DNA of 64,000 bases from Mucilaginibacter segetis (GTDB lineage Bacteria > Bacteroidota > Bacteroidia > Sphingobacteriales > Sphingobacteriaceae), in NCBI RefSeq assembly GCF_016522075.1, contig NZ_JAEHFW010000001.1, positions 1,116,001 to 1,180,000 of the forward strand, in the 5' to 3' direction. A model generated the notes under the pieces. It had not been told where the DNA came from, ran no database searches, and saw nothing but the letters and a program-made list of their open reading frames with translations. Both the position numbers and the translations under genes were made by a program. Positions 1 to 64,000 of the stretch are shown here, piece by piece (position 1 is the first letter of the stretch; each line of letters starts with the position of its first letter).

Positions 1-235
1 ATATATTCTGCGCAGTTACGCTTCTGATACCTGCACTGCAAATAACGATTATCTCGCTGGTTTTGTTGTAGGCAATATGTTTAAAATTGGTCTCTAATTT
101 AGACAGGGGTATGTTTATACCACCAATATTATAAGTATGATACTCAATTATTTCCCTTACATCCAGCAAGTTTAACTGTTCGCCATTTTGTAAACGCTGT
201 TGTAAATTTTGAGCGCTAATTTGTAACAGGGGCAT
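1..235 (-). CDS. Rhodanese-like domain protein (partial, 3' end outside window)
   Basis: The reverse strand from the ATG at 235 encodes a start beginning MPLLQISAQNLQQRL and runs off the left edge. It contains the rhodanese landmarks LLDVREIIEYH and IPLSKLE, and the active-site loop VICSAGIRS, whose cysteine is the persulfide-carrying residue of the family. Single-domain rhodaneses move sulfane sulfur; the partner here is unknown. The start lies inside the last codons of the upstream PASTA gene (overlap of 20 bases in another frame), which suggests translational coupling. Only about 78 residues are visible, so length and any extra domain cannot be judged. Confidence 0.85.
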   Translation of the reverse strand, partial: MPLLQISAQNLQQRLQNGEQLNLLDVREIIEYHTYNIGGINIPLSKLETNFKHIAYNKTSEIIVICSAGIRSVTAQNI

Positions 236-1013
236 TTAAGCTTTTTCCTTGTGTAACGGTTAAGTTTATACGTGTACCTATGCTGGTTTTACTCAACGAA
301 TCAGTACGCATGGGTGATTGTCCAATTACAACCACATTTGTGGAATCGGTTATACTCCCCTGATAAATGATGGTTCCTATGGTAAGTCCTGATCCTCTTA
401 TCGCAAATTTTGCTGCATCAAGATCCAGATTTATCAGTTCAGGTATATCTACCTCGCTTGATCCCTCGCCATTTCCCAATACCAGGTCAAGCTTTGAGCC
501 TTTTGGTAATTTGGTGCCGGGTTTAATGATCTGCCCGCCAAAACGTACTTCTAATATCCTGTCGCGTGCAATGTCTGATTGATAAGTAGTGTCACCTACC
601 TTAAGGCCATAGTTTGATAATGTTGCTACAGCTTCGCGGTAAATATTTTGCTGGGTTATAAGATCGGGCAATGATACGTTTGGAGCCAGCTGCGTTACCA
701 TTGTTAAATAAATTGTACGATTTTCCTTAACATTAGTGCCCGCATCAGGGTCCTGTTCAACTACAGTTCCGGGCGCTTTATCCGGTACGTAAACTGAATC
801 TATTTTATATTGAAAGCCCTGATCCTTTAATGTTGCTATGGCTCTGTCAATATTGGTGCCTTGTAATTGAGGAACTTGTATGCTCTGACCATGGCGTGTA
901 TAATAACTTAAGCTAAAAAATGCTATCAATACTACGCCTACTATAGAAACTAATACGGCTAAGATGGTGTATCTGAATTGTTTGGTTTTTAAATAAGCCC
1001 AGAGTTTATTCAT
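216..1013 (-). CDS. PASTA domain-containing membrane protein
   Basis: The 265-residue product starts MNKLWAYLKTKQFRY and has one N-terminal transmembrane helix (about residues 15-37), followed by three PASTA repeats in the periplasm (roughly 44-110, 115-185 and 188-260). Typical PASTA wording is visible, such as VPQLQGTNIDRAIATLKDQG, DPDAGTNVKENRTIYL and PGTKLPKGSKLDLVLG. PASTA domains bind peptidoglycan fragments or act as envelope scaffolds. No kinase or transpeptidase domain is attached, which is usual for the stand-alone Bacteroidota form. An in-frame ATG exists at 1115, but the added residues derive from a low-complexity TTCCGAATTT-like stretch, so I prefer the internal start. It is divergent from the D-Ala-D-Ala ligase gene, consistent with a cell-wall role. 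Confidence 0.85.
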   Translation of the reverse strand: MNKLWAYLKTKQFRYTILAVLVSIVGVVLIAFFSLSYYTRHGQSIQVPQLQGTNIDRAIATLKDQGFQYKIDSVYVPDKAPGTVVEQDPDAGTNVKENRTIYLTMVTQLAPNVSLPDLITQQNIYREAVATLSNYGLKVGDTTYQSDIARDRILEVRFGGQIIKPGTKLPKGSKLDLVLGNGEGSSEVDIPELINLDLDAAKFAIRGSGLTIGTIIYQGSITDSTNVVVIGQSPMRTDSLSKTSIGTRINLTVTQGKSLNAPVTN

Positions 1014-1070
1014 ATGTAGTATAAACGATATTATTGCTGTTTCAACTATCAAACATAGGTGAAAAATTTT

Positions 1071-1100
1071 GGATTCCGAATTTTGAATTTGGTATTTCGG
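1071..1100. repeat. Degenerate TTCCGAATTT-type low-complexity stretch
   Basis: The bases between the PASTA gene and ddl repeat variants of 'ttccgaattt / ttgaatttgg / atttcgg'. Similar short degenerate intergenic repeats are familiar in Bacteroidota genomes (established impression, not checked here). It matters mainly because it creates a spurious N-terminal extension of the PASTA reading frame. Confidence 0.35.
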
Positions 1101-1224
1101 AGTTTCTAAGATCAATTTAATTCAATACCATATAATAAATATAGCCTCATTTAAACAGTAATTATATTGTCCGTCATATTTAAATTTCTACTTCCGTTTT
1201 TTTAAATGCGATAAGCAAAAAAAC

Positions 1225-1232
1225 TATATTTG
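1225..1232 (+). promoter_or_regulatory. Candidate -7 promoter box for ddl
   Basis: TATATTTG fits the Bacteroidota -7 consensus TAnnTTTG and lies 5 bases before the ddl ATG. If it is used, the transcript would be essentially leaderless. No convincing TTTG -33 element is visible upstream, so this is tentative. Confidence 0.3.
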
Positions 1233-1237
1233 GCTGC

Positions 1238-2221
1238 ATGAAAATTAAAAACATAGCCTTGCTTGCCGGTGGATTCTCGGGTGAATACGAAGTGTCGGTT
1301 AATAGTGCTAAAAATATAGCCGCCAATCTTACCAGGGATAATTATAATGTATATACCATTCTGATAGAGAAAGATAGCTGGCATTATGAGACCACCGAAG
1401 GTAAAGTTGAAATAAATAAAAATGATTTTACCCTACCCTTACACGGAGAAGTTATAAAGTTCGATTTTGCTTTTATAACGGTGCACGGCACGCCGGGTGA
1501 GGATGGTAAACTACAAGGTTACCTTGATATATTAGGTATACCTTATAATACTTGTGATGCTACTACATCGGCTATTACCATGAACAAGGCTTACACAAAA
1601 GCGATTGTACAGGGTATACACGGATTGCATACGGCACGTTCCATACAATTACATCAGCACGATGTACATGATACGGCTACCATTGCTGCAAATCTTAAAT
1701 TCCCGTTGTTTATTAAACCAAATAATGGCGGTAGTAGTGTAGGTATGAGTAAAGTGCAAAATGTTGCCGGCTTACAGGATGCAATAGACCGGGCCTTTAA
1801 AGAAGATACACAAATACTGATAGAGGAATTTATAAAGGGCCGGGAATACAGCGTGGGTTTAGCCCGTTTAAATGGTAAAGTGACTGTTTTGCCTGTCACT
1901 GAGATTATCAGCTCCAAAGAGTTTTTTGATTATGAAGCAAAATACACTCCAGGGGTAACAAATGAAGTAACACCTGCAGATCTGCCTTTTGAAAAAGTGG
2001 AAGAGATAGCTGAAATTGTTACGCAGGTATATTTGCGCCTTAATTGCCGCGGCATGGTTAGGGTTGATTTTATTTTACTGGACGATACAAAACAGTTTTA
2101 TTTTATAGAGATAAATACCACACCCGGCCAATCGGCCAATAGCTTGGTACCGCAGCAAGTAAGAGCTGCCGGAATTAAACTAAGTGATTTTTATTCGGAA
2201 TTAATAGAAGCGGCAATGTAA
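1238..2221 (+). CDS. ddl: D-alanine--D-alanine ligase
   Basis: The 327-residue ATP-grasp enzyme joins two D-alanines to make the dipeptide end of peptidoglycan precursors in the cytoplasm. Family motifs appear in order: LAGGFSGEYEVSVNS near the N-terminus, HGTPGEDGKLQGYLDI around residue 85, the ATP-grasp loop KPNNGGSSVGMSK around 160-172, EEFIKGREYSVG around 200, and the metal/phosphate motif FIEINTTPGQS near residue 290. Length matches the family (about 300-370). It is divergent from the PASTA gene and convergent with the thioesterase. Both ends and all motifs are intact. Confidence 0.97.
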   Translation: MKIKNIALLAGGFSGEYEVSVNSAKNIAANLTRDNYNVYTILIEKDSWHYETTEGKVEINKNDFTLPLHGEVIKFDFAFITVHGTPGEDGKLQGYLDILGIPYNTCDATTSAITMNKAYTKAIVQGIHGLHTARSIQLHQHDVHDTATIAANLKFPLFIKPNNGGSSVGMSKVQNVAGLQDAIDRAFKEDTQILIEEFIKGREYSVGLARLNGKVTVLPVTEIISSKEFFDYEAKYTPGVTNEVTPADLPFEKVEEIAEIVTQVYLRLNCRGMVRVDFILLDDTKQFYFIEINTTPGQSANSLVPQQVRAAGIKLSDFYSELIEAAM

Positions 2222-2237
2222 TAATTCACCAGTCCAA

Positions 2238-2648
2238 CTATATCTGGTAATGTTCAATAACATCATCCGGGATTTTTACACCTCTGCCTGTTGCCATATC
2301 AATCATAACGTAGTCAAAATAGCCATCGCAGCTAATTTTACCTGTTGCTTTATTGGTAAGCGTAAAGTTCACCCTGCACCCCTTATCGTTAATACTATCA
2401 ATACCTGTTTTTACAATAAAATAATCACCCATGGTTAATGCACGTTTATAATCAACATGCGCGGTACGTACTACCCAGCCAAAACCACGTTCCATAAACT
2501 TTTCCATGGCCATGCCATAACATTTATCCATTTGTTCATAACGCGCCGCCAGTACATAATCAAAATATTTGCTGTTGTGTACATGCTGAAACATATCAAT
2601 ATCATCAGGTCGTACGCGTAGTTCAGTCTCAAATGTTGAGTAGGCCAT
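2238..2648 (-). CDS. Acyl-CoA thioesterase, hotdog fold (4HBT/YbgC-like)
   Basis: A single hotdog domain of about 136 residues hydrolyses acyl-CoA thioesters in the cytoplasm. The signature DIDMFQHVHNSKYFDYVLAA carries the aspartate and asparagine region typical of the 4-hydroxybenzoyl-CoA thioesterase/YbgC group. The C-terminal half has the expected strand pattern (YFIVKTGIDSI, CRVNFTL, GYFDYVMID). I chose MAYSTFETELRV as the start; an in-frame ATG 21 bases upstream (2669) would add MVFDTLL. The natural substrate cannot be inferred, because the gene stands alone between ddl and rpsO. Confidence 0.85.
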   Translation of the reverse strand: MAYSTFETELRVRPDDIDMFQHVHNSKYFDYVLAARYEQMDKCYGMAMEKFMERGFGWVVRTAHVDYKRALTMGDYFIVKTGIDSINDKGCRVNFTLTNKATGKISCDGYFDYVMIDMATGRGVKIPDDVIEHYQI

Positions 2649-2756
2649 AAGCAATGTATCAAAAACCAAATGTAAAAAATCAAATGCGATATTCAGGTTT
2701 TGGTTTGATATAGGTCTGTTATATAATTTTGGCTTTTTATTTTTAAATTAAATAGT

Positions 2757-2764
2757 TATCTTTG
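2757..2764 (+). promoter_or_regulatory. Candidate -7 promoter box for rpsO
   Basis: TATCTTTG followed by CG fits TAnnTTTG exactly and lies 45 bases before the rpsO start. A TTTTGG at 2727-2732 is the only candidate -33 element, but its 25-base spacing is longer than the usual 19-21. The -7 match is good; the rest is inference. Confidence 0.45.
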
Positions 2765-2809
2765 CGCCACAATTAATCAAATTATTTACGCTTTAATATT
2801 ATTCAGGTA

Positions 2810-3088
2810 ATGTATTTAAGTAAAGAAGCAAAGGCAGATATCTTTGCAAAACATGGTAAAGGCGCAACTGATACAGGTTCAGCCGAAGGTCAGGTAGCAT
2901 TATTTACTACTCGTATTGCTCATTTAACCGAGCATTTAAAAAAGAACAGAAAAGATTTTTCAACTCAGCTATCGCTGCAAAAAATGGTTGGTAAACGTCG
3001 CGCATTGTTGGCTTACCTCTATAATAAAGATATTGAAAGATACCGTGCTATCATTAAAGCTTTACAGCTTAGGGATATCATTAAGTAA
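2810..3088 (+). CDS. rpsO: 30S ribosomal protein S15
   Basis: The 92-residue protein binds 16S rRNA early in assembly of the small-subunit central domain. It shows the S15 pattern of helices: the [20 protein letters not shown] segment, [29 protein letters not shown] and the C-terminal [13 protein letters not shown]. Length is close to the bacterial norm of about 89. It lies upstream of pnp in the classic rpsO-pnp order, with a hairpin between them. The N-terminus [12 protein letters not shown] is typical of Bacteroidota S15. Confidence 0.98.
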
Positions 3089-3104
3089 CCTTTACGAGTT
3101 TTTT

Positions 3105-3140
3105 AAAAAAAGCCGTCCGCAAATGCAGGATGGCTTTTTT
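3105..3140 (+). terminator. Rho-independent terminator/attenuator between rpsO and pnp
   Basis: GCCGTCC and GGATGGC form a 7-bp stem (one G-U pair) around a 9-base loop, preceded by an A run and followed by TTTTTT. In the well-studied rpsO-pnp operon of other bacteria, a terminator with partial read-through sits at this position; the same role here is inferred. Confidence 0.8.
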
Positions 3141-3217
3141 ACTTTCAGAAACAATATACATACACATAAAAAACGGCGTACTCCCGAAGATGAAAAGTAC
3201 GTCACAACACAAAAAAG

Positions 3218-5350
3218 ATGAGTTACAACGCAATTAAAAAGGTTATTGATTTAGGTGACGGCCGCACCATTGAGATCGAGACCGGTAAACTGGCCAAACA
3301 GGCAGACGGTTCTGTAGTGATAAAAATGGGTGATACCATGTTATTGGCCACAGTAGTATCATCACCTGAAGCGAAAGAAGGAATAGATTTTTTACCCCTT
3401 TCTGTCGATTATCAGGAAAAGTACGCTGCCACCGGACGCATACCGGGTGGGTTTTTACGTCGTGAGGCACGATTATCAGACTATGAGGTTTTAATTTCCC
3501 GTTTAGTTGACCGTGCATTGCGTCCAATGTTCCCTGAAGATTATCATGCTGATACACAGGTGATGATCTCGCTAATTTCAGCCGATAAAGATATTATGCC
3601 TGATTGCCTTGCCGGTTTGGCGGCATCCGCGGCATTATCAGTTTCAGACATACCGTTTAACGGGCCGATATCTGAAGTACGGGTAGCTAAAATTGATGGA
3701 CAGTTAGTTATCAACCCAACACTTAGCCAGTTAGAACGTGCTACGTTAGAGTTCATTGTTGCCGGTAGCGAGCATGATATTAACATGGTTGAGGGTGAGT
3801 CTAAAGAAATTCAGGAGGCTGAATTGGTTGAAGCGATAAAATTTGCCCATGCAGCTATTAAAGTGCAATGCCTTGCTCAAAAGGAATTAACTGTTGAGGT
3901 AGGGAAAACCGAAAAACGTGTTTACAGTCACGAGCACAGCAACGAAGAACTAAAAAAAGCAATTTATGCTGCTACTTATGATCAGGTTTACGCCATCGCT
4001 TCTTCTGCTTCAGCGAAAGATGAGCGCTCTGCTAAATTTAAGGAAGTTAGAGATGCTTATATTGAAACTTTAGGTGAAATAGATGACATCACTAAATCAC
4101 TTGCTAAAAAATATTACCATGATGTAGAATATGATGCCATACGTAACCTTGTATTAGATGAAGGTAAACGTTTAGACGGCCGCACAACCACCCAGATACG
4201 CCCGATATGGAGCGAAGTGGGTTATTTGCCTGCAGCACACGGTTCGGCAGTATTTACACGAGGCGAAACACAATCATTAACATCAGTAACCTTAGGTGCT
4301 AAGGATGATGAGCAAATGATTGATGGTGCTTTCATCAACGGATACCAAAAATTCCTTTTACACTATAATTTCCCGGGTTTTTCTACAGGTGAGGTTCGTC
4401 CCAATCGTGGTGCCGGTCGTCGCGAAATTGGCCATGGTAACCTGGCTATGCGTTCGTTAAAACAGGTATTACCTGCAGATGATGAAAACCCTTATACTAT
4501 ACGTGTAGTATCTGATATCCTGGAATCTAACGGTTCTTCATCAATGGCTACGGTTTGTGCCGGTACATTGGCATTAATGGATGCGGGTGTTAAATTGAGG
4601 TCACCTGTTTCGGGTATCGCAATGGGCTTAATTACCAATGAAATGGGTACCAAATATGCTATCCTTTCAGATATTTTAGGTGATGAAGATCACTTAGGTG
4701 ATATGGACTTTAAAGTAACCGGTACTGAAAATGGTATTGTAGCCTGCCAAATGGATCTGAAGATCAACGGTCTGTCATACGAAGTGTTAACAAAAGCGCT
4801 TGATCAGGCAAAAGAAGGCCGTTTACACATCCTTAACGAAATGAGCAAAACCATAGCTCAGCCACGTGAGGATTACAAACCACATGCACCGCGTATAGTT
4901 AGTATTAAGATAGATAAGGAATTTATTGGCGCGGTTATAGGGCCCGGCGGTAAAATTATTCAGGAAATGCAACGGGAAACAGGTGCAACAATTTCTATCG
5001 AAGAAAAAGATAATCAGGGTATCGTGCAGGTATTTGCTGATAATAAGGCAGCAATTGATGCCGCTTTATCACGCATACGTGCAATAGCTTCTAAACCTGA
5101 AGTTGGCGAGATATACGAAGGTAAAGTAAAATCAATAATGCCTTTTGGCGCATTTATAGAAATTATGCCGGGTAAAGATGGCTTGTTGCATATATCAGAA
5201 ATTGACCATCGCAGAATTGAAACCATGGATGGAATATTCCAGATAGGTGATGAAGTGCGAGTAAAATTACTTGATGTGGATAAGCAAGGCAAATTAAAAT
5301 TATCACGCAAAGCATTATTACCAAAGCCCGAAAGGACTGAAAATAAATAA
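3218..5350 (+). CDS. pnp: Polynucleotide phosphorylase
   Basis: The 710-residue 3'-5' exoribonuclease degrades RNA phosphorolytically and takes part in mRNA turnover. Domain order is canonical: a first RNase PH-like domain (about 1-230) with the motif [19 protein letters not shown], an alpha-helical linker, a catalytic RNase PH domain (about 320-545), a KH domain from about 560 with [16 protein letters not shown], and an S1 domain from about 630 with [20 protein letters not shown]. Length equals the family norm. It starts 77 bases after the rpsO-pnp hairpin and ends before its own terminator. All domains look intact. Confidence 0.98.
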
Positions 5351-5372
5351 TTGCACAAACTAATTAATGATG

Positions 5373-5404
5373 CAAAACCCTCTTTATGAGGGTTTTGTTT
5401 TTTG
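5373..5404 (+). terminator. Rho-independent terminator after pnp
   Basis: AAAACCCTC-tttat-GAGGGTTTT is a perfect 9-bp stem followed by a run of T interrupted by one G. It ends the rpsO-pnp unit. Confidence 0.9.
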
Positions 5405-5509
5405 TTTTAACTTTTTTGAAAAAAAAACAAAACAAAAGCACTTTAAGTTGTTTCTTTATTTTGAGAATAGTTGTATCCGAAAACTAAAAGCCGCTCCTTA
5501 TTGTAAAAA

Positions 5510-5779
5510 ATGACTTCTACTACTAATGATCCTTTAAGTTTTATTAATAACTCGCAAGGTATAAATGGCGGCGAGCAGGCCGACCTGATACAAAGGTTAT
5601 TATATGAAATAATTAGGGTTAAAGAATTAATTGCCTATTATGATTCCATCCCCAATGGAGCCGGGCAGCTTGGCTCTTCCATCTTAAACGAGTTGGTGAG
5701 TGAGGCTTATAAATCTCTTGTTAATTACGATACGGAACTTATGCAGAAGTATTACGATTTGCTCCTTAACTGCGATTGA
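5510..5779 (+). CDS. Small hypothetical protein
   Basis: The 89-residue product is not recognised. It has a polar N-terminus (MTSTTNDPLSFINNSQG), then a mostly helical remainder (DLIQRLLYEIIRVKELIAYY and LVSEAYKSLVNYDTELMQ), without signal peptide, transmembrane segment or cysteine-rich motif. The acidic, helical make-up would suit a small cytoplasmic partner protein, but that is only an impression. It has its own 150-base upstream region after the pnp terminator and converges on the uridine kinase gene. The codon pattern resembles its neighbours, so I think it is a real gene. Confidence 0.6.
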   Translation: MTSTTNDPLSFINNSQGINGGEQADLIQRLLYEIIRVKELIAYYDSIPNGAGQLGSSILNELVSEAYKSLVNYDTELMQKYYDLLLNCD

Positions 5780-5781
5780 TC

Positions 5782-5807
5782 TGATAGCATCAGGCTTATT
5801 GCTATCA
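5782..5807. terminator. Inverted repeat between convergent genes
   Basis: TGATAGCA and TGCTATCA are perfect 8-base arms around a 10-base loop, placed between the stop codons of the small plus-strand gene and the minus-strand uridine kinase. No strong T run follows on either strand, so termination in both directions is only a suggestion. Confidence 0.4.
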
Positions 5808-5809
5808 AA

Positions 5810-6445
5810 TTAACTCAATATCTTTTCTCGTAATTCCTGCGAAATTTCGTTAGTGACTTTTATAATATCATCAGCTATATGGCTGTTATTGGCGATAATC
5901 TTGGTGCATTGTTCACGAAAGGGTAGCAGATATTCTTTATAAGCAGGTACAACGTGGTTATGCCACTTGTAGTTAACATCTTCGTTAGAATATCCACGCT
6001 CGGCTAAGTCACGCTTTAAGCGTCGCTGAAGCGCTATGTTCTCATCTGCCTCAATAAATATAGTCATATCAAGATCGTTGGCGATCTTTTTAAAATGGAG
6101 GATAAACAGCCCTTCAACAATAATTATAGGAGCTGGCTTTATCTCCAATATTCTGGGTACAATATCGGGGTTGTTAAATGTATATTCTTTTTGGTAAACG
6201 GTTTCCCAGTTCATTAATTTGCTGATGTCGCGTTCAAACAAATCGGCATCTATTGTGGTAGGCAGATCAAAGTTATATAACTTGTTTTCTTCCTTGGTCA
6301 TGTTGTGCGCAACAGGTATATAGTAATCATCCTGAGATACCAGACACACTTCATCAGGTGTAAAATGTTCTAAAAAGCATTTCAGAAAAAAGGTTTTGCC
6401 AGATCCGCTACCACCGGCTACACCAATAACATAAGGTTTATTCAT
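5810..6445 (-). CDS. udk: Uridine kinase
   Basis: The 211-residue P-loop kinase phosphorylates uridine/cytidine to UMP/CMP in pyrimidine salvage. The Walker A loop GVAGGSGSGKT lies at residues 8-18. Further family marks are SQDDYYIP around residue 40, the YNFDLPTTIDADLF segment with the DxP-type substrate motif, and IIVEGLFILHF around 105-118. The aspartate in ADENIALQRRLKRD falls in the lid region. Length suits the family. The gene starts 8 bases inside the end of the upstream LysM gene, so the two are probably translated from one message. Specificity between uridine kinase and related phosphoribulokinase-family enzymes is taken from overall similarity. Confidence 0.92.
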   Translation of the reverse strand: MNKPYVIGVAGGSGSGKTFFLKCFLEHFTPDEVCLVSQDDYYIPVAHNMTKEENKLYNFDLPTTIDADLFERDISKLMNWETVYQKEYTFNNPDIVPRILEIKPAPIIIVEGLFILHFKKIANDLDMTIFIEADENIALQRRLKRDLAERGYSNEDVNYKWHNHVVPAYKEYLLPFREQCTKIIANNSHIADDIIKVTNEISQELREKILS

Positions 6446-7373
6446 TAGCAGTACCGTAACTAATATTTACACGAAAACGTTTATCAAGTGCGCCTAAGGC
6501 ATCGGCTACATTTTTTGTCATTACAATAATCACGTCTTTTGTTTGTTCAGTATCAATAAAACTACCTACAACTTTTGCAAAGGCTGTACGGTTGGTCATT
6601 GGATTGGTAATCTTCATAACAGTTCCAACGGGTGCTGTACGGTGTAATATCAGCATTTTTTTAGGATCGAGCCCTGTATCGGTTATCCAGGTGGCTACAC
6701 CATCTTCATTTTTTTCATAAAGGCCATATCTGTTGGGGGTAACAGCATGATCAATACTATCAGCACCATCTACATAGGTAGCGTCACGTTTGGCAATTAT
6801 ACTGTCAGTAGGGTGTACTACCTCAGGTGGCGCTTCTGTTACGCCAGAGCGTATACGCAACACCTGGCCGGGAGTAAGATTATTGCCGGCAAGTTTATTA
6901 ATTCGTTTTATATCTTCAACAGTTGAGTTAAAACGTTTCGCAATGGAATAGAGGGTTTCACCGGCAGATACTTTATACTGTTGGGTAAGCATAGCATCAT
7001 TGTTTACCACATCTGGGCTGCCTGTTGTAGTTGCAGCAGCTGGCACCGTTTTTTGAATACTTACCGGCTGTTGTGGAGCTGCAACTGTGGAATTTTTAGC
7101 GGCGGTGTCAAAAAATGGCCTCTCCGTAGGTACTTTAATAATGTGACCAATTTGAAGGCTAACATTATTATTGTATTTCATTATATCCTTAGGGCTAACA
7201 TTATAACGCCGGCCTATAGAATAGTAATTGTCTTTGGGATCGAGTTTGTGAAGAATTATTTTTTTTCCGTTTGCGTTTTCAACACCAATGGAATCGACAA
7301 GTGTATTGGCATATGTAAAAACAGAAACAGAGATCAGTATAGAAGTTATCAGTAGAGTTTTTAGTTTCATCAT
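6438..7373 (-). CDS. Secreted LysM protein with C-terminal RlpA-like barrel
   Basis: The 311-residue protein has a Sec signal peptide (MMKLKTLLITSILISV..., cleavage near residue 22). Two LysM peptidoglycan-binding domains follow, at about 38-84 (NYYSIGRRYNVSPKDIMKYN) and about 130-175 (VSAGETLYSIAKRFNSTVED), separated by an Ala/Pro/Gln-rich linker. The last 90 residues (LILHRTAPVGTVMKITNP, then VGSFIDTEQTKDVIIVMTKN) resemble the double-psi beta-barrel of RlpA proteins. It is likely an exported cell-wall binding or modifying protein. The RlpA catalytic aspartate is not clearly identified, so lytic activity is uncertain. It is followed directly by udk (8-base overlap) and preceded by the 262-residue gene, 6 bases away. 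Confidence 0.85.
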   Translation of the reverse strand: MMKLKTLLITSILISVSVFTYANTLVDSIGVENANGKKIILHKLDPKDNYYSIGRRYNVSPKDIMKYNNNVSLQIGHIIKVPTERPFFDTAAKNSTVAAPQQPVSIQKTVPAAATTTGSPDVVNNDAMLTQQYKVSAGETLYSIAKRFNSTVEDIKRINKLAGNNLTPGQVLRIRSGVTEAPPEVVHPTDSIIAKRDATYVDGADSIDHAVTPNRYGLYEKNEDGVATWITDTGLDPKKMLILHRTAPVGTVMKITNPMTNRTAFAKVVGSFIDTEQTKDVIIVMTKNVADALGALDKRFRVNISYGTANE

Positions 7374-7379
7374 TATGAA

Positions 7380-8168
7380 TTATTGTACAGCAGCTTTCAG
7401 GTTTATAACCTTAACCTCGGATTTGTTTTTAATGTATACTAAATAGTTTTTATGTAATACAAACGCCTCGGGCTGTAACTTTTGTATATCTGTATTTAAT
7501 AAATCATGATAAACTATATCATTACCTTTCATAACAAATAAATGTTGTTGCAGGGTTTCTTTATTAAACGCGTGCAAAGATACAATTCTATAGATATTAT
7601 GGTTGAGGTAATGCATCATATTACCAACAGGTTCCACAGGTAAAAAACCTTTTATAAGGTTGCCGGGTGATGCCATTTTAGGGACAACAACACTGTTGTT
7701 TAACACTTTATCGGTATTCTCATCGTAACTTCTTAATAGTTTTCCTGTTCGTATATCCAGCAATAATAATTTTTTTGATTGTATATTAGTGCTATAAGCA
7801 ACCGGCCCATTCATCGTTAAGTGATCAAAAGCTATGCTGTAATTGCTCCATAACTCTTCCTGAGTAACCATGTCAATTGCTATAATAGCTTTATGCTCCG
7901 GCCCGCTTTCATGTTTATAATAATGTAAAAGCATAACACCATTAAATACACATTCAATTCCGGCCAGCCAGCGTTCAGGTGTTTTATAATACTCAAAATT
8001 TATATCTCCGGTAGTAAGTTCAAGTGATGAAAAGCTTACTTGTTTTTCCTGTTCATTTCGTATTTCAATAGCCAAGGTATCTTTTAATTCATCAAATTCA
8101 AGATGCCAAATTGTACCCTCATAGGCTTTGTTTATAAAACTTCGTAGCATTGTCATAAAAGTGTTCAA
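7380..8168 (-). CDS. Hypothetical protein, possible DUF4905-like beta-propeller-type protein
   Basis: The 262-residue protein has no signal peptide or transmembrane helix. It is built of short strand-turn units (GDINFEYYKTPERWLAGIEC, IIAIDMVTQEELWSNYSI, LLLLDIRTGKLLRSYDENTD), a pattern of small propeller-like proteins; the [L/I]DxxTG-type repeats recall PQQ/WD-like blades. I believe it belongs to a Bacteroidota family listed as DUF4905, but this is from memory and not certain. It lies 6 bases upstream of the LysM-udk pair and is likely cotranscribed with them. Function unknown. A second in-frame Met (MTMLRSF, or MLRSF) could be the true start. Confidence 0.65.
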   Translation of the reverse strand: MNTFMTMLRSFINKAYEGTIWHLEFDELKDTLAIEIRNEQEKQVSFSSLELTTGDINFEYYKTPERWLAGIECVFNGVMLLHYYKHESGPEHKAIIAIDMVTQEELWSNYSIAFDHLTMNGPVAYSTNIQSKKLLLLDIRTGKLLRSYDENTDKVLNNSVVVPKMASPGNLIKGFLPVEPVGNMMHYLNHNIYRIVSLHAFNKETLQQHLFVMKGNDIVYHDLLNTDIQKLQPEAFVLHKNYLVYIKNKSEVKVINLKAAVQ

Positions 8169-8246
8169 ATATGGCTAATTATATTTATAAGGCTTAACTT
8201 TATAAACAAATGCTGTTAAAGGTCTGTTAATTAAAAAAATATAAAT

Positions 8247-8726
8247 ATGGATGCAAAAAAGATAAGTTTAGAAGAAAAAAAAGTAAAACCTGTTGTTGAT
8301 CATTTAAATGATTTGTTGGCCAATTACCATATTCACTATCAAAAGTTACGCGGTTGCCACTGGAATGTTAAAGGAAAAAGCTTTTTTACTTTACATGTTA
8401 AATTTGAGGAACTTTATACTGTTGCGCTTACTACTATTGATGAACTTGCAGAGCGTATATTAACATTGGGCAAACCACCTTACAGTACATTTGATGATTA
8501 TATAAAAAAATCTTCTGTTAAAGAAATTGACACAATCGGACTTAAAGATACCACCATGGTTAAGGCTTTAATTGAAGATATGGCTACGCTGATTGAAATG
8601 GAACGCGAAATACTGGATATTACTGATAAGGCAGGCGACGATGGAACTAACGATATGATAAATCGCTTTATGCAGTTTAAGGAAAAGAACACATGGATGC
8701 TGCGTTCCTTTATTAACGAAGACTAA
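8247..8726 (+). CDS. dps: Dps family ferritin-like DNA-protection protein
   Basis: The 159-residue protein is a four-helix-bundle miniferritin that forms dodecamers, oxidises iron with peroxide and can protect DNA. The ferroxidase signature is clear: CHWNVKGKSFFTLHVKFEEL followed by TIDELAERILTLG, giving the His, His, Asp and Glu ligands shared between subunits. The lysine-rich N-terminus (MDAKKISLEEKKVKP) could contact DNA. It is monocistronic with its own terminator and is divergent from the 262-residue gene. Family assignment is secure; DNA binding is inferred. Confidence 0.93.
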   Translation: MDAKKISLEEKKVKPVVDHLNDLLANYHIHYQKLRGCHWNVKGKSFFTLHVKFEELYTVALTTIDELAERILTLGKPPYSTFDDYIKKSSVKEIDTIGLKDTTMVKALIEDMATLIEMEREILDITDKAGDDGTNDMINRFMQFKEKNTWMLRSFINED

Positions 8727-8744
8727 ACAGTATTTAATTATTAT

Positions 8745-8780
8745 AAAAAAACCGATGCTTTTTAAGCATCGGTTTTTTTA
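8745..8780 (+). terminator. Rho-independent terminator after dps
   Basis: AAAAAACCGATGCTT and AAGCATCGGTTTTTTT form a long perfect stem with a tiny loop and a T run. The A-rich left arm means it can also serve the convergent minus-strand porin gene. Confidence 0.92.
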
Positions 8781-8809
8781 TTTTATATAGGTGGTGTAAT
8801 ATGCTATAA

Positions 8810-10279
8810 TTAAAAACGATACCCTAAAGTTAAATAACCATTATTTGTTATTTTATCAAGTTGGGCTCCCGGGCTAAGACTACCTATTTCATACGGGAAA
8901 ATAGTTTTATTTCCGGTAGAATGGGTGTAGGCGGCATCCATGTAATAAGCTCCAAAACGAAGGCCTATACCGCCGCTTACAGTTTTTATATCACCACCAT
9001 AATTTTTTTGAGGGTCGCCCTGTATGCCATATCCGCCACGTAGTAAAAACATGCTGTTTATTCTGGCCTCGGCACCTATATGTGCATTAATTGTTGATTG
9101 ATATAAAGTTTTAATATTCATATTGTCATCGTCGGCGTAATAGCTGTCATTACTACTTAAATGAGCTGAAGAGTAATCTACATATTCAATATCCCCTGTA
9201 ATAAACCCATACTTTTTAATAAATACTGCTGCACCGCCTGCAACTTTTAACGGTGTGCGTAAATTATAGTTTAAAGAGTAATTTTGTGGGCCGTACTCGT
9301 AGCTATTGCCGTTGCTTAAACGGGTATCTAAACTTTCGCTATAGGAATCATCAATATTATACCAGGTAGGCGAAGTAATTGTTGCGCCTAAACGTAAGGC
9401 TTCAACAGGTTTAAATATTACACCAAGCCTTGCGTTAAATCCACTTCCCTTAGTAACCTGATCCTGCGTAAATGCCGAATTGTAGTCCCTGTCTGTTGGT
9501 ATGCTGTTTTCAAGTACCGATGCGGTGCCATCTTCATAAAAACGACTTAACGAATTATAACGGATATTAGTAAAGCTAACACCTAAACCAATATAAAACT
9601 TGTTGCTGTAGTTACCGCCAACAGCAAAATCTAAATTGGATAATCCCCCTGATCTGATGATTGAACTTTCCTGGTCAACACCTGGGTAAGCATTACTTTT
9701 GTATACCGGATTAGCCGGATCGTAAAGATCGATCAGATTATGATCGAGAGCTGCGCGTGCTAAAGTTCCCTGGCTTGTTCCAAATGAATTTGCCTGATCG
9801 GCATAATAATCATTAATTGAGCTAGTGTTATTCGTACCAAAATAATTAATGTTTTCGTAATAATTATTAGTGCGACTATAACCTCCACCATAATTTACAC
9901 TTAGCCAGCCCTTGGTTCTGTCGGCCCCGCGTGGCTTATTTACCTGTTGATAAATTACAAAAGCGCCGTGATTTAAGTTGCCCGAACTCTTAGTATCAGA
10001 TGACCCCTGCCCTAAAAAAGTAGAGTTAACCTTAGTGTTATTATATTCCGGTGTAATACTTAATTCAGAGCTTGTAAAAAAACCCAGGCCAGCAGGATTC
10101 CCGCTTACCGAACTTAAGTCACCGCCAACAGCCGTACCTGCGTTACCTACACCCTTTATGCGTGCGGTAGAGCCCGTTTCGCCTGTAGAGAAGCGTATTG
10201 CATCTTGTGAATATTGGGCAAAGCTGGTTTTGGTAATTGCTACTATAGCAATTACACTTAGTATATATTTTATTTTCAT
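8810..10279 (-). CDS. Outer-membrane protein of the OmpP1/FadL/TodX type
   Basis: The 489-residue protein has a Sec signal peptide (MKIKYILSVIAIVAITKTSFAQ). An N-terminal segment (ARIKGVGNAGTAVGGDLSSV, NPAGLGFFTSSELSITPEY) resembles the plug/hatch start of FadL-family porins, with the GNPAGLGF motif. The rest is alternating aromatic/polar beta strands and ends in YLTLGYRF, a typical outer-membrane barrel C-terminus. It probably carries a hydrophobic small molecule across the outer membrane; the substrate is unknown. It lies 21 bases downstream of the Gly/Tyr-rich lipoprotein gene on the same strand, so the two may be cotranscribed. Confidence 0.85.
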   Translation of the reverse strand: MKIKYILSVIAIVAITKTSFAQYSQDAIRFSTGETGSTARIKGVGNAGTAVGGDLSSVSGNPAGLGFFTSSELSITPEYNNTKVNSTFLGQGSSDTKSSGNLNHGAFVIYQQVNKPRGADRTKGWLSVNYGGGYSRTNNYYENINYFGTNNTSSINDYYADQANSFGTSQGTLARAALDHNLIDLYDPANPVYKSNAYPGVDQESSIIRSGGLSNLDFAVGGNYSNKFYIGLGVSFTNIRYNSLSRFYEDGTASVLENSIPTDRDYNSAFTQDQVTKGSGFNARLGVIFKPVEALRLGATITSPTWYNIDDSYSESLDTRLSNGNSYEYGPQNYSLNYNLRTPLKVAGGAAVFIKKYGFITGDIEYVDYSSAHLSSNDSYYADDDNMNIKTLYQSTINAHIGAEARINSMFLLRGGYGIQGDPQKNYGGDIKTVSGGIGLRFGAYYMDAAYTHSTGNKTIFPYEIGSLSPGAQLDKITNNGYLTLGYRF

Positions 10280-10300
10280 AAATGATAGGTTGTAAAATTA

Positions 10301-11167
10301 TTAGGGTCTAACGGGTCTGCCGCCGCCGCCGCCACCGCTGCTCGATCCACCACCACTGCTTCTGCTACCGCCTGAATTACTAACAGGAGCTGGCGCAGAG
10401 CGTTCAACAGGAGTTGGGCGATAAACCTGTGGCTGTTCTGTACGTATAGGACGAGATGGCCGTGCGGTGCTGGTGCTGTTACCATTAGCAGTACGTACAC
10501 TTGTAGCACCGTTTCTGGCTGGTCTGCCACCAGGATAATATCCAATTCCGTTTGAACGGGCGCTACCTACGTATCCAGTGCGGGCGTTGCCAAATGCATT
10601 TGCAGGGCTGCCAGTCCCTCTCGACGGACGTGGCGTGCCCGATGATGTATTATAAGCCGAATACACACCCCAGTAAGGAGAACTGCCATAACCCACACCC
10701 AGGTAGGAGTAAGGAGAGTAACCATACGGAGAATATCCGTAGCCGTATCCATAACCATAACCGTATCCAAATCCCATACCACCATAATAGCCATAAGGCG
10801 AATAACCGTAATAACCAAATGGGCTGTAACCTAAACCGATGTTTAAATTAAAACGGTTATAATATGAGTAAGGGGTGTAATCATAGAACGGGTCATAGTA
10901 GCTAAACGGAGAATAATAACTGAAACGATTAATGCGGGAAGCATAATCGTCATAATAGTAGTAATCATCATCATCGCTGTAACCATCGTTCACCTCATCA
11001 TTATACACTGGTTTTGGTGCAACGTATTCTGGCTCAACGCCGGCAACAGCATTGGAGAAGTATACATCATCGTTGTCTGTTTTGTTGGATGCTACTTTGT
11101 TAACGGAGCAGGAACTCAGTGCAACGGCACCGATTAATATCATTCCTTTTAGTATATTACTTTTCAT
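10301..11167 (-). CDS. Gly/Tyr-rich low-complexity lipoprotein
   Basis: The 288-residue product has a lipoprotein signal peptide ending in the lipobox LSSC (Cys20). After an acidic stretch (DDDYYYYDDY), a central region of about 80 residues alternates Tyr, Gly, Ser, Pro and Phe (YSPFGYYGYSPYGYYGG, GYGYGYGYGYGYS), followed by a Ser/Arg/Pro-rich segment and a Gly-rich tail (SSGGGSSSGGGGGGRPVRP). No enzymatic domain is recognisable. Similar tyrosine-glycine-rich lipoproteins with no assigned role occur in Sphingobacteriaceae (recollection). The composition suggests a flexible, possibly self-associating envelope or surface protein. It is divergent from proS and followed by the FadL-like gene. Confidence 0.75.
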   Translation of the reverse strand: MKSNILKGMILIGAVALSSCSVNKVASNKTDNDDVYFSNAVAGVEPEYVAPKPVYNDEVNDGYSDDDDYYYYDDYASRINRFSYYSPFSYYDPFYDYTPYSYYNRFNLNIGLGYSPFGYYGYSPYGYYGGMGFGYGYGYGYGYGYSPYGYSPYSYLGVGYGSSPYWGVYSAYNTSSGTPRPSRGTGSPANAFGNARTGYVGSARSNGIGYYPGGRPARNGATSVRTANGNSTSTARPSRPIRTEQPQVYRPTPVERSAPAPVSNSGGSRSSGGGSSSGGGGGGRPVRP

Positions 11168-11213
11168 TTTCTGCAGAGTAAAAAGTTCGAGTTCAAATAA
11201 ACGTATAAATTTA

Positions 11214-11221
11214 TAAATTTG
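11214..11221 (+). promoter_or_regulatory. Candidate -7 promoter box for proS
   Basis: TAAATTTG fits TAnnTTTG and lies about 50 bases before the proS ATG in the 104-base divergent region. No clear -33 TTTG is seen. Confidence 0.35.
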
Positions 11222-11271
11222 GCGGTTATTAATATTAATTATAAAGTCAAAATCTATTCCAAAATAAATAT

Positions 11272-12744
11272 ATGAGCAAAGGTGTTATTAGTAAAGACGA
11301 AGATTACTCGCAATGGTTTAACGACTTAATAATTAAATCTGACATGGCCGAGTATTCGCCCGTGCGCGGTTGCATGATTATTAAGCCGTACGGGTATTCT
11401 ATATGGGAGAAAATACAGGCCACGCTCGATAAAATGTTCAAAGATACCGGGCACAGTAACGCATATTTTCCGTTGCTTATTCCTAAATCTTTCTTCTCAA
11501 AAGAGGCAAGTCACGTAGAAGGCTTTGCAAAAGAATGTGCCGTTGTAACACATTACCGTTTAAAAAACGATGGAGAGGGTAATATTATTGTGGATGAAGA
11601 CGCTAAACTGGAAGAAGAATTAATTATACGCCCTACTTCTGAAACTATTATCTGGAATACTTATAGAGGCTGGATCCAATCCTACCGTGATCTGCCCATA
11701 TTGGTTAATCAATGGGCCAATGTAATGCGTTGGGAAATGCGCACCCGGTTGTTTTTGCGTACCAGTGAATTTTTATGGCAGGAGGGACATACAGCTCATG
11801 CTACGGCTGATGAGGCTATTGCTGAAACCGAACAAATGCTGAACGTTTATGCCGATTTTGCCGAGAACTGGATGGCTTTGCCTGTAGTTAAAGGTCGTAA
11901 AACACCTAACGAGCGGTTTGCAGGTGCTTTAGATACCTATTGTATTGAGGCTTTAATGCAGGATGGTAAAGCGCTGCAGGCGGGTACATCACACTTTTTG
12001 GGACAGAATTTTGCCAAGGCTTTTGATGTGAAATTTACAACCAAAGATAATAAGCAGGACTATGTTTGGGCTACCTCATGGGGAGTATCAACCCGTTTAA
12101 TAGGGGCATTAATTATGGCTCACTCCGATGATGCCGGATTAGTGTTGCCACCAAAATTAGCACCTATACAGGTAGTAATTGTACCTATTTATAAGCACGA
12201 TGAAGAATTAGATAAAATAACCGAATTTGTTAATGCGCTTACCGGAGAATTAGGACAAAAGAATATTTCCTTTAAATTTGATAAACGTGATACCCATCGC
12301 CCGGGTGCAAAATTTGCCGAATATGAGCTTAAAGGTGTGCCTTTGCGTGTAGCCATTGGCAGCCGCGATATGCAGAACGGAACGGTAGAACTGGCCCGAC
12401 GTGATACCAAAACAAAAGAAACAGTTAGCCAGGAAGGTCTTGCCGCACATATTGAAAAGTTGCTGGAAGAAATCCAAGAAAACATATATCAAAAGGCGGC
12501 CACTTTTCGTGCAGAAAATACTACAGAGGTAGATACCTACGATGAATTTAAACGTATGCTTGATGAGCAGCCGGGTTTTATAGCTGCCCATTGGGATGGT
12601 ACCGCCGAAACCGAGCAAATAATAAAAGATGAAACTAAGGCAACAATACGTTGTATACCTTTGGATAATAAACAGGAAGAAGGTAAATGCATTCTGACGG
12701 GTAAACCATCAGCCCAAAGGGTGTTATTTGCAAGGGCATATTAA
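11272..12744 (+). CDS. proS: Prolyl-tRNA synthetase (type 3, archaeal/eukaryal-like)
   Basis: The 490-residue class II synthetase charges tRNA-Pro. The motif-2-like region [20 protein letters not shown] and the motif-3 area [20 protein letters not shown] are evident, as is RPTSETIIW. An anticodon-binding domain follows from about residue 300 ([16 protein letters not shown]). The C-terminus has the zinc-domain-like end ([29 protein letters not shown]) and a final tyrosine, typical of the type-3 enzyme. The editing INS domain of the E. coli type is absent, in keeping with the short length. Start [16 protein letters not shown] is standard. Confidence 0.96.
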
Positions 12745-12749
12745 AAAAG

Positions 12750-12830
12750 AGCATAGCCATTGGCCGATAGTCCGTAGCTATGGATAATATATTTACTATG
12801 GTTCATTGGCTATCGACTATGGGCCGCGCT
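12750..12830. repeat. Degenerate 'atagtccgtag / ctatcgactatgg' intergenic repeat
   Basis: The interval between proS and the trans-sulfuration gene contains CATTGGCCGATAGTCCGTAG and CATTGGCTATCGACTATGG, related short units in direct and inverted arrangement. A trace ('aagtagtccg') also follows the trans-sulfuration gene near 13988. Such TAGTC-type degenerate repeats are, to my recollection, common between genes in Sphingobacteriales. It also creates an unlikely N-terminal extension of the downstream reading frame. Confidence 0.45.
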
Positions 12831-12839
12831 AAGCAAACT

Positions 12840-13979
12840 ATGAAATTCGCAACAAAAGCTATACACGCAGGGCAGGAGCCCGATCCAACAACAGGCGCTA
12901 TCATGACGCCAATATATCAAACCTCTACCTACTGGCAAAAATCGCCGGGAGATAATAAAGGGTATGAGTATTCACGGGGTACAAATCCAACACGTAAAGC
13001 ATTAGAGGATTGCCTGGCTGCTTTGGAAAACGCTAAGTTTGGTCTTGCTTTTTCAAGCGGCATGGGAGCTACCGATGCTGTTATGAAACTACTTCAGCCT
13101 GGTGATGAGGTAATTACCGGCAATGATCTTTACGGCGGGTCGTACCGCATATTTACTAAGATATTTGCTAATTACGGTATCAAGTTTCATTTCCTTGACC
13201 TTTCTGACCAGAATATCATCAACTCCTATGTAAACGACAAAACCAAACTCATCTGGATTGAAACGCCAACCAACCCAACTATGCAGGTGGTGGATATTAA
13301 GGCTGTCGGTGAAATAAGTAAAGCCCATAATTTAACATTCGTGGTAGATAATACCTTTGCTTCTCCTTATTTACAGAATCCTATGGATATGGGTGCTGAT
13401 ATTGTGATGCATTCAGTTACCAAGTACATTGGCGGCCATAGCGATGTAGTGATGGGCGCACTGATGATGAACGATGAGGAGTTATACAAAAAACTTTGGT
13501 TTATTTATAACGCTTGCGGAGCTACCCCCGGCCCGATGGATAGCTTTTTAGTGTTAAGGGGTATTAAAACCCTGCATCTGCGTATGAAAGCCCACTGTGA
13601 GAACGGCAGGCAAATAGCGAAGTTCCTGAAAGATCACCCAAAGGTGGAAAAAATATATTGGCCCGGTTTTACAGATCATCCTAACCACGAAGTTGCCAAA
13701 AAACAAATGCGCGATTTTGGCGGAATGATATCTATAGTGCTGAAGGGTGCTGATTTGCAGGAGACCTTTCGTATAGCATCCTCATTTAAAGTATTTTCAT
13801 TAGCAGAATCACTGGGAGGTGTGGAATCACTCATTAATCACCCGGTAAGCATGACTCATGGCTCTATCCCAAAAGCCGAGCGCGAAAAAGCGGGTGTGGT
13901 AGATAACCTGTTGCGTTTAAGCGTAGGGGTGGAGGATATCGAAGACTTGCTGGATGATCTGAAACAAGCCCTTTCTTAG
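12840..13979 (+). CDS. Cystathionine gamma-synthase/beta-lyase family PLP enzyme
   Basis: The 379-residue fold-type I PLP enzyme acts in methionine/cysteine trans-sulfuration. The start MKFATKAIHAGQEPDPTTGA is the usual family N-terminus; a frame extension to 12780 runs through the degenerate repeat and was rejected. Visible motifs include the phosphate-binding SSGMGATDAV, the PLP-contacting VVDNTFASPYLQNP, and the Schiff-base lysine in MHSVTKYIGGHSDVVMGA. The C-terminal SLAESLGGVESLINHPVSMTH is shared by synthase, beta-lyase and gamma-lyase members. Sequence alone does not separate these activities, and no sulfur genes adjoin it. Confidence 0.9.
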   Translation: MKFATKAIHAGQEPDPTTGAIMTPIYQTSTYWQKSPGDNKGYEYSRGTNPTRKALEDCLAALENAKFGLAFSSGMGATDAVMKLLQPGDEVITGNDLYGGSYRIFTKIFANYGIKFHFLDLSDQNIINSYVNDKTKLIWIETPTNPTMQVVDIKAVGEISKAHNLTFVVDNTFASPYLQNPMDMGADIVMHSVTKYIGGHSDVVMGALMMNDEELYKKLWFIYNACGATPGPMDSFLVLRGIKTLHLRMKAHCENGRQIAKFLKDHPKVEKIYWPGFTDHPNHEVAKKQMRDFGGMISIVLKGADLQETFRIASSFKVFSLAESLGGVESLINHPVSMTHGSIPKAEREKAGVVDNLLRLSVGVEDIEDLLDDLKQALS

Positions 13980-14005
13980 TAGTATTAAGTAGTCCGTATT
14001 ATTTC

Positions 14006-14035
14006 AGACAAGGTGATTCAATATTCGCCTTGTCT
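14006..14035 (+). terminator. Hairpin after the trans-sulfuration gene
   Basis: AGACAAGGTGA and TTCGCCTTGTCT form an approximately 11-bp stem with one wobble pair. There is no T run, so it may be a weak terminator or an mRNA-end stabiliser. Confidence 0.45.
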
Positions 14036-14068
14036 TGATACTAATTACCTGATATTTCATACTCAAAC

Positions 14069-14884
14069 ATGAACGACAATCTTAAAGCTTTTTTGGATAG
14101 TAAAGTTGGCCAATACAATCGTCCGGAATTTATTACAAATGATCCGGTAAGTATTCCGCACATGTTCAGCAAAAAGCAGGATATTGAGATCATGGGTTTT
14201 TGGGCAGCAACGCTCGCATGGGGGCAACGGGTAACCATTATTAATAAATGCAAAGAACTCATCGCCCTGATGGACGGCGCGCCTTATGATTTTATTATCA
14301 ACCATGAAGAACCCGATCTCAAAAAACTGCTGCACTTTAAACACCGCACCTTTAACGATATAGATACGTTGTATTTTATCGCTTTTTTCAGGTATCATTA
14401 TGAAAATCATGAAAGTTTGGAAGATGCGTTTGTGCCTGGCAGTGTCTTGGATGCTGAACAATCGGCCTCGCCTGCTGAAAATGCTTTAAATCATTTTCGT
14501 TCTTATTTCGTCTCCCTGCCCGATTTTCCGCACCGTACCAAAAAGCACGTTTCATCGCCTGCACAAAAATCTACCTGCAAAAGGCTGAATATGTTTTTAC
14601 GCTGGATGGTACGGAAAGATGATAGTGGGGTTGATTTCGGTTTATGGGACAAATTAACCCCGGCCGATCTGATCTGCCCGTGTGACCTGCATGTAGATAG
14701 GGTGGCAAGGCGCCTGAGACTGATAACCCGTAAGCAAACCGATTGGCAAACAGCTGTAGAGCTTACCGAAAACCTTAAGCAGCTTGATCCGGCGGACCCG
14801 GTTAAATATGATTTTGCTTTATTTGGCCTTGGAATAGAGCAGCGTTGGGGGATTGAGGGTATATTGCCTGATTTTATAATTTAA
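14069..14884 (+). CDS. TIGR02757-type conserved protein
   Basis: The 271-residue cytoplasmic protein matches my memory of the uncharacterised TIGR02757 family of Bacteroidota: an early FITNDPVSIPHMFSKKQDIE, then IMGFWAATLAWGQRVTIINK, and a C-terminal PLDLHVDR-like motif seen here as CPCDLHVDRVARRLRLITRK with KRLNMFLRWMVRKDD before it. The helix-rich C-terminal half recalls helix-hairpin-helix DNA glycosylase folds (LDPADPVKYDFALFGLGIEQ), so a nucleic-acid role is possible but unproven. It is plus-strand, probably with its own promoter after the hairpin. Confidence 0.75.
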   Translation: MNDNLKAFLDSKVGQYNRPEFITNDPVSIPHMFSKKQDIEIMGFWAATLAWGQRVTIINKCKELIALMDGAPYDFIINHEEPDLKKLLHFKHRTFNDIDTLYFIAFFRYHYENHESLEDAFVPGSVLDAEQSASPAENALNHFRSYFVSLPDFPHRTKKHVSSPAQKSTCKRLNMFLRWMVRKDDSGVDFGLWDKLTPADLICPCDLHVDRVARRLRLITRKQTDWQTAVELTENLKQLDPADPVKYDFALFGLGIEQRWGIEGILPDFII

Positions 14885-14962
14885 TATTACTCTCGCTTAT
14901 AAATCAACCATCCATATAATTAATTATTGTTTATATTTAACTTAAACTACGGTGTTGAATGT

Positions 14963-15322
14963 ATGGAAGAATACAAATTATCCAATTTTTTAGATGGCAA
15001 ATCTGAACACACCCTCGCATTATTTAACCATTTTGTAAATAGTTTCAATAGCATAGGTGAAATTACGGTACACCCCGCAAAAACCATGATCGGCATAGCT
15101 AATCCGCATAAGCGTATCGCTTATATTACCAGGTTAGGAAAAGATTTTATCCATGTGGTGTTTCCATTCAAAAAACGATACGAAGATAACCTGTGTTTCC
15201 AGAAAATAGCACAAGTGCCCGGTGATGTACAATGTAACCATCATTTTCGAATGCTGACTACAGCCGATATAAATGAAGAGGTGCTGTCGTTTATGCTATT
15301 AGCATACCAGGAAGAACATTAG
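14963..15322 (+). CDS. Hypothetical protein, possible DUF5655-like
   Basis: The 119-residue protein starts MEEYKLSNFLDGKSEHTL. It has an alpha/beta make-up, with FNHFVNSFNSIGEITVHPAK, then strands KRIAYITRLGKDFIHVVFPF, and a C-terminal helix EEVLSFMLLAYQEEH. The pattern resembles the small DUF5655 domain (moderate recollection). There is no signal or membrane segment. An upstream in-frame ATG (14927) would add 12 residues without matching the family start. It is convergent with the nucleoid-associated protein gene, 6 bases apart. Function unknown. Confidence 0.65.
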   Translation: MEEYKLSNFLDGKSEHTLALFNHFVNSFNSIGEITVHPAKTMIGIANPHKRIAYITRLGKDFIHVVFPFKKRYEDNLCFQKIAQVPGDVQCNHHFRMLTTADINEEVLSFMLLAYQEEH

Positions 15323-15328
15323 ATATAA

Positions 15329-16387
15329 TTACGCCTCCTCTTTAAAATATACCTTGTAATAATTCATGGCTTTATCATCGTCAAAACCTTTTTCTATCAG
15401 TTCCTTATTACCATGTATATAGATGTGGAAGTTTTTATCCAATTTTAAAACACTTTTATAAACCCGCGCTTGCTTTTTTACCGCATTAGCGGATATCTCG
15501 AAGCTGTCGGCTATTGGGGTATCAAACTCCTGCTCATACTGGTTTTTAAAGGTTTTAAAAGAAGCTATAGCATCCGGGTTACCGATCACCTCTCCGGTGA
15601 ACTCATCCATATCAAAAGTGTCCTTTTCCTTAAAATATTTCATGGAGCGGTTCAGCAGGTCTATTTTGTCTGCCTTACTCATTTCAAACTCATCATCCAG
15701 TTTTTGGGTCACAAAATTTTTATAAACGCCCAGTGTGTTGTTGGTTTGGTTAAAGTTATCGTTGCGTATTTTCAATTGTAAAAATTCATCTTTCCAGTAA
15801 ACGGCAGCATCATGTGCACCATTGGTTTTATCAACCACCACTACTTTATAACCGTTCTCTTTCTCAATATTAAAAATGAGCACACCTTTATCCAGTTTGT
15901 TGATGTTAATGGCATTTTCTTCATAGTCTAACCCAAAACCTCCTTGCTGCGGATAAACCTTAAGGTAAGTTTCCTTATTCTCAGATTTAAAGATACCGAT
16001 AGCATCTAACTGATTGCCCTCTATCTGTACTTTTTTAAAATACGCGATATACAACTCACCCGATTTTATTTTAGGATGATTCGATACTTTGTACAGGTAT
16101 TTGGCAATAAGTTCGGATGCCTCATGGAATTTACTTTTATCTTCAAATACTCTGCTCACAAAATGATGGATCTCATTCAGCTCCAGATCGCCGCTGCTAT
16201 GCATCAGGTGATAAACCTCATTTGTTTTTTCGAACGGAGTTAAAAAATATTGCATTAATAGTTTAGGCATTAACTCGTCCTTTAATTCCAGCGGATAATC
16301 AGACAGCGCGTACATTTCGTTTTGCGTTGGGTTGCCCATATGATGTACCGAAATAGTATCGAGAGAAGCTTCGAAAAAAGTTACCAT
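15329..16387 (-). CDS. Nucleoid-associated protein (NdpA/37-kDa family)
   Basis: The 352-residue cytoplasmic protein resembles the nucleoid-associated NdpA/YejK superfamily. It starts with MVTFFEASLDTISVHHMGNP, has a central helix-rich region (HHFVSRVFEDKSKFHEASEL), a strand segment (GELYIAYFKKVQIEGNQLDA) and a lysine-rich C-terminus (NAVKKQARVYKSVLKLDKNF). Family members bind bulk DNA; the exact role is poorly known. It lies alone, divergent from mnmE with about 130 bases between. Assignment rests on general pattern and length. Confidence 0.8.
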   Translation of the reverse strand: MVTFFEASLDTISVHHMGNPTQNEMYALSDYPLELKDELMPKLLMQYFLTPFEKTNEVYHLMHSSGDLELNEIHHFVSRVFEDKSKFHEASELIAKYLYKVSNHPKIKSGELYIAYFKKVQIEGNQLDAIGIFKSENKETYLKVYPQQGGFGLDYEENAININKLDKGVLIFNIEKENGYKVVVVDKTNGAHDAAVYWKDEFLQLKIRNDNFNQTNNTLGVYKNFVTQKLDDEFEMSKADKIDLLNRSMKYFKEKDTFDMDEFTGEVIGNPDAIASFKTFKNQYEQEFDTPIADSFEISANAVKKQARVYKSVLKLDKNFHIYIHGNKELIEKGFDDDKAMNYYKVYFKEEA

Positions 16388-16521
16388 AATGATGCGAAGG
16401 TAGCTAATTGTGGTTTAGTGGTTAAAATATGTTTCCATAATTTATTGGTTTTAGCCTTACAGGAATATGACTTAGGAAGATTGGGACGAAATAGCGACTT
16501 TTGCCTATTCTGCAAGAAACT

Positions 16522-17886
16522 ATGACCAATACTGAAGACACTATTGTAGCACTGGCTACACCATCCGGAACAGGTGCTATAGGCGTTATACGTCTCTCAG
16601 GCCCGGAAGCTATTACCATCGCCCAAAAGGTTTGGAAAGGAAAGGACCTTACCAAACAAGCCTCACACACGCTTCATTTGGGTCGTATAGCGGATGGCGA
16701 TGTGTTGATAGATGAAGTGGTGGCTTCTTTATTTATCGCTCCGAAGTCATATACCCGTGAAAATGTGGTGGAAATATCCTGCCACGGTTCGGCGTATATT
16801 ATCGAATCTATAATTAAACTTTTGATAAAAAAAGGAGCTAGGGCGGCCCAAGCGGGAGAGTTTACACTGCGGGCTTTTTTAAACGGACAGTTGGACCTGT
16901 CGCAGGCGGAGGCAGTTGCTGATCTTATAGCTTCAAATTCCAAAGCATCACAACAGGTAGCACTTCAGCAGCTAAGGGGTGGTTTTAGCAGTCAGCTAAA
17001 AACCCTGCGAGATCAATTAGTGCAGTTTGCATCTCTTATAGAGTTAGAACTTGATTTCGCCGAAGAAGATGTAGAGTTTGCCAACCGCGATCAATTAAAA
17101 CAACTTATACTTACCATCACCAGAATAATAGGTAATCTTATTCAATCTTTTGAGTTAGGAAATGCCATAAAAAACGGTGTAAATACAGTAATAGCAGGCA
17201 GGCCAAATGCAGGCAAATCTACCCTGTTAAATGCCCTGCTTAACGAAGAACGGGCTATAGTAAGTCATATCCCCGGTACTACGCGCGATACTATTGAAGA
17301 AGTGCTGAACATCAATGGTATAAATTTCAGGTTGATAGACACCGCCGGGATACGCGAAGCGACTGATACCATTGAGCAGATTGGTGTGCAGCGTACTATG
17401 GAAAAGATAAGCCAATCGGCATTACTACTTTACTTATTTGATGCAGAACAGACAACGCAGGAAGAGTTAAACAACGATTTACAAAGACTGCAAAAGCCCG
17501 GTGTAAGTATACTTGTTATTGCTAATAAAGCAGACCTGTTGAGTGAACAACAATTAAATGCTTTGCCATCAGTAGATAATATGATTGTTATATCTGCAAA
17601 GGAAAATCAGCATATTGATGGGTTGAAAAACAAGATATACCATTCTGCAGTTAAAGATCAGCTAAGTGGTAACGAAACACTGATAACCAATATCCGCCAT
17701 TTAGAAGCGCTCCAAAAAACCGAAGAAGCACTTACAAGAGTATTGAACGGAATGCAGGATGTTACCTCCGACTTTTTGGCGATGGACATTAAACAAGCCC
17801 TGCACTATTTGGGTGAAATAACCGGGGCGGTTACTACCGATGATCTGCTGGAAAATATATTCAGCAAGTTCTGTATCGGCAAATAA
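16522..17886 (+). CDS. mnmE: tRNA modification GTPase MnmE
   Basis: The 454-residue GTPase works with MnmG to add (carboxymethyl)aminomethyl groups to the wobble uridine of certain tRNAs. Its layout is an N-terminal folate-binding domain ([20 protein letters not shown]), a helical domain, an inserted G domain with G1 [12 protein letters not shown] (about residues 225-236), G3 DTAGIR and G4 ANKAD, and a helical C-terminus ending FCIGK, the conserved C-x-G-K whose cysteine is functional. The start [11 protein letters not shown] is preferred over an upstream TTG at 16501. All catalytic elements are present. Confidence 0.97.
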
Positions 17887-18110
17887 TAAACATAAACAAA
17901 TACTACTAACGGTGCCATTGTGTGTTCTGTTCGATTATCAGAACAGGCAAATTTGGAGCAATGCTTGATGTAGCTGTTATAAATTTCAATTATCTTGAAG
18001 AAACAGATGTTGATAGTAAGTTTAGGGTGTTGCTATTTAACTGTGGTAATAACAATATCAATTATCTGCAGCGTAACATTTATTTTTATTTTCGTACAAA
18101 AAAATATCTG

Positions 18111-18398
18111 ATGGGATCAGTATCTGAATTCAAAGCATCCTTAACCAAGGAAAGGCCAATAAGCGAAATGTCTGTGCAGTTAAAAAGTCTTTGGTATGAC
18201 GGTAAAGGCGATTGGCATCAGGCACATGCTCAGGTAGATCGGTTGAATGATCCTGAATCGGCATGGGTGCATGCCTACCTTCACCGGAAAGAAGGTGATA
18301 TTTGGAACGCCGATTATTGGTATAGCAAGGCTCAGCGAATCCGACCGAACGTGTCCTTAGAAGATGAATGGGAGCAATTAGTTTTGTACTTTATTTAA
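18111..18398 (+). CDS. Small conserved-looking hypothetical protein
   Basis: The 95-residue product starts MGSVSEFKASLTKERPISEM. It is rich in Trp, His and Asp, with repeated helix-turn units (SLWYDGKGDWHQAHAQVD, DPESAWVHAYLHRKEGDIWN, ADYWYSKAQRIRP) that look like a tiny TPR-like pair. No signal peptide is present. The frame continues open to an ATG at 17922, but that extension has an odd composition and I treat it as non-coding. Similar about 90-residue proteins exist in Bacteroidota as uncharacterised families (impression). It lies between mnmE and the convergent susD gene. Confidence 0.6.
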   Translation: MGSVSEFKASLTKERPISEMSVQLKSLWYDGKGDWHQAHAQVDRLNDPESAWVHAYLHRKEGDIWNADYWYSKAQRIRPNVSLEDEWEQLVLYFI

Positions 18399-18434
18399 TT
18401 ATGTAGTTATTATTAAATTGATGTTTCCTTTTTA

Positions 18435-18471
18435 ATAAAAAAGCGGCGCTTCCAAAAAATGGAAACGCCGC
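18435..18471 (-). terminator. Rho-independent terminator of the minus-strand susCD operon
   Basis: GCGGCGTTTCC and GGAAGCGCCGC form a strong stem with one mismatch around a T-rich loop, followed on the minus strand by TTTTTTATT. It lies 25 bases past the susD stop codon. Confidence 0.85.
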
Positions 18472-18495
18472 ATAATAAACCAACTTCAACCAATC

Positions 18496-20226
18496 TCAAT
18501 AACCCGGGTTTTGTATTAATTGCGGATTAACATTGAGAATATCTTTACCAATAGGGAAAATCTCTGTATGGTTATCTGCATCAGGCTTTTTATCCCACCA
18601 TGTGCCGGTGTTAAAAACTCCCCATCGTATAAGGTCAGTTCTGCGTCTGTTTTCCCCTATAAATTCTCGCCCCCATTCATCCAGCATTTCCTGATCGTTA
18701 AGCTGGCTTCCGTCAGGATTGTATAAGCTTGCTGATCCTTCAGGGTAATTGCGTTTTCTTACCTGATTTAATAATGCCGCCGCACCGGGTTTGTCACCTT
18801 TACGGTAAAGGCATTCGGCCAGGGTGTAGTAAATTTCCGATAACCTGATCTCTGCATAAGCTGATGTGATACGGTTAGGATCGGGGGTCGGATATATCGG
18901 GTATTTTACTAAAAATACCCCGGAGTTATGATCGGCATGGTTCATGTCCGATTCCTTGTCAGCAATGGTATTTCCTGGTTTGGTATCCAAAAACATTCCT
19001 ACCTGATCGCGGATAAATAATGGGTAAGGTCCTTTATTACCTTTAACAGTATCTGTACGTGTTACACCATTAACCGTATGCGTATAGGGTAAATAACCAT
19101 ATAAAAACATCCCTTCCCGTTTACTATCGCCCAGATTGCGGTATTTTTTCAGTCGCAGATCATCCGGGTATTTCTGAAACTTAACAAAAGGCTTACCTAA
19201 TTGAAAGTTGTATTCCACACTATCTACATCTCTTCCGGGCTGCAAAGCATACCGCGGATTTGACTGGCCAAAATCTGTAAATCCGCAATAAAGAGGCGCG
19301 GCGTCGTAGGTCATGCCCCAAAAGTACATTCCGGCATCATATTGCCAATGTGTACGGGCCAGGGTTCCCGGGAAGCCATATATTACCTCGGAATTTGGTG
19401 AAGTGTTAGTATAATCAAACGGAGCATCCCAACGGGTAGCAAGCGAATAGCTGCCATATTTACCATTGATGATATCCCTGCAGATAGTTTCACACTCGGC
19501 ATATTTATCAGTACCAATATAAACTTTGGCGTTTAAATATAACCGCGCAAGCAAAGATGCTGCTCCGGCTTTTGTCCAGCGGCCTATGCTATTAGCTCCT
19601 AATTGTTCACGTGTAGGCAAACCCGGAATAGCTTCGGTAAGTTCCTTTTCAATAAAATCAAAGGTTTCCTGTGGAGTTGATTGCGGATTACCCTGAGTAG
19701 AGTTCTTTACATCGGTAATGATCTCAATATTGCGGTAAAAATCAAACGCCCGTAGATAGAACCACGCTCTGAGTGTATGCAATTCAGATTTAAAATCTGT
19801 AAGCTCTTCAGGAGTTACACTTAATTTTGAGGGATCCTGTATGCTTTCCATATCCTGAAGAGAATTTGTAGCCAATACTATACCCTGATAAAAATTTGTC
19901 CAGGCTCCGCTGGTGAAAGAATCATTTGTGGTCCAGGTGTGGTAATGCATACGTTGGTAATAACCACCATCCTGCCAATCTCCCTGGCGGTTATAAGTTC
20001 CCATTTCATCTGTACAGTCTTCGCCTGCAGCATATACATCATTACCCTGTATACTCCAGTAACCATGCTCAAACGGGCGTAAAAAATCCCTTATTACATC
20101 ATCACGCCGTGTGATAAATCCTGAAGCATCCACCCGGTCATAAACATGTTCATCCAGTTTGGTACAGCTGCCGCCGGTAAGTGCTACCAACAACATACTG
20201 CTTATACATAATTTATTGTATTTCAT
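18496..20226 (-). CDS. SusD/RagB family nutrient-binding outer-membrane lipoprotein
   Basis: The 576-residue surface lipoprotein has a signal peptide with lipobox-like GGSC (Cys about 21), followed by a SusD fold. Typical sections are FYQGIVLATNSLQDM, LHTLRAWFYLRAFDFYRNIE, GRWTKAGAASLLARLYLNAK, and the C-terminal AEIRLSEIYYTLAECLYRKG and FIGENRRRTDLIRWGVF. SusD proteins form the lid over a SusC channel and capture the glycan or peptide ligand. It starts 11 bases after the end of the susC gene, confirming a pair. No glycoside hydrolase follows, so the ligand cannot be inferred. Confidence 0.95.
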   Translation of the reverse strand: MKYNKLCISSMLLVALTGGSCTKLDEHVYDRVDASGFITRRDDVIRDFLRPFEHGYWSIQGNDVYAAGEDCTDEMGTYNRQGDWQDGGYYQRMHYHTWTTNDSFTSGAWTNFYQGIVLATNSLQDMESIQDPSKLSVTPEELTDFKSELHTLRAWFYLRAFDFYRNIEIITDVKNSTQGNPQSTPQETFDFIEKELTEAIPGLPTREQLGANSIGRWTKAGAASLLARLYLNAKVYIGTDKYAECETICRDIINGKYGSYSLATRWDAPFDYTNTSPNSEVIYGFPGTLARTHWQYDAGMYFWGMTYDAAPLYCGFTDFGQSNPRYALQPGRDVDSVEYNFQLGKPFVKFQKYPDDLRLKKYRNLGDSKREGMFLYGYLPYTHTVNGVTRTDTVKGNKGPYPLFIRDQVGMFLDTKPGNTIADKESDMNHADHNSGVFLVKYPIYPTPDPNRITSAYAEIRLSEIYYTLAECLYRKGDKPGAAALLNQVRKRNYPEGSASLYNPDGSQLNDQEMLDEWGREFIGENRRRTDLIRWGVFNTGTWWDKKPDADNHTEIFPIGKDILNVNPQLIQNPGY

Positions 20227-20237
20227 ATCTTAGAGTG

Positions 20238-23225
20238 TTAAAAAGTTGCCTGCAAGCCTAAAATCAGTTGCAGTGTTGACGGATAATAATTAAGAGAAGT
20301 GTTTACACCCGGTGTAAGCCCGTTTACTTGTATAAGATCCGGGTCACCGCCTGTATATTTTGTGAATGTATGCAGGTTTCTACCTGTAGCGTAAAAGCGT
20401 ACCGATTTCAGATACTTATTATTTAAAGGTTGTGTATAACCTAATGATACATTATCTATTTTAACAAAAGAGCCTGATTCCAGGAAGTAGTCCGACGCAA
20501 TGGATGTAGTAGAATTATTTGTAAGCTTGGAATATTTACTGCTGCTATCGTAAGCTGATTGCAGTACGTTAGCATCAGACTGGCTGGAAGGTGTGCCTAT
20601 ATAAAAAGCCGAAGTATTGAATATCTTATAGCCAAATGCTCCGCGTAAAAATATATTCAGATCAAAACGTTTGTAATGAAAGTTATTACCCATTGATACA
20701 TTGTATTTTGGCAAACCATTTCCTACAAATTGTTTGTCATCATTTGAGGCCTGATTTGCAGGGACTATTGTGCCGTCCTTTTTATAAACCAGCAATGCGC
20801 CTGTATCGTCTACCCCGGCAGACCGAAGTGTATAAAATTCACCAATGCTATGACCTTCCTGAATGCGCTGAATGGATCCCGGAGAGCCGGGTGCTGGTAA
20901 TCCGGCAACGTCTTGATATATTGCGCCTTTATAAATATCATTGGAGAATGATATGAATTTGTTGCGGTTGTATGAGAAAGTTACATTGGCATTGTACCTG
21001 AAATCTCCTTGCCTTATAATATCACCACTTAAAGCAACCTCAATTCCGTTGTTTTTCATGGTACCCACATTGGTAAATGTTTGTGATTGTGTATTAGGCG
21101 GCAAAGGAACATTATAATTCCCTAACAGATCTTTATTCGTGCGGATATAATAATCTATTGATCCGGATAATCTATCGTGAAATAAAGTGAAATCAATACC
21201 CGCGTTAAAATTAATTGCGCGTTCCCAGCTTAGATCGGGGTTAACATTTGATGAAGGTCCGTACACCTGATACTGAACTCCGTTAAACGGAAAGTATCCT
21301 GCACCGCCGTATAACAATAGCGACAGATAGTTGCCAAAATCCTGATTCCCGGTAATACCATAATCCGCCCTTAATTTAAGATCATCTACCCATGAAACAT
21401 TGTCTTTAAAAAAGTTCTCTTCGGAGATGCGCCATGCACCTGATACTGCAGGGAAATCTCCCCACTTGTTATTAGCTCCGAATTTTGATGAACCCTCGTG
21501 CCGCAGGCTTGCAGTAAGAATATACCGACTGTCAAAATCGTAATTCAATCTGCCAAAAAATGCGATCAGTGTTGAACTGTTTTGTGTGGATCCAACCGCT
21601 GATTGTCCTTGTCCGGCGCCACCACCATTGTACAATCCCGAACCCAGATTGTTCCATAAATAGGCGTCAAACGGGAAATCGTAATTTTGGGCATAAAACT
21701 CTTTATAATTATATAAGGAGTAGGAGTAACCGCCTAACAGTTTGAAATGATTTCGTTTGATGTTAAGGTTATAATTGCCGGTCCATTCTAAATTTTTCTG
21801 GTCGTTTTCCTGTTGCTCCTGCGATGCAAAGTTAGTTTGCGTAGTTTTATTAGCGTGTTGTACAGATGATAAAGTAGAAGGGCTAAAGTTCATGTTACGT
21901 GCAGAACGACTTATTTCTGATATGATTACCGTAGAGCTGAGGTTATCCAGAATGTTTGCCTTTAATGACGCACTGATGTCCATTTCCTTGATGTCTGCAT
22001 CTGATTTGATAAGATTGGCATTTTCGACCGGGTTATTTGAGAAGAAACCGGTATTAATGTAATTGTATCCGCCTTGATCGTTGTAAATAGGGTAGGTGGG
22101 ATTTAATGTCAAAGCATTGTTAAAGTTACCTTGATCAGAATTACTTGTATACAGGTATCGGGGGGCAATGTTCAGTGTGCCTACAAATAAATTATTGTCA
22201 GTAGTATGGCTGATATTTATTCGGGCGCCATATTCTTTTTTGTGGGCACGCAGATCTATGCCATCTGCATTACGATAATCGGCTGACGCAAAATAATTTG
22301 TCTTGGCCGAACCACCGGATAATTGCAAAGTGTGTTTTTGGCTGAAGGCAGGAGAATTGGTTACCGCTTTTAACCAATCTGTTCTTGCGCCATAATCTTG
22401 TCCCTGATCGTTCTGTACACGGTTTTTAATAAAGCTCTCCGGTGAAAGATTTTGCAGGGCATTTGTAAGATAATCAAAGGCTGCATACCCGTCATAAAAC
22501 ATACGCGATTCGCTGGTGCCTTTTTTGGTGGTAATAATAATAACTCCGTTACTACCCCGTGTTCCGTATATGGCAGATGCTGCACCACCTTTTAAAACAT
22601 CAATACTTTCAATATCATTCTGATTGATGTTATCAATATTGCCTCCGGGAACTCCGTTCACCACGTATAACGGTCCAAGCCCCGCGTTACGTGAAGATGC
22701 TCCGCGTAACTGTATGGAAGGTGAAGAGTTTGGATCACCACTTGCCGTATTAGTAATACTTAAACCGGCAACTTTACCTTGTAAAGACATTAATGGGTTA
22801 TTAGCGGCAACTTGCAGGAGGTCTTTTGATGACACGTGCGTAATTGCGCTTGATACCTCACGCTTGTCCAGCGTGCCATATCCTACGCTTACTATTTCTA
22901 CCTCCTTTAATGCGTTGTTAGATTGTTCAAGATTAACATCTAACACCGGGCTTTCGGTAAGCGTAACTTCTTTAGGTGCATAGCCTATAAATGAAAACGT
23001 CAGGCTTTTTGCAGTTGATGGTACACTAATGCTGTATTTACCATTTACATCAGTTGTAGTACCAACAGACATGCCTGTTACAACTATGCTTACACCTGGC
23101 ATTGATGATCCGTTACCCGCATCGGTAACTTTACCGGTTATAGTTCTGTTTTGAGCCATTACGGTGTAACCAAACATCATGAAGAGTACCAAGGCACTCA
23201 TTCGTAGTAATAAAAATTTATTCAT
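20238..23225 (-). CDS. SusC/RagA TonB-linked outer-membrane receptor
   Basis: The 995-residue TonB-dependent transporter has a signal peptide (MNKFLLLRMSALVLFMMF), a carboxypeptidase-D-like regulatory domain (about 28-110: RTITGKVTDAGNGSSMPGVS, TTDVNGKYSISVPS), a plug with ALKEVEIVSVGYGT, LQGKVAGLSITNTASG and GAASAIYGTRGSNGVIIITT, and a large beta barrel ending LQLILGLQATF. No N-terminal STN signalling domain precedes the CarbD-like part, so it is not itself an anti-sigma-coupled receptor. It is the first gene of the pair with susD, preceded by a structured 300-base leader. Confidence 0.96.
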   Translation of the reverse strand: MNKFLLLRMSALVLFMMFGYTVMAQNRTITGKVTDAGNGSSMPGVSIVVTGMSVGTTTDVNGKYSISVPSTAKSLTFSFIGYAPKEVTLTESPVLDVNLEQSNNALKEVEIVSVGYGTLDKREVSSAITHVSSKDLLQVAANNPLMSLQGKVAGLSITNTASGDPNSSPSIQLRGASSRNAGLGPLYVVNGVPGGNIDNINQNDIESIDVLKGGAASAIYGTRGSNGVIIITTKKGTSESRMFYDGYAAFDYLTNALQNLSPESFIKNRVQNDQGQDYGARTDWLKAVTNSPAFSQKHTLQLSGGSAKTNYFASADYRNADGIDLRAHKKEYGARINISHTTDNNLFVGTLNIAPRYLYTSNSDQGNFNNALTLNPTYPIYNDQGGYNYINTGFFSNNPVENANLIKSDADIKEMDISASLKANILDNLSSTVIISEISRSARNMNFSPSTLSSVQHANKTTQTNFASQEQQENDQKNLEWTGNYNLNIKRNHFKLLGGYSYSLYNYKEFYAQNYDFPFDAYLWNNLGSGLYNGGGAGQGQSAVGSTQNSSTLIAFFGRLNYDFDSRYILTASLRHEGSSKFGANNKWGDFPAVSGAWRISEENFFKDNVSWVDDLKLRADYGITGNQDFGNYLSLLLYGGAGYFPFNGVQYQVYGPSSNVNPDLSWERAINFNAGIDFTLFHDRLSGSIDYYIRTNKDLLGNYNVPLPPNTQSQTFTNVGTMKNNGIEVALSGDIIRQGDFRYNANVTFSYNRNKFISFSNDIYKGAIYQDVAGLPAPGSPGSIQRIQEGHSIGEFYTLRSAGVDDTGALLVYKKDGTIVPANQASNDDKQFVGNGLPKYNVSMGNNFHYKRFDLNIFLRGAFGYKIFNTSAFYIGTPSSQSDANVLQSAYDSSSKYSKLTNNSTTSIASDYFLESGSFVKIDNVSLGYTQPLNNKYLKSVRFYATGRNLHTFTKYTGGDPDLIQVNGLTPGVNTSLNYYPSTLQLILGLQATF

Positions 23226-23528
23226 AAAAATGGTTTAATTGGTTAATAAATAACTTGCCGGCAAATTTGCCGTAGTACACACTACGCGCATTAAGGCGGT
23301 GCTTTTCCACAGGTAGCCTTCCTCATTATTTAAATAGATTAAGATGTTGAACATCCTCCGGACGGTTCCCGGAGGTATTGGTTTATTTTGCAAATAAGCT
23401 TGGTTTAGCTAATTATACAAGGTAATTGAAGGGCTGTACAGGAAAATCTAAGTTGTGGAATTAGTAAATGTTTGTTTTACAGTTATTTAATAATGCCATG
23501 AAAGGTAAAAATCCAGCATATATGGCAT
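23226..23528 (-). promoter_or_regulatory. Structured 5' leader of the minus-strand susC gene
   Basis: This 303-base gap holds no reading frame I would call a gene. It carries several inverted repeats: CGGCAAATTTGCCG (23259-23272, perfect palindrome), CGTAGT-acac-ACTACG (23271-23286), GATGTT-g-AACATC (23343-23355) and CCTCCGG-acggttc-CCGGAGG (23355-23375). The hairpins would lie in the susC leader RNA if the promoter is near the left gene. Regulator binding or RNA-level control is inferred, not shown. Confidence 0.5.
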
Positions 23529-25118
23529 TTAATCTGCTATTTGAATGCCCAAAATGCGCTGTTCAAAATCTTCGGCCGGGACAAGAGCTTTAGATTTTAA
23601 ACGAAAACGATAAGTATAAACTGTGCTAACGGTAAATTCAAGTATTGAGGCAATCATCTCATTGTCGTTAATTCCCAAACGCATTAATGCAAATATGCGG
23701 AGTTGTGTGGTAAGCGTACCGGCTACTTTGGGTTTAAGTTGATCCTTTTCGGGCAACATGCTATTAATAGCTTCAACAAAATCAGGAAAGAGTTTTAGAA
23801 ATATTCTATCGAATGTGTATAATAATTGTTGGCGTTCTTCATGGATGTCAATCTTTTCCAGCTGGCGCAGTGCTACATCAGTACTGCCTGATTTAACCTT
23901 ACGCTGAACATTGTTCTTTAGTTTGTCAAGTTGCAAAATATGGCGTGAAAGTTCGCCAAAGAAAAAGCCGATATACTCCTCTTTTATTCGACCCTCTTCC
24001 CATAATTGTTTGTTTTTTTCGGCTAAAAGACGATTGTTTTCCCGAATTATCCGCTCCCCTGTCCGTACTTTTTTAAGTTGCACGAAAATAATAAAGCCAG
24101 TTAACCCTACAATTACCATAATCACTATAACTAAAGCAAGTGTGAACAATAATCGTTGCCTTTCGCGCTTTGCCATCAGGTCTCTTTTTGCAGCTACTAT
24201 AGGTAGTGCGCGGGCAACCTGGTACCTTTGCATCCTGCTGCCAAATTTATTAGCTTGGTCCATTGCCTGTTGCAGAAAAAAATATGCATCATTAATTTTA
24301 TTCTGCTGATATAGGGTGTTTCCCAGATCTAACATTGCCTGAGCTCTGTAGGTTGACGTCCTTATATCATTTATTGCAGCTATAGCTAACAACCTTACTT
24401 TTTCAGCACCATTCCGATAACGGCTCAGGCCTGTAACTACCATCGCTTTCTCATGTTCCGAAAGTTTACGATTCAACAACTCTTCATAATAATGGGCAGG
24501 ATCATCTCCCGAAGCGGGATTTTGCTGGGCTTGTAATATTAGTTGTTCAAATGATCCGTTTGTAGTTAAGGCAATCGCAGAATCAAGATATTGAAACTTT
24601 TTTTCCATATCTTCAGGAGCATATATACGATCGGCATTGTATTTCGATAAATCAGACCATGCCCATGAATAAAGTATGTAATATGATTTTTTTAGTGACT
24701 TGTCTAATATCCGCTCGTTAATTCCCTGTAAGCAATCAAATGTCTCTTTAAACATACCGGCTGTAATAAGCGTGGTGCCTAATCTTAAACGATTTTCCGC
24801 GATTCTTCTTGGGTTATTCATTTGGATACTTAATTGTACCAAATGCCTCACATAATAAAATGTCGAGTCGAAGCGATAATCTTTAAATGCTTCGAATAGG
24901 CCCAATGTAGCTTTATAGCGTTCTTCCGGTCCTGTTGATTGACTGGCGTAAAGCTTTTGTCTGAGTTGTGAAATATGTTCCTCTTTTTGTTTGTCATATA
25001 TATTTTTTCTACCAATTTCTGATCTGAGAACAGCAAGCAGGCTATCAGCAGGAGTAGGCGATGCATATATTGATAAAGGAAACAGACTGACGAATATGAA
25101 TAATAAATACAATTTCAT
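23529..25118 (-). CDS. Membrane-anchored DUF6377-type regulator of a SusCD locus
   Basis: The 529-residue protein starts MKLYLLFIFVSLFPLS (signal peptide). An N-terminal half of helical, TPR-like repeats follows (YKATLGLFEAFKDYRFDSTF, AQAMLDLGNTLYQQNKINDA), then one transmembrane helix near residues 325-350 (LLFTLALVIVIMVIVGLTGF), a coiled-coil (IRENNRLLAEKNKQLWEEGR), and a C-terminal helix-turn-helix-like end (LRIFALMRLGINDNEMIASI, FTVSTVYTYRFRLKSKA) recalling LuxR-type DNA-binding domains. This is the architecture of DUF6377 proteins, which I associate with Bacteroidota SusCD neighbourhoods. It likely senses a periplasmic signal and controls the downstream susCD pair. An upstream in-frame start would add 12 residues ahead of the signal peptide. 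Confidence 0.85.
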   Translation of the reverse strand: MKLYLLFIFVSLFPLSIYASPTPADSLLAVLRSEIGRKNIYDKQKEEHISQLRQKLYASQSTGPEERYKATLGLFEAFKDYRFDSTFYYVRHLVQLSIQMNNPRRIAENRLRLGTTLITAGMFKETFDCLQGINERILDKSLKKSYYILYSWAWSDLSKYNADRIYAPEDMEKKFQYLDSAIALTTNGSFEQLILQAQQNPASGDDPAHYYEELLNRKLSEHEKAMVVTGLSRYRNGAEKVRLLAIAAINDIRTSTYRAQAMLDLGNTLYQQNKINDAYFFLQQAMDQANKFGSRMQRYQVARALPIVAAKRDLMAKRERQRLLFTLALVIVIMVIVGLTGFIIFVQLKKVRTGERIIRENNRLLAEKNKQLWEEGRIKEEYIGFFFGELSRHILQLDKLKNNVQRKVKSGSTDVALRQLEKIDIHEERQQLLYTFDRIFLKLFPDFVEAINSMLPEKDQLKPKVAGTLTTQLRIFALMRLGINDNEMIASILEFTVSTVYTYRFRLKSKALVPAEDFEQRILGIQIAD

Positions 25119-25211
25119 GATTCTTATTAGTAGATGTAATGCAAAGCTATCCAATTACTTTTTATTATATGCCTCACATTATTTGAAGCAGTGTGATTAA
25201 TAAATTACTGT

Positions 25212-25245
25212 AAATTATAAACTTTTTAAAAAAATTATAAACTTT
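25212..25245. repeat. 14-bp direct repeat upstream of the ROK regulator gene
   Basis: AAATTATAAACTTT occurs at 25212-25225 and 25232-25245, exactly 20 bp apart (about two helical turns). It lies 37 bases before the ROK regulator start in an AT-rich gap. It could be an autoregulatory operator or simply phased A/T tracts. Confidence 0.5.
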
Positions 25246-25282
25246 ATAAAAGTATTGAAAAATATTTTACATTTGAATTTGT

Positions 25283-26470
25283 ATGACCGTAGTAAAAAAA
25301 CATGGTCTGTTAAAAACAGATATTATTAAACACCTTTATTTTAACAACAGACTATCGCTTTCACAGCTAAGTAAGTTAACTCACAGGAGTGTCCCCTTAG
25401 TTACCACCACGGTTAACGCGTTAATTAAAGAAGGTTATGTTGTAGAACATGAACTTGCCTCATCTACCGGAGGCAGGCGAGGTGCTACTTTTTTATTAAA
25501 TAATTTAAAACAGCAATATATAGTTGCCGTAGCAGTTGACCAGTTAGTTACACAAATTGTTATTTATGACTTACTAAATGAGGTTAAAACTGCACCTGAA
25601 AAGGTGTCAATAACGTTATCGAACTCTATTCAGGTCATAAAAACATTTACTTCTTTTATTAAAGATTATATAAAACGGTCGGGTATTCCTTTTAATCAAA
25701 TTCTTGGAGTAGGTATTGGGATGCCGGGTTTCGTGAATACAGAAAAGGGAATAAATTATTCGTTCTTTAAAAGCACAGGTGATGAACCACTTGCCAGCTA
25801 TCTTACCAGGGAAATTGGAATGCCGGCATTTATTGATAATGATTCGAGCCTGATTGCTCTTGCTGAGTTAAAATTTGGTTCAGGTAAAAATCTGAAAGAT
25901 GTACTGGTAGTAAATATTGGATGGGGCACAGGTTTGGGTATGATAGTTAACGGCAGTTTATTTAGAGGACATAGCGGATACGCTGGTGAATTTAGCCATA
26001 TACCATTATCGCAAAGCAATAAACTATGCTCGTGCGGAAAACGGGGTTGTCTTGAGGTTGACACATCATTACTGGTTATGCTTGAACGTGCCCGCGCCGA
26101 AATGGATGCTGGTGCAAGTTCGAGCATGGAACAATATTATAAGCAGCACGGAGACCTTTCAGGAGAGCATTTTTTGCAGGCGGCCAGATCCGGTGACCCT
26201 TTAGCTGTATCAATTTTGTCTGATGCGGCCTTTTTAATTGGCAAAGGCATGTCTACATTAATTCACATCATGAATCCGAGCCATATAGTATTAAGCGGAC
26301 GGGGTGCGGTTGCCGGTAAAATATTAATGGCACCTATACAACAGGCTATCAATGAATTCTGTATTCCATGGCTTGCTGAGCAAACTGAAATTCTTGTATC
26401 AGCCTTAGCTAAAGATTCTGAATTATTAGGAGCCGCAACGCTGGTAATAGAAAATTGCACTTTTAACTGA
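25283..26470 (+). CDS. ROK family transcriptional regulator (NagC/Mlc type)
   Basis: The 395-residue protein combines an N-terminal winged HTH (about residues 10-65: LSLSQLSKLTHRSVPLVTTT, LIKEGYVVEHE) with a ROK sugar-kinase-like domain. Visible are the GVGIGMPGFVNTEKG segment, FIDNDSSLIALAELKFGSGK, the ATP-site-like NIGWGTGLGMIVNGSLFRGH, GYAGEFSHIPLS and the zinc motif CSCGKRGCLEV. ROK regulators bind a sugar or sugar phosphate and control uptake and catabolic genes. It precedes susC by about 60 bases on the same strand and probably regulates that locus. Whether it is also a kinase cannot be told from sequence. Confidence 0.93.
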   Translation: MTVVKKHGLLKTDIIKHLYFNNRLSLSQLSKLTHRSVPLVTTTVNALIKEGYVVEHELASSTGGRRGATFLLNNLKQQYIVAVAVDQLVTQIVIYDLLNEVKTAPEKVSITLSNSIQVIKTFTSFIKDYIKRSGIPFNQILGVGIGMPGFVNTEKGINYSFFKSTGDEPLASYLTREIGMPAFIDNDSSLIALAELKFGSGKNLKDVLVVNIGWGTGLGMIVNGSLFRGHSGYAGEFSHIPLSQSNKLCSCGKRGCLEVDTSLLVMLERARAEMDAGASSSMEQYYKQHGDLSGEHFLQAARSGDPLAVSILSDAAFLIGKGMSTLIHIMNPSHIVLSGRGAVAGKILMAPIQQAINEFCIPWLAEQTEILVSALAKDSELLGAATLVIENCTFN

Positions 26471-26531
26471 TAACATTAAAAATATTCAAAAATAAACCAC
26501 CATATATTTCTAAACCATTAAATTCTGACAA

Positions 26532-29500
26532 ATGAAACAAACGTACTTAAGGTGTTTAGCCATGTTATTATTTAGCATAATAACAATGGCTGCATACGCA
26601 CAACAAACAGTTACCGGTACGGTAACTGACAAATCCGGAGTGGCTATTCCCGGGGTAACTGTAGCCGAAAAGGGCACAAGTAATGGCGCTCCCACAGATG
26701 TAAACGGGAAATTCAGTATATCTGTTAAACCAGGTGCTGTTTTAACTTTTTCTTTTATCGGCTTTAAACCCAAAGAGGTAGAAGTTGGCTCACAAACAAA
26801 TATAAATGTTGTTTTAGAGGCCAACGAAAATGCTCTTAACGAGGTAGTAGTAACCGCGTTGGGAATTAAACGCGAGAAAAAATCACTCGGCTATGCAGTG
26901 CAGGAGGTGAAAGGTGAAACACTTGCCAATACTAAAGAGCCAAACTTAGTAAATTCCCTTTCTGGTAAGGTTGCAGGTTTGCAAATTACGCGTTCAAGTA
27001 ACGGGCCGGGAGCCTCATCGCGCATAACTTTAAGGGGTAATAATTCCTTAACCGGCGATAATCAACCTTTAATAGTGGTTGACGGTGTGCCGATGGATAA
27101 CTTTATAGGTAATGAGATAAACGGTAACGGCCAAAGAAATAATGATTATTATAATCCAAGCAGAGATATGGGTAACGGTTTGGCCGATATAAATGCTGAA
27201 GACATTGAAAGTATCAGTGTGTTAAAAGGACCTTCAGCGGCAGCGCTGTATGGTTCGCGGGCTGGTAATGGTGCAATCTTGATTACCACTAAAACAGGTA
27301 AAGCGCAAAAAGGACTGGGTATAACGTTAACATCTTCTTTCGGGGTAGAGAACATTTTTGCCAGACCTAAAATGCAAACCGAATTCGGCCAGGGTGAAAG
27401 CGGCGGATACGTTAATAATTCCACCCTTACCTGGGGCGAAAGAAATGAAGGGCAAACACAAACCCGACTCGACGGATCAACCTTCCAACAAAACTTTAAC
27501 GATAATATAAGTAACTATTTTCAAACCGGATTCAGTTCTAATCAGGGTATATCTTTACAACAGCAATATAAATCAACCTCGGTTTATACCTCTTACAACC
27601 GCCTTGACGATAAAAGCTATATTCCGGGTGCTAAACTTATCCGTAATAACTTAACAGCACGTACTGTAAGCAAATTTGGCACGGATGATAAATGGACTGT
27701 GGATACCAAAGTTCAATACATTAACTCTACTGCACGTAACCGCCCGCAGGCTGGTTATAATCCTAATAACTATTTTTATTATCTGCAAACGCTGCCTAAT
27801 TCAATTGATGTAACTGATTACAGAAATCCGGTAGATGAGAACGGAAACATGCGCTGGTGGCATGATGGTTCGGAGTTGAATCCGTACTGGGCGGCTAAAT
27901 ATAACCTGAACCAGGATACACGTAACCGGTTTTTACTAAATGCATCGGTTAAATATCAATTTAATAGTTGGTTAAGCCTTGAAGGTCGTGGTGGTGCTGA
28001 TATGTATAACACCAATACCGAAAGTATGCAATATGCCGGTGCGCCGGGTAATCCGGGCGGTTCATACGGGGTAAGACGCTCATCATTTACCGAAACAAAT
28101 TATAGCGGTTTATTAACAGCTAAAAAAGATAACCTGCTGGGTAAATGGGGCGGTAACTTTACATTAGGTGGTAACCTCATGAATCAGCAACGTTCATTCC
28201 TGAGCACAACTGCCGGTACTTTAAATGTGCCAAATTTGTTCTCGGTTAATAATGCGGTAGGTAACCCAAGTCTTGACCAGGGTTTATTCAGACATAATAT
28301 ATATTCTGTATACGGTTCGGCCGGGATCAACTACGATCAATTCTTCTTCCTTGACGGAACCTTCCGTAACGATTGGAGCTCGGCCTTAAGTAAAGCCAAC
28401 CGTTCTTATTTCTATCCTTCAGTAAGTACATCGTTCGTGTTCAGCGAACTGCTTAATAAGAGCGGCAGCCTGCCATCATGGATAACTTACGGAAAGATCC
28501 GCGGCTCATATGCATCTGTGGGTAATGATATGGAGCCTTATCAACTCTACAACACTTATAATATAAGCAAAGACCCTAATGGAAATACTACTGCTGGTAG
28601 AGGCGACGTTTTATATGATGAGAATGTACAAAGTGAGTTGATCAAATCATACGAAGCGGGTTTAGAGATGCGATTTTTTGATAGCCGTTTAGGATTTGAC
28701 TTTGCCTTGTACAAATCAAATGCTACCCGCCAGCTGATAAACTTACCTATGGATCCGCTAAGTGGTTATACTTCACGTAAAATTAATGCTGGTGATATTC
28801 AAAATAAAGGGCTGGAGTTAATGGTTGATGGTAAAATTGTAAGGGGCAGTAACTTTAACTGGAATACCACAGTAAATTTCTCCATGAACCGTAACCTTGT
28901 TAAATCTATCTCTCCTGATGTTACCCAATATCCCTTGGGCGGTTTTGATAACATTGCTGTTGTGGCCGAGGCTGGCCAGCTTTATGGTACAATTTACGGA
29001 ACTACCTTTAAAAGGGTTGATGATCCAGGCAGCCAATATAATGGCCAGTTGATACTAACTTCTGCCGGTTTACCGCAAACAGATGATTCGCAAAAAAGCA
29101 ATTTAGGAAATCAACAGGCATCAAGTTTGTTAGGTATCACTAACTCATTCGGATATAAAGGGTTTAACTTCTCGTTCCTTGTTGACGGACGCTTCGGTGG
29201 TAAAATATTCTCTGCCACTTTACAAAAAATGGAAGCAGTTGGTACATCAAGTAAAACTGTTGTAAATGGCGACAGGGAAGATTTTGTTGTGGATGGCGTG
29301 GTACTTAATACTACTACAAACCAATATGAAAAAAACACTACAGCTGTTTCGCCGCAAAATTACTGGAGTGCAGTTGCAGGACATGGAAACCTGGGAATAA
29401 CCGAAGCTAATATTTATGATGCTTCAAACATCAGAGTTAGAAATGTACAGTTAAGCTACGATCTGTCAAAGAATTTCCTGTCTGGTACTGGTATTCAGAG

Positions 29501-29666
29501 AGCTCGAGTTGGAGTATCTGTTAATAACCTTTGGTTAATAACAAGCCATATGAACGGTATGGATCCTGAATCTGTTTACGCAACCGGCAGTAATGCAACC
29601 GGTTTTGAAAGTGGTAGTGCCCCAACAACACGTACATTTTTACTTAACCTAACTATAGGTTTTTAA
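26532..29666 (+). CDS. SusC/RagA TonB-linked outer-membrane receptor
   Basis: The 1044-residue receptor has a signal peptide (MKQTYLRCLAMLLFSIIT...YAQQ), a CarbD-like domain (TVTGTVTDKSGVAIPGVTV, APTDVNGKFSISVK), a plug with LNEVVVTALGIKREKKSLGY, NSLSGKVAGLQITRS and GPSAAALYGSRAGNGAILIT, and a barrel ending TRTFLLNLTIGF. It belongs to the subgroup whose TonB-plug start is VTALGIKRE, which usually pairs with the SusD-like_2 lipoproteins. The paired lipoprotein gene follows 30 bases later. Substrate unknown; regulation by the adjacent ROK protein is inferred. Confidence 0.96.
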   Translation: MKQTYLRCLAMLLFSIITMAAYAQQTVTGTVTDKSGVAIPGVTVAEKGTSNGAPTDVNGKFSISVKPGAVLTFSFIGFKPKEVEVGSQTNINVVLEANENALNEVVVTALGIKREKKSLGYAVQEVKGETLANTKEPNLVNSLSGKVAGLQITRSSNGPGASSRITLRGNNSLTGDNQPLIVVDGVPMDNFIGNEINGNGQRNNDYYNPSRDMGNGLADINAEDIESISVLKGPSAAALYGSRAGNGAILITTKTGKAQKGLGITLTSSFGVENIFARPKMQTEFGQGESGGYVNNSTLTWGERNEGQTQTRLDGSTFQQNFNDNISNYFQTGFSSNQGISLQQQYKSTSVYTSYNRLDDKSYIPGAKLIRNNLTARTVSKFGTDDKWTVDTKVQYINSTARNRPQAGYNPNNYFYYLQTLPNSIDVTDYRNPVDENGNMRWWHDGSELNPYWAAKYNLNQDTRNRFLLNASVKYQFNSWLSLEGRGGADMYNTNTESMQYAGAPGNPGGSYGVRRSSFTETNYSGLLTAKKDNLLGKWGGNFTLGGNLMNQQRSFLSTTAGTLNVPNLFSVNNAVGNPSLDQGLFRHNIYSVYGSAGINYDQFFFLDGTFRNDWSSALSKANRSYFYPSVSTSFVFSELLNKSGSLPSWITYGKIRGSYASVGNDMEPYQLYNTYNISKDPNGNTTAGRGDVLYDENVQSELIKSYEAGLEMRFFDSRLGFDFALYKSNATRQLINLPMDPLSGYTSRKINAGDIQNKGLELMVDGKIVRGSNFNWNTTVNFSMNRNLVKSISPDVTQYPLGGFDNIAVVAEAGQLYGTIYGTTFKRVDDPGSQYNGQLILTSAGLPQTDDSQKSNLGNQQASSLLGITNSFGYKGFNFSFLVDGRFGGKIFSATLQKMEAVGTSSKTVVNGDREDFVVDGVVLNTTTNQYEKNTTAVSPQNYWSAVAGHGNLGITEANIYDASNIRVRNVQLSYDLSKNFLSGTGIQRARVGVSVNNLWLITSHMNGMDPESVYATGSNATGFESGSAPTTRTFLLNLTIGF

Positions 29667-29696
29667 TAAGAACTTTAAAAAGAAAATTCATTAGAT

Positions 29697-31613
29697 ATGA
29701 AATCGATATTAAAAAAATCATGTGTGGTGCTTACAGCAACAACTATAATGCTCGCATCATGCAAGAAGTTTGACGAAGTTAACAATAACCCGTTTGCAGC
29801 AAATGGCGATCAGGTTCAAACGGAATATTTTATAAATAATTCCATTATAGGCGCACAGCAGGATCCGGGCTTATCAGAGCGTATGTTTATACTGTATTGG
29901 GTTCCGGGTGGACATAGCTTACAGGATGAAGATGGTGAAACTTTTTCACAAGGCTCATTTGTTGATGATTGGGCATCTGAATATTACAGGCAATCATCAC
30001 AATGGCAAAATAATGCTAATACCGCAATACAGATAGGTACAGACCAAATTGCGAAAGGTACCTCTAAGCCCTATACCAACAACCTTATACAGGTGGCGCG
30101 TATATGGAGAGCGTATTTAATGAGCGAGTTTGCCGATACTTTCGGCCCGATGCCAATTGATGCTTTCCAGGGAAAAAACCCAGAATTTAAAGATGTAAAA
30201 ACAGTATATTACTATTTGTTTGATGAGTTAAAGGATGCAGCATCTCAACTGGATGTATCCGTTACTAATCCGGACCAGGTAAAAAAGGAAGATCCGGCTT
30301 ACGGGTACGATTATACTAAATGGCGTAAGTATGCGAATTCATTGCGTATGCGTTTAGCGATGAGACTTTCTGAAGTTGACGCTGCCAAAGCACAGGCCGA
30401 ATTTACCGATGCCGCTGCTAATCAGGATTACATTACCGACGCAGCCGATATGTTTGCTGTAAAAGAGTCTAAAGGATGGGATCCGTTAGCCAGTGTGTTC
30501 AGACGCGAATCATCATGGATGGGCTTACCTATATCGGCAACTTATAATAACCTTGCCGTAGGTTTGGGTGGTGTTAAATCTGCCGATCAGTTAGGCGCTG
30601 CTTTTCAATCGTCAATAAAACCGGCTAACTGGATGGGGCAAAGTTTCCCTGATCAGTTTGCTACCAAAACTAATGATCCTATGGCAGGCTATTGGTTTAA
30701 CGGTTTGCCAAACACCATTGATCCTCGTGCTTATAAAATTTATAGTATTCCTGGTAATATTACCGATGAAAATTATCCTGGTATAAGCAATTCCTTTACC
30801 ACTTTTACTGGTCCTTTAAAAGATGCGTCGGGCGCAACGGTTAAAACCATTGATGCTAAATACACCTGGAATGCTAAGGTGGATGGTAACTGGGGGGCAA
30901 AATCATCCAGAAATCAGCTTATTACAACAAACGGTTGCAAACCATTATTAAACCTTTTGTACAGAGGCGGTACAAATGAACGTGTTTTCTTTGGTCCTTG
31001 GGAAACTTACTTCCTTTTGGCAGAAGCGGCAGAGCGAGGATGGTCTACACCGGTATCAGCTAAAACCGCATATGAAACAGGAATAGCTAAAAGCTTTGAA
31101 TATTTTGGTACTTCAGCTAATTTAAGCACTTATCTGGCATCTACAGATTATAACCGTGATGGTACATCAGTTAGTTGGGATAATACAACCGAACCAGCGG
31201 CTACGCATACCATGGAGTATGAAGATGGTATAAGTGGAGCATCTGGTACAGTTGCTGTTGCATATCCTAAAAATGACCTGTATAAATCAGGAACGGTTAG
31301 AAACGACCATCTTACCAAGATCATCACCCAGAAATACCTGGCTCAATTGCCTTGGTTGCCGTTAGAGGTATGGAACGATCACAGAAGACTGGGTCTGCCG
31401 TTCTTTGAAAATCCTGCTGTTGAAGATATCATGCCTGATTTGCCCGCATTAAACAGCGGTAATTACATGACAAGCAGTATCCAATTTCAGGTACAGCGTG
31501 TGAAATATCCGTCAAACTTAAGAAATAATAATACAGCAGGTTATAATGTAGCTGTATCAGCTTTAGGAGGCCCCGATGCAGTTTTAACACCATTATGGTG
31601 GGCTAAGCACTAA
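29697..31613 (+). CDS. SusD/RagB family lipoprotein, SusD-like_2 subgroup
   Basis: The 638-residue lipoprotein has a signal peptide ending in ASCKKFDEVNNNPFA, the hallmark start of the SusD-like_2 group (lipidated cysteine about 22). Internal landmarks are IQVARIWRAYLMSEFADTFG, YKWRKYANSLRMRLAMRLSE-like text (here TKWRKYANSLRMRLAMRLSE) and ETYFLLAEAAERGW. The C-terminus RVKYPSNLRNNN is also typical. It is the surface lid for the preceding SusC. It is somewhat longer than the common 500-550 residues. A strong terminator follows, so the ROK-susC-susD set ends here with no enzyme gene. Confidence 0.93.
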   Translation: MKSILKKSCVVLTATTIMLASCKKFDEVNNNPFAANGDQVQTEYFINNSIIGAQQDPGLSERMFILYWVPGGHSLQDEDGETFSQGSFVDDWASEYYRQSSQWQNNANTAIQIGTDQIAKGTSKPYTNNLIQVARIWRAYLMSEFADTFGPMPIDAFQGKNPEFKDVKTVYYYLFDELKDAASQLDVSVTNPDQVKKEDPAYGYDYTKWRKYANSLRMRLAMRLSEVDAAKAQAEFTDAAANQDYITDAADMFAVKESKGWDPLASVFRRESSWMGLPISATYNNLAVGLGGVKSADQLGAAFQSSIKPANWMGQSFPDQFATKTNDPMAGYWFNGLPNTIDPRAYKIYSIPGNITDENYPGISNSFTTFTGPLKDASGATVKTIDAKYTWNAKVDGNWGAKSSRNQLITTNGCKPLLNLLYRGGTNERVFFGPWETYFLLAEAAERGWSTPVSAKTAYETGIAKSFEYFGTSANLSTYLASTDYNRDGTSVSWDNTTEPAATHTMEYEDGISGASGTVAVAYPKNDLYKSGTVRNDHLTKIITQKYLAQLPWLPLEVWNDHRRLGLPFFENPAVEDIMPDLPALNSGNYMTSSIQFQVQRVKYPSNLRNNNTAGYNVAVSALGGPDAVLTPLWWAKH

Positions 31614-31667
31614 TTATTTATAAAAGCAGTAACTTAATTAATTCTGCTTTTATTGATATTTAATATG

Positions 31668-31706
31668 AAAGGGAAAATCAGACTAATCTGATTTTCCCTT
31701 TTTTTA
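31668..31706 (+). terminator. Rho-independent terminator after the plus-strand susCD pair
   Basis: AAAGGGAAAATCAGA-ctaa-TCTGATTTTCCCTTT is a perfect 15-bp stem followed by a T run. A second weaker hairpin (AAAAGCAG and CTGCTTTT, 31622-31651) lies just upstream. Confidence 0.95.
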
Positions 31707-32006
31707 TGCTTCATAATAACGTTAAGTTATTTATTGTTTTTGTTAAAGGCTTTAGCAAAACTGTCGCAAAATTTATTTCTATTAATAGCTGACTAACGTG
31801 CAGTAGTTAAAAAATAACAGTTGTCATATAAAATAATATACTTATTATAAAGTATGTTTTTAATTTATAATAATTATAAAATACGATATGTAAAGCTACA
31901 GGATTAAAACATGTTACTTTTGTAAGGGATGTATGTAAACCACTTTTGCTGTGGTTAACAGCATTTTCTCATCGAATTTTATGGTATTTGCATTTAATAT
32001 GAATCC
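31707..32006 (+). promoter_or_regulatory. Gene-free region carrying the probable cydAB promoter
   Basis: This 300-base stretch has no credible gene. TACTTTTG at 31915-31922 fits the TAnnTTTG -7 box and would give a leader of about 80 bases to cydA; a matching -33 is not evident. Upstream, ATACTT-attata-AAGTAT (31838-31855) is a perfect 6-bp inverted repeat that might bind a redox or oxygen regulator. I see no convincing FNR-type TTGAT-ATCAA site. Confidence 0.4.
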
Positions 32007-33326
32007 ATGGATAATTTTTTAGCTGCCCGGTCTCAAATGGCCCTTTCATTGGGGTTTCACATCATATTTTCCTGTATAGGCATGGTGATGCCATTTTTTA
32101 TGGCAGTATCTCATTTTATGTGGCTGCGCACAGGTAACGAGAATTACAAAAATGTGACTAAAGCGTGGAGCAAAGGGGTTGCTATCTTTTTTGCTACCGG
32201 TGCAGTATCCGGTACCGTATTATCATTTGAGTTGGGCCTGCTTTGGCCTGAATTTATGAAACATGCCGGCCCCATTTTTGGTATGCCATTTTCATTAGAA
32301 GGCACCGCTTTCTTCATTGAAGCTATTGCATTGGGTTTTTTCCTTTACGGTTGGGGCAGATTTAATAAGTGGTTTCATTGGTTTACCGGCGTAATAGTAG
32401 GCTTAAGCGGTATAATTTCCGGAATTTTAGTTGTAGCAGCTAACAGTTGGATGAACAGCCCAGCAGGGTTTGATTATGCCAACGGAAAATATACCAATAT
32501 TGATCCTATTGCAGCCATGTTCAATAAGGCGTGGTTTTCACAGTCCTTACACATGACCATCGCTGCATTCGCTGCAACAGGCTTTGCAGTAGCGGGGATA
32601 CACGCATTAATGATACTTCGTAAAACTAATATTGGATTTCATTCTATAGCTTTTAAAATAGCGGCTGTGTTTGCTATTATAGCCGCAGTTTTACAACCGT
32701 TAAGTGGCGATATTTCTGCCAAGTTTGTTGCTAAAACCCAACCGGCCAAATTAGCAGCTATGGAAGCTCATTTTAATACAGAAAGAAATGCCCCATTGAT
32801 AATAGGAGGCATCCCTGATGAAAAGAATAAAAAAGTTGATTACGCGGTAAAGTTACCGGGTATGTTAAGCCTTATGATAAATGGCGACACAAATTCAGAA
32901 GTCAAAGGACTTGACGCTATAGTGGTAAATGATCAGCCGCCTGTTTCTGTTGTTCATTATGCTTTTCAAATTATGGTAGCACTTGGGATGCTGATGTTAG
33001 GAATAAGCTTGCTGTCCTTTATAGCCCTGTTGAGGAAAAGAGCATGGTTTAAGCAACGATGGTTTCTTAAATTGTTTGTTTTTGCAACCCCGTTAGGTTT
33101 CATTGCTGTTGAAGCCGGGTGGACAGTTACAGAAGTTGGCAGGCAACCCTGGATAATACAAGGAATAATGCGCACTGCCGATGCAGTTACACCTATGCCC
33201 GGCATTGTTTATTCCTTTTATTTATTTACCGCGGTATACGTTTCACTTGCTATTGCTGTAGTTTTTTTACTTAACCGTCAAATAAGGATGGTGCCTGAAA
33301 TTTACGATATTAACACTAAATACTAA
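32007..33326 (+). CDS. cydA: Cytochrome bd ubiquinol/menaquinol oxidase subunit I
   Basis: The 439-residue inner-membrane subunit holds the hemes of a high-affinity terminal oxidase that oxidises quinol and reduces oxygen. The N-terminus has the heme-ligand histidine in ALSLGFHIIFSCIGM (about residue 18), a second histidine in WFSQSLHMTIAAFA, and the quinol-loop KLAAMEAHF with the conserved Lys and Glu. The signature GRQPWIIQGIMRTADAVTP is near residue 380. About nine transmembrane segments are visible. The quinol-binding loop is short, as in the CIO-type subgroup, so it is shorter than E. coli CydA (about 520). It is followed at 5 bases by cydB. Confidence 0.95.
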   Translation: MDNFLAARSQMALSLGFHIIFSCIGMVMPFFMAVSHFMWLRTGNENYKNVTKAWSKGVAIFFATGAVSGTVLSFELGLLWPEFMKHAGPIFGMPFSLEGTAFFIEAIALGFFLYGWGRFNKWFHWFTGVIVGLSGIISGILVVAANSWMNSPAGFDYANGKYTNIDPIAAMFNKAWFSQSLHMTIAAFAATGFAVAGIHALMILRKTNIGFHSIAFKIAAVFAIIAAVLQPLSGDISAKFVAKTQPAKLAAMEAHFNTERNAPLIIGGIPDEKNKKVDYAVKLPGMLSLMINGDTNSEVKGLDAIVVNDQPPVSVVHYAFQIMVALGMLMLGISLLSFIALLRKRAWFKQRWFLKLFVFATPLGFIAVEAGWTVTEVGRQPWIIQGIMRTADAVTPMPGIVYSFYLFTAVYVSLAIAVVFLLNRQIRMVPEIYDINTKY

Positions 33327-33331
33327 CTTAT

Positions 33332-34351
33332 ATGATGTTGTATATTGTTATAGGGTTTTTATGGGTGTCTATGCTCATTTATGTATTAATGGGCGGCGCC
33401 GATTTTGGGGCCGGAATTTTGGAGCTTTTTACTTCTGAAAACAACAGGTCAAAAATAAGAACAACTACTTATAATGCTATGGGACCGATATGGGAAGCCA
33501 ACCATATGTGGCTTATTATTGCCGTTGTAATACTTTTTGTTGGTTTTCCCGGAATTTATACAACAGTATCAGTATATATGCACATTCCATTAGTTATTAT
33601 GCTGATGGGGATTATAGCCAGGGGAACTGCATTTACCTTTAGGCATTATGATGCAGTAAAGGACAATATGCAACAGCTTTATAACCGAATTTATGTTTAT
33701 TCAAGTTTTATAACTCCATTATTTTTAGGAGTGATAGCAGGGAGTGCGGTTTCCAGGCAAATAGATACCGATGCTTCTACATTTGCCTCGGCATATATTT
33801 TGGGCTGGTTTAATTGGTTCTCGTTTTCGGTTGGATTTTTTACCGTAGCTATTTGTGGTTTTTTGGCAGCTGTATATCTTATAGGTGATGTAAAAGACTT
33901 GACAGATAAAAAGAGATACATTCGTAAAGCGAAGATGATGAATGGAGCTATGGCTTTTTGGATAATCATGATCTTTTGGTTTTCATACAAAGGAGACATT
34001 CCTCTTTTTAATTGGTTATTTGGAAACTTTATAAGCGTAGCCACTACAGTTACCGGCTTGTTATCTCTGATATTATTATGGATTGCCATCTATCGTAATA
34101 ATATTAAAAGAATGCGTTTTTACGCAGGTTTCATGACCATGATGCTACTTATAGCGGTTACCTACAGTCATTACCCTAATATTATTTTACTTAAGAATGG
34201 AGCCCACCTTTCTTTATTCGGCACTAAAGGACCTGATAAAACTATAAATTCGTTAGGAATAGCACTATTGGCAGGCAGCTTGTTTATAGTTCCTTCACTT
34301 GTCTATTTAATTTACAGTACCCCGAAAAAAACAGACAGGGAAGTTCAATAG
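33332..34351 (+). CDS. cydB: Cytochrome bd oxidase subunit II
   Basis: The 339-residue multi-pass membrane subunit partners CydA. It starts with the family pattern WVSMLIYVLMGGADFGAGIL, followed by AMGPIWEANHMWLIIAVVIL and FRHYDAVKDNMQQLYNRIYV, and has about nine hydrophobic segments. It lies 5 bases after cydA, so the pair is cotranscribed. No small CydX-like gene or cydCD assembly genes follow; those would have to be elsewhere. The stop is followed by 170 bases with no gene. Confidence 0.94.
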   Translation: MMLYIVIGFLWVSMLIYVLMGGADFGAGILELFTSENNRSKIRTTTYNAMGPIWEANHMWLIIAVVILFVGFPGIYTTVSVYMHIPLVIMLMGIIARGTAFTFRHYDAVKDNMQQLYNRIYVYSSFITPLFLGVIAGSAVSRQIDTDASTFASAYILGWFNWFSFSVGFFTVAICGFLAAVYLIGDVKDLTDKKRYIRKAKMMNGAMAFWIIMIFWFSYKGDIPLFNWLFGNFISVATTVTGLLSLILLWIAIYRNNIKRMRFYAGFMTMMLLIAVTYSHYPNIILLKNGAHLSLFGTKGPDKTINSLGIALLAGSLFIVPSLVYLIYSTPKKTDREVQ

Positions 34352-34521
34352 TATTGCACCCCATTATTTAACTTTTTAAGTTAAGTGAGAAATTAATTTT
34401 AAGCTGGCTATAATTCATAAGTTTCCCTATGCCATTTTTTGCCTTGTAAAAGGTGGTTTTAAGCGCGTATTATTAGAACGTTATTTAAAAACAAATTTAG
34501 TAGGTGGAAGTTTAATAGAGA

Positions 34522-35622
34522 ATGAATAAAATTGACAGCCTATTACCCCGCTCCGTACAAATATTATTACTCTTATTTCTGGTATTCAGCGGATTATATT
34601 TTTCGGCAGGTTTTTTAGTGCCTATTGCACTTGCGGGTATAATGGCTATGCTTTTTCTCCCTTTTAGCAGGTGGATGGAAAAGAAAGGAGTTGGCAGAAC
34701 GGTTGCTGCGGTGATATGTATACTTACCTTAGTATTAGCAATTGCCGTTTTTCTATTCCTGATCAGCTGGAGGATTTCTAATTTGCAGGCGAACTTTGAT
34801 CAAATTGAACAGCAATTCAATAAGTATCTACTTCAGGTTCAGGAGTATATTAATAATAGTTTAGGTGTATCTAAAGAGCAGCAAGATCAGATGCTTAAAA
34901 AGAACGGATCATCTGGCGCCAGCAATGCGGCAAGTTATATGGCAGGTTTTGCCGCAGCTTTATTAAGTTCGCTTACTACGGGCATCCTGATGCTGATTTA
35001 TATCTTTCTTTTTATTAGTTCCCGGAGTCATTTTAAGAAGTTTTTGCTAAAACTGGTAAAGCCCGAAAATAAAGCCAATACAATGGAAATTGTAGCTCAA
35101 ACTACAGAAGTTGCGCAAAATTATGTTTCAGGCCTTGCTAAAATGATTTTTTGCCTCTGGATAATGTATAGCATAGGATTCTCTATTGTAGGAGTAAATA
35201 ATGCCATATTTTTTGCCATTTTATGCGGCACGTTAGAGATCATTCCATTTGTTGGTAATATCACCGGAACCGCGCTAACTGTGTTAATGGCATTAGCACA
35301 AGGTGGTGGTGGAGGGATGGTGCTCAGTGTATTGGTTACCTATGGTTTAGTACAGTTTATACAAAGCTATATTCTACAGCCGCTTGTAGTGGGGAAAGAC
35401 GTTAATGTAAATCCGCTTTTTACTATTATGGTACTTGTATTGGGGGAAGCTGTTTGGGGAATAGGCGGAATGGTTCTTTCTATACCACTTTTAGGTATGT
35501 GTAAGATTGTGTTTGACCATATAGAACCTTTGAAGCCTTATGGCTATTTAATTGGTAATGGTGACAAATCCAACGATGATAAGCCGATGACTGAGAAGAT
35601 AAAGTCGTGGTTTAAACATTGA
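34522..35622 (+). CDS. AI-2E family transporter
   Basis: The 366-residue inner-membrane protein matches the AI-2E/PerM-like family: about eight transmembrane helices, an early pair (ILLLLFLVFSGLYFSAGFLV, IALAGIMAMLFLPFSRWMEK), a soluble helical stretch (QIEQQFNKYLLQVQEYINNS), and the C-terminal NAIFFAILCGTLEIIPFVGN and LVQFIQSYILQPLVVGKDVN signatures with IGGMVLSIPLLGM. Members export varied substrates, some of them sodium-driven; the substrate here is unknown. It is a single gene convergent with lutC. The name should not be read as evidence for quorum signalling. Confidence 0.9.
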   Translation: MNKIDSLLPRSVQILLLLFLVFSGLYFSAGFLVPIALAGIMAMLFLPFSRWMEKKGVGRTVAAVICILTLVLAIAVFLFLISWRISNLQANFDQIEQQFNKYLLQVQEYINNSLGVSKEQQDQMLKKNGSSGASNAASYMAGFAAALLSSLTTGILMLIYIFLFISSRSHFKKFLLKLVKPENKANTMEIVAQTTEVAQNYVSGLAKMIFCLWIMYSIGFSIVGVNNAIFFAILCGTLEIIPFVGNITGTALTVLMALAQGGGGGMVLSVLVTYGLVQFIQSYILQPLVVGKDVNVNPLFTIMVLVLGEAVWGIGGMVLSIPLLGMCKIVFDHIEPLKPYGYLIGNGDKSNDDKPMTEKIKSWFKH

Positions 35623-35678
35623 TTACAGGTGCAATTTTGCTTAAAAGCCCCGATTGATTATAAAGGTTTTTTGGCTAA

Positions 35679-36260
35679 TTATTCAATCAAAAACACCGTC
35701 ATGCTTCTTGCGCCGTGGGCACCAACAACCAATGATTGCTCTATGTCGGCAGTTTTTGAAGGGCCTGCTATAAATGTTCCAAAACTATAACCTGCATGGT
35801 CTATTTTCTCGTATGCCTCATGCATATTATCTACAAGATCATTTACATTCAACACAACAACTAAGTTTTGAGAAATAAAGGGAAGTACTCTTTCACCTAT
35901 AAGTTCTTCCGTTACCCATATTGCGCCATTTTCAGCAACACCAAAATGCCCTTTAATTACGGCCAGTTCAACGTTTTGCAGGGAATGAGGCAAAGCTGTA
36001 TCACTTTGCAGACTTTTAAGATCCGCAAGGTCGGTCATGTTAAGTATGCGCTGATCGGTAATAGTCACTGAGCTTATGTAAGTAAATATGTCATCATTTT
36101 TGCTGGCGCATACAACTTTTCCACCAATGGTAGTTAGTGTTTTTATGAATTTATCAGTAATGCTATCATCGTCAACCTTGTTAAATTTTATTTCCGGTAA
36201 AGGGCTTAAAACTGGTTGGTTTGCACGTATTGCGGCAAGTATTTTATCTCTTTCCGTCAT
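35679..36260 (-). CDS. lutC: Lactate utilisation protein C (LUD domain)
   Basis: The 193-residue LUD-domain protein is one of three LutABC subunits that oxidise L-lactate to pyruvate. Landmarks are the N-terminus MTERDKILAAIRANQP, NVELAVIKGHFGVAENGAIW, GERVLPFISQNLVVVLNVND and GTFIAGPSKTADIEQSLVVG with HGARSMTVFLIE at the end. The gene overlaps lutB by one base and is last in the rhamnose operon. It has no cysteines of its own for Fe-S clusters, as expected. A lactate function is supported by the upstream aldolase/dehydrogenase that produces L-lactate. Confidence 0.9.
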   Translation of the reverse strand: MTERDKILAAIRANQPVLSPLPEIKFNKVDDDSITDKFIKTLTTIGGKVVCASKNDDIFTYISSVTITDQRILNMTDLADLKSLQSDTALPHSLQNVELAVIKGHFGVAENGAIWVTEELIGERVLPFISQNLVVVLNVNDLVDNMHEAYEKIDHAGYSFGTFIAGPSKTADIEQSLVVGAHGARSMTVFLIE

Positions 36261-37636
36261 TATTCTTTCCGGTTTTTAGCATACCATTCTCCAAATGAAG
36301 CGTTTGGCGGCTGTGGCATATCGCGTTGTTTATACCAGGGGTTTAACTTATTATTTATAGCAAATGGGGCATATTTTAGTACCCATCTGCCAACTTTACC
36401 ACCCGCATGGTAGGCAGAGGGTGATGAAAGTGTGAAACTCATCATTTTCATCGCGACTGTTTTAGATTTAGGAGTGTAGCCATTTTTTACGATTACCTGT
36501 CGCCATTTATATAACTGCTGGTGAATATCGATTTTAACAGGGCAAACATTTGAACATGATCCGCACAGGGTTGATGCAAAGGGAAGATCCGAATACTTTT
36601 CCATGTCCAGATTTGGAGTAAGTATGGAGCCTATAGGGCCTGCTATAGCGCTATGATAACTGTGACCGCCACTGCGGCGGTAAACCGGACAGGTATTCAT
36701 ACATGCCCCGCAACGGATGCATTTTAATGAATTACGAAAATCCTCGCGACCTAATTGTTTACTACGGCCATTGTCAACAATGATCAAATGAATTTTTTTA
36801 CCGGAACGTGGTCTGCGGAAATGACTGGAATATGTGGTAATAGGCTGGCCTGTAGCGCTGCGGGTGAGCAACCGCAAAAACACACCCAAATGTTTTCTCT
36901 CGGGGATTATCTTTTCAATTCCCATGCTCGCGATATGAATATCGGCCAAATGGGCGCCCATATCTGCATTACCTTCGTTGGTACAAATCACGAATTCTCC
37001 GGTTTCGGCAACAGCAAAATTTACACCTGTTAAGGCAGCCCTGCGTGTCAGGAACGTATCGCGTAAATGCTGTCGCGCGGCTTCCGTTAATAACTGCGGA
37101 TCGGCATTACCTTCAGGTGTGCCCAGGTGAACATGAAAAAGATCGCCTATTTCTTCTTTCTTTTTATGGATACAGGGCAGAACAATGTGGCTGGGCGGTT
37201 CTTTGGCTAACTGTACAATGCGCTCCCCCAGGTCAGAGTCGATAACCTCAAGCCCGTTGTTCTCCATGTATTCGTTCAAATGGCATTCTTCGGTCAGCAT
37301 CGACTTGCTTTTAACCATTTTTGTGATGCCATTAGCTGTTAACAGGTCAACTACTATTTTATTATGTGCCGCAGCATCAGCCGCCCAATGAACAATAACC
37401 CCGTTCTTCTCGGCATTTTCCTCAAACTGCTGCAAATAGCCGGACAGGTTTGACAGCACATTCTCCTTTATTTTTGAAGCCGTATCGCGTAAGTATTCCC
37501 ACTCCGGTAGTTGATGAGCGGCCTTATCTCTTTTTTGGCGCACCCACCAAAGTGTTTCGTCGTGCCAATCTACACGTTCTTCATCTTTGTTAAATTCAGT
37601 TGCTAATTCAGCATGATTTTTTGTGACATTCTGCAT
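36260..37636 (-). CDS. lutB: Lactate utilisation protein B (iron-sulfur, LUD domain)
   Basis: The 458-residue protein has an N-terminal LUD domain (ENAEKNGVIVHWAADAAAHN, KSMLTEECHLNEYMENNGLE, EGNADMGAHLADIHIASMGI) and a C-terminal ferredoxin-like part with two cysteine sets: CIRCGACMNTCPVYRRSGG around residue 305 and CGSCSNVCPVKID around 360. It ends with a domain rich in basic and aromatic residues. It likely passes electrons from lactate oxidation to the quinone pool via LutA. It overlaps lutC by one base and follows lutA by two bases, so the three are translationally coupled. Confidence 0.93.
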   Translation of the reverse strand: MQNVTKNHAELATEFNKDEERVDWHDETLWWVRQKRDKAAHQLPEWEYLRDTASKIKENVLSNLSGYLQQFEENAEKNGVIVHWAADAAAHNKIVVDLLTANGITKMVKSKSMLTEECHLNEYMENNGLEVIDSDLGERIVQLAKEPPSHIVLPCIHKKKEEIGDLFHVHLGTPEGNADPQLLTEAARQHLRDTFLTRRAALTGVNFAVAETGEFVICTNEGNADMGAHLADIHIASMGIEKIIPERKHLGVFLRLLTRSATGQPITTYSSHFRRPRSGKKIHLIIVDNGRSKQLGREDFRNSLKCIRCGACMNTCPVYRRSGGHSYHSAIAGPIGSILTPNLDMEKYSDLPFASTLCGSCSNVCPVKIDIHQQLYKWRQVIVKNGYTPKSKTVAMKMMSFTLSSPSAYHAGGKVGRWVLKYAPFAINNKLNPWYKQRDMPQPPNASFGEWYAKNRKE

Positions 37637-37638
37637 CT

Positions 37639-38373
37639 TTATCCGGCATTTAAAATTTCAGCTAAATGGAGTACTTTTACTTTACTGCCGCGGCGGTGTA
37701 ATATCCCCTCCATATGCATCAGGCATGACATATCCACCCCGGTAATATATTCTGCTCCGTGTATTAAATGATCCGCTACCCGATCTTGCCCCATTTTTGC
37801 CGAAACCGCTTCTTCGGCAACGCAAAATGTGCCGCCAAAACCACAGCATTCATCAATGCGGTTTAACGGGACAATTTCTATCCCCTCAACCATATTTAGC
37901 AGTGTGCCCGGTTTAGAGAAAGGATCGGCCACCAGTTCGCTCATTTGTGAAAGGTGCAGACCACGTTGCCCGTGGCAGCTTTGGTGAACGCCAACCTTAT
38001 GCGGAAACTTTGCCGGTAACGATTCTACTTTTAAAACATCCGTAAGGAACGAGCTTAACTCATAAACCTTATTACTGATAACTGATGCTTCCTGCGGATG
38101 CTTGCTGCTATGCAAATGTTCCTTAACGTGTAAAACACAACTGCCGGATGGTGCCACTACATAATCAAACTGTTCAAAGTTTTTAATGAATAGTTCGTTG
38201 CAGTCTCCGTTGAGGTGTTCGTATCCTGAATTTGCCATAGGCTGTCCGCAGCAAGTTTGATTTTTAGGATACTTTACATTTACACCAAGTTTTTCCAACA
38301 GTTGCAAAGTGGCAATTGCTGCCCCCGGATAAAACTGATCGACGTAACAAGGTATAAATAAGCCAATATTCAT
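37639..38373 (-). CDS. lutA: Lactate utilisation protein A (CCG-domain Fe-S oxidoreductase)
   Basis: The 244-residue protein has two CCG domains: NQTCCGQPMANSGYEH (about residues 38-53) and RIDECCGFGGTFCVAE (about 175-190). CCG motifs bind Fe-S or heterodisulfide-type clusters in the LutA/GlpC/HdrB families. The N-terminus MNIGLFIPCYVDQFYPGAAI is the typical LutA start. It overlaps the kinase gene by four bases. With LutB and LutC it forms the L-lactate oxidation complex. Confidence 0.93.
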   Translation of the reverse strand: MNIGLFIPCYVDQFYPGAAIATLQLLEKLGVNVKYPKNQTCCGQPMANSGYEHLNGDCNELFIKNFEQFDYVVAPSGSCVLHVKEHLHSSKHPQEASVISNKVYELSSFLTDVLKVESLPAKFPHKVGVHQSCHGQRGLHLSQMSELVADPFSKPGTLLNMVEGIEIVPLNRIDECCGFGGTFCVAEEAVSAKMGQDRVADHLIHGAEYITGVDMSCLMHMEGILHRRGSKVKVLHLAEILNAG

Positions 38374-39743
38374 ATGCTAATAGTTTGACTGGCGGAGTAA
38401 TATTTTAGCTGTATAATATCATTAGGGATAGGTCTTCTATTCCATTCCTTGTGAATGGCTAATGCGGCTCCTACTGCAGTTGCCTGCGCCATTGATGCTG
38501 AAAAGACCTCAATAGAAGGGAACGCCATAGCCAGCAAATGCATATAAACACTGTTTTTGCTGAATCCGCCGTCAACAAATAAGCGTTTTACTTTTGTGCC
38601 CTTTAAAACCAATTGTGTGGAGTAGATTTGCTGGTTAACCAGATCCATTACCAACTGGTGGTAGGCATGTATGTCATTCCTGAATTCGCTTAGCTCTCTG
38701 TTATCAAATACATTATTAATCGAACTGTTTATTTCTGATTTTTCTCTGACTTTCAGATAACTGACAATTCCGGGGTCAAACTGCACATTACGATACTTAA
38801 TGATATTAGTATTAAAATTGGCAGCTATGCGTTTTATTTGTTTTTCATGTTCGTAGCCCGAAAATAACCTCGAGGCCTTAACCGGTTTCCCCTGATATTG
38901 CAGATAACAAAGACAATCGTTATTTAATTGATCAACAGTTAACGGTAACTGGTTAAAAGGATTAAGGCTGATACACCATGTACCGGTTGAGATCAGGATA
39001 AAGGGCTCATGGAAATTGAAAAGATAGGGGATAAGCGCGGCAGAACTATCATGCAAACCAACCCCAACTTTGTAATTATTACCCGGAAATAAGGCAGGAA
39101 TAGCCACATTTGCAGGTAAGATTGGCGCCAACTTCAGGGCGATGCCTTCGTGTTGGGTCCATTCATGATACCTGTTTTTTTCAAAATCCCAAAGCCCGGT
39201 GTGGCATCCTATACTGGTAAGATCAGAGCATGGCCTACCGGTGAATAGGTAGCTCATATACTGGGGTAAATGCAGCGCGTATTTTATCCGTTTAAACAGC
39301 TCTGGTTTTTCATGTTTTAACCGGTATAGCTGTAAACCGGAGTTTAAACTACCTAACGCAGGCGAAGCGGTTTGAAGCGTTAACTGATCTTTTCCGCCAT
39401 ATTGTGTATAGAATTTATTGCTGATATCTTCCGGATACTCCTTCAGGTAGTTATATAATGGCGTAAGGGGTTTACCATCATCACCTATATAAACAAAACT
39501 TGCCCCATAGGTGGAAAAATTTACCGCTTTCACTTTAAATTCGTTCATGCGGAATATTTCGCTTAATGAATCATATACTGATAACCTTAAGCTTTCAATA
39601 TTTTCACAAGGAAAACCGTCCTCATCCGTTGTTTCAATAAATCTCGCCGATTTTTCGAAAACAATGTTGTAGTCTTCATCAAACAAGAATAATTTCTTGT
39701 TGGTTTTTCCCACATCAAACACCACTATTACGGGCTTACTCAT
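38370..39743 (-). CDS. rhaB: FGGY-family kinase, probable L-rhamnulokinase
   Basis: The 457-residue FGGY kinase carries the N-terminal phosphate-binding motif VVFDVGKTNKKLFLFDED, the second-lobe motif ILISTGTWCISLNPF and the adenosine motif RLFVDGGFSKNSVYMHLLAM. Phosphorylation of L-rhamnulose at C1 is inferred from its place between the isomerase (18 bases upstream) and lutA (4-base overlap), in the operon with the aldolase. It is shorter than E. coli RhaB (489) and its N-terminal DVGKTNKK differs from the E. coli DxGxxS type, so it may be a non-orthologous rhamnulokinase. An L-fuculokinase-like specificity cannot be excluded by sequence alone. Confidence 0.85.
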   Translation of the reverse strand: MSKPVIVVFDVGKTNKKLFLFDEDYNIVFEKSARFIETTDEDGFPCENIESLRLSVYDSLSEIFRMNEFKVKAVNFSTYGASFVYIGDDGKPLTPLYNYLKEYPEDISNKFYTQYGGKDQLTLQTASPALGSLNSGLQLYRLKHEKPELFKRIKYALHLPQYMSYLFTGRPCSDLTSIGCHTGLWDFEKNRYHEWTQHEGIALKLAPILPANVAIPALFPGNNYKVGVGLHDSSAALIPYLFNFHEPFILISTGTWCISLNPFNQLPLTVDQLNNDCLCYLQYQGKPVKASRLFSGYEHEKQIKRIAANFNTNIIKYRNVQFDPGIVSYLKVREKSEINSSINNVFDNRELSEFRNDIHAYHQLVMDLVNQQIYSTQLVLKGTKVKRLFVDGGFSKNSVYMHLLAMAFPSIEVFSASMAQATAVGAALAIHKEWNRRPIPNDIIQLKYYSASQTISI

Positions 39744-39761
39744 ATCTCTGTAATCAATAGG

Positions 39762-41036
39762 CTATAAACCGGTGGCAACCGTTTTTAATCCGCGTTCTTT
39801 TATTAATTGTTCTCTTACATTTATTTTTCTGAACAAACTTATAGGGTCAATTGAACCCCCCGACCGCTTACTCGCCTCAGCAACAAGCGGACGAACATCT
39901 GTACGATAGGCTTGCTGCAATATTTCCTGAGCAATGGCTACGTCATTATTTTGCTGGGCATTAACTAATGCTTGTTTATCAATTATTAAGGCCTGCGCAT
40001 AAGCTATTTTTATAGCCTGTACAGATTGCAGCAGGTCTTCTATCGGGTCTTTAACATTATGCGAGGCATCTATCATCCAGCCTATATCAGTTGCGTGGGT
40101 CATTCCTCGCGCATCCATGCCCTCTACCAGTTCATTAAATATTAAAAATAGCTGATAGGGGCTGATACTGCCTACGGTAAGATCATCGTCTCCGTATTTT
40201 GAATCATTAAAATGAAAGCCCGCCAGTTTGCCTTCCATCAATAATAACGATACAATTTGCTCGATATTAGTATTGGGTAAATGATGACCCAGATCTACCA
40301 AAGTAGCAGCTTTACTGCCCAATTTACTTGATAATAGATACGATTGCCCCCAATCACCTATGGTGGTAGAGTAAAAGTTTGGCTCAAACGGTTTGTATTC
40401 TATCCATATTTTCCAATCGTCCGGAAGTTCGTTATAGATCTCCTCCAGGCTTTCTAATGTATTTTGGAAGGCTCCCCTAAAATTTAATTGCCCGGGGAAA
40501 TTTGAACCATCAGCCAACCATACTGATAAGGCTTTGGAGTTGAGCTGAACTCCGTATTTGATCACCTCGATATTATGCTGAATGGCCTGCTTGCGTACTT
40601 CCTTATCTACATGATGCAATGAGCCAAATTTGTAGCTGTGTTTTTGATCGGGCTGATCCTGAAAGGTATTGGAATTTACCGCATCGAAATGCAGACCCAA
40701 CTCCGACGCTAGACTTTTTATAGATGCCGCGTTATCAGGAATATCCCACGGGATATGTAAGGAGATGGAGTTGCTGGAACGGTTAAGGGCATTTATTACA
40801 CCCACATCCGCTATCTTTTCTTCAAGACTACGTGGCTCTCCGCCACCGGAGAATCTGCCAAAGCGGGTGCCACCTGTGCCCAAAGCCCAGCTTGGTATGG
40901 CTACATTAAAAGCCATCAGTTTTTTTAAAACGTTATCTATATCTGCAATATCAGCTGCCAGGTGTTCAAAGTTCCGCTGATGTTTGCCGGCTAACTGATG
41001 ATTGTATTCATCAATTATTTGTTTTTCTATCTGCAT
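39762..41036 (-). CDS. rhaI: L-rhamnose isomerase, RhaI (Pseudomonas-type)
   Basis: The 424-residue TIM-barrel isomerase converts L-rhamnose to L-rhamnulose. It matches the RhaI group rather than E. coli RhaA. Visible metal/active-site segments are WIEYKPFEPNF (Glu), ATLVDLGHHLPNTN (Asp, His), AGFHFNDSKYGDDDLTVG (His and Asp cluster) and THATDIGWMIDASHNVKDP (Asp). The N-terminus contains the loop PSWALGTGGTRFGRF, which shapes the pocket in this group. It lies 18 bases upstream of the kinase gene and 67 bases downstream of the aldolase gene, with a hairpin in that gap. Broad epimer use is known for the family. Confidence 0.93.
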   Translation of the reverse strand: MQIEKQIIDEYNHQLAGKHQRNFEHLAADIADIDNVLKKLMAFNVAIPSWALGTGGTRFGRFSGGGEPRSLEEKIADVGVINALNRSSNSISLHIPWDIPDNAASIKSLASELGLHFDAVNSNTFQDQPDQKHSYKFGSLHHVDKEVRKQAIQHNIEVIKYGVQLNSKALSVWLADGSNFPGQLNFRGAFQNTLESLEEIYNELPDDWKIWIEYKPFEPNFYSTTIGDWGQSYLLSSKLGSKAATLVDLGHHLPNTNIEQIVSLLLMEGKLAGFHFNDSKYGDDDLTVGSISPYQLFLIFNELVEGMDARGMTHATDIGWMIDASHNVKDPIEDLLQSVQAIKIAYAQALIIDKQALVNAQQNNDVAIAQEILQQAYRTDVRPLVAEASKRSGGSIDPISLFRKINVREQLIKERGLKTVATGL

Positions 41037-41060
41037 CTCAATTCTATTTTAGGTTGGATA

Positions 41061-41091
41061 TTGATCCCGGTAATTGGTTAACCGGGATCAA
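41061..41091 (-). other. Intercistronic hairpin between rhaEW and rhaI
   Basis: TTGATCCCGGT and ACCGGGATCAA are perfect 11-base arms around a 9-base loop, in the 67-base gap between the two genes. No T run follows on the minus strand, so it is more likely an mRNA processing or stability element than a terminator. Confidence 0.6.
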
Positions 41092-41103
41092 CAGTTCTAT
41101 AGC

Positions 41104-43221
41104 TTATCGTACAAAGGCGGTTGCTACACCCCCGTCAACATTAAGCACATTCCCGGTAGATTTATTAAGCAAGCCCCCTGCAAATGCAAAGCAAGCATTA
41201 GCAATATCATCAGGTAATATTTGTTCGTTAAGTAATGTTCTTTTAGCGTAATAAGCCGGTAATTCATCAACGGTAATGCCGTATGCCTTGGCGCGCCCTT
41301 CGGCCCATCCGCCTGCCCATATATTACTGTCGCTTATTACCGCGTCAGGGTTTACTACATTTACTCTTATTTTATCGGCGCCTAATTCAACAGCATTTAA
41401 CCTGCTAAGGTGTAACTGTGCAGCTTTAGCACTGCCATACCCGGCATTGTTAGGGCCGCTTACCAGCGCGTTTTTGCTTACTATGTTTATTACATCTCCG
41501 CCAATACCCTGCTTTTTCATAACAGCGGTTGCTGCCTGTGTCACAAAAAACTGTCCTTTTACTAATACGTCGTATAATAAGTCCCAGTCTTTGTCGGTGG
41601 TATCTGCAATGGTTTTAGATATGGATAAGCCCGCATTATTTACAACAATATCTACTCCGCCAAATTCAAGCGCGGCAGTATCCATTGCGCTTTGTATCTC
41701 CTGGTTGTTGGTTACATCCATTACTGCTAAGGCATAGGTATCTTTGCCATAAAGGCTATTAAATTCTTCGCCCGCTCCTGATAGTCTTTCCGAGTTCATG
41801 TCGCTTAAAACCACAACAGCGCCTTCGTCTACAAACTTTTTAGCTATGGCTTTGCCGATACCGCCAGCACTGCCCGTTACCAACGCAACACGACCTGATA
41901 GCGATTTTGGTTTAGGCATACGTTGTAACTTGGCCTCTTCCAGTAACCAATATTCAATATCAAAAGCTTCCTGTCGCGGTAAGGAAGTGTATTCTGATAT
42001 GGCTTCGGCGCCTTTCATTACGTTGATGGCGTTGGTATAAAACTCAGCTGCAACACGTGCGGTTTGTTTGTTTTTAGCAAATGTGAACATGCCTACACCC
42101 GGATATAATATCACCACCGGATTGGCATCTCTTATAGCAGGGCTGTTAGCGTGTTTGCAATTGTTGTAATAATCAGCATACATTTTGCGATAAGCCTCAA
42201 ATGCAGGAGTCAATCTTTCTTTCAGCCTTTTTACATCAGACAGGTCCTCATCAGGTGCAAGCTCCAACACAAGCGGGCTTATTTTGGTGCGTAAAAAGTG
42301 GTCGGGGCAGCTGGTACCCATAGGAGCAAGCCTTTCCAAATCGTTAGAGTTAATGAATTCTAAAACCCTTACATCATCGGTGAAATGCCCTATCATTTTG
42401 TTTTCTGATGAACAAAAGCCACGTAGTACAGGTGCAAGCGAAGCGGCTTGTTTTTTCCGTTCATCTGCTGCAAGGCTTTCCATTTTCTGGCCACCAAATA
42501 CAGGCCCTTTTTTGCCATAATTTGCTTCCAGATAATCCGCGCATTTTTCAATTACCTCCAAAGTATTTATGTAGCTTTCGTAAGCGGTATCGCCCCAGGT
42601 AAATAAACCGTGAGAGCCTAACATAATGCCTCGTATACCGGGATTATTATCTAAACATTCCTTTAACTGCAAGCCCAGGTCAAAACCGGGGCGTTGCCAG
42701 TTAACCCAACCAATTGCACCGTTAAAAAGTTCCTGGGTTATTTTTTCTCCATCCTTTGCAGCAGCAATTGCTATGGCTGCGTCCGGATGAAGGTGGTCGA
42801 TATGTTTAAATGGTAAAAAACCATGTAAAGGGGTGTCAATTGAAGGAGCCTTTGATGCCAGATCAAATATGCTGTGGTTAAAAAGTTCAACCATTTCGTC
42901 TTCATGCTCAATGCCGCGGTAAACATTTTTAAGGCTGCGCAGTCTGTCTACATACAAAGCAGCAAGTCCGCTTTTTTTAAGAGTACCAATGTCTCCGCCT
43001 GATCCTTTTATCCACATCACCTCTACGTCTTTACCTGTAAGCGGATCTTTATCAATTAATTTACATGACGTGTTGCCCCCGCCGTAGTTGGTAAGGCGCA
43101 GATCGGCACCTAACAGGTTCGAACGATAGATCAGCAATGCTACTTCATCGCCTGCTAACTCCGCTGCTTTAGCATCGTCCCATAAATAACTTACGTGTTT
43201 AAACTGTGTTGTAATAGACAT
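41104..43221 (-). CDS. rhaEW: Bifunctional L-rhamnulose-1-phosphate aldolase/L-lactaldehyde dehydrogenase
   Basis: The 705-residue fusion has an N-terminal class II aldolase domain (about 1-400) that splits rhamnulose-1-phosphate into DHAP and L-lactaldehyde; LTNYGGGNTSCK, DTPLHGFLPFKHIDHLHPDA and GIMLGSHGLFTWGDTAYESY carry the metal-binding histidines. The C-terminal SDR domain (about 430-705) has the nucleotide loop VALVTGSAGGIGKAIAKKF, the NNAGLS segment and the YGSAK catalytic tetrad part. It oxidises the lactaldehyde to L-lactate. The arrangement matches the RhaD-aldolase/dehydrogenase fusion (TIGR02632). It is the second gene of the operon, 26 bases after rhaT. Confidence 0.95.
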   Translation of the reverse strand: MSITTQFKHVSYLWDDAKAAELAGDEVALLIYRSNLLGADLRLTNYGGGNTSCKLIDKDPLTGKDVEVMWIKGSGGDIGTLKKSGLAALYVDRLRSLKNVYRGIEHEDEMVELFNHSIFDLASKAPSIDTPLHGFLPFKHIDHLHPDAAIAIAAAKDGEKITQELFNGAIGWVNWQRPGFDLGLQLKECLDNNPGIRGIMLGSHGLFTWGDTAYESYINTLEVIEKCADYLEANYGKKGPVFGGQKMESLAADERKKQAASLAPVLRGFCSSENKMIGHFTDDVRVLEFINSNDLERLAPMGTSCPDHFLRTKISPLVLELAPDEDLSDVKRLKERLTPAFEAYRKMYADYYNNCKHANSPAIRDANPVVILYPGVGMFTFAKNKQTARVAAEFYTNAINVMKGAEAISEYTSLPRQEAFDIEYWLLEEAKLQRMPKPKSLSGRVALVTGSAGGIGKAIAKKFVDEGAVVVLSDMNSERLSGAGEEFNSLYGKDTYALAVMDVTNNQEIQSAMDTAALEFGGVDIVVNNAGLSISKTIADTTDKDWDLLYDVLVKGQFFVTQAATAVMKKQGIGGDVINIVSKNALVSGPNNAGYGSAKAAQLHLSRLNAVELGADKIRVNVVNPDAVISDSNIWAGGWAEGRAKAYGITVDELPAYYAKRTLLNEQILPDDIANACFAFAGGLLNKSTGNVLNVDGGVATAFVR

Positions 43222-43247
43222 TTGTATTATGTATAAATTTTAATTAT

Positions 43248-44327
43248 TTATTTTATTGAATTACCATATCCAACTACCAATACCGAAATAATAATGGTTG
43301 CTATACCCGCTACTACTGTATAAATAGCCTTTTTGCTTACCCCTTTCCATTCATTAAGCACTAAGCCCCAAGCGTTAGCAATAAGTATGATAAAGGCCAT
43401 GTGCAGTATCCAGGAGCTTGCACCATTTCCTAATTTACTTTCGCCCATTCCATAAAAAAAGAACTGCAAAAACCAGGTGATGCCTGCAAGTGCGGAAAAG
43501 AAATAGTTTTTTAACAGCGGTTTTTTTGCATCTGTATAATTGCTGAATGTTTTATTACGGGCATTTAATATCATGCACCAAATAAAATTAGTAGTAAGGC
43601 CTCCCCATAACAGCACTACGTAAGTAACATTGTTCCGAAATAAAAAGTTTCCCTGACCGGGGTGTGAAGCCTGCCATACTGCATTTGCGGTTTCGGCCAT
43701 GGTTTTCCCGGCTTCTATCCCGAAATTAAAACAGGCGCTTAATACACCCGATACTATCGCTACAAAAATTCCTAACCCAAAACGGTACTCTGTGTTTTCG
43801 GCGCCAACAATATTTTTTTTTGTCAGCTCTTTTTCTTTCATGATACCGGCCTTTCCGCAAATTATAATGCCGATAACACTTATTACTATTCCCAATAGCA
43901 CCATTTGGCCCCACGGATTGCTCAGCATCATGCTGAAGGTGTCTTTACCCTCTTGAGGAAAGAAGTTATAATATACAGACGGTATGATGGAGCCAAAAAC
44001 AGCGCACAGCCCTAAAATAATAGTACTGCCTAACGCTACCCCTAAGTATCGTACACCTAAGCCGTAGGTAAGCCCGCCTATTCCCCATAATACGCCGAAG
44101 AAATAGGTTAATAACAAGATATGTCCGTTGGTTGCTTTTATGATCTCAGTAAAGTTTGGTATGGTAAGCCATGCAGCCAGCGGCGGAACGATCAGCCATG
44201 AAAAAATACCTCCAACTATCCAGAAACTCTCCCAGGCCCATCCTTTTACTTTTTTAAACGGGATGTAAAAACTTCCCGAAGCAAACCCACCAACAAAGTG
44301 GAATATAATGCCAAATATTGCCTGCAT
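43248..44327 (-). CDS. rhaT: L-rhamnose/proton symporter
   Basis: The 359-residue inner-membrane protein has ten predicted helices and the RhaT features: GFASGSFYIPFKKVKGWAWE near the N-terminus, GGLTYGLGVRYLGVALGSTI in helix 4, and the C-terminal FFYGMGESKLGNGASSWILH. RhaT imports L-rhamnose with protons. It is first in the seven-gene minus-strand operon, so transcription probably starts in the 309-base divergent region. Length matches the family (about 344 in E. coli). Uptake of the monosaccharide fits the two secreted rhamnosidases on the other strand. Confidence 0.95.
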   Translation of the reverse strand: MQAIFGIIFHFVGGFASGSFYIPFKKVKGWAWESFWIVGGIFSWLIVPPLAAWLTIPNFTEIIKATNGHILLLTYFFGVLWGIGGLTYGLGVRYLGVALGSTIILGLCAVFGSIIPSVYYNFFPQEGKDTFSMMLSNPWGQMVLLGIVISVIGIIICGKAGIMKEKELTKKNIVGAENTEYRFGLGIFVAIVSGVLSACFNFGIEAGKTMAETANAVWQASHPGQGNFLFRNNVTYVVLLWGGLTTNFIWCMILNARNKTFSNYTDAKKPLLKNYFFSALAGITWFLQFFFYGMGESKLGNGASSWILHMAFIILIANAWGLVLNEWKGVSKKAIYTVVAGIATIIISVLVVGYGNSIK

Positions 44328-44381
44328 AATTTAGTATTGGTTTATAGATCGAATTACAAGTATATACCTAACACTTTATTT

Positions 44382-44401
44382 AACCATCCCCATCTGTTAC
44401 C
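44382..44401 (+). promoter_or_regulatory. Candidate operator copy 1 of the rhamnose locus
   Basis: AACCATCCCCATCTGTTACC. Its second half begins a perfect inverted repeat, ATCTGTT-acc-AACAGAT (44392-44408). The core CCCCATCTGT recurs at 50291-50309 (inverted) and, less exactly, at 44507-44526. Confidence 0.55.
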
Positions 44402-44506
44402 AACAGATACCAGTTAATAGCGCGGTAATTTCGCACTGGATAATTGGGATATATAAAAGTTTTTATTCAAAAACCGATTAATTATCAGGTGTATATGATT
44501 TATATA

Positions 44507-44526
44507 GGTAAGGATGGGTATGGTTA
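44507..44526 (-). promoter_or_regulatory. Candidate operator copy 2 of the rhamnose locus
   Basis: On the minus strand this reads TAACCATACCCATCCTTACC, sharing TAACCAT, CCCATC and TTACC with copy 1 at nearly the same spacing. It lies about 110 bases before the plus-strand gene at 44637. Confidence 0.5.
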
Positions 44527-44636
44527 TTTGCTAAGATAACTATATTATTGTTATCGTTATAAACCAGTATTTCTATTGTTTTATTGAATATCCGATTAAA
44601 AGGTAGGCTAAAACAATAATACATAAGTCACAATCA

Positions 44637-46346
44637 ATGAAAATTACACTCAACAGTAAACTGCGGAAAATTACAGGCGGATTTATTTGCCTTTTTTTAT
44701 TTAGTTCTTTTTATTGCTGTACCAATAATAATGCAAATGCAACAGCAGAAAAGGAAACTGAAACACCGAAAATTGTAAATATTGTCAACTTTATCCGTCT
44801 ACTGGAGCCGCGTGATCCGGCAATTACCGAAGATGTTTTATACCAAACCGTTGTCAAGCAGGTAGATATCATGAAAAAATATAAGCTTGGCGGTACTTTT
44901 TTGTTGCAATACGATGCCTTAATGGATCCGCGATACCAAAAACTATTAAAATCCTTACCCCGCGATTCATTCGAAATAGGTGGCTGGTGGGAAATTCCGC
45001 AACCGCTGGTAGAAAAAGCCGGTCTTAAATGGCGTGGGCGGTACCCCTGGGACTGGCGGGCCAATATTGGTTTTTCTACAGGGTACACTCCTAAAGAGCG
45101 GGAGAAGCTTATAGATGTGTACATGGCTGATTTTAAAAATATATTCGGCTATTATCCTAAATCTGTTGGCTCATGGTTTATTGATAGTTACAGTTTAAAC
45201 TATATGTATGAAAAATATCATATTGTAGCATCAAGTAATTGCAAAGATCAATATGGTACCGACGGTTACACCCTTTGGGGCGGTTACTGGAACCAGGCTT
45301 ATTATCCAAGTAAGATCAATTCTTACATGCCGGCGCAGAATGCAGAAAACCAAATCCCGGTACCTATTTTCAGGATGCTGGGCAGCGATCCCATACGCCA
45401 GTATGATAATGGTTTGGGAACAACCCGCCAGGGCGTGGTTACGCTGGAGCCGGTTTATAAATTTGGCGGTGGCGATTCTACTTGGGTTAACTGGTTTTTA
45501 AAATCGTTTACAGAGGATAAAGCATTAGGATTTAATTATACACAAGCGGGGCAGGAGAACTCCTTTACCTGGGACGCTATGGCTAAAGGCTTTGAGTTAC
45601 AAATGCCACTGATTGCCCGTTTAAGGGATGAACATAAGATAAAGGTGGAAACTATGGAACAATCCGGCCGATGGTTTAAGAGTAAATACAAAGTTACGCC
45701 GCCTACATCTTTTACGGTGAGTAAGGATATAGAGGGCAGCGATCTTAAAACAGCTTGGTTCAACAGTCGTTTTTACCGGGTTAATTTTATATGGGAAAAC
45801 GGTAGTCTCCGCATACGCGATCTGCACTTGTTTAACGAGAATTTCCCTTCTGCTTATCATTCCAAAGTGGCTACATCAAACGAATGCGTGTTTTTTACAC
45901 TCCCAGTTGTTGATGGATATATTTGGAGTAAAAGCAACGAAATAGCCGGATTAAGGTTAAAGGCTGTTATTGACGGTAAAGAAGTATTACTAAAGGGAGG
46001 CGAACCGGTTTATACCCATACCAGCCCAGGCTCCTTACATATATCATGGCCGTTAATCACTATAAAAGGTTCGGTTGAGATGGATCTGGATGAGAAAATG
46101 CTGAAGATAAAAATGGTGAGCAGTAAAAGGTATCCATGGTATTTTGATTTGACCACATCCTCGTCGGCTAAGTTGCCGTTTGATGAGATTAAAGCCAATG
46201 AGTTGGATTGCCGGTTTGAAGGAATGAATTATGTGGTTAAAGCAGATAAGGGATCCTTTTCAAAACCCGGAAATGGTGTGGTATTTAGGTTAAACCCCGA
46301 GGATAATTCAATAGTGTTTAATCTGTCGGACACCTCCACGAAATAA
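44637..46346 (+). CDS. Unrecognised secreted protein in the rhamnose locus, possible deacetylase-like barrel
   Basis: I do not recognise this 569-residue protein as a named family. It has an N-terminal hydrophobic export segment with cysteines at 27-28 (weak lipobox). Residues about 45-330 look like a TIM-barrel-type domain of the polysaccharide-deacetylase kind: DIMKKYKLGGTFLLQYDAL (about 77-95), FEIGGWWEIPQPLVEKAG (112-129), FGYYPKSVGSWFIDSYSLNY (170-189), then SSNCKDQYGTDGYTLWGGYW (199-218). A beta-rich C-terminal region follows. The canonical NodB His-His-Asp triad is not evident. It is first on the plus strand opposite rhaT, 116 bases before the GH78 gene, so a role in processing rhamnose-containing glycans is likely but not shown. 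Confidence 0.8.
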   Translation: MKITLNSKLRKITGGFICLFLFSSFYCCTNNNANATAEKETETPKIVNIVNFIRLLEPRDPAITEDVLYQTVVKQVDIMKKYKLGGTFLLQYDALMDPRYQKLLKSLPRDSFEIGGWWEIPQPLVEKAGLKWRGRYPWDWRANIGFSTGYTPKEREKLIDVYMADFKNIFGYYPKSVGSWFIDSYSLNYMYEKYHIVASSNCKDQYGTDGYTLWGGYWNQAYYPSKINSYMPAQNAENQIPVPIFRMLGSDPIRQYDNGLGTTRQGVVTLEPVYKFGGGDSTWVNWFLKSFTEDKALGFNYTQAGQENSFTWDAMAKGFELQMPLIARLRDEHKIKVETMEQSGRWFKSKYKVTPPTSFTVSKDIEGSDLKTAWFNSRFYRVNFIWENGSLRIRDLHLFNENFPSAYHSKVATSNECVFFTLPVVDGYIWSKSNEIAGLRLKAVIDGKEVLLKGGEPVYTHTSPGSLHISWPLITIKGSVEMDLDEKMLKIKMVSSKRYPWYFDLTTSSSAKLPFDEIKANELDCRFEGMNYVVKADKGSFSKPGNGVVFRLNPEDNSIVFNLSDTSTK

Positions 46347-46462
46347 TTTAAAAATTGCCTGGATCATTACTCTTATATGTAATATGGCTCCCATTTTTGT
46401 ATGTTGCAAATCCCGTTTAATCAGGATACTACTCATAGGCTGAAAATGCTTTTATATATGTT

Positions 46463-49162
46463 ATGATGTTATACTTATTAAAAATTAAGAATGCGGGCAA
46501 ACTACTGGTTTTAACCGCCCTTTTCCTTACCTCGGTAATCTCATCGCCGGTTAATGCCCAAAGCGGGGCAATAGCCTTGCAGTGTGAGCATTTAGATGCA
46601 CCGCTGGGTATTGATGCGGCACATCCCCGCTTAAACTGGCAAATGGGCGACCCTACGCAAGGTGCCAAACAAACCGCCTATCAGGTATTGGTAAGTACAG
46701 ATTCTGTTCAGCTATCAAAAAATATAGCCGGGGTATGGGATTCAGGAAGAATAAGCTCTGCTAATAGCAATATTGTTTATAACGGTAAACCACTGCAGCC
46801 TTTTACCAAATACTACTGGAGTGTTAATATCTGGAACAAAGCGGGTGTAAAACTGAGTAAAAGTCGCATAGCCAGTTTTGAAACAGGTATGATGCAAATG
46901 ACCAACTGGCGGGGCAACTGGATAAGCGACTATGGCAGTATTAATACTAAACCCGCGCCATATTTCCGTAAAGTGTTCAAGACATCAAAAAAAATAAAGT
47001 CGGCACGTGCTTATATCGTGGTTGCCGGGTTGTATGAATTATATATTAATGGTAATAAGGTGGGGGATCACCGGCTCGACCCGATGTACACCCGGTTCGA
47101 CCGAAGAAACCTTTACGTTACCTATGACGTTACCAGCCAACTTCGCGAAGGTAAAAATGCCATCGGTGTGCTTTTGGGTAATGGCTGGTATAATATGCAA
47201 TCGTTGGCGGTGTGGAATTTCGATAGAGCACCCTGGCGTAATCGCCCGGCGTTTTGTTTAGATATGCACATCACTTACGATGATGGCACATCTGAAATTG
47301 TGTCAACAGATGATAGCTGGAAAACACATAGCAGTCCCATCATTTCAAATAGTATTTATACCGGCGAACATTACGACAGTCGTTTAGATATGCCCGGCTG
47401 GAGCACTGTTGATTTTGATGATAAAAATTGGAAGGGTACCATGCTACGCTCAGCACCATCAAAAAATATAGTAAGCCAGGTAATGTACCCTATTAGAAAT
47501 GTGGACGAACTGCCTGCAAAATCTATCAGGAAATTTGACGATACCACATATGTTTTTGATATCGGCCAAAATATTGCCGGGGTAACCAAAGTAAAGCTAA
47601 GAGGCGACAGCGGTACAGTAGTACGTATTAAACACGGCGAAAGGCTGTATCCTAACGGGCATGTAGATATGTCTAACATTGATGTTTACTACACACCCAA
47701 AGATAAAAGCGACCCTTTCCAAACCGATATTGTAATATTGAATGGTAAGGGTGAAGTAGAGTTTATGCCTAAGTTTAATTACAAGGGCTTTCAGTATGTA
47801 GAAATTACCAGCAGTAAACCTATCGAGCTTCATAAAGAAGATGTTACGGGATATTTTATGCATAGCGATGTGCCTGCTGTCGGCACCATCAGTTCATCAA
47901 ACCCGCTGATAAACAGGCTGTGGTGGGCAACCAATAATTCCTACTTGTCTAACCTGATGGGTTATCCTACAGATTGTCCACAGCGCGAGAAAAACGGCTG
48001 GACCGGTGACGGCCACTTCGCGGTGGAAACGGGCTTATTTAATTTTGATGGTATAACCATCTATGAAAAATGGTTGGCCGATCATCGCGATGAGCAGCAG
48101 CCTAATGGCGTATTGCCGGATATTATTCCAACAGGAGGGTGGGGATATGGCAGTGCAAATGGTACCGACTGGACAAGCACCATAGCTATTATCCCATGGA
48201 ATTTGTACTTGTTTTACGGCGATAGCAAACCCCTGTTCGATAATTACAAGAACATAAAATCGTATGTCGATTATGTTGACGGCATAAGTCCTTCGGGCCT
48301 TACGGTTTTTGGGCGTGGCGACTGGGTACCGGTTAAATCATCATCATCTCTGGAATACACCTCCTCCATTTATTTTTATGTTGATGCAGGTATTATGGCA
48401 AAGGCTGCTAAGCTGTTTAACAAAAAAGCCGACTATGAGCACTATACCGCATTAGCTGCAAAAATAAAAAAGGCGATAAACGATAAATACTTTAACAAGG
48501 CTACCGCCATGTACGACAAAGGTGTGCAAACTGAACTAAGCATGGCTTTGCAATGGGGTATAGTGCCCGAGGAATATAAGGCTAAAGTGGCGCAAAACCT
48601 GGCAGACCGCGTGGCTGCGGATGGCATGCACCTTGATGTGGGCGTTTTAGGCGCCAAGGCTATCTTGAATGCTTTAAGCAATAATGGTCAGGCCGAAACA
48701 GCTTATAAACTGGCTGCTCAGGATACCTATCCTTCATGGGGCTGGTGGATAGTTAACGGTGCTACCACCCTTTACGAGAACTGGAAAATTGACGCCGCCC
48801 GGGATATCTCTTTAAACCACATGATGTTTGGAGAAATAGGTGGCTGGTTCTTTAAAGGTTTGGGAGGAATATTGCCTGATGAAACCCATCCCGGCTTTAA
48901 AAATATCCTGCTTAAACCAAACTTTGTTACCGAACTGAATTATTTTACTGCAACACACAACGGGCCTTTTGGTAAAATAGTTTCTTCATGGAAAAGGTCG
49001 GGCAAAAAAGTTATTTATGATGTGGTTGTTCCGGCTAACTCTTCGGCTACCATTAGTTTTCCGAAACAGGTATCAAAAGTTACTTTAAATGGTATACAAA
49101 TAAAAAATATAAGCAGGTGTAATATACCGGCAGGCAGTTATCATTTTAATATTGTTGAATAG
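46463..49162 (+). CDS. GH78 alpha-L-rhamnosidase
   Basis: The 899-residue secreted enzyme cleaves terminal alpha-L-rhamnose from glycans or glycosides. A Sec signal peptide (LLVLTALFLTSVISSPVNAQ) is followed by an Ig-like domain (HPRLNWQMGDPTQGAKQTAY), beta-sandwich domains (AYIVVAGLYELYINGNKVGD, GVLLGNGWYN), the (alpha/alpha)6 catalytic barrel from about residue 470, and a C-terminal beta domain. The barrel has PTDCPQREKNGWTGDGH with Glu509, and GATTLYENW with Glu772, where the acidic active-site residues of GH78 lie. There is no lipobox, so it is probably periplasmic. An intact family member of normal length (about 900). Confidence 0.94.
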   Translation: MMLYLLKIKNAGKLLVLTALFLTSVISSPVNAQSGAIALQCEHLDAPLGIDAAHPRLNWQMGDPTQGAKQTAYQVLVSTDSVQLSKNIAGVWDSGRISSANSNIVYNGKPLQPFTKYYWSVNIWNKAGVKLSKSRIASFETGMMQMTNWRGNWISDYGSINTKPAPYFRKVFKTSKKIKSARAYIVVAGLYELYINGNKVGDHRLDPMYTRFDRRNLYVTYDVTSQLREGKNAIGVLLGNGWYNMQSLAVWNFDRAPWRNRPAFCLDMHITYDDGTSEIVSTDDSWKTHSSPIISNSIYTGEHYDSRLDMPGWSTVDFDDKNWKGTMLRSAPSKNIVSQVMYPIRNVDELPAKSIRKFDDTTYVFDIGQNIAGVTKVKLRGDSGTVVRIKHGERLYPNGHVDMSNIDVYYTPKDKSDPFQTDIVILNGKGEVEFMPKFNYKGFQYVEITSSKPIELHKEDVTGYFMHSDVPAVGTISSSNPLINRLWWATNNSYLSNLMGYPTDCPQREKNGWTGDGHFAVETGLFNFDGITIYEKWLADHRDEQQPNGVLPDIIPTGGWGYGSANGTDWTSTIAIIPWNLYLFYGDSKPLFDNYKNIKSYVDYVDGISPSGLTVFGRGDWVPVKSSSSLEYTSSIYFYVDAGIMAKAAKLFNKKADYEHYTALAAKIKKAINDKYFNKATAMYDKGVQTELSMALQWGIVPEEYKAKVAQNLADRVAADGMHLDVGVLGAKAILNALSNNGQAETAYKLAAQDTYPSWGWWIVNGATTLYENWKIDAARDISLNHMMFGEIGGWFFKGLGGILPDETHPGFKNILLKPNFVTELNYFTATHNGPFGKIVSSWKRSGKKVIYDVVVPANSSATISFPKQVSKVTLNGIQIKNISRCNIPAGSYHFNIVE

Positions 49163-49216
49163 GATATCAAAAATAATAGCTAATTATGGTAGTTAAATAA
49201 TTAGGTTGTAAGTATA

Positions 49217-50242
49217 ATGAGGAACTTTTTAAAAATATTAAAGATCGATGAGTACTCCATTACCCCTTATTATGCACAATTATATAATTCCATATTAAGA
49301 GGCATAGAAGAAAATGAAATTGATCAGAACGACGTACTGCCCTCTATAAATGATTTGAGTATTGCGTTGGATATTTCAAGAAATACTATTACCCGCGCCT
49401 ATAACGATTTAAAAAAAATCGGGGTGATCTCCTCAATTCCCGGTAAGGGATATTTTATCTCCAATACCCGGGTAGATCAGCCTGTTAAAGTGTTATTGCT
49501 GTTTAACAAATTAAGCAGCCACAAAAAATTAATGTATGATGCCTTTGCCGGGTCACTTGATCAAAAAGCTTCTATAGATTTTTATATCTACAACAGTAAT
49601 TTTAACTTTTTTAAAAAACTCCTGCTCGAAAAGTTAGATAAGTACGACAAATTTGTAATAGTACCCCATTTTATTGATAAAGCTGATAATGCCTTTGAGG
49701 TAATAAACGAAGTGCCAAAAAGCAAACTGATACTAATGGGTAAGCTGGTAAATGGGGTTACCGATAAATTTGGAGCTGTTTACGAAGATTTTGAAAGCGA
49801 TATTTTTAACGCATTGGTTGGGTTAACCGAAAAAATTAAGCAGTACGATACCTGTAGTATTGTGTTTCCAAAACAAAGCTATTTTTCTACTGATATTTTG
49901 ATCGGTTTTTTAAATTACTGCAAAACATATAATTGCGAATATGAGATCATCTCTGATCTTAAAAACGAGAAGGTACTTAAAAAAAGTTTGTATATCGTGC
50001 TTACTGAAGCAGATCTGGTTAGCCTGATAGATAAGGCAGTAAGTTCAGGCTGTAAGATAGGGGAAGATATAGGCGTGATCTCCTACAACGAAACCCCTTT
50101 AAAGCGGTTGATATTAAAAGGAATAACCACAATATCTACCGATTTTAAATTTATGGGAGAAAAAGCGGCAGAACTGGTGCTTAATAATTCTACCGAACAT
50201 ATAAAGGTGCCTTTCAATACCATCATACGGGAGTCGTTATAA
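49217..50242 (+). CDS. GntR-type HTH regulator with LacI-like sugar-binding domain (probable rhamnose regulator)
   Basis: The 341-residue protein has a GntR winged HTH at about residues 10-80 (PYYAQLYNSILRGIEENEID, VLPSINDLSIALDISRNTIT, RAYNDLKKIGVISSIPGKGY) fused to a periplasmic-binding-protein-like effector domain (VKVLLLFNKLSSHKKLMYDA, KFVIVPHFIDKADNAFEVIN, GVISYNETPLKRLILKGITT). Such hybrids in Bacteroidota regulate sugar catabolism. Sitting inside the locus between two rhamnosidase genes, it is the best candidate to sense rhamnose or rhamnulose. The shared motif near 44382, 44507 and 50291 is its likely operator. AraC-type regulators, typical for rhamnose elsewhere, are absent. Confidence 0.88.
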   Translation: MRNFLKILKIDEYSITPYYAQLYNSILRGIEENEIDQNDVLPSINDLSIALDISRNTITRAYNDLKKIGVISSIPGKGYFISNTRVDQPVKVLLLFNKLSSHKKLMYDAFAGSLDQKASIDFYIYNSNFNFFKKLLLEKLDKYDKFVIVPHFIDKADNAFEVINEVPKSKLILMGKLVNGVTDKFGAVYEDFESDIFNALVGLTEKIKQYDTCSIVFPKQSYFSTDILIGFLNYCKTYNCEYEIISDLKNEKVLKKSLYIVLTEADLVSLIDKAVSSGCKIGEDIGVISYNETPLKRLILKGITTISTDFKFMGEKAAELVLNNSTEHIKVPFNTIIRESL

Positions 50243-50290
50243 GTTATCTGTAATTTACTATAAACATTCCCTTAGAATTGCCACACAACG

Positions 50291-50309
50291 GGTACAGATG
50301 GGGATAGTT
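50291..50309 (-). promoter_or_regulatory. Candidate operator copy 3, before the GH106 gene
   Basis: The minus strand reads AACTATCCCCATCTGTACC, matching copy 1 in ATCCCCATCTGT and ACC. It lies about 150 bases before the GH106 start, and no such motif is seen before the GH78 gene or the regulator gene. Confidence 0.55.
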
Positions 50310-50459
50310 TAACCACTTTATAAATTTATACTTGTTAGTATATATCCGCCTTGCCGCGGCTCTTATATAAACCTGAATATTTTTTTAATAATTTTTGAGT
50401 TGAGCTTATACCGTGAGGTTTTGGAGGTTACTTTAATAAAACACTAACCACTTCATTAT

Positions 50460-53400
50460 ATGTTTGTTACAACACGTAAAAAAGGATATGTTTATTTACT
50501 ACTGATAATTATACTATCAGGTTTAAGCGCCTGTATTACAAAAAAGAAAGCCGCAGTTATTCCCGTTGCTCACATGACGCCGCTCGAAACAGGTTTCATG
50601 ACTGCGCCCGATTCCATCCAAACAAGCGTTTACTGGTACTGGATATCTGATAACGTATCAAAAAGAGGCGTGATCCATGATCTGGAATCCATGAAAAAAG
50701 TGGGAATAAATCGTGCCTTTATTGGTAATATATGGCAGGATGATGTACCCGCTGGTAAGGTTAAAATATTCTCGGACGAGTGGTGGGATATATTACACGC
50801 CGCGTTAAAAAAAGCTACTGAATTAAATATAGAAATAGGCATATTTAACAGCCCGGGCTGGAGCCAGTCTGGCGGACCTTGGGTAAAGCCTGAGCAGGCT
50901 ATGCGGTACCTCACCTCCTCGGAACTTAAAATTAAAGGGCCTTTCAAATTTCACGGTAAACTTGCCACCCCGGCAAAGAATTTTCAGGATGTAAAGGTGA
51001 TAGCGTATCCCGTTGCGGATGACTATTTAAGTACCATAGATGTTCTTAAACCAAGTATAATTTCAACACCTGCTATAGAGGGGATTAATAAGCTTATCGA
51101 TAATAATGATACTACAGGGATAATTTTTACCCAGCAGACCCATTACGCTATTGATATAAAATCAGCTAAAACATATACTGCGCGCAGTTTAGTTATTGTG
51201 CCCGCCCATAACACCATGACCCTTGAAGGGGATATACAGGTGAATAACAATGGCACCTATACTACCATAAAGCATTTTATAGTTGATAGGAGCAACAGTA
51301 ACCTTAATGTGGGATTTGCTCCTTACGGTCCGGCTGCAATAGCAATCCCGGCTACCACATCAAAAAATTTCAGGGTGTTGTTTACAAAGGTATCCCAGGG
51401 TTGTGGTATTACAGAACTTAAACTATCGGGTACGCCCGTTGTAGAAGATTATATAGAAAAATCATTAGCTAAAATGTGGCAGACTCCCTTCCCATATTGG
51501 GATGCTTACCAGTGGCCTGCACAACCGGCGTTTGCAAATAATAACCTGGTTATCGACCCTTCAAAAGTTTTAGATATTTCCCAATATATGACTTCCGACG
51601 GAACCCTGACCTGGGATGTGCCACCGGGTAATTGGATGATAGAGCGCAGCGGGATGACACCTACTAACGTACAAAATGGTCCGGCATCTCCAATAGCAAC
51701 AGGCTTAGAAGCGGATAAAATGAGCAAAAAACATATTACGGAACATTTCGATGCTTTTTTGGGCCAGATATTAAAACGCATACCTCCTGAAGATCGTAAA
51801 ACGTGGAAGGTAACTGTTGAAGATAGTTATGAGACCGGCGGGCAGAACTGGACAGACGGACTTATTGAAAAATTTAAGCAGCATTACGGCTACGATCCAA
51901 CTCCGTATATTCCGGTGCTGCAGGGCAAAGTGGTAGGAAGCGAGAATAAGTCTGATCGTTTCTTATGGGACCTGCGACGCTTTGTTGCCGACAATGTAGC
52001 ATATGAGTATGTTGGAGGCTTGCGAGAGGTGAGTCATGAACACGGCTTAACCACATGGCTGGAGAATTATGGACATTGGGGATTTCCGGGTGAATTTCTG
52101 CAATACGGTAGTCAATCTGACGAAGTAGGGGGAGAGTTTTGGAGCGAAGGCAGTTTAGGTAATATCGAGAACCGGGCAGCTTCATCTGCGGCGCATATTT
52201 ACGGTAAAACCAAGGTTTCGGCCGAGTCATTTACTTGTGCCGGGCTTCCTTATTACCGTTATCCGGCAATGATGAAACAACGCGCCGACCGTTTTTTTAC
52301 CGAAGGCATTAATAATACTTTACTTCATGTATATGTAAGCCAGCCATATGAAGACAAAGCACCGGGCGTTAACGCTTATTTTGGCAATGATTTTAACCGG
52401 TTAAATACCTGGTTTTATGATATGGATATATTTCTGAAATACATCAAACGCTGCAATATGATGTTGCAGCAAGGTAAATACGTTGCAGATGTGGCTTATT
52501 TTATAAGTGAGGATGCCCCAAAAATGACGGGTGTACAATCTCCGGTATTGCCACAGGGATATTCATTTGATTATATAAACGGAGAGGTAATAAAAGCCAG
52601 GCTCACTGTAAAAGGTGGCAGGCTGGTATTGCCTGATGGTATGCAATACAGTATTTTGGTGTTGCCGCAATTAAAAACCATGCGTCCGGAACTTTTGCGA
52701 AAAATAAAAGAACTGGTTATGCAGGGTGCAGTAATATTAGGGCCTAAACCTGAGGTTTCTCCAAGTTTGCAGGGATACCCCGAAGCAGATGTGCAAGTGA
52801 GACAACTGGCCGATGAGCTTTGGGGGAATATAAATGGCACCACCATAAAAACCAATCATGTGGGTAAGGGTATGGTGATGAGTAACTTGCAATTGCAGGA
52901 AGCTTTGGATGCTATAAATGTTATACCTGACGCAAAAGTTACCAAAAGTGATTCCATTTTGTTTATTCACAGAGCGATAGCAGACGGTTCTGTCTATTTT
53001 ATCTCCAATCAAAAGCCATCATCGGTGAAAATTTCACCGCAATTCCGGATAACAGGTAAGCAGCCTGAGTTATGGGATCCGCTTAACGGCAGCATGCGCG
53101 ATCTTCCTGTTTATACACAAACGGAATTAACTACTACAGTTCCTGTAGAGCTGGCGCCATTAGAAAGTGCCTTTATCGTTTTCAGGAAAGATGCTGCCCG
53201 GGGGATACAATCAGGTAAGCAAAACTATCCTGCTCCATCCAAAGTAATTACAATTAACAGCCCCTGGGTTGTTAATTTTGACAGCAAAATGCGTGGGCCT
53301 GCTAAACCTGTAGTTTTTACAAAACTTACCGATTGGACAATCAATCCTAACGATAGTATACGTTATTATTCAGGCACTGCTGTATACCACAATAAGTTTA

Positions 53401-53726
53401 ACATTGGTAAAGTTGCCAAAGGCCAAAGCGTAATACTTGACCTGGGCATGGCAAGGGCCATTGCTAAGGTAATTGTAAATGGGAAACCTGTTGGCGGCGT
53501 TTGGACAGCTCCCTACAAAGTTGATATAACTAACGCGGTAAAGGCAGGTGAAAATACATTGGAGGTGAAGGTGGTAAATACATGGGTTAACAGGCTTATC
53601 GGGGATAGTATCCTTCCGGAGGATCAACGAAAAACATGGACCATACATAACCCTTATAATCCACAAACCGGACTGGAGTCGTCAGGCTTAATTGGGCCCG
53701 TCAGTTTAGAACTAATAAACTATTGA
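50460..53726 (+). CDS. GH106-like alpha-L-rhamnosidase lipoprotein
   Basis: The 1088-residue enzyme has a lipoprotein signal peptide (LLLIIILSGLSAC, Cys about 25). The catalytic barrel shows the GH106 style opening: SVYWYWISDNVSKRGVIHDL, ESMKKVGINRAFIGNIWQDD, and IGIFNSPGWSQSGGPWVKPE. Acidic residues in TVEDSYETGGQNW (Glu454, Glu458) and in LENYGHWGFPGE/SDEVGGEFW (Glu535, Glu555, Glu559) are plausible active-site carboxylates. Beta-sandwich domains follow, with a C-terminal galactose-binding-like module (ILDLGMARAIAKVIVNGKPV, GGVWTAPYKVDITNAVK). It likely sits on the membrane and releases rhamnose from complex glycans such as pectin side chains or arabinogalactan decorations. Linkage specificity is unknown. 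Confidence 0.92.
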   Translation: MFVTTRKKGYVYLLLIIILSGLSACITKKKAAVIPVAHMTPLETGFMTAPDSIQTSVYWYWISDNVSKRGVIHDLESMKKVGINRAFIGNIWQDDVPAGKVKIFSDEWWDILHAALKKATELNIEIGIFNSPGWSQSGGPWVKPEQAMRYLTSSELKIKGPFKFHGKLATPAKNFQDVKVIAYPVADDYLSTIDVLKPSIISTPAIEGINKLIDNNDTTGIIFTQQTHYAIDIKSAKTYTARSLVIVPAHNTMTLEGDIQVNNNGTYTTIKHFIVDRSNSNLNVGFAPYGPAAIAIPATTSKNFRVLFTKVSQGCGITELKLSGTPVVEDYIEKSLAKMWQTPFPYWDAYQWPAQPAFANNNLVIDPSKVLDISQYMTSDGTLTWDVPPGNWMIERSGMTPTNVQNGPASPIATGLEADKMSKKHITEHFDAFLGQILKRIPPEDRKTWKVTVEDSYETGGQNWTDGLIEKFKQHYGYDPTPYIPVLQGKVVGSENKSDRFLWDLRRFVADNVAYEYVGGLREVSHEHGLTTWLENYGHWGFPGEFLQYGSQSDEVGGEFWSEGSLGNIENRAASSAAHIYGKTKVSAESFTCAGLPYYRYPAMMKQRADRFFTEGINNTLLHVYVSQPYEDKAPGVNAYFGNDFNRLNTWFYDMDIFLKYIKRCNMMLQQGKYVADVAYFISEDAPKMTGVQSPVLPQGYSFDYINGEVIKARLTVKGGRLVLPDGMQYSILVLPQLKTMRPELLRKIKELVMQGAVILGPKPEVSPSLQGYPEADVQVRQLADELWGNINGTTIKTNHVGKGMVMSNLQLQEALDAINVIPDAKVTKSDSILFIHRAIADGSVYFISNQKPSSVKISPQFRITGKQPELWDPLNGSMRDLPVYTQTELTTTVPVELAPLESAFIVFRKDAARGIQSGKQNYPAPSKVITINSPWVVNFDSKMRGPAKPVVFTKLTDWTINPNDSIRYYSGTAVYHNKFNIGKVAKGQSVILDLGMARAIAKVIVNGKPVGGVWTAPYKVDITNAVKAGENTLEVKVVNTWVNRLIGDSILPEDQRKTWTIHNPYNPQTGLESSGLIGPVSLELINY

Positions 53727-53737
53727 TCGCTGCTAAT

Positions 53738-53777
53738 AAAAAAGCTACCGGAATATCATTGACATCCGGTAGCTTTT
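53738..53777. terminator. Bidirectional Rho-independent terminator
   Basis: AAAAAAGCTACCGGA and TCCGGTAGCTTTT form a perfect 12-bp stem around a 12-base loop, between the convergent GH106 and TolC-like genes, with T runs on both strands. Confidence 0.93.
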
Positions 53778-53800
53778 AGCATATAAATTATAGGCTTAAA

Positions 53801-55213
53801 TTATTTCCAACCGCCGCCTAATGCGCGATAGAGTTCGGCAACAGCGCTTAGTTCGTCTCTTTTTATAGAAGCAAGTTCCAGTTCGCCCTGTAGTACATTG
53901 CTTTGTGCGGTTATTACCTCCAGGTAGTTAGCAATGCCATTCTTAAAAAGAAGATCAGCATTGTTGGTGGCCTTTTGTAAGGTGTTTACCCTGTTTATGG
54001 CTATTTCCTTTTGTTCCTTTAGCTTTTGGATCTTCACTAAAGCATCTGAAACTTCGCCAACAGCATTTAGAACAGATTGCCTGAAACGCAGTACCGTTTC
54101 CTCTCGCTCCACCTTTGCAACTTTATATTGGGTGCTCAATTGTTTATGTTGCAATAGTGGTTGTACAATTCCGCCTGCCACTACTCCGAATAATGATGCA
54201 GGTACATTAAACCAGTTGCTGGCCTTAAACGAGTTTACTCCGCCGCTTGCTGTAATATTTAACGATGGATACATATTAGCTCCCGCTATACCAACCCTGG
54301 CATTTGCAATGTTCAGTTGTAATTCTGAACTCCTCACATCCGGCCTGCGACTTACTATTGCTGATGGCAAGCCTGCAGGTAAATTCTCAGGTATTACAAG
54401 CTGATCAAGTATAGAGTTCCTTGTAATCGTATTTGGCAATTCACCTGTAAGTATTCGTAATGCATTTTCCTGTATACTTATGTTTTGTTCAAACTGCGGA
54501 ACAAGCTGGGCTGCGGTCTGCCGTTGTGCTTCTGCTTGCTGCACAGCCAGCAATGTTACCTGCCCTGCGTCATACTGCAGACGTATAATGCGCAGCGTAC
54601 TATCATTAAGCTTAACATTCCTTTCTGCAATGTTAAGTTGTTCGTCAAGCATTAAAAGATTATAGTACCCCTGTGATACACTGGCAACTATATTGGTTTG
54701 TATGGCCTTTTTCGCCTCAACTGTTTGCAAATAGGTAGCCAATGCGCTTTTGTTCTGATTACGAATCTTACCCCATATGTCAGCCTCCCAGGAAAGGGCC
54801 AGGTTGGCCGAATAATCTTCAATATGTTTTTTGCCAATATTATACTGGTTTAAACTCAAACCATTTAAGCTATTGTCTGACGGGTGGTTACTGCTTGCCG
54901 TAATGTTAAGGTTAACTTCCGGTACATAGTTCCAGTTTACCTGTTTAAATAATAGTTGCGAAGCCTCGATATTTTTAACTGCTATTTGCATATCATAATT
55001 TTTAGCTATCGCGGTATCTATTAATTGTTGTAAGGTGGCATCTGTAAAGAAATTTTTCCATTGGATGTCGGCTATACTGCTGGTGTCACCCAAGGTTGTT
55101 GCATCATTAAATGTTACGGGTAGTTCGGGTTTGGGTGTTTCCGTATTTCTGGTCACATTACAGGCGCTCAGGATAAGCAGTATAAATCCCAGGCTGTTTA
55201 TATATTTTTTCAT
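53801..55213 (-). CDS. TolC/OprM-type outer-membrane efflux lipoprotein
   Basis: The 470-residue protein is the outer-membrane channel of the RND system. A lipobox LSAC follows the signal peptide (Cys about 18). The two repeated OEP halves show LQQLIDTAIAKNYDMQIAVK, LSWEADIWGKIRNQNKSALA, VSQGYYNLLMLDEQLNIAER, GLPSAIVSRRPDVRSSELQL and AEQ-like NGIANYLEVITAQSNVLQGE. This NodT/OprM form is typical for HAE-RND pumps. It lies 48 bases downstream of the pump gene, last in the operon. Confidence 0.94.
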   Translation of the reverse strand: MKKYINSLGFILLILSACNVTRNTETPKPELPVTFNDATTLGDTSSIADIQWKNFFTDATLQQLIDTAIAKNYDMQIAVKNIEASQLLFKQVNWNYVPEVNLNITASSNHPSDNSLNGLSLNQYNIGKKHIEDYSANLALSWEADIWGKIRNQNKSALATYLQTVEAKKAIQTNIVASVSQGYYNLLMLDEQLNIAERNVKLNDSTLRIIRLQYDAGQVTLLAVQQAEAQRQTAAQLVPQFEQNISIQENALRILTGELPNTITRNSILDQLVIPENLPAGLPSAIVSRRPDVRSSELQLNIANARVGIAGANMYPSLNITASGGVNSFKASNWFNVPASLFGVVAGGIVQPLLQHKQLSTQYKVAKVEREETVLRFRQSVLNAVGEVSDALVKIQKLKEQKEIAINRVNTLQKATNNADLLFKNGIANYLEVITAQSNVLQGELELASIKRDELSAVAELYRALGGGWK

Positions 55214-55261
55214 TTTTTCTAATTTATAAGTTGATACTTTTTAAGCCGATGACTACCAATG

Positions 55262-58200
55262 TTAGGATGTATATTCATCCTGCAATAAATTAATATGCTC
55301 ACCGGTCTTATTATTTTCGTGATGTCCTTCCATCAAAACCGCTACCGGAACCCCGGTTACTTTTTCCTGCAAACTCTGGAATATCACAAACAGAACAGGT
55401 ATGATAAATAAACCAAGTATTACCCCCGAAACCATTCCACCTGCAGCGCCTATACTTATAGAATGATTACCTTGAGCCGACGGACCCGTTGCAATACTCA
55501 TTGGGAATAAACCAAATACAAACGCCAGGGACGTCATCACAATTGGGCGTAACCTTAACTTCGCAGCTTCTATAGCAGAAGCAACAAGTGATTGTCCTGC
55601 TTTTCGACGCTGTACTGCAAATTCTACAATAAGAATAGCGTTTTTAGCCAGCAAGCCTATTAACATGATGAGGGCAACCTGTACGTATATATTATTTTCG
55701 ATCCCTGTAAAGCCTAATGCTATAAATACACCCAGTATCCCTGTAGGTATGGATAATATAACGGCTAATGGCAATATGTAACTTTCATATTGAGCGGATA
55801 GCAGAAAATATACGAAGATTAAACACATCAGGAATACAATGGTGGATTGGCCGCCTGAACTGATCTCTTCACGTGTTTGCCCGGTAAATTCATATGCAAA
55901 ACCCGATGGAAGTTCGTCTTTAGCAACTTCTTTTATCGCTCGTATGGCATCACCAGAGCTATAGCCCGGCTTAGGTATAGCATTGATCTCAATGGAGTTG
56001 AACAGATTGTAGCGCGATGCCGTTTCGGAGCCGTATACTCGGTTTAATTTTACCAGCGTATTAATAGGCACCATATCTCCGGTTTTGTTTTTCACAAATA
56101 CCCGATCAATAGATGCAGGGTTGGTTCTGTCGCCAATATCAGCCTGCATTATTACGCGGTAGTACTTGCCAAAGCGATTGAAATCTGATGCCTGTGCACT
56201 ACCAAAGTAAGCCTGCATGGTTTGTAAGATATCTTTAACACTTACACCTAACTGGTTGGCTTTTTCATCGTCAACTTCTAATTGTAATTGCGGATAATCG
56301 GCCTTAAATGATGTGAAAGCATAAGCTATCTCCTTCTTCTGCATCAGTTTGCCAATAAAATTATTGGTCACACCACTAAATTTGTCCAGCTTGCCGCCTG
56401 TTTTATCTTGTACAATTAAATCTAATGCTTCCACATTACTAAAACCAGGTACTGTGGGGAAACTAAATACAAAAAAGGAGCCTCCTGTTACAGCGGCGAG
56501 TTTGCCTCTTAGATCATCCTGTATAGCGTTAATGTCCTTAACATCACCTCTTTCGTCATTTGGTTTTAACAATACAAAAAATATAGCCGACGATGGACTT
56601 GTAGAGTTGGTTAACAAGTTAAAACCACCAATGGCCGCAACAAATCTTACAGAGGGTAAACCGCGAGCTGCGTCCTCTGCCTGTTTCAAGATCTTTGATG
56701 TGCCATTTAACGACGTTCCGGAAGGTGTGGAAACAGAAACGGCTATAAAACCCTGATCTTCGGTAGGGATGAAACCTGATTTAGTATTGCCTATCAGAAA
56801 AACTGTTGCAACAATTACAATGGCTAATCCCGACAAACTAACCCATTTATGATTGATAAGGAATTTAAGACCGCCGATATAGCGGTTACTGATAGCGTTG
56901 AAACTGGTGTTAAAACCAGCGTAAAATTTTTCTTTAAAGCCCTTTTTACCTTCACCTTCTTTATGATTGCTCTTTAAAAACAATGCGGCAAGTGCCGGAC
57001 TTAAAGTTAAGGCGTTAACAGCTGATATTAATATCGCTATGGCCATGGTAAAGGCAAACTGACGATAAAATATACCTGATGAACCGGTCATGAAGCCCAC
57101 AGGTAAAAATACTGCAGCCATCACCAGCGTTATAGAAATTATGGCCCCCGTAATTTCATGCATGGCTTCGGTAGTAGCTGCCCTTGGCGCTAAGCCCTTA
57201 TGTTCCATTTTGGCATGTACCGCTTCAACTACTACAATAGCATCATCCACAACGATACCGATTGCCAGCACCAATGCGAAAAGTGTAAGTAAGTTGATGG
57301 AAAAACCAAACAACTGCATAAAAAAGAACGTTCCTAAAATAGCTACCGGCACAGCTATGGCCGGTATCAACGTGGACCGGAAATCCTGAAGGAAAATAAA
57401 TACTACAATAAAAACCAATATAAATGCTTCTATCAGCGTATGTTTCACTTGGGTTATTGATTCATCAAGTGCTGTTTTGGTACGATAGAAATTGTTGTAT
57501 TTAATACCTGAAGGGAAATCTTTAGAAGCTTTTTCCATCAGTTTATCCACCGCTATCTGTATTTCATTAGCGTTTGAACCAGCCAATTGAATTATACCAA
57601 TAGCCACACCATCGTGTCCGTTAAGGTGTGAGAAACTTGAATAGGAGTAGGTTCCTAATTCTACCCGTGCCACATCTTTTAAATGTAATACTGACCCGTC
57701 TGCATTAGCCCGAATAGCTATATTCTCATAATCTTCGGGCTTAGTAAGTTTGCCTTTATATTTAATTACGTATTCAAACGTCTCCTTACTTTGCTCTCCA
57801 AACTTACCCGGAGCAGCTTCCAGATTCTTATCCTGAATAGCTGCGCTTACTTCAGCTGGGGTAACATTGTGCGCAGCCATTTGACCGGGGTTTAACCATA
57901 TCCGCATCGAATAGTCCTTCACCCCACCAAATATGGTAGCTGAGCCCACGCCAGGGATACGCTTTAACTCGGGGATAATGTTGATCTGCGCATAATTGGC
58001 AACAAAGGTCTGGTCATACTTTTTCGGATCCTCGGTATATATCCCGACGGCACCAATTAAGCTGTTTTGTTGTTTGGTGGTAGTAACGCCTTGTTGTACA
58101 ACTTCGGCAGGTAGCTGGCTGGTAGCTTGTGTTACCCTGTTTTGTACGTTTACCGCAGCCTGATCGGGGTTGGTACCCTGCTTAAAGTATACAGTAATAG

Positions 58201-58465
58201 CTAAACTACCATCATTACTTGCGGTCGAACTCATATAACTCATGTTCTCTACACCGTTAATAGATTCCTCTAATGATGGTGCTACGGAACGCAATACAGT
58301 TTCCGCATTGGCGCCCTGATAAACAGCGGTTACCAATACCGACGGAGGGGCGATATCAGGAAACTGCTGTAAAGGCAACTTTGTAAGACTGATTATGCCC
58401 AGTATCACCAATAATATGGAGATTACTGTTGCTAATACAGGCCTTTTAATAAATATCTTAAACAT
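55262..58465 (-). CDS. RND multidrug efflux permease (HAE-1/AcrB type)
   Basis: The 1067-residue inner-membrane pump exports hydrophobic compounds by proton exchange. The N-terminus MFKIFIKRPVLATVISILLV is standard. The proton-relay aspartates are in helix 4 (LFALVLAIGIVVDDAIVVVE), and a Gly-rich signature GLLAKNAILIVEFA marks helix 10-11. Two periplasmic porter loops include NPDQAAVNVQNRVTQATSQL and GSAQASDFNRFGKYYRVIMQ. Twelve transmembrane helices fit the length. It is between the fusion-protein gene (26 bases upstream) and the TolC-like gene. Substrates cannot be predicted. Confidence 0.96.
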   Translation of the reverse strand: MFKIFIKRPVLATVISILLVILGIISLTKLPLQQFPDIAPPSVLVTAVYQGANAETVLRSVAPSLEESINGVENMSYMSSTASNDGSLAITVYFKQGTNPDQAAVNVQNRVTQATSQLPAEVVQQGVTTTKQQNSLIGAVGIYTEDPKKYDQTFVANYAQINIIPELKRIPGVGSATIFGGVKDYSMRIWLNPGQMAAHNVTPAEVSAAIQDKNLEAAPGKFGEQSKETFEYVIKYKGKLTKPEDYENIAIRANADGSVLHLKDVARVELGTYSYSSFSHLNGHDGVAIGIIQLAGSNANEIQIAVDKLMEKASKDFPSGIKYNNFYRTKTALDESITQVKHTLIEAFILVFIVVFIFLQDFRSTLIPAIAVPVAILGTFFFMQLFGFSINLLTLFALVLAIGIVVDDAIVVVEAVHAKMEHKGLAPRAATTEAMHEITGAIISITLVMAAVFLPVGFMTGSSGIFYRQFAFTMAIAILISAVNALTLSPALAALFLKSNHKEGEGKKGFKEKFYAGFNTSFNAISNRYIGGLKFLINHKWVSLSGLAIVIVATVFLIGNTKSGFIPTEDQGFIAVSVSTPSGTSLNGTSKILKQAEDAARGLPSVRFVAAIGGFNLLTNSTSPSSAIFFVLLKPNDERGDVKDINAIQDDLRGKLAAVTGGSFFVFSFPTVPGFSNVEALDLIVQDKTGGKLDKFSGVTNNFIGKLMQKKEIAYAFTSFKADYPQLQLEVDDEKANQLGVSVKDILQTMQAYFGSAQASDFNRFGKYYRVIMQADIGDRTNPASIDRVFVKNKTGDMVPINTLVKLNRVYGSETASRYNLFNSIEINAIPKPGYSSGDAIRAIKEVAKDELPSGFAYEFTGQTREEISSGGQSTIVFLMCLIFVYFLLSAQYESYILPLAVILSIPTGILGVFIALGFTGIENNIYVQVALIMLIGLLAKNAILIVEFAVQRRKAGQSLVASAIEAAKLRLRPIVMTSLAFVFGLFPMSIATGPSAQGNHSISIGAAGGMVSGVILGLFIIPVLFVIFQSLQEKVTGVPVAVLMEGHHENNKTGEHINLLQDEYTS

Positions 58466-58491
58466 TGTTGTGATTTTTTAAATGATTGGAA

Positions 58492-59619
58492 TTAATTCTG
58501 AGCCACGTTATCCTTTGCTTTTTCCGGATGGATAACGGTACCTTCTTGTAAACGGTCAAAACCGCTCAATACAATTTGATCGCCTGTTTTTAAACCATCA
58601 GTAACCAGGTAGTTGCTGCCCACTTTACCTGCAATGGTAATAGGTTGTTTTTTTACTTTATTACTATCAGTTACAGCAAAAACAAATGTTTTGTCCTGCA
58701 TTTCTACAGTTGCAGATTGCGGAACTATTAAAGCGTTTTTGTGTTGAAGTCCAATGCGGATTTTGCCTGTATTGCCTGATCGTAATAAGCCTTGAGTATT
58801 AGGAAAACTGGCTCTTAAAGTAATAGCCCCGGTGTTTTTATCAAACTGACCATCTATCATATCAATACGACCGCTTTTGGCATATTCGCTGTTATCAGCC
58901 AGAAGCAGATCAACAGGTGGCAGTTGATTTAATTTGTCTTTCAACGTTTCTCCAGGATATTGTTCTTTAAAACTTACAAAGTCCTTTTCGCCAAGTGAAA
59001 AGTACACATGTACATTATGCACGTCAGATAATTGAGTAAGTGACTCAACATCAGTAGGGGAAACCAAACTGCCTTGTTTTTTAAGTAACCGACCAATATA
59101 GCCGCTTACAGGTGCTTTGATTAATGTATACCCTAAATTTATTTTAGCGGTACTTACATTAGCTTTTGCTTGTTCAATGTTAGCTTTTGCTATTTCGTTG
59201 GTTGCTTTGGCTGTTTTAAGCTGATAGTCGGATATTACCTTGTTTTGCACAAGCGGGGTCAGCTTGTCTATCTCCAATTGGGAGTTTAACATAGCTGCCT
59301 GGGCGGCGTGCAAACTGGCAATTGCGTTATTTAGTTGAGCGCGGTAAGGTTGGTCGTTAATTTTAAATAAAGGTTCGCCAGCCGATACAAAAGCACCTTC
59401 GTCAATAAACACCTTGTCTAAAGCACCGCTTACCTGCGGGCGTATCTCCACGTTAACAGTACCTTCTATTGATGCGGGATATTCCTGGTAAGTGGTTTCG
59501 GTCCCCGATGTTACACTGGCAACAGGTAACGATGGTGGCGGCGGCGCCTGCGCCGTTTGCGGCTTGGGTGAGCAACTGAATAATGATATGGCAATAATTG
59601 CTGTTAGTATAATTTTCAT
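58492..59619 (-). CDS. RND periplasmic adaptor (membrane fusion protein, AcrA type)
   Basis: The 375-residue lipoprotein starts MKIILTAIIAISLFSCSPKP (lipobox, Cys16). It has the biotinyl-lipoyl-like part (EIRPQVSGALDKVFIDEGAF, VSAGEPLFKINDQPYRAQLN), a coiled-coil hairpin (IEQAKANVSTAKINLGYTLI), and barrel and proximal domains (YIGRLLKKQGSLVSPTDVES, GLLRSGNTGKIRIGL). It links the pump to the outer-membrane channel. An upstream in-frame ATG at 59772 would prepend non-homologous residues across the candidate operators, so I chose the lipoprotein start. It is the first structural gene after the TetR regulator gene. Confidence 0.94.
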   Translation of the reverse strand: MKIILTAIIAISLFSCSPKPQTAQAPPPPSLPVASVTSGTETTYQEYPASIEGTVNVEIRPQVSGALDKVFIDEGAFVSAGEPLFKINDQPYRAQLNNAIASLHAAQAAMLNSQLEIDKLTPLVQNKVISDYQLKTAKATNEIAKANIEQAKANVSTAKINLGYTLIKAPVSGYIGRLLKKQGSLVSPTDVESLTQLSDVHNVHVYFSLGEKDFVSFKEQYPGETLKDKLNQLPPVDLLLADNSEYAKSGRIDMIDGQFDKNTGAITLRASFPNTQGLLRSGNTGKIRIGLQHKNALIVPQSATVEMQDKTFVFAVTDSNKVKKQPITIAGKVGSNYLVTDGLKTGDQIVLSGFDRLQEGTVIHPEKAKDNVAQN

Positions 59620-59707
59620 GATAATAAATTTTGATTGTGAGCTAATAGGATTAAAAGTTGCCCGAAGGCTGTTAATATATATGGAGTCGGTTGTTGTTAT
59701 AGTTTTA

Positions 59708-59738
59708 TTAACGGTATTAAATTGTTTAACGTTGTTAA
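59708..59738. promoter_or_regulatory. Pair of candidate TetR operator sites upstream of the efflux operon
   Basis: TTAAC-ggt-ATTAA (59708-59720) and TTAAC-gtt-GTTAA (59726-59738) lie exactly 18 bp apart, about 90-120 bases before the fusion-protein start. The second is a perfect 5+3+5 inverted repeat. They match sites upstream of tetR. Confidence 0.6.
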
Positions 59739-59806
59739 GTATATGGCGCATTTCAGAATGGTTTAGTGGCATATTATTCTTAATTATAGTAGTGGATATT
59801 TATAAT

Positions 59807-59837
59807 TTAACAGCGTTAAATAATTTAACAATATTAT
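59807..59837. promoter_or_regulatory. Second pair of candidate TetR operator sites
   Basis: TTAAC-agc-GTTAA (59807-59819, perfect inverted repeat extended to TTTAAC/GTTAAA) and the degenerate TTAAC-aat-ATTAT (59825-59837) again lie 18 bp apart, just past the tetR stop codon. Confidence 0.5.
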
Positions 59838-59853
59838 AAATTTATTAAAAAAA

Positions 59854-60456
59854 TTATGGTGTAATAGATCTTATTATCCCTGTGATCGCATCTTTTAACA
59901 CCTGGCGGTTAATTTCATCAGATGAACCGCGGCTAAGTATATTAATAGAAACCAGACCATGTACAACAGACCAAAAGGTGTAGTATTTTGTACATATCAC
60001 ATCCGAATCCATATCATCTATGTTCATCAGTTCCCCAATTGCGGTACTAAACATATCCCAGGGAATTTCCGCTTCAGGTAAATCATTAACCAGTTCGCAA
60101 CTGCAATTAGTAGTTACACCGAACATTCCCTGGTAAAGCTCCTTGTTTGCAAAAGCGAAGTTCCAATAAGCCAGCCACATAGCCTCTAACTGTTTTGCCG
60201 GTAAACGATGTTTGCTTTTAGCTTCCTGCAAATCTTTTGCTAAAAGTAAATAGCCCTTACGGGTAAGCTCCAGTAGTATAGCTTCTTTATTGGCAAAGTA
60301 TTCATATATAATAGGTGCGGTATATTCAATAACATCAGCAATTTTCCGCATACTTAAAGCCTGCCACCCATCCTCTTTTACGATTTTAAGCGCAGCGTCC
60401 AGAATGTTGATCCTGGTTTCATCTTTTAAGCGTTGTATCCTATCCTTACTTGCCAT
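59854..60456 (-). CDS. TetR/AcrR family transcriptional regulator
   Basis: The 200-residue repressor has a typical TetR HTH at about residues 12-62 (ETRINILDAALKIVKEDGWQ, ALSMRKIADVIEYTAPIIYE, YFANKEAILLELTRKGYLLL) and a helical ligand-binding C-terminal half (EAMWLAYWNFAFANKELYQG, YYTFWSVVHGLVSINILSRG). It is upstream of the RND genes on the same strand with a 234-base gap holding repeated TTAACnnnGTTAA sites, and similar sites precede its own start. Autorepression and control of the efflux operon are inferred from that. The inducer is unknown. Confidence 0.93.
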   Translation of the reverse strand: MASKDRIQRLKDETRINILDAALKIVKEDGWQALSMRKIADVIEYTAPIIYEYFANKEAILLELTRKGYLLLAKDLQEAKSKHRLPAKQLEAMWLAYWNFAFANKELYQGMFGVTTNCSCELVNDLPEAEIPWDMFSTAIGELMNIDDMDSDVICTKYYTFWSVVHGLVSINILSRGSSDEINRQVLKDAITGIIRSITP

Positions 60457-60461
60457 TATTA

Positions 60462-60510
60462 ATTACGGTATAAAATAATTTAACACCGTTAGGCAAATGT
60501 ACGGTGATAA
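60462..60510. promoter_or_regulatory. Array of candidate TetR operator sites before tetR
   Basis: Three 13-mers begin at 60462 (ATTACGGTATAAA), 60480 (TTAACACCGTTAG) and 60498 (TGTACGGTGATAA), each spaced 18 bp. The middle one fits TTAACnnnGTTAA with one mismatch; the outer two are weaker. The first lies 6 bases from the tetR start. Confidence 0.45.
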
Positions 60511-60670
60511 ATAATAAATCATGTTCATCCTTTTGTCAGTTTTTCTTACCCATAAAAGGCGTTAATTATTTGTAACAAATGTGTTAAACACTAAAGAAAG
60601 GGTAAATTAATATAAACTTAACAATGATGTTGTGATTTATAAACATGCCAAGGCTTATTTTGCAAGTATT

Positions 60671-61252
60671 ATGGATGCAGAAAATATGTCGGTGGTTGTA
60701 ACATTAGATGGGTTTGAAAGCATATTTAAAGACAACTATACACCTTTGTATAGATATGTTAACTCCATAATAAAAGATAAGGAGCTGTCAAAAGATGTGC
60801 TTTCTGACCTTTTTCTTAATCTTTGGCAGCAAAAGAATAAGTTGCAGATAGCTAATATAAAGCCATATTTATTCAGATCGGCACGCAATGGTGCATTAAA
60901 AGCTCTTACTGCTCAAAATCAAATTTCGCAACTTCCGGACGATGCATTTAACATACCGTCAGATAGTTATAATCCTTTTGAACGATTTGTAGCAAAGCAA
61001 TCAATAAAAATTGTAGACGAACTCATTAATAAATTACCCGCAAAGCGACGCGAAATGATAGAATTGCGTTTGTTGGGTCTGAAGAATTATGAGATTGCAA
61101 ATGTGATGGACATTCCCGAAAAAAATGTGGAATATAATATGCGCGAAGCTATAGAACAATTAAGCCATGCTGTAAATCATAGTCAGCTTGATAAAGCCAC
61201 TATTGCAAGCGGATTAATGTTGATTAACATAATCTTTACAATTTCACAATAG
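60671..61252 (+). CDS. ECF-type RNA polymerase sigma factor (FecI-like)
   Basis: The 193-residue (from this start) sigma factor has region 2 (NYTPLYRYVNSIIKDKELSK, DVLSDLFLNLWQQKNKLQIA) and region 4 (INKLPAKRREMIELRLLGLK, NYEIANVMDIPEKNVEYNMR). A short hydrophobic C-terminus (LMLINIIFTISQ) follows, often seen in Bacteroidota FecI-type factors. With the FecR gene at 62949 it probably drives the TonB-receptor locus that begins at 63921. Alternative starts exist: GTG at 60632, which adds 13 residues, and ATG at 60686. A metallophosphoesterase gene separates sigma and anti-sigma genes, which is unusual. Confidence 0.92.
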   Translation: MDAENMSVVVTLDGFESIFKDNYTPLYRYVNSIIKDKELSKDVLSDLFLNLWQQKNKLQIANIKPYLFRSARNGALKALTAQNQISQLPDDAFNIPSDSYNPFERFVAKQSIKIVDELINKLPAKRREMIELRLLGLKNYEIANVMDIPEKNVEYNMREAIEQLSHAVNHSQLDKATIASGLMLINIIFTISQ

Positions 61253-61320
61253 TTTCTTTTTGTGAAAAAGGTGGTAACCCAACTCTTCTACTTAGTTCTA
61301 ATATATAAAAATCAAAATAC

Positions 61321-62811
61321 ATGATAAACAGAAGGGATTTTATAAAAAACCTGGGTCTTACAGGTGCCGCTTTAACTGCACCTTGTGCCGTAATAAATGC
61401 TTCGCCTGTTATTAGTGAAAAGCCGGGTGTCGCAAATATCACGTTAAAGGGGAGAATCCATCATAATGGCAGCGGTATAGCAGGAGTTGCCGTAACTGAT
61501 GGGATGAACATCACACTTAGCGATAAAAGTGGTAATTACACACTGTTAAGTAACAAGGCTGCTGAATTTGTTTATATTTCAGTACCGGCCGGCTATGCAT
61601 TTCCGCATCAAAAAGGAATAGCAGATTTTTATAAAAAGATAGATAGCAGCAAATCAACTTACAATGCCGATTTCCGGTTAGAAAAACTGGAAACCGATGA
61701 CCGCAAACACAATTTTGTGGTATGGGCCGATCCGCAAATGATATCAAAAAAAGATGCCGAAGTACTGGTTACTCAGGCTGCGCCCGATCTTAAGCAACTG
61801 GTAAGTAATTATCCTGCAGGTTCATTATTCCATGCCATTGGCTGTGGCGATTTAGTTTGGGACCATTTTGAACTTATTGAAGATTATAAAAAAGCTGTTG
61901 ATATTTCAGGCATACCGTTCTTTAATCTCATAGGTAATCATGATATGGATCTAGACGCCCGTACCGATGATTATTCGGCACGTACATTTAAAGATAATTA
62001 CGGACCAACTTATTATTCTTTTAACCGGGGAAATGTCCACTACATATGCTTAGATGATGTTTTCTTTATAGGTACAGCTAAAAGATACATTGGTTATTTA
62101 ACAGAAAATCAATTGCAATGGCTGGAGCAGGATCTGGCTAATGTTAAGCACGGGAGTACTTTGGTTGTATCTCTGCATATTCCAACCTTTACAGGTGTAC
62201 AACGCCGCAATAAATTAAAGGAGGAGGAGATAGGCGGGGTTGTAGCTAATCGGGAACAGTTGTATAAGTTGCTTGCTCCATATAATGTTCATTTTATGTC
62301 AGGTCACACACATATGAATGAAAAATGGGAAAAGGATAATATGATAGAGCATGTTCATGGTACGGTATGCGGTGCCTGGTGGACAGGTCCAATTTGTACT
62401 GATGGTACACCAGAGGGTTATGCTGTTTATGAAGTGAACGGAGACCAGATTAGCTGGTATTATAAATCGACAGGGAAACCCAGAGAATATCAGTTAAAGG
62501 TTTATGAAAAAGGAAGGTTAAAAACCGCACCTGATGCCATTGTTGCAAATGTATGGAACTGGGATCCGAAATGGAAAGTAGAGTGGTATCAGGACGGTGT
62601 TTTGAAAGGTGCCATGGAACAACGCGTAGATTTTGATCCATGGGCAGTAGAATTATACGAAGGCCCCGCAATGCCTAAAAAGCATAAGTTTGTTGACCCT
62701 ACTTTAACGGATCACTTATTTTTTGCAACACCTGATGCCAATGCCAAAAATATTAAGGTTGTAACTACCGACAGGTTTGGTAACACTTATAGTCAAGAAT
62801 TAGCTGTTTAA
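61321..62811 (+). CDS. Tat-exported calcineurin-like metallophosphoesterase
   Basis: The 496-residue protein has a twin-arginine-type leader MINRRDFIKNLGLTGAALTA. An N-terminal Ig-like domain (about 35-120: LKGRIHHNGSGIAGVAVTDG, ITLSDKSGNYTLLSN) precedes the phosphoesterase core with ADPQM, IGCGDLVWDHFELIED, FNLIGNHDMDL, VVSLHIPTFTGVQ and MSGHTHMNEKWE supplying the two-metal ligands. A C-terminal domain (about 380-496) ends TTDRFGNTYSQELAV. It probably hydrolyses phosphate esters in the periplasm; the substrate is unknown. It starts 68 bases after the sigma gene and has its own terminator, leaving FecR as a later unit. Confidence 0.92.
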   Translation: MINRRDFIKNLGLTGAALTAPCAVINASPVISEKPGVANITLKGRIHHNGSGIAGVAVTDGMNITLSDKSGNYTLLSNKAAEFVYISVPAGYAFPHQKGIADFYKKIDSSKSTYNADFRLEKLETDDRKHNFVVWADPQMISKKDAEVLVTQAAPDLKQLVSNYPAGSLFHAIGCGDLVWDHFELIEDYKKAVDISGIPFFNLIGNHDMDLDARTDDYSARTFKDNYGPTYYSFNRGNVHYICLDDVFFIGTAKRYIGYLTENQLQWLEQDLANVKHGSTLVVSLHIPTFTGVQRRNKLKEEEIGGVVANREQLYKLLAPYNVHFMSGHTHMNEKWEKDNMIEHVHGTVCGAWWTGPICTDGTPEGYAVYEVNGDQISWYYKSTGKPREYQLKVYEKGRLKTAPDAIVANVWNWDPKWKVEWYQDGVLKGAMEQRVDFDPWAVELYEGPAMPKKHKFVDPTLTDHLFFATPDANAKNIKVVTTDRFGNTYSQELAV

Positions 62812-62822
62812 TACAAACAAAA

Positions 62823-62861
62823 TTTTAAACAAAGGCCGGTATATCCGGCTTTTGTTTAAAA
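62823..62861 (+). terminator. Rho-independent terminator after the metallophosphoesterase gene
   Basis: TTTTAAACAAAGGCCGG-tatat-CCGGCTTTTGTTTAAAA is a near-perfect 17-bp stem with one G-T mismatch. It separates the phosphoesterase gene from fecR. Confidence 0.85.
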
Positions 62862-62948
62862 TGGCACTTAACAAAAAGTTAATAAACAATTAACGATTTG
62901 TTTTGGTGGAAAGCAACCCTTTATACCTCTTTAAATAAAGTTAAAAGA

Positions 62949-63911
62949 GTGAACTGGGAACTACTGCTTAGATACATTAATAAAGAAGCCAGCAATTTTG
63001 AGGCTACTCAGGTTGAGGAATGGTTGCAACAACAGAAGGAAAATGCTTACCTGCTGGAATATCTGCAAAAGCGAAAAGATCAACTGCATCAGCCGCTGAA
63101 AGAGACTGATATTGATGAACAATGGCTGCACCTGCTCGACAGGATATTTGAAACATCGCCATTTGTAAAACCCATAAAACTATACCGTTACCTGGGCATT
63201 GCTGCAAGCTTCTTATTATTTGCAGTATTGGGCTGGATGTATGTGAAAAACAGTACATCAGGTACAAAGGCTGACTTGGTGACTTTACAGGCGCCCGTTG
63301 ATACTCGCGGAAACACCTTGCTGCCCGATGGTACTCAAGTTTACATGACACCCGGCTCAAGCATTAAATACGGCGATAATTTCGGTGCCGATAAAAGAAT
63401 TATTCACTTATCGGGGGAAGCATTTTTTGATGTAAAACACGATCCGAAAAAGCCATTCATCATTTATACAACTAATAACCTGCAGGTATCGGTTTTAGGC
63501 ACCTCCTTTAATGTTTATTCCAGTAAAAACGGACTTCCTGCTGAAATCAAAGTGGCATCAGGCTTAGTGGGTATAACAGCCAGTCAGCACACTTATTTTT
63601 TAAAGGCGGGGCAAAAATTAACCTACCAGCCCAATAATAAAAAAACAGCTATTACAACAGTAACCTATAATGATGCTGCGGCTCTGCAGAATCAAGCACT
63701 GTTTTTTAAAGATGACAATGCCTATCAGATAGCCGAAAAATTACACCGGTGGTACAATATTGATGTAGAAGTACTACCCTCAGCAACAAAACATTCCCGT
63801 TTCAGCGGTGAAATGAAAGATGCCGGATTAGCTAACCTAATGGAAGGGCTTAAATATGCTACTGGCATTAACTATAAATTCAAAGATCAACACACTATAC
63901 AATTATTCTAA
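62949..63911 (+). CDS. FecR-family anti-sigma factor
   Basis: The roughly 320-residue inner-membrane protein starts from the GTG giving VNWELLLRYINKEASNFEAT; no ATG is available and a TTG at 62898 is less likely. A cytoplasmic sigma-binding part (EVEEWLQQQKENAYLLEYLQ-like) precedes one transmembrane helix (about 85-110: LYRYLGIAASFLLFAVLGWM). The periplasmic FecR domain (TLLPDGTQVYMTPGSSIKYG, IIHLSGEAFFDVKHDPKKPF, NLQVSVLGTSFNVYS) and C-terminal DUF4974-like part (FFKDDNAYQIAEKLHRWYNI, SGEMKDAGLANLMEGLKYAT) follow. It should relay ligand occupancy of a TonB receptor to the sigma factor at 60671. Confidence 0.92.
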   Translation: MNWELLLRYINKEASNFEATQVEEWLQQQKENAYLLEYLQKRKDQLHQPLKETDIDEQWLHLLDRIFETSPFVKPIKLYRYLGIAASFLLFAVLGWMYVKNSTSGTKADLVTLQAPVDTRGNTLLPDGTQVYMTPGSSIKYGDNFGADKRIIHLSGEAFFDVKHDPKKPFIIYTTNNLQVSVLGTSFNVYSSKNGLPAEIKVASGLVGITASQHTYFLKAGQKLTYQPNNKKTAITTVTYNDAAALQNQALFFKDDNAYQIAEKLHRWYNIDVEVLPSATKHSRFSGEMKDAGLANLMEGLKYATGINYKFKDQHTIQLF

Positions 63912-63920
63912 CAATTAAAT

Positions 63921-64000
63921 ATGAACCCGAAAATTTTACTTATCCCAAAAAGATCGTGCTTTTTCTTGTTGATGCTGTTGTTTTCAGTACAGCTTTTTGC
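63921..64000 (+). CDS. Partial secreted protein, probable SusC/TonB receptor N-terminus
   Basis: The ATG 9 bases after fecR opens a frame MNPKILLIPKRSCFFLLM..., a basic start followed by a hydrophobic stretch typical of a signal peptide. It runs off the right edge after about 26 residues. Gene order (sigma, FecR, then TonB-dependent SusC-type receptor) makes a receptor with an STN domain the most likely identity, but nothing beyond the leader is visible. Confidence 0.6.
   Translation, partial: MNPKILLIPKRSCFFLLMLLFSVQLF

Follow-up and report, generated by a model that had tools for sequence, protein, structure and literature searches.

An unnamed exported protein of the L-rhamnose locus in Mucilaginibacter segetis: remote homology to DUF3863 and a probable role in glycan breakdown

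In Mucilaginibacter segetis the genes for the use of L-rhamnose lie beside genes for two families of alpha-L-rhamnosidase, and in their midst is one gene that belongs to no named family. What does this gene, here called X (44637..46346, + strand), encode, and does its product act on glycans that carry rhamnose? All coordinates given without a locus or genome label refer to the window, the whole stretch of 64,000 nucleotides that was analysed. Divergent from X lies rhaT for the L-rhamnose/proton symporter (43248..44327, -; above the cut-off of NF010024), and further along the same strand are the genes for the bifunctional rhamnulose-1-phosphate aldolase/dehydrogenase (rhaD/rhaEW; 41104..43221, -; TIGR02632 and NF006191), for L-rhamnose isomerase (RhaI; 39762..41036, -; TIGR02629 with E 5e-152, which is below the equivalog cut-off) and for a rhamnulokinase-like FGGY kinase (38370..39743, -; TIGR02627 with E 3e-15, below cut-off), the last of which other genomes also keep in their rha operon. 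On the strand of X, 116 bp 3' of it, follows a GH78-type alpha-L-rhamnosidase (46463..49162, +; Pfam PF17389, PF08531 and PF05592), then a GntR regulator with a periplasmic-binding-protein-like domain, which is a candidate rhamnose regulator (49217..50242, +; PF00392 and PF13377), and a GH106 alpha-L-rhamnosidase (50460..53726, +; PF17132). The neighbours that Pfam and NCBIfam identify, the isomerase and the aldolase/dehydrogenase included, agree with the initial annotation, which had placed X in the L-rhamnose locus next to rhaT, GH78 and GH106. After the rhamnulokinase gene come three LutABC-like lactate oxidation genes (35679-38373), named by reading their sequences; the order lut-rha is also found at locus L205 and fits the production of lactate by the bifunctional aldolase/dehydrogenase.

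A conserved gene without a family name

The open reading frame of X is intact, with an ATG start, 569 codons and a TAA stop, and contains the peptides that the initial annotation had quoted from it. It is present in a single copy in the 4.09-Mb genome, as a whole-genome search showed, and has homologues at 80 loci, which are 50-81% identical and mostly full-length. Most of them belong to Mucilaginibacter, Pedobacter, Chitinophaga or further Bacteroidota, and a few contigs of metagenome-assembled genomes (MAGs) with homologues bear the labels Akkermansiaceae or Sedimentisphaerales. Within the same taxonomic family 50 of 301 genomes have X, and in a phylum-wide sample just 4 of 395. The single sequence has no match in Pfam, and a profile of 53 sequences found nothing above threshold there either; NCBIfam gave no match, nor did the PDB sequences, even with the 53-sequence profile. 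A single copy, homologues at 80 loci and the absence of any Pfam, NCBIfam or PDB-sequence match together mean that X is a real, conserved and unnamed gene. None of the family libraries searched has an entry for its family, which is a new, uncharacterised one within a known superfamily. The label "unrecognised" of the initial annotation consequently stands at the level of curated families; it gives way at the level of remote homology, where X is related to DUF3863, as described below. An Rfam search of the window found no family.

The first 25 or so residues (44637..44711, +) form a predicted signal sequence, a hydrophobic stretch with a low-confidence helix at residues 9-23 in the structure model. 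This hydrophobic segment supports secretion, in line with the original description of the protein as secreted. The region varies among homologues and its SFYCC is not a classical lipobox, so that attachment as a lipoprotein is uncertain.

Fold, remote homology and invariant acids

An AlphaFold2 model built on an alignment of 53 homologues (pLDDT 88, pTM 0.87) has a glycoside hydrolase/deacetylase (beta/alpha) barrel, residues 42-355 (44760..45701, +; delimited from model and conservation), followed by a beta-rich C-terminal domain, residues 356-569 (45702..46343, +), which reaches pLDDT 94 when modelled alone. Both the barrel of polysaccharide-deacetylase type and the beta-rich domain behind it had been read from the sequence beforehand. 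The nearest PDB structure is 3LM3 (Foldseek E 1.7e-14), which in VIA-align superposes with Z 32.5 and rmsd 3.1 over 368 of 434 residues, by a wide lead over the next match at Z 19. After it come polysaccharide deacetylases, the allantoinase PuuE, GH57 amylopullulanases and GH38 enzymes, with the deacetylases and GH57 at Z of about 12-19. 3LM3 is the protein BDI_3119 of Parabacteroides distasonis, deposited as a "putative glycoside hydrolase/deacetylase", and represents the family DUF3863 (PF12979): the DUF3863 protein of locus L068 matches it with E 1.8e-145. The kinship also appears in sequence, as the profile of X aligns with that of 21 DUF3863 proteins in hhalign (E 1.9e-5, probability 78%), X and the L068 protein find each other in pairwise BLASTP (E 3e-5), and a whole-genome search with X hits the DUF3863 gene of G165:C70 at E 8.7e-5. 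The agreement of structural match, profile-profile comparison and BLASTP supports distant homology between X and DUF3863. It lies under the Pfam threshold: at the gathering score of 27 bits PF12979 does not match X, and it is matched weakly by 3 of the 53 homologues (best E 0.017).

The two families share the barrel fold and a stretch of sequence homology around YPSK..PAQ. They differ at the C-terminus, where X has a larger beta domain (about 210 residues) and DUF3863 proteins bear the 80-residue DUF3864 (PF12980), which they do match in Pfam and for which there is no Pfam match in X or among the families listed for its homologues. A literature search found no relevant paper on DUF3863 or 3LM3, and the papers searched held no biochemical data on any relative.

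Other members of the superfamily are further away. CE4/NodB polysaccharide deacetylases resemble X in the barrel (Z 12-19 for many of them), whereas identity is about 10%, their metal-binding triad is missing from X and the beta domain of X is additional. GH57 and GH38 enzymes have a barrel of the same superfamily and behind it a region rich in beta strands (Z up to 17 for GH57 and up to 12 for GH38), yet X has neither a sequence-profile match nor a Pfam match to them and lacks the conserved His ligands of GH38. Direct membership of X in GH57 or GH38 was considered and rejected at the sequence level, where profile comparison gave no match: for GH57 Pfam gave none and hhalign E was 0.9 against two sequences, and for GH38 hhalign E was 0.38 on an unrelated stretch, the comparison profiles being small sets of 2-8 sequences each. 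The GH78 and GH106 rhamnosidases are genomic partners of X here, but have other folds, belong to other families and show no homology to X by any search.

Conservation over the 53 sequences points to the likely class of enzyme. Eleven Asp and Glu residues are strictly invariant, down to 50% identity, as are many aromatic residues; the invariant acids of the barrel are D93, E119, D183, D204, D209, D251, E271, E307 and E338, and in the beta domain R378, D395, H397 and E401 are invariant. The Asp-His-His metal triad of CE4/NodB was not found in X, as the initial annotation had noticed: no His of the barrel is invariant or even conserved in more than 75% of the sequences, and H397, the sole invariant His, belongs to the beta domain. 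D183 follows strand beta4 (in SWFID) and E307 follows beta7, the positions of the catalytic carboxylates in retaining GH57 and GH38 enzymes; the SWFID acid in particular resembles the nucleophile position of these families, a lead rather than a test. Taken together, the missing metal triad, the invariant acids and the positions of D183 and E307 favour a carboxylate-based, metal-independent glycosidase. The catalytic pair could be D183 with E307, judged by position, or D251 and E271, which are kept in DUF3863 as well; residues common to both families, by the hhalign alignment and the lists of invariant positions, are Q205, Q234, D251, E271 and N308. D183 and E307, invariant in X, are not shared with DUF3863, so either the two do not form the catalytic pair or catalysis is not the same in both families.

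Neighbourhoods and a shared promoter motif

The proposal that X serves rhamnose-rich glycans fares differently for the window copy and for the family. Across the family, rhamnose catabolic genes lie within 10 kb of a homologue at 2 of 80 loci (L028 and L048), a further homologue sits beside a rha operon at L205, and relatives of GH78 or GH106 are near 12 of the 80 (L017, L018, L023, L024, L028, L034, L048, L056, L064, L071, L078 and L080). Like most of the others, the closest homologues (78-81% identity) lie away from rhamnose genes, and for 25 of the 80 there is no partner on the same strand and no apparent operon. On a tree of 77 proteins the rhamnosidase contexts need at least five changes, which means that they were gained or lost repeatedly. 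As a general statement, "a family of rhamnose loci" was therefore rejected from the neighbourhood tables. SusD relatives occur at 21 of 80 loci (directly 5' of X at L014, L019, L021, L025 and L034) and DUF3863 at 6 of 80. The initial annotation had named, as a finding that would speak against it, homologues that for the most part stand away from rhamnose or glycan loci; they do lie mostly outside rhamnose loci, while the recurrence of SusCD, DUF3863 and glycoside hydrolase neighbours keeps the family in glycan metabolism.

Two partners recur. A full GH78 domain lies within 3 kb of at least 8 of 50 X genes in the 48 X-positive genomes, against 0.5 expected. X and GH78 are adjacent on one strand at L200-L204, with X directly preceding GH78 in several genera; at L200-L202 this same-strand pair is found even though X there has just 47-51% identity with the window protein, and at L205 X and a GH78-lut-rha operon converge. 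A DUF3863 gene lies immediately beside X in seven cases (L020, L068, L073, G063, G284, G201 and G221) and one gene away in two (L069 and L070), and DUF3863 occurs in 13 of 48 X-positive versus 5 of about 168 X-negative genomes (odds ratio 12, p 3e-6, with an approximate denominator).

Several other arrangements were seen. Genome G073 has two tandem DUF3863 genes of different subfamilies, about 49% identical (L124:69-2742 and L115:1393-4042). A divergent six-hairpin protein, about 820-885 residues long and weakly matched by PF17389, is encoded at 12 loci (among them L005:5302-7959, L006:11735-14242 and L039:2351-4876), directly 3' of X at L003, L006, L007, L039 and L047; the members tested had no NCBIfam or PDB sequence match, and this unnamed family is possibly another new glycosidase family. 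At L077 and L079 (about 2.5-11.7 kb), from gut Bacteroides/Phocaeicola MAGs, GH32, DUF2961 and a LacZ-type GH2 with ricin-B precede the X homologue, and rhamnose genes are absent.

In the host genome a promoter motif ties X to the rhamnose genes. The rhaT/X intergenic region has one word in common with the other promoters of the locus, namely with that of GH106, which is weak taken alone, since a match was also seen in one of five shuffles. In its exact form, ACYATCCCCATCTGT, the motif has three sites in 4.09 Mb against about 0.01 expected: between rhaT and X, before GH106, and in front of a FecI-FecR-SusC-SusD-DUF3863 locus, where it precedes fecI by about 180 bp. The only DUF3863 gene found in the genome is the one in this locus, at G000:C1:849.4-850.7 kb. 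A 19-bp consensus, AACYATMCCCATCYKTACC, has only four genome sites with up to two mismatches, and 23 with three mismatches compared with 10 for a backwards control. The four are the putative operators of rhaT (AACCATCCCCATCTGTTAC; 44382..44400, +), of X (GGTAAGGATGGGTATGGTT in gene sense, 112 bp before the start codon; 44507..44525, -), of GH106 (AACTATCCCCATCTGTACC; 50291..50309, -) and of the FecI/FecR/SusCD/DUF3863 locus (G000:C1:858190-858208, L157:12190), 300 kb away from the window locus; all have the same orientation relative to their own genes and lie 54-179 bp upstream. The consensus was refined on the very sites that it scores, so the third exact match is the strongest single fact.

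X thus appears to be co-expressed with the rhamnose genes in this genome, and the claim of a regulon holds for the host genome only: a scan of 149 further genomes of the genus did not find the exact motif upstream of rha genes, and the one match near rhaT falls inside its coding region. A faint word common to the regions upstream of X and GntR at L028, ATGGCATGG, was rejected as too weak to count. The regulator is probably the GntR protein encoded in the X operon. GntR relatives share a gene run with X at L048 and L073 and stand first in the locus at L034; the account of rhamnose regulons by Rodionova et al. (2013; PMC3870299) does not mention GntR regulators.

What X may do

A fold like that of enzymes which cut or deacetylate sugars and the apparent co-expression with rhamnose genes make X probably a new plant-glycan-degrading enzyme. 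We lean, by a modest degree of confidence, towards the view that X is exported and acts on glycans, most probably as a metal-independent glycoside hydrolase, that it belongs to the rhamnose regulon here and that it acts together with DUF3863 and the rhamnosidases. In such a system four promoters would be under one regulator, probably the GntR protein whose gene stands between those for GH78 and GH106; the promoters are those of rhaT (with aldolase, isomerase and kinase), of X-GH78-GntR, of GH106 and of FecI/FecR/SusC/SusD/DUF3863. Oligosaccharides from a plant glycan that bears rhamnose would enter through the SusCD pair. The part of X and DUF3863 would be to cleave linkages in the backbone or the side chains, and that of GH78 and GH106 to set free L-rhamnose for use by RhaT and the catabolic enzymes. 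A bolder version is tentative, and we would sooner expect it to fail than to hold: X would found a new glycoside hydrolase family, metal-free and of deacetylase fold, which with DUF3863 cleaves a linkage in a rhamnose-bearing plant glycan under a GntR regulator with a previously undescribed operator.

Other readings of the same data have to be weighed. The substrate might have nothing to do with rhamnose, being a general plant or microbial glycan, and the place in the rhamnose locus might be incidental; the contexts of the homologues, which include GH32, GH2, GH35/GH30/GH5, GH95, GH3, a 3-keto-disaccharide hydrolase and housekeeping genes, would suit this. The motif that X has in common with rhaT and GH106, the pairing with GH78 across genera and the repeated gain or loss of rhamnosidase contexts make it unlikely. 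Somewhat less likely still is a carbohydrate or peptidoglycan deacetylase or esterase that strips acetyl groups from the glycan before the rhamnosidases act, although CE4-type deacetylases are the next-best fold group and esterases (BD-FAE, SASA-type) occur at L064, L080 and L058. Here the loss of the Asp, His, His triad and the lack of any well-conserved barrel His weigh against it. Of the two classes that the initial annotation had offered, esterase or glycoside hydrolase, the superfamily fold and 3LM3 as nearest solved relative agree with either, and the absent triad argues against an esterase of the CE4 type; between esterase and glycosidase in general, sequence is not able to decide. X might also be a pseudoenzyme that keeps the barrel for glycan binding or another accessory role, as deacetylase pseudoenzymes of the same fold exist (7BKF, 6HPA) and X has lost the metal site; its eleven invariant acids and many invariant aromatic residues are what an active site would lead one to expect, and we consider this improbable, the most so of the three. 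The most economical reading makes X an exported hydrolase of glycans that can bear rhamnose, at work alongside DUF3863.

Through the analysis an unnamed and widespread family of Bacteroidota acquires a fold, a distant relative of solved structure and a role that can be tested. DUF3863, for which a crystal structure has been available since 2010, gains a functional lead from being co-regulated with, or adjacent to, X, SusCD and rhamnosidases. Were activity to be shown, X and DUF3863 would be two new enzyme families for the breakdown of plant glycans.
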